A DNA stretch of 20,310 nucleotides. It comes from a virus. The notes beneath the pieces were generated by a model. That model ran no database searches. It worked only from the letters and a program-made list of their open reading frames with translations, and had not been told where the DNA came from. The stretch is taken from IMG/VR virus record IMGVR_UViG_3300047352_000586, positions 1 through 20,310 of that record. The stretch is one strand, 5' to 3'. Shown here piece by piece: positions 1-20,310 of the stretch. A program made the position numbers and the translations under genes. How positions within the stretch are numbered: position 1 is the stretch's first letter; every line of letters begins with the position of its first letter.

Positions 1-1075
1 TTGAATAATAATTGTCGCTATATTTATATCTATATGCGAAGCGAGGGAACTTAAACTCAAAAAATGGGTCTTCCACAAGAGATACCTCCCACGTACCTAA
101 TCCATCGGGAGTTTCAGTAGGTGCGGCCAAAATAGATATAACCGCAGATGTTTGAGTTGGACCGGGAGGAACAGAAATAACTTCTGCTCTAATTACAAAG
201 TCTACTGGAGTTGTAGATCCTGGTAATTCCGTAGATGTTTCAAAGCTTAATACATCTCCAACTCTATAAAAAGGGTAGGGGCTGGATGCCCAGTTCACAT
301 TGAATTGGGTACCTATAGGTGCGGCAATCCTACATGTGACATCCCTACAATTATCAGGAGCCCCGGGGTCCGGTATAACAAAGTTTTGTAAACAAGTTGT
401 TTCTACTATAGCTGGATCGCCGTTTTCATCTAACGATCTTGTTTTAGATAAAGTTAAGTTAAGTTTATTTAAAGGACTTTGCTTTATAACAGTTATATCT
501 GATTCAATAAAATCTCTTGATAAAGAGCTATCTGCGCCGGCAAAAACACTATGCGTTAAAAAATCCGACCCTATGTTTGCATTTTTAAAGCTTTTTATAT
601 TTATTACTTTTGGCTCGGATTGATCATCTGTCCAAAATAATAAATCTTCAATAATATTTATACCTGTAATTAAGTAATTTTCACTAAAATTTAATATATT
701 ATTTTTATCTACTAAAATAGGTGTTACTATTTCTGTTGTTTGATCGTATTCCGCAATAGCGCTGACATCTCGGCTAGCTATAAACCAGTATATTTTTTCA
801 TTAATATCATTTTTAATCTCTCCTATTTTAACAGGATTAACTAAATCGTTAATATAACCGGAAGTCCAAGACGTATATACGCCGGTACTTGGATTTAATG
901 ATCTATAAAATTTTGAAGAATTGCCTTCTAAATTTTGCAGCGCACCTACATTACCGGTATCAGAAGTAGATATTTCTAAGTTTAGAGCGTCTCTATACTC
1001 GCCATTTGGTACTAAGCGTTCGTCAAGGTCTTTATTCATTTTACCTCGTACGAACGTACGAATCAATTCTGGCAT
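1..1075 (-). CDS. Putative tail/neck stabilisation protein (P22 gp10-like), 3' end outside window
   Basis: An open frame runs without a stop from an ATG at 1075-1073 to the window edge, giving at least 358 residues. The N terminus reads MPELIRTFVRGKMNKDLDER, followed by LVPNGEYRDALNLEIS and a VGALQNLEGN segment. I recognise this arrangement from the stabilisation or needle-base structural proteins that close the neck of short-tailed phages (P22 gp10-like; the stab protein of crAss-like phages). The rest is beta-rich with many W/Y/F strands and no membrane segment. The ATG lies 3 bases after the stop of the upstream adaptor gene, so it is co-transcribed with it. A second in-frame ATG at codon 13 is possible, but the conserved-looking residues before it favour the first. 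The location after two ring/adaptor candidates supports a neck role. The family assignment comes from memory of motif similarity. Confidence 0.7.
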   Translation of the reverse strand, partial: MPELIRTFVRGKMNKDLDERLVPNGEYRDALNLEISTSDTGNVGALQNLEGNSSKFYRSLNPSTGVYTSWTSGYINDLVNPVKIGEIKNDINEKIYWFIASRDVSAIAEYDQTTEIVTPILVDKNNILNFSENYLITGINIIEDLLFWTDDQSEPKVINIKSFKNANIGSDFLTHSVFAGADSSLSRDFIESDITVIKQSPLNKLNLTLSKTRSLDENGDPAIVETTCLQNFVIPDPGAPDNCRDVTCRIAAPIGTQFNVNWASSPYPFYRVGDVLSFETSTELPGSTTPVDFVIRAEVISVPPGPTQTSAVISILAAPTETPDGLGTWEVSLVEDPFFEFKFPRFAYRYKYSDNYYS

Positions 1076-1078
1076 ATA

Positions 1079-1990
1079 TTAATGTTTTATAATTTTAGAT
1101 TTATTACGTAAAACTTGTGTAATTTCCTCTATTTTAATATTTGATAACCTTAACTTAGCATTTCTTTTTGCAGCAAATAACTCTTTTTTAAATCTTAACA
1201 CTAAATACTCTGGAGTGTTTGCTCGCGTTGCTAAAATAGCGTGGGCAATATATTTATATAAAGCCTCTTCTGCAAACTTGTGAACATTCATATCTCCATC
1301 TGCAGCCAAACCGTCAGAAACATATTTTAATGTAACTATTTTTCCTACAAAGCTGGAGTCAAAATTTATTATGTTTGTTATAGGGTCTATATAAAATACG
1401 CCATTAGCTTGGGCTTGTTCTGGTGATATTCCGTAGCGTCTACCAAAATGGTTGTTTTCTAAAATATCAGCATTATTTATATTGTCTAAATTTTGCTGCG
1501 CATTGTGATTAGTAGATTGAAATGCGGTTTTTGTTTGGGATTGTTCAGCAAGAAGATTTTCTCTATTTTGCTCGTCAAACAAATATTCAGCGTTTTGATC
1601 TTGAAGTATAGGCAAAGGATTGGATGTTTTAATTGCGGGATATACAATTCTTTCAATACCTCTGGAATCTACCCAAGTTATTTTAACATAATTAACATAA
1701 TCTTTTGGTAAAACAAAATTAAGCGTTGGCCCTATTTCAATCTCTTGTGATTTTACAGACGGCAAAGTATCATAATTTAATTCTTGTATGCCTCGCATTG
1801 CATGGAACTGCACGTCTGTTCTTTTGATTTTGCTTATTATTTTATCTTCACCTACATATGATATTACAAAATTATTAATAATATCGTCGATGCTGATAAA
1901 CTGGTAAGAGCCGTATTCTTCATCCCAACTGTTCCATTGCCCGTCGGGGCCTAAGTAGTATTGTTCGTCGTTTATATTTACTAAGCTCAT
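1079..1990 (-). CDS. Putative head-tail ring/adaptor protein
   Basis: This 303-residue protein starts with ATG at 1990, 3 bases after the stop of the preceding gene. It has no signal peptide or membrane segment. The first half is beta-rich. It includes a helical FHAMRGIQELNYD stretch followed by LPSVKSQEIEIGPTL, LPKDYVNYVKITWVD and a YPA segment, a pattern I associate with neck ring proteins of crAss-like and marine short-tailed phages. Residues about 150-180 are Asn/Gln-rich and probably a loop. The C-terminal 70 residues form basic helices ending IIKH. Its place between another adaptor candidate and the stabilisation protein fits a ring between portal and tail hub. The exact ring number and partners cannot be told from sequence alone. 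An alternative is a minor tail tube component. Confidence 0.6.
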   Translation of the reverse strand: MSLVNINDEQYYLGPDGQWNSWDEEYGSYQFISIDDIINNFVISYVGEDKIISKIKRTDVQFHAMRGIQELNYDTLPSVKSQEIEIGPTLNFVLPKDYVNYVKITWVDSRGIERIVYPAIKTSNPLPILQDQNAEYLFDEQNRENLLAEQSQTKTAFQSTNHNAQQNLDNINNADILENNHFGRRYGISPEQAQANGVFYIDPITNIINFDSSFVGKIVTLKYVSDGLAADGDMNVHKFAEEALYKYIAHAILATRANTPEYLVLRFKKELFAAKRNAKLRLSNIKIEEITQVLRNKSKIIKH

Positions 1991-1993
1991 CTA

Positions 1994-2773
1994 TTATGAT
2001 TTTTCCTGTTGAATTTGTTCTTGCTCTTCAGAATTAAATACTTGATAAATACTTAAGTCTTTAATTAATATACCGGCAAGCTCTAATATTTTAAATACTA
2101 ATTCTGTTTCCTCTGATGGATCCAGCTCAAAATCAACCGAATAAGTAGCGTCGTATAAAGCTTCGCCATATACCATTTGATACCTCCATTCAACTTTCGC
2201 GGGCACCTTTATATAAGTAACGCTTACATTTGTAGTTATTAGCTCATTTCCGTATACCACAATGCCTCTATCATTTTGAGTATATATAGGTCTAATATTT
2301 TTAGGCTTTGTCAAAGGTGAAGCATTGATGTATAATACTTCATTTTGATTTATTCTACCAGCTTCAACGGGTTGATTTGTAGTTTCTCTATGTATTGTGG
2401 GGTTGCTTACTGGAAAATTTGCCGGCTGAGTAGGAGATGGGTATAAATCTTTTGTGGTGGTGTTAATATATATAACTGTACCTAATCTATACATATCTGC
2501 CGGGAGATCAAAATGATCTGTGTTATAAGCTAAATCCGCGGAAGTTTCAAAAGCGGATATTTTTTTATTTAGCGTATCAAGCATATCGGAATACTCAGTA
2601 TCATTACCGTGTAACCTTCCGAATTGATTAATATCGTAAAAGTATTGTTCAAATAAATCCATTTGCGCTTGATTCGCAAATAAATTAAATTCCTGAGGCG
2701 TAACATATCCTCGTTGTTCTTTATTGAGTATGCCAAGCACTCTTTGATAAACAGTATCTATACTTACGCTCAT
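1994..2773 (-). CDS. Putative head-tail connector (neck ring) protein
   Basis: This 259-residue protein has an ATG at 2773. The N-terminal helical segment contains VYQRVLGILNKEQRGYVTP then QEFNLFANQAQMDLFEQYFYD. I recall this signature from connector/structural proteins of Bacteroidota-infecting podophages. The middle is beta-rich and Pro-rich (residues about 95-190, including LPADMYRL and IYTQNDRGIVVYG). The C terminus is an acidic helix followed by a Gln/Glu-rich tail (EEQEQIQQEKS). It follows the unknown capsid-module gene after a 64-base gap containing a hairpin, and its stop is only 3 bases before the next ring gene, suggesting the two are translated together. It could equally be a tail tubular protein A-type adaptor. 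The structural role rests mainly on position and remembered motif similarity. Confidence 0.6.
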   Translation of the reverse strand: MSVSIDTVYQRVLGILNKEQRGYVTPQEFNLFANQAQMDLFEQYFYDINQFGRLHGNDTEYSDMLDTLNKKISAFETSADLAYNTDHFDLPADMYRLGTVIYINTTTKDLYPSPTQPANFPVSNPTIHRETTNQPVEAGRINQNEVLYINASPLTKPKNIRPIYTQNDRGIVVYGNELITTNVSVTYIKVPAKVEWRYQMVYGEALYDATYSVDFELDPSEETELVFKILELAGILIKDLSIYQVFNSEEQEQIQQEKS

Positions 2774-2799
2774 ATTTTTTTAATTATTAATTATAATGA

Positions 2800-2822
2800 T
2801 TAGGCCACTTTAAGCAGCCTAA
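2800..2822 (-). terminator. RNA hairpin between the 272-residue gene and the connector gene
   Basis: On the minus strand the arms TTAGGCTGCT and AGTGGCCTAA pair around a three-base TAA loop: ten pairs, two of them G-T wobbles. The hairpin sits in a 64-base intergenic gap. It is followed by AT-rich sequence rather than a clean U-run, so it may be a weak terminator, an attenuator or a 3' end protecting the mRNA of the upstream gene. The pairing is directly visible; the function is inferred. Confidence 0.5.
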
Positions 2823-2837
2823 CCACTATAAAGTAAC

Positions 2838-3656
2838 TTAAATAAGTTTTTTCATGACAGCCTTATAGACTTCCATGCCTTCATCTGTTTTAAAGTATGC
2901 AGCAAGAGCTGAATATGGATGTTCATCAAAAGGTACAGTCATTAACTTTCTATTTGTTGATCCATAAGAAAAAGTTCTTTGGTCTTGTGAAAGAGATAAT
3001 AAATTTTGCTCAACCGCTTTAACTCCAACGTTTCTTAATTGAACATTTTCGTCTTGCGCTAGTTGCACAAATAAACCTGGTTTTCTTTTTGCAAAAATCA
3101 TTAAGTCTCTCTTAATCTCACTTGAAGACAAAGAACTAACTTTACTACCAAATTCCACTCTAAGTATTCCCTCTGCTTCATCAACGTCTAATGATTTAGC
3201 TAAGTTTAATGCTTGCAACTCTAATTCAATCCAATCTAATTCGTTTTCAGAAATACCTACTGGATCAAATTCATAATAAACTTTATCTCTTAAAGGGTGA
3301 TATAAAGAAAGTAATTTTTGTAATACCACATTTTCTTTAGGAACCTTAAGCTTTCCGTCTCTCAAAATAATTCTACCTAAAGTAGATGTTCCTTTTTGTT
3401 CATCGGCAAATGGCGATGGTTGATTAGTGGCATATCTTAATTCTCTACTGTAACCAACTTCAGGGTCAAAATACAATAAGGGTTTTCTTTGTGTATGCTT
3501 TGATCTTATTGAATATATTAACGGCGATGAATTGCCTTTTAATACATAAACCCTATCTTTAAATTCAAATTCTGGTTTTTTTGGTGCAGCTGTTTTTTTA
3601 GCTACAGGCTGAGGTGCAACCTCAATTGTTTCTTCTGCTTTAGCTTTTTTAGCCAT
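2838..3656 (-). CDS. Conserved phage protein of the capsid module, function unknown
   Basis: This 272-residue protein starts with ATG at 3656, 77 bases after the major capsid stop. The first 30 residues are Ala/Lys/Pro-rich and likely disordered (AKKTAAPKKPEFEF). A beta segment (DRVYVLKGNSSPLIYSI) and an ELRYATNQPSPFADEQ stretch follow. Residues about 85-150 look like a compact domain ending in acidic helices (SENELDWIELELQALNLAKS). The C-terminal third is helical and basic. I recall similar proteins directly downstream of the capsid gene in marine phages, but none with a function I can name. A head-decoration, head-completion or internal capsid role would fit the position. It is flanked on both sides by RNA hairpins, which suggests its transcript level or stability is set apart from its neighbours. 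No catalytic motif is visible. Confidence 0.75.
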   Translation of the reverse strand: MAKKAKAEETIEVAPQPVAKKTAAPKKPEFEFKDRVYVLKGNSSPLIYSIRSKHTQRKPLLYFDPEVGYSRELRYATNQPSPFADEQKGTSTLGRIILRDGKLKVPKENVVLQKLLSLYHPLRDKVYYEFDPVGISENELDWIELELQALNLAKSLDVDEAEGILRVEFGSKVSSLSSSEIKRDLMIFAKRKPGLFVQLAQDENVQLRNVGVKAVEQNLLSLSQDQRTFSYGSTNRKLMTVPFDEHPYSALAAYFKTDEGMEVYKAVMKKLI

Positions 3657-3692
3657 GATATGATAAAATTAAATAGTTAATAAGAGTAAGAA

Positions 3693-3719
3693 TTACCCCC
3701 GAAGTTACATCAGGGGTAA
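3693..3719 (-). terminator. Hairpin after the major capsid gene (possible terminator)
   Basis: On the minus strand TTACCCC pairs perfectly with GGGGTAA (seven pairs) around a 13-base loop. It begins about 15 bases after the capsid TAG. The sequence that follows is pyrimidine-rich (TTCTTACTCTTATT) but is not a pure U-run, so termination is likely partial. A leaky terminator after the capsid gene is a common way for phages to make more capsid protein than later products. That role is inferred here. Confidence 0.5.
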
Positions 3720-3733
3720 GACCTACAATATGA

Positions 3734-5173
3734 CTAGTCTTTTTTCAACAAGACAAAGTTGTTAGCGGCTTGTACACATAAACATCTTTCTGATAAGAAG
3801 TGAACGTTCATTGCGTCTTCGTCACTAGTGTAATTTCCACCTACGGATCCAGTAATCCAAGATTTCATTTTACGGTCATCAGCTTCAGAAGCTCTGTAGC
3901 GAATGTGTAAGAATGGTCTTGAAATATTTTTTCCTAGCATTTGGTCATATACAGTTGAAGTTCCAGCTGGTACAAGAACACCTTCAACATCTCCAACTAA
4001 TCCACGAGTAGTAGAGTCGTTTAGATATTTCCAGTCAGTTTTGTAAAAGTCGTAAGAACCTCTTCGGAATCCTGAGAAGCCTAAGTTAAGCGCCATATCT
4101 TCAGAATTTTCAAATACACCATAAGATGTACCTCCAACTCCATAAGAATTTTGAGCAGCCAACATGTTGTCAATAGATAAAGAAGTAGCTCTATCTAAGA
4201 AAAGCATGTTTTCTTCAATAGCACCCTGCTTGTCAAGCTCTGCTAAAATAGTGTCAAAGTCATCAAGACCAGCTCCACCTGCAGCGCCAAAATCAGCATC
4301 AGTATACACAAGACCTCTTTCGTTGATAGCAGAGAAAAGTCCGTCAGAACCAGTAATTTCATCTCCACCGCCAAATCCAGCAGCTGGTGCAATTGGGTTA
4401 GCAGCTTTTTCAGCCTCAATCATTGCCATTTCTAATTGGTCTTCAAAACGGATGCGAGCTTCGTGCTCTGATTTTAAATACCATAAATATCCAGAAGTTC
4501 CAGCTTCAGTAGTTACTTCAACCCAACCGATTTGTGCAGTGTCAGATCCGCTTACAGCGTACTTGTCACGTAAAATGATTGGCTTGTTGCTAAACTGCTC
4601 AAATGCAGCGTCAACAGAAGTCCCAGCGTTAGATGTTCCTTTAGAATATTCAGAACCATATACAAATACTTTACCAGCAGCGTGAGCAGTAATAGCTCCT
4701 TGGTAGCCAGCTACAGTAAGTGTAACATCACCTGTTGCGCCATCTGCAGCGCTTACAGCTGATACATATGCTTTCTCTACAACTAATCCAGCAGCGTCAG
4801 CTACCACGATAGTAGCACCAGCTCCAATAAGATTAGTAGGGTTGTTATTTGCATCACCTGGAATCACTACAGTTGTGCCTGTTGTAACCACTGGGTCATA
4901 TGCAATATGTAAACGCCCTTGCTCAGACCATACTACTTGGTCAGAAGCCATAGGCATTTCAGCTCCAACCATACGTAAAAATCCAGAGATAGTTCGATTT
5001 CCATATCGCTCTACTTCTTTTTCGTATACTTCTGGTAAAAACTGTTGTGTAAAGTCTAGCTCAGCTAAACTTAAATAGTTGTCGTTAAATAATGTTTGCG
5101 TTGGGCGTGGAGTTAAATGGTTTAACTGCGCGCCAGCGGGAGTACCTTTAGGTACGCCAAATTCACCTGCCAT
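3734..5173 (-). CDS. Major capsid protein
   Basis: This 479-residue protein follows portal and scaffold in the standard order, and by eye is richer in G+C and in small residues than its neighbours, as highly expressed capsid genes often are. The N-terminal arm contains HLTPRPTQTLF, then LPEVYEKEVERYGNRTISGF, a typical start of marine phage capsid proteins. Residues about 93-175 are Gly/Ala/Val/Thr-rich beta strands (TTGTTVVIPGD, GATIVVADAAGLVV, VTLTVAGYQGA) that may form an inserted surface domain. The C-terminal part has the alternating helices and strands expected of an HK97-type shell protein, including RPFLHIRYRASEADDRK. The ATG at 5173 has an A/T-only leader. HK97 fold is assumed from gene order and general character; I cannot see a maturation cleavage site. 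Confidence 0.87.
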   Translation of the reverse strand: MAGEFGVPKGTPAGAQLNHLTPRPTQTLFNDNYLSLAELDFTQQFLPEVYEKEVERYGNRTISGFLRMVGAEMPMASDQVVWSEQGRLHIAYDPVVTTGTTVVIPGDANNNPTNLIGAGATIVVADAAGLVVEKAYVSAVSAADGATGDVTLTVAGYQGAITAHAAGKVFVYGSEYSKGTSNAGTSVDAAFEQFSNKPIILRDKYAVSGSDTAQIGWVEVTTEAGTSGYLWYLKSEHEARIRFEDQLEMAMIEAEKAANPIAPAAGFGGGDEITGSDGLFSAINERGLVYTDADFGAAGGAGLDDFDTILAELDKQGAIEENMLFLDRATSLSIDNMLAAQNSYGVGGTSYGVFENSEDMALNLGFSGFRRGSYDFYKTDWKYLNDSTTRGLVGDVEGVLVPAGTSTVYDQMLGKNISRPFLHIRYRASEADDRKMKSWITGSVGGNYTSDEDAMNVHFLSERCLCVQAANNFVLLKKD

Positions 5174-5194
5174 AATATTAATTTTTAAGGTTTG

Positions 5195-6397
5195 TTATCG
5201 TTTACTTTTAATCTTCAACTTAGAGCTACTAGCACTGCTTGAAATTGAGCGTACGGTCCAGCCGTTAGAAGCTTTGACGTTTTCATGAGTCCCTCTCGGA
5301 TCCATATCAATGTTCTTAGCTTTAGCCATACTATTTTTAATTGCATCGGATTTACCTTGCTCATAAAAATGATTCGCAATCGCATCAGCGTTCATAGCGG
5401 TAAATAAAGACTTATGGTACCCGGCAGCATCCTTCATTTCGTTTTTATCATTCAAGAACTTCTTGACAAAATTATTAATGTCGCTTTGAGTAGTCTTAAC
5501 CTGGTCTGTATTGTTTACTTTAAAACGAAATTTCTTTTCACCAACATTGAAATCAAAACCTTTGAAATCATTAGAAAAAAGATTTTCTGTTTTATTTTTA
5601 AATATAGACGCCTGGTGTTCAGCTATTTTAGTTGACTCTTCATTGTCTTTTTTATAGCGATTAAAAAATTCAACCGCTTTTTGTTGTTCTGGATTTAATC
5701 TTGATCCAGCTTTAATTTCTTCGTAATAATTACTTTTTAATTTTTCAAGGTGCTGTTTTGCTTTAGCGGCCTCTTCTTTAAAAGCAATTTTAGCTTTACG
5801 TATATCTTTTGGCTCATCTAGTTCTTCATCATACGAAAAGTCCTCCATAAGAACTTCTATATCCTCTTTGTCTAAATGAGGTTTTGTTGTTTCGTAATAC
5901 TCCCTAATAAGCTGCGCTTCATTTAATGCAGAATAATCGGTATTAAGTTTTACGTAATCTTCCAAGCTACCGCCTGTTTCATTTATAAACTCTACAACTT
6001 TTTGAATATTTTCTGGTAAAGGTGCGCCAGTGTCTTGAGAATGTTGAATTTCTTGCTCAACTTCTTCTTGTAACTCTTGTGTTTGTTCCTTTACTTCTTC
6101 TTCCGTTATTTCTTCTAATACGGTTTCTTCATTTTGTACGGGCTGGTCTTCATCTTGGACGGGCTCCCGTACTTCTTCAACCACTTCTTCGCTACTTGGC
6201 GTGTTTTCGGATTCTCCGACAGTATCATTGCTTGCATCTGCGCTTTGTTCTTGAACGGCATCTTCTTGTGGTTTATTTAATTCGGCTAAGTTTACTTTAA
6301 TAACCCCGTCATCATATGACATTGGGCCATTATCTTCTGTAGGTTGTTCTACAACTTGATCGTTTGTTTCTAGAACTTCTTCTGTATTTTCTGACAT
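5195..6397 (-). CDS. Putative capsid scaffold protein
   Basis: This 400-residue protein lies between portal and major capsid, the usual scaffold position. Residues 1 to about 125 are extremely acidic and low in complexity (runs such as EEITEEEVKEQTQELQEE), predicting disorder or coiled coil. A helical middle follows (VVEFINETGGSLEDYVKLN, then QLIREYYETTKPHLDKED). A Lys/Glu coiled-coil region lies at about 200-260. The C terminus is Ser-rich and strongly basic (SSSASSSKLKIKSKR), as in scaffold proteins that bind the capsid through a positively charged tail. No protease triad is evident, so capsid maturation, if proteolytic, would need another enzyme. ATG at 6397; the stop is 21 bases before the capsid start. 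The role is inferred from position and composition. Confidence 0.75.
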   Translation of the reverse strand: MSENTEEVLETNDQVVEQPTEDNGPMSYDDGVIKVNLAELNKPQEDAVQEQSADASNDTVGESENTPSSEEVVEEVREPVQDEDQPVQNEETVLEEITEEEVKEQTQELQEEVEQEIQHSQDTGAPLPENIQKVVEFINETGGSLEDYVKLNTDYSALNEAQLIREYYETTKPHLDKEDIEVLMEDFSYDEELDEPKDIRKAKIAFKEEAAKAKQHLEKLKSNYYEEIKAGSRLNPEQQKAVEFFNRYKKDNEESTKIAEHQASIFKNKTENLFSNDFKGFDFNVGEKKFRFKVNNTDQVKTTQSDINNFVKKFLNDKNEMKDAAGYHKSLFTAMNADAIANHFYEQGKSDAIKNSMAKAKNIDMDPRGTHENVKASNGWTVRSISSSASSSKLKIKSKR

Positions 6398-6429
6398 GAT
6401 AAAATATTATATAATTATTACTATTATTA

Positions 6430-8856
6430 TTACCTAGGCTCGAAGGAACCTAAGTCAAAATCTCCGCTAAGTATGTCGTTTCCTGACGACTCAAAGTTTT
6501 TTGGAGGTAAATCATTCTTTCTTTGATTTATTAATTCACTTTGTTGTGTTGCTTGAATCTTAGTACGATCGTCTTTTCTGTCTTCTTTTTCTTGTAATTC
6601 AGATTTTCTACCTTGTACCTCAATTCCTTTTAAGCTCATATTCATTTCAAACTCAAGTTGCATTAGCTCTTTTTTCAAATTAGCCTCTTGCATTAATTTT
6701 TGAGCATCAATTTGCGCCTTAGCTTGTTCAAGCTGTATTTTACTTGCGGTTAAGGCTTGCTGTTTTTGCACTTCAGCTTGAGCGGCTACTTGTTGAGTTT
6801 GAGCATTTGCTTGGGCTTGCGCTTCAATGTTTTGTTGTTGAAGCTGCTGATCCATTAGCATTTTTTCTTTCTTGCGCACCTTGAGCAATTGATTTGCTAA
6901 TTTTATATTTTTAATATCCCTAAGGTCTATAGCATCCGCTAAGTCTATCATACCTGCGCCAACTGCAGCTTGTATATTATTTTCTAATATAGCTTTTTCC
7001 TCTTCATCTGGAGCAAGTTCTATAAATATACCAAAATCGTACAAATATAAATTTGACATTTCTTCAAGCACCGCTACATTTTGATTACCTATTTTATGTA
7101 TGAAGGCTTCTCTTGTCGGCGAATATTCTATAATATCAGATATTCTTAATGACAAGTTATCACACAAGTCTGCTGTTAAAAACAATGTACCATTTAAAAT
7201 ATGTCTTGTAGCCGTGTTTGAATTAGCTGCCGCTAATTTTTGCACCCCAACTAAAGCTCTTGAATCAGGCATGCTTCCATCACGCGCTTCATTAAGTCCG
7301 GTTACATCTCTAATCATTTGTAAATAATAATTATAAGTAGTAATCAAACTTTGAAGTTTTGCTCCGCCGCTTCCGCTGCTGATTTCTTGTATTGGCACTT
7401 TACCAGGGTTCATATCACCTTCTTGGGTAAATGACCTACCAATAACGGAACCTGTTTGGAAAAACATATTTAACGCTTCTTGCGGGTTGTAATTTGTGCC
7501 ATTACCTAAATCAACTTCGGCTAATCCATCAGCATCAAGATAAACGCCATCTGGCACCATTCTTGACATTACCTGTTGGAGCTTTAAATGTGTAAGCTGA
7601 ATCATATCAGCAAAACCGGTTATACGTGAAACGATACTTTCTATACGGCCTTTATACATTCTTGGTGCTACTATACTATAGTTCATTTTTACTTTAGTAT
7701 AATCGCTTTTTGGGCGAATCATATTTTTAGCCATTTCCCATTTAAGCATTCTACCGCCTAATATTTTAACACCTTCATATAAAACTTCCAAAGATTGAGA
7801 TAGTTTTGATATTCCATATTCGGCCATTATTTCTTCTGGCGGATTAAAATCGTCTGATTTAGGTATTAGCTTTACGGCTCCTGTAGCGGTTTCTTTAACT
7901 TTATATACATCATTGGCAAATGTTTTGTAATTAAAATAAAGAACCTGTACGGTATTAGAGTCATCTTCATTATAGTTAGATACAGTTCTATCATAAAAAC
8001 CGTTATTGCTATAAGATTGAGAAGATATTTCTGTTAGGTCGTCATTCGTCAGCCATGGGAATTCTTTCTTAAGCTCATTTAAATGTACTCTGCGAATTTC
8101 GCCTACATAATAAATATCATCAAAATAAGGTGAATCTGTATATGACCACACTAAATCTGCAGGATCAACGTATTCTATTTTAACGCCCTCAGATTTTGAA
8201 AAACTATTTTTTACAGCCCCTATGCCAATTGTAGTTAAATCGTAGTTACAACGTCTTTTAATTAAGTCATATTTATTACCTTCAAGTAAAACATTTAAAG
8301 CCTGCTCTTCTGCTAATTCTACTTGCTGCTTGTAGCTTAGTTGCATATGTAATTCGAGCTCTTCTTTGTTTTTAGGTAACGTTTCTGGGTTATTTTCAAA
8401 TAATGTAACTCCAAAATTTTCTTCTGAAAATCTACTTAACTCCTGGGTCTGCATATCTCTTAATATAGACTCCATATATTTTGTACGTTTTTCAACGCCA
8501 TATGGATCTTGCGAATATGCTTTTATATCAAATGATCTTTCTGATATGCCATTTACAACTATATCTACAAACTTTGGTATAATAGGTACGGGTTTCCAAT
8601 CTAAATTTAAATAAGATAAATCACCATTAATTGATAATTCGTCTTTATATTTTTGTATACCCTGCTCGCCACGAGCGTAAAGCCTTAAATTATGAAAAGT
8701 ATTTTGATTACTTTTAAATCTGTTTAAACCAGTATCTGATTTGAACCATTCGTTTTCTATAGCTCTACCTATTGAAGTACCATAGTCGATAGACATTTTT
8801 TCTTCATCGCTAGCTATTTGGCTTGGAAAATAATTTGTTATAACTGACTCAGCCAT
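6430..8856 (-). CDS. Portal protein
   Basis: This 808-residue protein starts 4 bases after the terminase stop (leader AAAAATATG). It has the size and position of a portal, the dodecameric ring through which DNA enters the head. Features that match crAss-like and marine portals from memory: an N-terminal helical region with FHNLRLYARGEQGIQKYK, a VPIIPKFVDIVVNGISER segment, YDLIKRRCNYDLTTIGIGAV, then VDPADLVWSYTDSPYFDD. A helical stem follows with LTHLKLQQVMSRMVPDGVYL and MIRDVTGLNEARDGSMPDSR. From about residue 655 the chain becomes a long Gln/Ala/Lys coiled coil (QQQNIEAQAQANAQTQQVAA), the likely barrel and crown helices, ending in an acidic tail. No truncation is seen. Confidence 0.88.
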   Translation of the reverse strand: MAESVITNYFPSQIASDEEKMSIDYGTSIGRAIENEWFKSDTGLNRFKSNQNTFHNLRLYARGEQGIQKYKDELSINGDLSYLNLDWKPVPIIPKFVDIVVNGISERSFDIKAYSQDPYGVEKRTKYMESILRDMQTQELSRFSEENFGVTLFENNPETLPKNKEELELHMQLSYKQQVELAEEQALNVLLEGNKYDLIKRRCNYDLTTIGIGAVKNSFSKSEGVKIEYVDPADLVWSYTDSPYFDDIYYVGEIRRVHLNELKKEFPWLTNDDLTEISSQSYSNNGFYDRTVSNYNEDDSNTVQVLYFNYKTFANDVYKVKETATGAVKLIPKSDDFNPPEEIMAEYGISKLSQSLEVLYEGVKILGGRMLKWEMAKNMIRPKSDYTKVKMNYSIVAPRMYKGRIESIVSRITGFADMIQLTHLKLQQVMSRMVPDGVYLDADGLAEVDLGNGTNYNPQEALNMFFQTGSVIGRSFTQEGDMNPGKVPIQEISSGSGGAKLQSLITTYNYYLQMIRDVTGLNEARDGSMPDSRALVGVQKLAAANSNTATRHILNGTLFLTADLCDNLSLRISDIIEYSPTREAFIHKIGNQNVAVLEEMSNLYLYDFGIFIELAPDEEEKAILENNIQAAVGAGMIDLADAIDLRDIKNIKLANQLLKVRKKEKMLMDQQLQQQNIEAQAQANAQTQQVAAQAEVQKQQALTASKIQLEQAKAQIDAQKLMQEANLKKELMQLEFEMNMSLKGIEVQGRKSELQEKEDRKDDRTKIQATQQSELINQRKNDLPPKNFESSGNDILSGDFDLGSFEPR

Positions 8857-8860
8857 ATTT

Positions 8861-11074
8861 TTATTTTTCTATTAATTTTGAAAATGCACCTGTGTTGGTG
8901 TATTTAGCTATTTTTAAATTTAATTTTCTTTTTTGCACTTGAGCAACTGGTCTGTATAAATTTTTATTACAAGCCATTATTGCTAAACCCGAGCTGATAG
9001 CAGCATCAAATTTTGTTCTTTTATTTATATCAAACTTAGCCCAATCATTTAAAGTATTACTAAAATACATTGAACCATATTGATTATCTTCTTTTAAACC
9101 TACATAGCGATCTATATAAGATTCTATAGCGGCGGCGTGAGCTTGTTTTATATCCTCTGATGAGTTTGGAATCCCCCCAATTTCTTTTTCTGTTACAGAA
9201 AGTTTGTTCCATATTTTATCGGGTCTATTCATAGAATAGCCTCTGTAGCCTCTTCGCTTAAAATAATAAAGAAGTCTAGGCTTATTATTTTCTGCCAGTA
9301 TTGGCATACCATAAAAAACACAAGCCATTAATACATCTTCAAAAAACATTTCTGCTGTTTGTGGTCTGGCTATATATTCTAAAAAAAACGTATTAGGCGG
9401 TGCGTCTTCCATGCTAAACTTTGTTAGCCCATGCAAAGCTCCTTTAGAACCCCTACCGTCTGTTGTACCCGATATATCATAACTATCACAGCCAAACGCA
9501 CCAATATGTTCGTTGCCAGGATATTTAATCCCGTTTTTTTGTATTTGCTTATTTTGCAAATTTATACTAGGCACCCACGAAACTTTAAACCTTCCTGCCG
9601 GATTAGGCATAAATCTAACCTTAGTATCTTTAATGCCGTTTTCCCACTGCAAAGAACCTGTAGTTACTACTGCAGAATTACTTAAATCTTCGTTGTAATC
9701 TATTTGTTCGTATATTTTAACTAAATTAAATATACTATTTTTTGTTTCATCTCTAAACGCATGCTCCTCTGTGCGCGGAAACTGCCTGTAAAACTCATTT
9801 AGAGCGTCCTGGTCGCCTTTTAACCCTTCGACTTCATTATTCCAATGCTCGATAACCCCGACCTCGATAGAGTCTCCGTATGGGTCAATACAGCTTTTTG
9901 ATGGAGTTTCGAATACAGGCATTCCATAATTGTCAATGAATCCTTCGTAATTCCATTCCATAGGTATGAACAAAGAATATAGTCCTGACTTAGTCTGTCC
10001 ATTGCGATTTCGCTTTTTAACATCTGAAGCATTATATAATTTTTTAAAGTTTTCACCACCTTTGTCTAATGCGTTTGATGTTGAGCCCATCATACACTTT
10101 CCAATAACTCTACTACCTAATCTTAATGTAGTTTTTGTAACTCGCCAGTTATTTAAAATATTGTCTGGCTTTTCCCATTTACCACTTTCGTCGTGTACCA
10201 GCAGTTTTAGTTTTTCCCCATCATAGCTATTATCACCTGTATTTTTCCAGTCAATAGTTGTATCAAGACCTTCGAGCTCTTCCTGCTCTTGTTTATTTTG
10301 AATAGATTTCCTTGTTAGTCTTGATGCCGGTATTCTATATGCTAATTCTGTTTTTGGGCGATCCATACCATCTTGTATAGGCCGAAAAAAGAAAGGGTAA
10401 TTTACCGATATTGGGACAACTTTATCGGTGAACATTTTTTTTGCGTCAGCACCAGACTTTGATAATATACCGAATCTAGAGTCGCTTGATATTGTGGCCA
10501 TGTTAACGGTCTCACCACTTGCCATGAATGAAAATCCCGAACGTCTATTTTTGAGGTAACACATACCGTAGCATCTCTGGTCTGCTTTGCAAGCTTCCCA
10601 AAAGATGAAGAATAATCTGTTTGCTTCCCTAAAGTCTGGGTGCCCAACGTCAATCTTAGACCATTGCAAGTACATAAAGTGAGTGCCAGTAATGTAAGTG
10701 CCCACACCTTTATTATTGAACCAATGGCCTTCTTCGCGGCGTTTGAATTGCTCATCTATATATGGTTCCCATTTTTCTTTAAACTCTTCCGGGTAATCCC
10801 TCCATTCAAAAACGCTTTGTATGCGCTTTAGTTCTTTAGGGTATTCCTCTATTGTCCACTTATCATTTGATTTATCAATTTTAGAGGGGACAGGGGGTAA
10901 GGCTATTTTTAAATTCTGTATATTATATATTTCGCCTATTTGCCCGGTTTTACTTATAACTACAATATCATGCTCTTTATTGTAGCCGTATTTCCATTTT
11001 TTGCTTTTATTTAATCTAGATATAGTATTCTGCTTTATTGGCGTTATTACGCTATATAAATTCTGCTTGTACAT
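8861..11074 (-). CDS. terL: Terminase large subunit (DNA packaging ATPase-nuclease)
   Basis: This 737-residue protein powers DNA packaging into the prohead and cuts the genome. The ATPase half shows a non-classical Walker A (LKNRRSGFSFM, residues 174-184; the usual GKS/T is replaced by an RRSGFS type), a Walker B with catalytic acid (KLLVHDES, 290-297, D295/E296) and a coupling motif (MMGSTSN, 328-334). The nuclease half has the expected RNase H-like acids: D530 and D533 in FGCDSYD, E595 in YGMPILAENN and D690 in TKFDAAISSG. It therefore looks complete and active. The ATG overlaps the stop of the preceding gene as TAATG, implying translational coupling with a possible small subunit. The size is on the long side because of an N-terminal extension of about 110 residues before the conserved core. 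Confidence 0.9.
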   Translation of the reverse strand: MYKQNLYSVITPIKQNTISRLNKSKKWKYGYNKEHDIVVISKTGQIGEIYNIQNLKIALPPVPSKIDKSNDKWTIEEYPKELKRIQSVFEWRDYPEEFKEKWEPYIDEQFKRREEGHWFNNKGVGTYITGTHFMYLQWSKIDVGHPDFREANRLFFIFWEACKADQRCYGMCYLKNRRSGFSFMASGETVNMATISSDSRFGILSKSGADAKKMFTDKVVPISVNYPFFFRPIQDGMDRPKTELAYRIPASRLTRKSIQNKQEQEELEGLDTTIDWKNTGDNSYDGEKLKLLVHDESGKWEKPDNILNNWRVTKTTLRLGSRVIGKCMMGSTSNALDKGGENFKKLYNASDVKKRNRNGQTKSGLYSLFIPMEWNYEGFIDNYGMPVFETPSKSCIDPYGDSIEVGVIEHWNNEVEGLKGDQDALNEFYRQFPRTEEHAFRDETKNSIFNLVKIYEQIDYNEDLSNSAVVTTGSLQWENGIKDTKVRFMPNPAGRFKVSWVPSINLQNKQIQKNGIKYPGNEHIGAFGCDSYDISGTTDGRGSKGALHGLTKFSMEDAPPNTFFLEYIARPQTAEMFFEDVLMACVFYGMPILAENNKPRLLYYFKRRGYRGYSMNRPDKIWNKLSVTEKEIGGIPNSSEDIKQAHAAAIESYIDRYVGLKEDNQYGSMYFSNTLNDWAKFDINKRTKFDAAISSGLAIMACNKNLYRPVAQVQKRKLNLKIAKYTNTGAFSKLIEK

Positions 11075-11349
11075 TATTTAGATCTTTTTTCAGCAAAACC
11101 TTTAAAAGCCTTTTTTTCTATTTCTTTTTTAGGTTTATTTTCAAGCATATTTTCCTCCTCTTCAATACGGCTAAGTATTTCAAAGGCATCGAATATAGCT
11201 AGCTTTTTAGTAGCTGCTGCGTTTTTGAGTCTGTCGGCTGATATATCATCATCCGAATCTACAATAGCTTCTTTAGCTACTTTGATTAACTCCTCAACTG
11301 CTCGCTGCCCAGCTTGGATTATATTCTTCTTCGTTTCCTTGGTATTCAT
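11074..11349 (-). CDS. Small helical protein, possible terminase small subunit
   Basis: I chose the ATG at 11349 (91 residues, starting MNTKETKKN) over an in-frame ATG at 11394. The shorter form starts where I remember related proteins starting, and it reduces the overlap with the upstream gene from 101 to 56 bases. The protein is almost entirely helical: IIQAGQRAVEELIKVAKEA, an acidic turn (DSDDDISADR), then LKNAAATKKLAIFDAFEIL and a Lys/Glu-rich tail. It ends in TAATG with terL. Small terminase subunits commonly sit just before terL and bind the packaging site, so this is the best candidate in the window. No clear helix-turn-helix is visible and the protein is shorter than most small terminases. 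The function remains an inference from position. Confidence 0.6.
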   Translation of the reverse strand: MNTKETKKNIIQAGQRAVEELIKVAKEAIVDSDDDISADRLKNAAATKKLAIFDAFEILSRIEEEENMLENKPKKEIEKKAFKGFAEKRSK

Positions 11350-11893
11350 ATTTAATTGTAATTTGATTGGTGGGTATTCGATAGAGCTTTTCATTGTTTA
11401 TTACAAACTCATATTCCATACCCGGCCTAAAGCCAACAAGGTCGCCAATATTTAAATTTTTTAGCGATGGATCTTTTACTTTTAAAACGCCTATTGCGGG
11501 TTTTTCAAAGTTTATTGAAAACATTTTGTTTTCTTTTATAGGTTTAACAAAGTTAAAACCTTTACACGCATTCCAGTTAATTATTTTTTTGTACGCATAT
11601 ATTTGATCGGGCGATACAAAAAACATATTTTCTTTGTAATAGCTACGGCTATTTTTTTCTACCCCCCTTATATCTCTATACCTTCTGAATACATTATGGT
11701 GCACAATTACTTCGTCACCCACCTCAATACCGCTTGTATTTTTTGCAGGAGTATAAATAACTATGCCAATCCTACTAACAAAATTATGGTCCTGCAAATC
11801 GGTATTTAATATTAAACTTTTGCCATTAATTATTTTTTTATTATTGTTCCTACCAGTTTTGGGGCTAATAATAAAATCAAAAACACCTTCCAT
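11294..11893 (-). CDS. Tandem GroES-like double-barrel protein
   Basis: This 199-residue protein begins at an ATG directly abutting the TAA of the preceding gene. It reads as two GroES-type halves. Residues about 25-101 contain SRIGIVIYTPAKN, IEVGDEVIVHHNVF and, after a charged loop, KENMFFVSPDQIYAYK. Residues about 113-183 contain FVKPIKEN, AIGVLKVKDPSLKNLNIGD, LVGFRPGMEYEFVINNEKL and YRIPTNQITIKYEY. Each half matches the GroES pattern G-V-V, V-K-V-G-D-x-V, then a strand with M-x-E-x-D-I-L-A near its end. Neither half shows the hydrophobic GGIVL-type mobile loop that docks on GroEL, so it may be a structural relative rather than a working co-chaperonin. The last 55 bases overlap the next gene. 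Fold assignment is by eye. Confidence 0.7.
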   Translation of the reverse strand: MEGVFDFIISPKTGRNNNKKIINGKSLILNTDLQDHNFVSRIGIVIYTPAKNTSGIEVGDEVIVHHNVFRRYRDIRGVEKNSRSYYKENMFFVSPDQIYAYKKIINWNACKGFNFVKPIKENKMFSINFEKPAIGVLKVKDPSLKNLNIGDLVGFRPGMEYEFVINNEKLYRIPTNQITIKYEYQGNEEEYNPSWAASS

Positions 11894-12112
11894 TTAATAT
11901 TCTAAATCAAACTCAACGGCAATAGCCATATTTTTATTAAATTCTTTCCAGGGTAAAACCTCTCTGTTTTTTTCTATATATATAGAGTACTTATCTTCCT
12001 CTTCTATAATATTAACTATAATATGACCGCCATACACTTCCTGTCCAACAGAATAGTGCATAGCGTCATTTTTATAGTCTTTTCCAATACTAATTTTTCG
12101 TACCAAACTCAT
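11894..12112 (-). CDS. Small beta-rich conserved phage protein, unknown function
   Basis: This 72-residue protein starts MSLVRKISIGKDYKNDAMHY and continues with short alternating strands (GGHIIVNIIEEEDKYSIYIE), then LPWKEFNKNMAIAVEFDLEY. I recall similar short proteins near the terminase of marine phages but know no function. There is no membrane segment, Cys cluster or catalytic motif. It starts 23 bases inside the end of the preceding coiled-coil gene, in a different frame, and its TAA is immediately followed by the ATG of the tandem GroES-like gene with no spacer. This suggests the three small genes are translated as a coupled set. Confidence 0.72.
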   Translation of the reverse strand: MSLVRKISIGKDYKNDAMHYSVGQEVYGGHIIVNIIEEEDKYSIYIEKNREVLPWKEFNKNMAIAVEFDLEY

Positions 12113-12332
12113 CTTCAGAAATCTCCCCTGTTGAAATATTGATAGATACTTTACCGTATTTATCTTGCAACTCTTTTTGAACGTTTTGGAATTCTGTAGT
12201 AGCTAAGCTAATGCCATGCAATAACTCGTGCTTCTGGGCCTCAAGCCCTCCTATCTGCATTTGTAGACTATTTATATTACTTACCTTTTCTTTTAGGTTA
12301 GCTAATTCCTGTTCTTCTATTTTTTTACTCAT
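12090..12332 (-). CDS. Small coiled-coil protein, unknown function
   Basis: This 80-residue protein, ATG at 12332, is a predicted coiled coil over residues about 5-60, with heptad-like Leu/Ile/Val spacing (LANLKEKVSNINSLQMQIG, then LEAQKHELLHGI). It ends in a short beta-like segment (YGKVSINISTGEI) and an acidic tail. I recall very similar small proteins in many uncultured marine phages, always without an assigned function. It lies 24 bases after the preceding gene and overlaps the following one by 23 bases. It could be an assembly cofactor, but nothing in the sequence shows this. Confidence 0.72.
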   Translation of the reverse strand: MSKKIEEQELANLKEKVSNINSLQMQIGGLEAQKHELLHGISLATTEFQNVQKELQDKYGKVSINISTGEISEDEFGTKN

Positions 12333-12356
12333 TTTATTTAATTTAATTGTTATTAT

Positions 12357-12647
12357 TTATTTTGTTATGCTCTCTGCATATTTATTAATTACGTGTGGAT
12401 CTACATCATTTAATATTCTGCTTCCTGTTGCAAGGTTATTATCCTTATAAAATTTATCAGGATCTGTAAAAAGCATTATAAGTTGAGCCATCATTGTTTC
12501 CCAATCTTCAAATACGTATAAAAACGCTCTACAGCTAACCATTAAAAGCCATTTTTTATCTTTTCTTTGTTTTATTGAAACTTTATGGATTTCAAAATTT
12601 ACATTTAAAGAGCTGTTGTATTCTTGAAGTTTAGACTTGTCAATCAT
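12357..12647 (-). CDS. Hypothetical protein next to holin
   Basis: This 96-residue protein (ATG at 12647) overlaps the end of the holin gene by 8 bases. The N-terminal half has beta strands (LNVNFEIHKVSIKQRKDKKW, then LLMVSCRAFLYVF). The second half is mixed, with an amphipathic WETMMAQLIMLFTDPDKFY stretch that is too polar for a confident membrane span. I do not recognise a family. The overlap with the holin could suggest a role in lysis, but no lysozyme, amidase or spanin features are present (no lipobox, no catalytic motif). Confidence 0.65.
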   Translation of the reverse strand: MIDKSKLQEYNSSLNVNFEIHKVSIKQRKDKKWLLMVSCRAFLYVFEDWETMMAQLIMLFTDPDKFYKDNNLATGSRILNDVDPHVINKYAESITK

Positions 12648-13038
12648 TTTTTATTATTTTTTTAGCTTTTTCCCATGTTCTACCCACAAAGTAAGCTCCG
12701 TAAACTGTTATTAATAAAGATTGAAAAATTGGTATATAGTCTTGAGTTATTTTAAACTCCCCTATATTGCCATCAAAAAAACATAGCGCCGTAAATATAA
12801 CAGTTAAATATATAAGAACCATGGGTCTTATGTTTTTAGATAAAAACGAATCTGAACTCATGTCCGCTTCCCACCTTGCAGTCACCTGATCCTGAGCATC
12901 TTTGTCCGCTCGCTCTAGCAGCTCTTCAACTTTTAGTTTAGCCGCAAGTCTTTCTTCATCAGTAGTTACTAGGTCATCTATTACTTTACCTATGTCTTTG
13001 ACGAGGCCTCCGGTTATAAATTGAAGAATTTTTTTCAT
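12640..13038 (-). CDS. Holin, 3TM family
   Basis: This 132-residue protein resembles the Gram-negative 3TM holin family (GTA_holin_3TM type). Its hallmark is the stretch ARWEADMSSDSFLSKNIRP just before the first membrane span. Residues 1-20 form an amphipathic helix (ILQFITGGLVKDIGKVIDDL) and 28-55 a charged helix. Membrane spans lie at about 72-88 (MVLIYLTVIFTALCFF) and 103-119 (IPIFQSLLITVYGAYFVG), followed by a basic tail. Holins make inner-membrane holes that time lysis. The ATG overlaps the stop of the preceding basic-protein gene as TAATG. No endolysin is recognisable next to it in this window, so the muralytic partner probably lies elsewhere. Confidence 0.78.
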   Translation of the reverse strand: MKKILQFITGGLVKDIGKVIDDLVTTDEERLAAKLKVEELLERADKDAQDQVTARWEADMSSDSFLSKNIRPMVLIYLTVIFTALCFFDGNIGEFKITQDYIPIFQSLLITVYGAYFVGRTWEKAKKIIKND

Positions 13039-14075
13039 TATTTATATACGCGTTTTACTTTAGGCGGATTTTTCTTAAGCTCTTTAAGATTGCCTTTTTT
13101 TTCTGCTTTTTTTATAAATTTTGCTTTAGCTAGCGCTTTTTCTTTTTTTTCTTTTTGCTGCTTAGCTGTTTGCTTAGCGGCTGATGACTTTTTAGGCTCA
13201 ATAGCTTTATCCGCTTGTTTGGCTGCTCTTTTCTTTATACGTTGTTCACGCTTATATAATCTACGAGCTTTTGCTGTATTGCCGCTTTCAAGAGCTTCAA
13301 TACCTTTTTCTCTAGTTTTTTGCGCTCTGGATGTTTTTCGCTCAGATCTTTTAGCTGCCTTTTCGTTTGTTATTTTTGAAGCTTTTGGCGTAGTAAGCAC
13401 ATCGGCAGTAGGTTTTTTAGATTCAATTGTAACTTTAGGCTTAATAGTAGAAGTTGTTTTTTCTGTAGTACTTCTATTTGTTGGTCCAACGCCGTATGCT
13501 TTATTAATTTGGTTTTGGTAACGATTGTATTCAGCAGACCCTTTAGTAGCTTTATTTCTTTTTGAAATAATACTATCTAATTTAGGCTGTGAGGCTTTTG
13601 CATATCTATATGTGCCTTTTTTCATTTTACCGCGAGTGTCACCTTTATATGAGCTTACGTCAATTCCTTTGCGCTCCAACACATCTTTTAATTCTCTATT
13701 TGCTTTTGTTGATCCAGTTTTATTTCCGCTAGCCTCTTTGACGGGCTGTATCGTTTGGGTTTGATATTTTGGGTTTTTAACCTTACGACCTCTTTTATTT
13801 CTAATAAATTCTTTAGACGCAAGATCCTTAGCTTTTTTAGCTGCTTCAGCTTTAGCTAATTGTTCTCTCCTACTCTTATCTGCGGCGAGTGATTTTTTTC
13901 TAGCTTCGTTTGCCTTTTGACGATTAGATCTATTATCTTTAGCCGGCGATGGAGCTTTCATTTTTACAGGTGCCCCCATATCTAATAATGGCTGAGTCAC
14001 CATGCCTCCCTGAGTAGTTCTTTTAATTTTAGATGTAATTGGCGTGCAGCCGCTTGATTTTTTATCGTATGCCAT
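13038..14075 (-). CDS. Highly basic Lys/Arg-rich protein with PITSKIKR tag
   Basis: This 345-residue protein (ATG at 14075) is strongly basic and low in complexity, dominated by Lys, Ala, Arg, Ser and Thr, with no membrane span. Residues 12-19 read PITSKIKR, matching residues 3-10 of the 324-residue protein encoded further upstream. Residues about 36-43 carry VKMKAPSP, one copy of the KMK[S/A]P peptide seen in two other proteins of this cluster. The remainder is mostly charged helix or disorder (KKSLAADKSRREQLAKAEAA; later KRAAKQADKAIEPKKSSAAK). Such composition fits a DNA- or capsid-interior-binding protein, perhaps ejected with or packed against the genome. The role is inferred; I do not recognise a named family. 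It starts 2 bases after the small Cys-motif gene and ends in TAATG with the holin. Confidence 0.75.
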   Translation of the reverse strand: MAYDKKSSGCTPITSKIKRTTQGGMVTQPLLDMGAPVKMKAPSPAKDNRSNRQKANEARKKSLAADKSRREQLAKAEAAKKAKDLASKEFIRNKRGRKVKNPKYQTQTIQPVKEASGNKTGSTKANRELKDVLERKGIDVSSYKGDTRGKMKKGTYRYAKASQPKLDSIISKRNKATKGSAEYNRYQNQINKAYGVGPTNRSTTEKTTSTIKPKVTIESKKPTADVLTTPKASKITNEKAAKRSERKTSRAQKTREKGIEALESGNTAKARRLYKREQRIKKRAAKQADKAIEPKKSSAAKQTAKQQKEKKEKALAKAKFIKKAEKKGNLKELKKNPPKVKRVYK

Positions 14076-14077
14076 GA

Positions 14078-14224
14078 TTATTTATTTTTATACGGGAATA
14101 TAGTATTTAATGCTTCTTTTCTTTTTTTGCAACCACACCCGCCAGGTATTTTATCGGCAAGTTTTTTTATTCCAGTTGCTTTTGTAAATTTTTCTATTGA
14201 GTCTCCTAGTCCTTTTGATTCCAT
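14078..14224 (-). CDS. Small CGC-motif phage protein (48 residues)
   Basis: An ATG at 14224, four bases after the stop of the upstream gene, gives a 48-residue protein starting MESKGLGDSIEKFTKATGIK and ending GGCGCKKRKEALNTIFPYKNK, apart from a few residues between. A longer version from a TTG at 14341 would overlap the upstream gene by 113 bases and is less likely. The helix followed by a Cys-Gly-Cys turn, a basic stretch and LNxxFPYK is a pattern I remember from many small marine phage proteins, with no known function. The two close cysteines could bind a metal together with a partner, but the pair alone is not a complete zinc site. The neighbouring basic proteins suggest a shared structural or packaging task. 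Confidence 0.65.
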   Translation of the reverse strand: MESKGLGDSIEKFTKATGIKKLADKIPGGCGCKKRKEALNTIFPYKNK

Positions 14225-14228
14225 AATA

Positions 14229-14552
14229 TTAACTAAATCTACTGCAGCACCATCTTCTTCTAGCCGCTCTACCTCTTTCACCGGTCCAGCTTTTAGATCT
14301 GCTGCAAAATGCTTTTTGTCTCTTATAAGGCTTTGTGCCAACTTTAGCTTTACAGTTTGTAACTGCTTTCTTTAGCTTACTACCGGGGTTATCTCTTCTA
14401 TATTTATCAACACCAGCCTGTGTCATACCTCCTCCTGCAGCAGCTCCCTCTTTGCTTTTGGACTTTACCTCATTGTAATAGCCTAAAGATTTCTTGCGGG
14501 ACGGCGCGGCGGGCTTTTTTTTGAATGGTGAGTTTGCTTGAATATACGACAT
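14229..14552 (-). CDS. Small basic virion-associated-type protein (GGMT...YRRxNPGSKL family)
   Basis: This 107-residue protein (ATG at 14552, 6 bases after the previous stop) is strongly basic. The core GGGMTQAGVDKYRRDNPGSK, then LKKAVTNCKAKVG and KRQKAFCSRSKSWTGERG, is a sequence I recognise from short proteins of many marine phages, where it normally ends in RRRWNC. Here the end reads RRRWCCSRFS, slightly longer than I expect. It starts with MSYIQANSPFKKKP, sharing the SPFK peptide with the 136-residue protein two genes upstream. Four cysteines (one mid-chain, one in FCSR and a CC pair) might form a metal site. No function is known to me; the motif is conserved but uncharacterised. Confidence 0.72.
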   Translation of the reverse strand: MSYIQANSPFKKKPAAPSRKKSLGYYNEVKSKSKEGAAAGGGMTQAGVDKYRRDNPGSKLKKAVTNCKAKVGTKPYKRQKAFCSRSKSWTGERGRAARRRWCCSRFS

Positions 14553-14558
14553 AATTAT

Positions 14559-15533
14559 TTATTTAAAATAGCTCTTCTTAAGCGGCGCTTTCATTTTGCC
14601 TGGGGCCGCTTTTATGGCATCTTGAAGATGTTGAGGTAATTTATGTTGAGCACCTTTTAATGCTTTTGTTGCTGGGCTTTTAGGTTTTTGTGAATATCCT
14701 TTTGAGTTCATATTTGCGGGAGTTTTTAATAAATCCATATAATTAGTTGTAGGGGTATACAGATTAAGTCCTGTGTTAATATTGCCAAAGCTCGCAAATG
14801 GGTTTACAGCACCAACTTCTATAGCTCCTTCAGCTTGTCTTTTAGCATTTCTTTTAGCTTCTCTTTTAGCTATTTCTTTTTGCTCAGGCTTTGTAAGCTC
14901 CCCTTTGTCCATTTTTCTTTGGCCACCATAATATGTTCCTTGAAGACCAACGCCAGACTCTATGCCAGATTGCACGTTTTTCCTACCTGCCTGCGCTCCT
15001 TCTAAATTACCTTTAGCTTGTAGCATTTTACGTATATCACGCTGAGATAGACCTTTATCAGCTGTAAAGTTGCCTTCCATATCGAAAGTACCATACTTGC
15101 CCATTTTCCGTCTATATTTATTAACTTTTCTATTAATAAACGTATTTGCTCTTTCTTGCTTCCTAGTGCTAGCAGGACCCTGTACTTTTTTGTCTTCTTT
15201 CTTTTTATAAAGATCAGCTTCATAATCAAGATCGTCGCCCTCTACTGTTTTCTTAGTAGTAACAGTTTCTTTTTCTTCCGGCTCTTGACCTGGTGCAGCT
15301 TGTGAACATTTTCTTTTTTCACCTGTCACAGGATCTGTTCCGATAGAGCCATCTGTTTTACTACCGCAAGCTCTGCGATATATGCCGACAACTTCTTTTT
15401 CTTTTGTTTCAGTTACCTCTATTTCTTTATCATCTCCCTCTATAGAACCACCTGTAGTAGCGGTTTGTTTCATTGGGGATTCTCCGTAAGAAAATAGAGG
15501 GGATCTTTTTATTCTGCTTGTTATAGGTTTCAT
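14559..15533 (-). CDS. Basic low-complexity protein with PITSRIKR N terminus
   Basis: This 324-residue protein starts MKPITSRIKRSPLFSYGESP, so its second to tenth residues almost match residues 11-19 of the 345-residue protein. Residues 30-105 are acidic and Thr-rich (IEVTETKEKEVVG; EEKETVTTKKTVEGDD) with two cysteines 19 apart (RRACGSK and KRKCSQ). Residues 120-260 are basic helix (RKVNKYRRKMGKYGTFD; KPEQKEIAKREAKRNAKRQA). The chain ends GKMKAPLKKSYFK, another copy of the KMK[S/A]P peptide. No enzyme motif or membrane span is visible. The mix of short tag peptides at both ends and disordered charged regions suggests a protein held inside or on the capsid, but this is inference. It is 19 bases after the preceding gene. 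Confidence 0.72.
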   Translation of the reverse strand: MKPITSRIKRSPLFSYGESPMKQTATTGGSIEGDDKEIEVTETKEKEVVGIYRRACGSKTDGSIGTDPVTGEKRKCSQAAPGQEPEEKETVTTKKTVEGDDLDYEADLYKKKEDKKVQGPASTRKQERANTFINRKVNKYRRKMGKYGTFDMEGNFTADKGLSQRDIRKMLQAKGNLEGAQAGRKNVQSGIESGVGLQGTYYGGQRKMDKGELTKPEQKEIAKREAKRNAKRQAEGAIEVGAVNPFASFGNINTGLNLYTPTTNYMDLLKTPANMNSKGYSQKPKSPATKALKGAQHKLPQHLQDAIKAAPGKMKAPLKKSYFK

Positions 15534-15552
15534 ATTCTATATATAAGTATTA

Positions 15553-15963
15553 TTATTTGGGGTCTATTGCGTTGTCTGCCTGGCCTCCTCTTTTTTGGTT
15601 ACCACCTGAGGGTTGATTAACAACTACAGTTGTTTTACTTCCTCCGCCGCTATTTTCTTTTTTCTTTCCCATCATACTAGACGCCATTCCTACAACTTTC
15701 ATTGCTGTAACGGGGTCAATTTTGAAAGGTGATTTCATTTTATTTACGGAGTCTTCTTTTTCTTCTGTTTCTTCTGTTGTGCCTGTTGTGTCTGTACCTG
15801 TAAGTTGCACAAGACCCGCTCCTTTAGTCTTCTTCATTCCGGCTAAAAGATCTTCAGCACCAGCTTTTTTTACATTCCCTATATCAGCTTGACCCTCCAC
15901 TAGAGCCATATTCATTTTTACAGCGCTGCTAGCTTTATTTGTTATTGATTTTGCTTTGTACAT
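15553..15963 (-). CDS. Small basic protein with KMKSPFK peptide
   Basis: The ATG at 15963, one base after the stop of the metallopeptidase gene, gives 136 residues. A TTG at 15999 would add 12 residues but overlap that gene by 35 bases and is not needed. The protein begins MYKAKSITNKASSAVKMNMA, has a Thr/Glu-rich middle (TGTDTTGTTEETEEKEDS), then KMKSPFKIDPVTAMKVVGMA (residues about 75-94), a Met-rich short helix, and a Gly/Ser/Asn tail with TTVVVNQPSGG. The KMKSPFK peptide links it to the 324- and 345-residue proteins, and SPFK to the 107-residue protein. No known family or catalytic residues are seen. A minor virion component is possible. Confidence 0.68.
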   Translation of the reverse strand: MYKAKSITNKASSAVKMNMALVEGQADIGNVKKAGAEDLLAGMKKTKGAGLVQLTGTDTTGTTEETEEKEDSVNKMKSPFKIDPVTAMKVVGMASSMMGKKKENSGGGSKTTVVVNQPSGGNQKRGGQADNAIDPK

Positions 15964-15964
15964 G

Positions 15965-16348
15965 TTATGAATTTTTATAGGCTTCCTCTTCCCACTCAAA
16001 GTCTTTATGACCTTCGCTTGCTGATTTACCTGTTTTAATATCTACTATATGATTCCCCATTCTTTTATAAACTCTAGCTGGGGATCTGGTGTCTTTTTTC
16101 CAGGTTACAGTATTATTATCGTACTGCAATTTCCCTTGTGCCATTTGCTCTAGATGTACTTTTTCATGAGCAACCGCATCTTCTTTTTCCTTCTTACTTA
16201 ATGATTGATCAACAAATATTGTACCATCATTATTTGCTTCAGCCATAACCCCTCCTTCTAAGTTTTTCTTAAACACAGGAGTTCCGTAGCTAGATGTTTC
16301 TTTGTCTATACCGACAAGCGCTGAAAAATCTTTAAGTTTAAATGCCAT
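15965..16348 (-). CDS. Putative small zinc metallopeptidase (HExxH)
   Basis: This 127-residue protein contains AVAHEKVHLEQM: an HExxH motif at H61-E62-K63-V64-H65 in a helix, the signature of zincin peptidases, in which the two histidines bind zinc and the glutamate activates water. A downstream FEWEEEAY segment (E120-E122) could supply the third, glutamate zinc ligand, as in gluzincins. Before the motif, GTIFVDQSLSKKEKEDAV resembles the strand and helix that lead into such sites. The length is small for a peptidase, so it may be a minimal domain acting on phage proteins. It has no signal peptide. The start overlaps the winged-helix gene stop as TAATG. It could process structural proteins or inhibit a host target; the substrate cannot be told. 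Zincin assignment is by motif only. Confidence 0.65.
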   Translation of the reverse strand: MAFKLKDFSALVGIDKETSSYGTPVFKKNLEGGVMAEANNDGTIFVDQSLSKKEKEDAVAHEKVHLEQMAQGKLQYDNNTVTWKKDTRSPARVYKRMGNHIVDIKTGKSASEGHKDFEWEEEAYKNS

Positions 16349-16788
16349 TACCTTTCTTTATCATTAATCATATCATCAATAGCCTTATTGTAGACTTTAT
16401 CAGTATATGTTTTGTTTTTATAAAAAACACTGTTTCTTGAAGTGGGCATATCTTCTTCGCCCAATAATATCCTATATATACGCATTATCAATTGCTGTCC
16501 CTTCATAGAAACTTTATAAACCGCATATTTGGATGTTGTTCTATTGCGTTCTTTAAAAACGTCTATCCACCCATTACGCCTTAAGCGCTCCCACCGGTTT
16601 TTATCCCAGCTGTAGGTGTATACGCCATTAATAAAATCATTACGCGTAAAAAGCTTTTTGCAATCTAAATACACCAGCAACTCTAAATCAGCATCTTTTA
16701 AATCATAAGTTTTACAAGCCCATCTTCTGACAAGCCTGTAATACTTTAGTAAACCCATGCTTCTTAAATCCTGCCCGGTTAGCCTCAT
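16348..16788 (-). CDS. Predicted winged helix-turn-helix DNA-binding protein
   Basis: This 146-residue protein has the layout of a winged helix domain: helix DADLELLVYLDCKK (32-45), helix FTRNDFING, a likely recognition helix SWDKNRWERLRRNGW (60-74), then a wing IDVFKERNRTTSKYAVYKVS (75-94) and a C-terminal helix GQQLIMRIYRILLG. This resembles MarR-type regulators, though with no effector pocket I can identify. The N terminus is basic and aromatic-rich (LLKYYRLVRRWACKTYDL). Its ATG overlaps the groS stop as ATGA, so it is translated together with the chaperonins. It may regulate late phage transcription or repress a host promoter. The recognition is structural pattern matching by eye, so alternatives include a small structural protein with the same fold. 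Confidence 0.6.
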   Translation of the reverse strand: MRLTGQDLRSMGLLKYYRLVRRWACKTYDLKDADLELLVYLDCKKLFTRNDFINGVYTYSWDKNRWERLRRNGWIDVFKERNRTTSKYAVYKVSMKGQQLIMRIYRILLGEEDMPTSRNSVFYKNKTYTDKVYNKAIDDMINDKER

Positions 16789-17042
16789 TCTACAAGAACT
16801 ATATCAGATATTTTTAGTACGTAATAAAGAGAGTCGTTCCATTCTATGCCGTGACCTGCGTGCTTGTCATATCTAACAATATCTCCGTCTTGTATCGTAT
16901 TTATTTGGTCACCTACGCTAACAACTCTGCCTTTGACATAACGGACATCGGCATTTTGCTTTTCAGTTAATTCAAGTCCACCTACTTTTTTCGGCTCCTC
17001 TTTTATTTTGTCTACAACTACATAAAAATTAATCGCCTGCAT
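16785..17042 (-). CDS. groS: Phage co-chaperonin GroES
   Basis: This 85-residue protein has the GroES barrel and cap-loop pattern: an N-terminal strand (INFYVVVDKIKEEP), a mobile loop with KVGGLELTEKQ, where GGLEL stands in place of the GroEL-docking GGIVL, then YVKGRVVSVGDQ, QDGDIVRYDKHAG, a strand DSLYYVLKISDIVLVE. Length is a little under the usual 95-100 residues because the roof loop is short. It would cap the chaperonin made by the gene just upstream and assist folding of large phage proteins. The ATG overlaps the groL stop as TAATG, so both are translated in tandem. The order groL then groS is reversed relative to bacterial groESL operons. The 3' end overlaps the next gene as ATGA. Confidence 0.88.
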   Translation of the reverse strand: MQAINFYVVVDKIKEEPKKVGGLELTEKQNADVRYVKGRVVSVGDQINTIQDGDIVRYDKHAGHGIEWNDSLYYVLKISDIVLVE

Positions 17043-18595
17043 TATGCTAATCTTTTATTACTGATTACGCAATCGGCTGATATAATTGTATTCACAACAC
17101 TTACAGCATTTTTTAGCGCCGTTTTTGTAACCAAAACCGGATCAATAATGCCGGCTTTAATCATATTAACGTCTTTGCCTGTTTTAACGTCTATACCCTT
17201 GTTCTTTGTTTGAGGATATACAACATCCATATTAGCATTTTCAAGAATAGTTTCATATGGGGCCTTAATAGAATCCAACAATATTTCTTCTCCTTTACTT
17301 TTAGGCTTGATTAATTTAGAGGCATTTAACAAAGCGACTCCCCCGCCGGCAACAATACCTTCTTTATAGGCGGCTTTTGTCGCATATATTGCGTCTTCAA
17401 CACGATCTTTCTTTTCTTTGAGTTCAACTTTTGAATCAGCTCCAACTCTTATAATACCAACGCTACCTGTTAACATTGATAAACGTTGCTCTAGCTTTTT
17501 TCTAAAAAATGGGTTTGTTTCTTCTTGCAGTCTGTTATTAACGTTTTCTATTCTTTCTTCAAGAAGTTCATTTTCCGCATAAACCTGCAAAACAGTTCCT
17601 TTGCTATCAGTAACAGCTTTTACAGCGGAACCTAATACAGAAGGATCTATCAAATCTAAATCATCTCCTAGCTCTTCATTTATTACTGTCGCTCCAGTTA
17701 ATATGGCTAGGTCTTCTATAGTTTCTGTTCTAGTAGGCCCAAACCCAGGAGGGTCAACTATATTTACTTTTATGTTGCCTTTTACTTTATTGGCTAATAA
17801 TGTAGCAAAAGGCTGCTGCTCAACATCAGCAACTATTAATAAACTATTTTTATTTTTTATTACGTGTTCTAGGACGTTTTGTATTCTTCTAATATTTGGT
17901 ATAGGCGAAGATACAATAAGCACACTAGGCTCTTCTAAAACAGCTAAATTCTTGTCTTTATCTGTTACTAAATGCGGGGATTTTAATTTTGAATCGAATT
18001 GGACGCCTTCAACAAATTCAACATAAGTTTCATTTGTTTCGGACTCTTCCATTAAAACGACTCCATCTTTTCCAACTTTTTGATAAGCTTCTCCAATTTT
18101 GGTTCCAAGCTCTGTATCATTGTTACAGCTGATAGTAGCAACACTTCGTAACATTTCGCCTTCAACAGGAATGCTGGCTTTATTAAGATAAGCCATAACT
18201 TTTTCAGCACCGCTAGCAATGCCTTCTTTAATGTTTCTAATTTCTTCTTCATGTAGTGCATTATTTGCTTTTACTAATAAAGAGTGCGCTAATACAGTTG
18301 CTGTAGTAGTTCCGTCCCCCGCTTCTTTAACTGTATTGTTGGCAGCTTCTTTTATAAGGGTTGCCCCTATATTTTCAACCGGATGTAATAAGACTACGCT
18401 TTCTGCAACGGTTACACCATCTTTTGTAATTACCGGTTTTCCAGTGGCGTCTTCGTATATTACGCATTTTCCAGACGCACCTAACGTGCTCTTTACTGCG
18501 TTCGATAATTTTTCAACACCCTGCATAATTTCTTTTTTGGCTTCGCTGCCAAATGTGAGCGTTTTGACTATATCGCTCGAGTTATTAAATTCCAT
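17042..18595 (-). CDS. groL: Phage chaperonin GroEL
   Basis: This 517-residue protein is a group I chaperonin, an ATP-driven folding chamber. Conserved sites are intact: ITKDGVTVAE (D59, matching catalytic-site D52 of E. coli), AGDGTTTATVLA (D94, matching D87) and RVEDAIYATKAA (D401, matching D398), plus AGGGVAL at 416-422. The protein is therefore probably an active ATPase. The apical domain keeps the LLIVADVEQQPFATLL frame, but the substrate-binding strand is changed (DSKLKSPHLV at 201-210 in place of the bacterial DRGYLSPYFI). The C terminus stops at ISNKRLA, with no Gly-Gly-Met tail. This is consistent with an old phage-adapted gene rather than a recent copy of a host gene. The ATG at 18595 has an A/T-only leader (TTTAATTTAATG) and no Shine-Dalgarno. 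Confidence 0.95.
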   Translation of the reverse strand: MEFNNSSDIVKTLTFGSEAKKEIMQGVEKLSNAVKSTLGASGKCVIYEDATGKPVITKDGVTVAESVVLLHPVENIGATLIKEAANNTVKEAGDGTTTATVLAHSLLVKANNALHEEEIRNIKEGIASGAEKVMAYLNKASIPVEGEMLRSVATISCNNDTELGTKIGEAYQKVGKDGVVLMEESETNETYVEFVEGVQFDSKLKSPHLVTDKDKNLAVLEEPSVLIVSSPIPNIRRIQNVLEHVIKNKNSLLIVADVEQQPFATLLANKVKGNIKVNIVDPPGFGPTRTETIEDLAILTGATVINEELGDDLDLIDPSVLGSAVKAVTDSKGTVLQVYAENELLEERIENVNNRLQEETNPFFRKKLEQRLSMLTGSVGIIRVGADSKVELKEKKDRVEDAIYATKAAYKEGIVAGGGVALLNASKLIKPKSKGEEILLDSIKAPYETILENANMDVVYPQTKNKGIDVKTGKDVNMIKAGIIDPVLVTKTALKNAVSVVNTIISADCVISNKRLA

Positions 18596-18616
18596 TAAAT
18601 TAAATTTTAGTTTATA

Positions 18617-18910
18617 TTATTCTTTTTCAAAAGTTTTTATAACTTTAGGACCATTTATATAATTAAGCTTTTTTTGATAGTATTCTATTGATCCATCAAT
18701 TGCCGCTTCAGCCCCTTCGATTGTTTCTCTCCTAGTTATATCTTTCCAAGAATCTTCGTCTGGTATTTTAATTTCTGTTTGGTAGAATCCATTTGGTAAT
18801 TGAACAATACGCCAGTTGGATTTGGTCGACGCGTGCTTCCAAGTTTCTACGGTTTTTTCATCTGGTTGTGGTTGACTAGTCCACGAATTAGTCGAATAAA
18901 ATAGTGTCAT
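18617..18910 (-). CDS. Hypothetical small phage protein upstream of groL
   Basis: This 97-residue protein has an ATG at 18910. It is Trp-rich at the start (NSWTSQP, ETWKHASTKSNWRIV), with a beta segment LPNGFYQTEIKIPDEDSW, then DITRRETIEGAEAAIDGSIE and a basic tail (YYQKKLNYINGPKVIKTFEKE). I recall the RRETIEGAEAAIDGSI segment from small marine phage proteins with no assigned function. It lies 82 bases after the fibre gene and 21 bases before groL, so it is probably the first gene of the chaperonin transcript if a promoter lies in that gap. No catalytic or membrane features are seen. Confidence 0.72.
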   Translation of the reverse strand: MTLFYSTNSWTSQPQPDEKTVETWKHASTKSNWRIVQLPNGFYQTEIKIPDEDSWKDITRRETIEGAEAAIDGSIEYYQKKLNYINGPKVIKTFEKE

Positions 18911-18992
18911 TGGTTTTGGTTTTAAATTACTATTGGTTTACCCTAATCCCGGGTCGGTATATTTTATATTATTACGCAGTTTTGGTTTTTTA
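18911..18992 (-). other. Intergenic gap upstream of the chaperonin cluster
   Basis: These 82 non-coding bases are the longest gap in the window. On the minus strand they hold an AT-rich segment (GTAATAATATAAAATATACC), a CCCGGG with flanking ACCC/GGGT that could form a weak four-pair stem, and A/C-rich repeats (AAACCAAAA occurs near both ends). I find no clear Bacteroidota promoter (TAnnTTTG) or strong terminator. It is nevertheless the most likely site for separating fibre expression from the chaperonin run. Confidence 0.3.
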
Positions 18993-20310
18993 TTAATGCG
19001 CTTTTGCTTGTATTACAATCCATTCAGATCCTGTTGAGTAAACAGCAATACCTTCGTATTGTTTTGATATTTGAAAAGAAGCAGCACCGTCTATAGTTTC
19101 GCTACCAGAAGCCGTGATATTTATTTTATCACCCGCGCCACTGGATAAAGAGCCGTCTGTTGTAATTCTTATAACTCTATTCGTGGCGGCAGCTGCCAAG
19201 GGAAGCATCAACGTATAGATACCATTACCGCCTGACCAACTAATTAAAACTAAATTATAGTTTGCGCTAATATTGGAAGAATCGCCAGAGCTAGCTGTTT
19301 TTAATTGCGGTGTTAAATATGCAAGCCCTTCACTGTTTTTTGCATTTTGTTCTGGTTGATCTATGTTTATTCTAACTTGATTGTTAGACCTATAAAGCTC
19401 TCCTCTTTCTACACCAGCTGCCGCAGCATCTGAATCGTTAGCGTATGAACTAGATAACCTAAGTGCCGGGAATAATAACCCAGATTGCGAACCAGTACCG
19501 GCTTGTATTTCTATTGCGTTTTTTCTACCAGTAGAAGAAAACCCAGTTCCAAATACAATTCTACCTGTTGCGGTTGGTGTTGCATTGTAACGTCCAATTA
19601 TAACAGTGTCATCCTCACCACCATCTTCTAGGTTTCTACCAAAAGCATAAGATTGACTTCCTGATAACACGTTATTATGCCCAAGTGCCATGGCTATTGT
19701 TGCGTCGCCGCTAATTGTATTGTTAAGCCCAAACGCGTAATCATTTGCGCTGCTAAGCGTGTTACTTTTACCTATAGCATAAGTATCAATAGCGTTTGTA
19801 GTATTACTTTTACCTAAGATGCAGCTGTCATTATTATTTATAGTATTGTTAAAACCAAGGACTATTCCATCATTTACATCGTTTAAAGTGTTTGAAGAAC
19901 CCATGGCAAAATTTGTATTTATTTCGCTAGATTCTGTAGTGTTAGTTAAAATATTTGAAGTTCCTACTACACAAGAACCACCTGATTTAACAGTGTTGTT
20001 AAAACCAGCGGTTACAATATTCCCTCCTACATTTAACTTGTCAATACCTACGTTATTTCCATCACCTGTTGCCCAAACTTGACCACCAGCTACAATGTTA
20101 TTTGCCCCTAATCCACCACAACGATTTCCTGATACTGAATTATTAGAACCAAAAGCAACAGAGCTATTACCTAAAACACTGTTGTTATCACCCGAAGTTA
20201 AAGCATTAGTGCCGGGTATGGTATTACTGGTACCCACTAGTAGGTTTCCAGCTACGTATACCCGATTCGCTAATTCAGAAACAATAGAATCTCCTAATTC
20301 GCTATTAGGG
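18993..20310 (-). CDS. Fibre/appendage protein with YadA-like repeats, 5' end outside window
   Basis: The frame is open to the window edge and encodes the last 438 residues. A GTG at 20237 lies in frame, but coding clearly continues upstream (NSELGDSIVSELANRVYV). Roughly the first 230 visible residues are repeats of about 14-18 residues with the pattern xxAFGxxNTxSGxxS, for example VAFGSNNSVSGNRC, FAMGSSNTLNDVND and YAIGKSNTLSSAND. This is the left-handed beta-roll of trimeric adhesin heads such as YadA. A linker follows (GRIVFGTGFSSTGRKNAIEI). A C-terminal beta domain of about 110 residues ends with GSETIDGAASFQISKQYEGI and VYSTGSEWIVIQAKAH. This composition suggests a trimeric fibre that may contact the host surface or decorate the head. 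Receptor and location on the virion cannot be told. Confidence 0.78.
   Translation of the reverse strand, partial: PNSELGDSIVSELANRVYVAGNLLVGTSNTIPGTNALTSGDNNSVLGNSSVAFGSNNSVSGNRCGGLGANNIVAGGQVWATGDGNNVGIDKLNVGGNIVTAGFNNTVKSGGSCVVGTSNILTNTTESSEINTNFAMGSSNTLNDVNDGIVLGFNNTINNNDSCILGKSNTTNAIDTYAIGKSNTLSSANDYAFGLNNTISGDATIAMALGHNNVLSGSQSYAFGRNLEDGGEDDTVIIGRYNATPTATGRIVFGTGFSSTGRKNAIEIQAGTGSQSGLLFPALRLSSSYANDSDAAAAGVERGELYRSNNQVRINIDQPEQNAKNSEGLAYLTPQLKTASSGDSSNISANYNLVLISWSGGNGIYTLMLPLAAAATNRVIRITTDGSLSSGAGDKINITASGSETIDGAASFQISKQYEGIAVYSTGSEWIVIQAKAH

Follow-up and report, generated by a model that had tools for sequence, protein, structure and literature searches.

Why do neighbouring phage proteins with different bodies carry the same short peptides? 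The question arises from a 20,310-nucleotide stretch of viral DNA (the window; positions 1 to 20,310 of IMG/VR record IMGVR_UViG_3300047352_000586), in which a sequence-only reading had picked out KMK[SA]P and PITS[RK]IKR in adjacent genes. The 20.3-kb window encodes a terminase (phrog_6681), a portal (phrog_6547), a capsid protein (phrog_13704), GroEL, a GroES-like protein and a holin. The hosts of its annotated relatives are Flavobacterium and Cellulophaga; the nearest of these relatives, MW202828, shares 63% terminase identity, and uncultured relatives are closer (77-89%). The tag-bearing clade consists of widespread marine viruses of Bacteroidota. Besides GroEL and an ordinary-looking 85-aa GroES, the window encodes a 199-aa GroES-like protein (11294-11893; phrog_13932). 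A beta-roll protein (18993-20237) matches PF21300 (LbR_Ice_bind) and is perhaps a tail fibre.

All of the named peptides are present where they had been placed, and they and their genes all lie on the minus strand. Gene A (136 aa; 15553..15963) carries a degenerate N-terminal tag, SITNKA (residues 6-11; 15931-15948), followed by KMKSPFK (residues 75-81; 15721-15741) and a C-terminal QADNAIDP (15559-15582). Gene B (324 aa; 14559..15533) starts with PITSRIKR (residues 3-10; 15504-15527) and continues with SPMKQT, QAEGAIEV, an LPQHLQ helix module, KMKAPLK (residues 313-319; 14577-14597) and a KKSYFK tail; its C-terminal module, KSPATKALKGAQHKLPQHLQDAIKAAPG-KMKAPLK (14577..14681), is also carried by C and E genes at other loci. 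Gene C (107 aa; 14229..14552) bears SPFKKK at residues 8-13 (14514-14531) and belongs to DUF6321 (PF19846), which it matches with 34.6 bits, above the curated cut-off of 28.5. Gene E (345 aa; 13038..14075) combines PITSKIKR (residues 12-19; 14019-14042), KMKAPSPAK (its KMKAPSP at residues 38-44; 13944-13964), GSAEYN..QNQINKAYG and QADKAIEP. Between C and E lies the conserved, untagged gene D (48 aa; 14078..14224; KGLGDS..CGC..R..LN..FPYK), a look-alike of which is present in MW202828. The tagged proteins had been described as basic, which suits gene E (net charge +67); gene A has a net charge of only +6, so the description is not true of every tagged protein. A, B, E and gene F of other loci could not be assigned convincingly to any Pfam or PHROGs family. 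In the predicted structure of the gene B protein, residues 1-19, 236-286 and 310-324 have pLDDT <50 around a helical core near 90, which places its tag and tail in predicted low-confidence ends; fold searches with this model returned nothing useful.

When the four window proteins were shuffled 20,000 times, KMK[SA]P never appeared in three of them and PITS[RK]IKR never arose. These patterns were chosen post hoc, and relatives are therefore the weightier test. Relatives were found through a conserved 146-aa neighbour of the tagged genes; 97 loci were read, of which 59 were non-redundant with at least four genes. Slots A, B, C and E were assigned from gene order, length and the C-terminal signature of gene C, because single-linkage blastp clustering had merged all four through low complexity and fusions and was dropped.

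Counted against a composition-matched expectation, as the sequence-only reading had proposed, the PIT-type tag stood out clearly. Defined loosely as [PS][IV]T-x-[RK] within the first 60 residues, it occurs in 37/45 A, 48/60 B and 37/37 E/F proteins of the 59 loci (shuffle expectation 0.3, 0.9 and 0.5). For these three neighbouring slots combined, 122 of 142 proteins carry it against ∼1.7 expected, although the loci share ancestry and the counts are therefore not independent events. Many nominally untagged B proteins begin with MANPITAIASRS, a variant of the tag, and a PIT or SIT tag is present in 37 of 40 gene A homologues. The tag also appears in 5/51 C and 5/27 G proteins (expected 0.2 each), in gene C relatives either replacing the SPFKKK-type word or standing alongside it. 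Its start residue has a median of 4-10, and none of ∼500 flanking proteins in the 59 loci (holin, metallopeptidase-like, packaging and other slots) has it. At three loci (L191 and the deeper relatives L255 and L256), a small protein has PIT at its C terminus; false C-terminal PVT matches came from antisense ORFs and were discarded. Six 60-kb genomes gave 13 strict tags in N-terminal 60 residues against ∼0.2 expected, two of them from one early-gene family, while PIT-x-[RK] anywhere in these proteomes was found 18 times against 1.8 expected, 12 times within the first 15 residues. Several other matches were rejected as tags: PITRK and PITDK in early genes lie inside conserved protein bodies, KMKS in the major capsid protein falls within a conserved body, near residue 430, and a match in MK557849 (E 0.8) is antisense to its gene and due to chance. 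Among the proteins read from the deeper relatives MW202828, elemo and phi40:1, no such tags were seen.

The lysine-rich word fared differently. As originally written, KMK[SA]P is kept in 1/40 A, 4/58 B and 2/31 E homologues and represents one local form of a less strict motif; what relatives conserve, along with the PIT tag, is the core [SA]P[FLAMIVY]K[KQTM], found in 8/40 A, 28/58 B, 24/51 C and 17/31 E proteins. This core is enriched in A, B, C, E, F and G and essentially absent elsewhere. Pattern-free motif enumeration recovered SPAK from five families and PIT.K from three; no three-family motif came out of independent shuffles, and reversing every second family reduced three-family motifs from 11 to 2, with SPAK only in the four forward families. 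Other modules are shared as well. QA[DE]xAI[DE]-like ends occur in 9/40 A, 10/58 B and 13/31 E proteins (expected ≤0.1), and KMKAPLKK terminates a conserved C-terminal helix module of gene B, GNQxxLPxxL, which three loci also have in gene C and one locus in gene E. In gene F (L005, 4370-5032; L097, 11662-12414) the tag is followed by a hydrophobic Gly/Ala-rich domain, LDVLGLVPVVGNVADGINAAWY, which has no Pfam match and recalls membrane-active domains. The small gene G (L153, 1340; L161, 5093; L126, 5686) opens with GxGPNxLG and contains a glycine-zipper-like stretch, ILGAIAGAVAPALIKGAAGALAGKLMGG.

Tagged genes are not confined to this cluster. The structural operon ends in a giant gene, and the two small basic genes that directly follow it have DUF5872-related bodies bearing PIT or GxGPxxLG together with SPFK words. 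The first gene of the late operon encodes a phrog_6437 protein with SP-x-[KR] words, homologous to gp080 of Cellulophaga phage phi40:1 (E 1e-12). The latter, itself without PIT, is annotated as a virion protein with the record note 'experimental MS/MS proteomics analysis', an annotation that we take as written; by eye, a gene near it resembles the 146-aa neighbour. In a literature search no paper was found on DUF6321, and a single one mentioned DUF5872. Genes flanking the structural operon carry shared, mostly N-terminal motifs that are conserved as peptides.

Do these motifs reflect selection, or are they the residue of how the cluster grew? Comparison of alignments by hhalign gave probabilities of 60-98% for tag against tag and at most 4% for body against body, apart from 90% for E and F, whose likeness is due to a shared C-terminal module; the tag alignments were regex-centred on the tag, which raises tag scores, and the weight rests on the tag/body contrast. 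The fixed Ile, Thr and Pro codons use two to four synonyms per family, and PITSRIKR and PITSKIKR of the window differ in 5 of 8 codons with 7 of 8 residues the same. Synonymous codons vary while the residues are held, and selection therefore acts on these tags at the peptide level. Together with the dozens of relatives that conserve the tag, these results bear out the proposal that the peptides are selected short signals and do not reflect whole-gene duplication. A relic of module shuffling, in which duplication and recombination left homologous ends without a specific role, would account for chimeric B genes whose starts are of the E type (L145, L150 and L153) and for the exchange of modules among B, C and E, yet it is improbable given this constraint and the presence of tags on unrelated domains far off in the genome. 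It is hardly more probable than cleavage, the role that would be suggested by the adjoining metallopeptidase-like gene MP (15965..16348, minus strand; HEKVH at 16154-16168, N-terminal MAFKLK at 16331-16348), for which the tags would be recognition sites in the maturation of the tagged proteins. This gene is next to the tagged genes in nearly all loci; its relatives conserve HEKVH and WExEA, with HExxH in 49 of 58, and its AF2 model (pLDDT 83.6) is nearest to the minigluzincins abylysin and selecase (Foldseek probability 0.99, with a weak E of 0.047). Eight loci without HExxH also lack gene A, as cleavage might predict, but their B and E tags are kept. The two losses are possibly one event. Furthermore, no conserved residue of scissile appearance follows the tag, and inspection of alignments A2 and A3 found no conserved Glu of the (L/I)xE prohead protease type there. 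The C-terminal PIT of three loci is evidence against a cleaved propeptide or a translation-start signal and for docking. The earlier suggestion of protease sites is thereby weakened, and we regard it as quite unlikely.

A docking partner need not be part of the virion. Binding to the phage GroEL/GroES pair beside the locus, or to a host protein, for folding or host take-over is unlikely, if somewhat less so than cleavage. GroEL, GroES and the GroES-like gene flank the tagged genes, and the motif evidence is neutral as to the partner; nonetheless, MW202828 and elemo have GroEL and no PIT tags among the proteins read, and the second tagged cluster adjoins structural genes, not chaperonins. Least probable of all is that the words are not address tags but SPKK-type motifs that bind or condense DNA. 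The proteins are Lys-rich, as the charge of gene E illustrates, and SP-x-K is recurrent, but SPKK repeats follow S/T-P-K/R-K/R, whereas the third position here is usually occupied by A, F, L or M (mostly S-P-[AFL]-K), and the tags hold a fixed position near the ends. For PIT-x-[RK], we know of no DNA-binding precedent of the SPKK type.

The original suggestions that fit best are targeting to the capsid interior and docking to a shared partner, and they rest on context, namely genes flanking the structural operon and one homologue detected by MS/MS. Tentatively, then, the peptides may be docking motifs by which a common head-assembly partner gathers mostly basic late proteins into the particle. 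Short linear motifs in disordered ends of these proteins would be bound, as P-I-T-x-[RK] and [SA]P-x-K, by one phage partner at head assembly (a scaffold, the portal or the inner head surface), and this binding would collect proteins with unrelated bodies. A scaffold candidate is encoded at 5195-6397 of the window. Once packaged, they could condense or accompany the DNA and then enter the host on infection. We infer the virion location of the window's proteins, the partner and the delivery.

A bolder and rather doubtful extension is an address code of exchangeable peptides (PIT-x-[RK], [SA]P-x-K, QA[DE]xAI[DE], GxGPxxLG and MAFK[LM]K), placed at either end and left uncleaved, by which the clade would package a varying complement of small proteins; the code would be unrelated to the T4 CTS, and each word might have its own partner. 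If the docking reading is right, a tag readable from sequence alone would predict which uncharacterised small proteins of an abundant marine phage group are carried in the particle, offer a means of cargo loading that does not depend on T4 or P1, and propose a function for the widespread domains DUF6321, DUF5872 and phrog_6437, which have no assigned one.

How do the tags compare with known systems? The phi40:1 protein gp080 (phrog_6437), annotated as a virion protein, is small, basic and homologous to the first late-operon gene of the clade with its SP-x-[KR] words, although none of the phi40:1 proteins read has a PIT tag. Marine phages and algal viruses encode small basic DUF6321 and DUF5872 proteins, and the bodies of gene C and the second tagged cluster are of these kinds; in the phages matched by gene C, the match spans the DUF6321 domain and not the tagged end. 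In phage P1, the first 30 residues of DarB direct a reporter to the capsid, and no shared consensus was found among Dar N termini (PMC9024508), whereas a consensus is the main feature of the clade tags. The internal proteins of T4, which touch packaged DNA via lysines, have only a conserved CTS in common (PMC3012670). T4 internal proteins and Alt with their CTS thus resemble the present case, in which diverse proteins share only a short end sequence. Unlike the CTS, however, the clade tags come in more than one type, are unrelated in sequence, can be C-terminal in the case of PIT, and have no conserved cleavage site after them; no T4-type prohead protease was identified. We have not filed the tags under either system because no cleavage motif was found and because we infer packaging from context. 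On the best reading, the tags would work like the T4 CTS and the P1 DarB signal but be unrelated to the T4 CTS.
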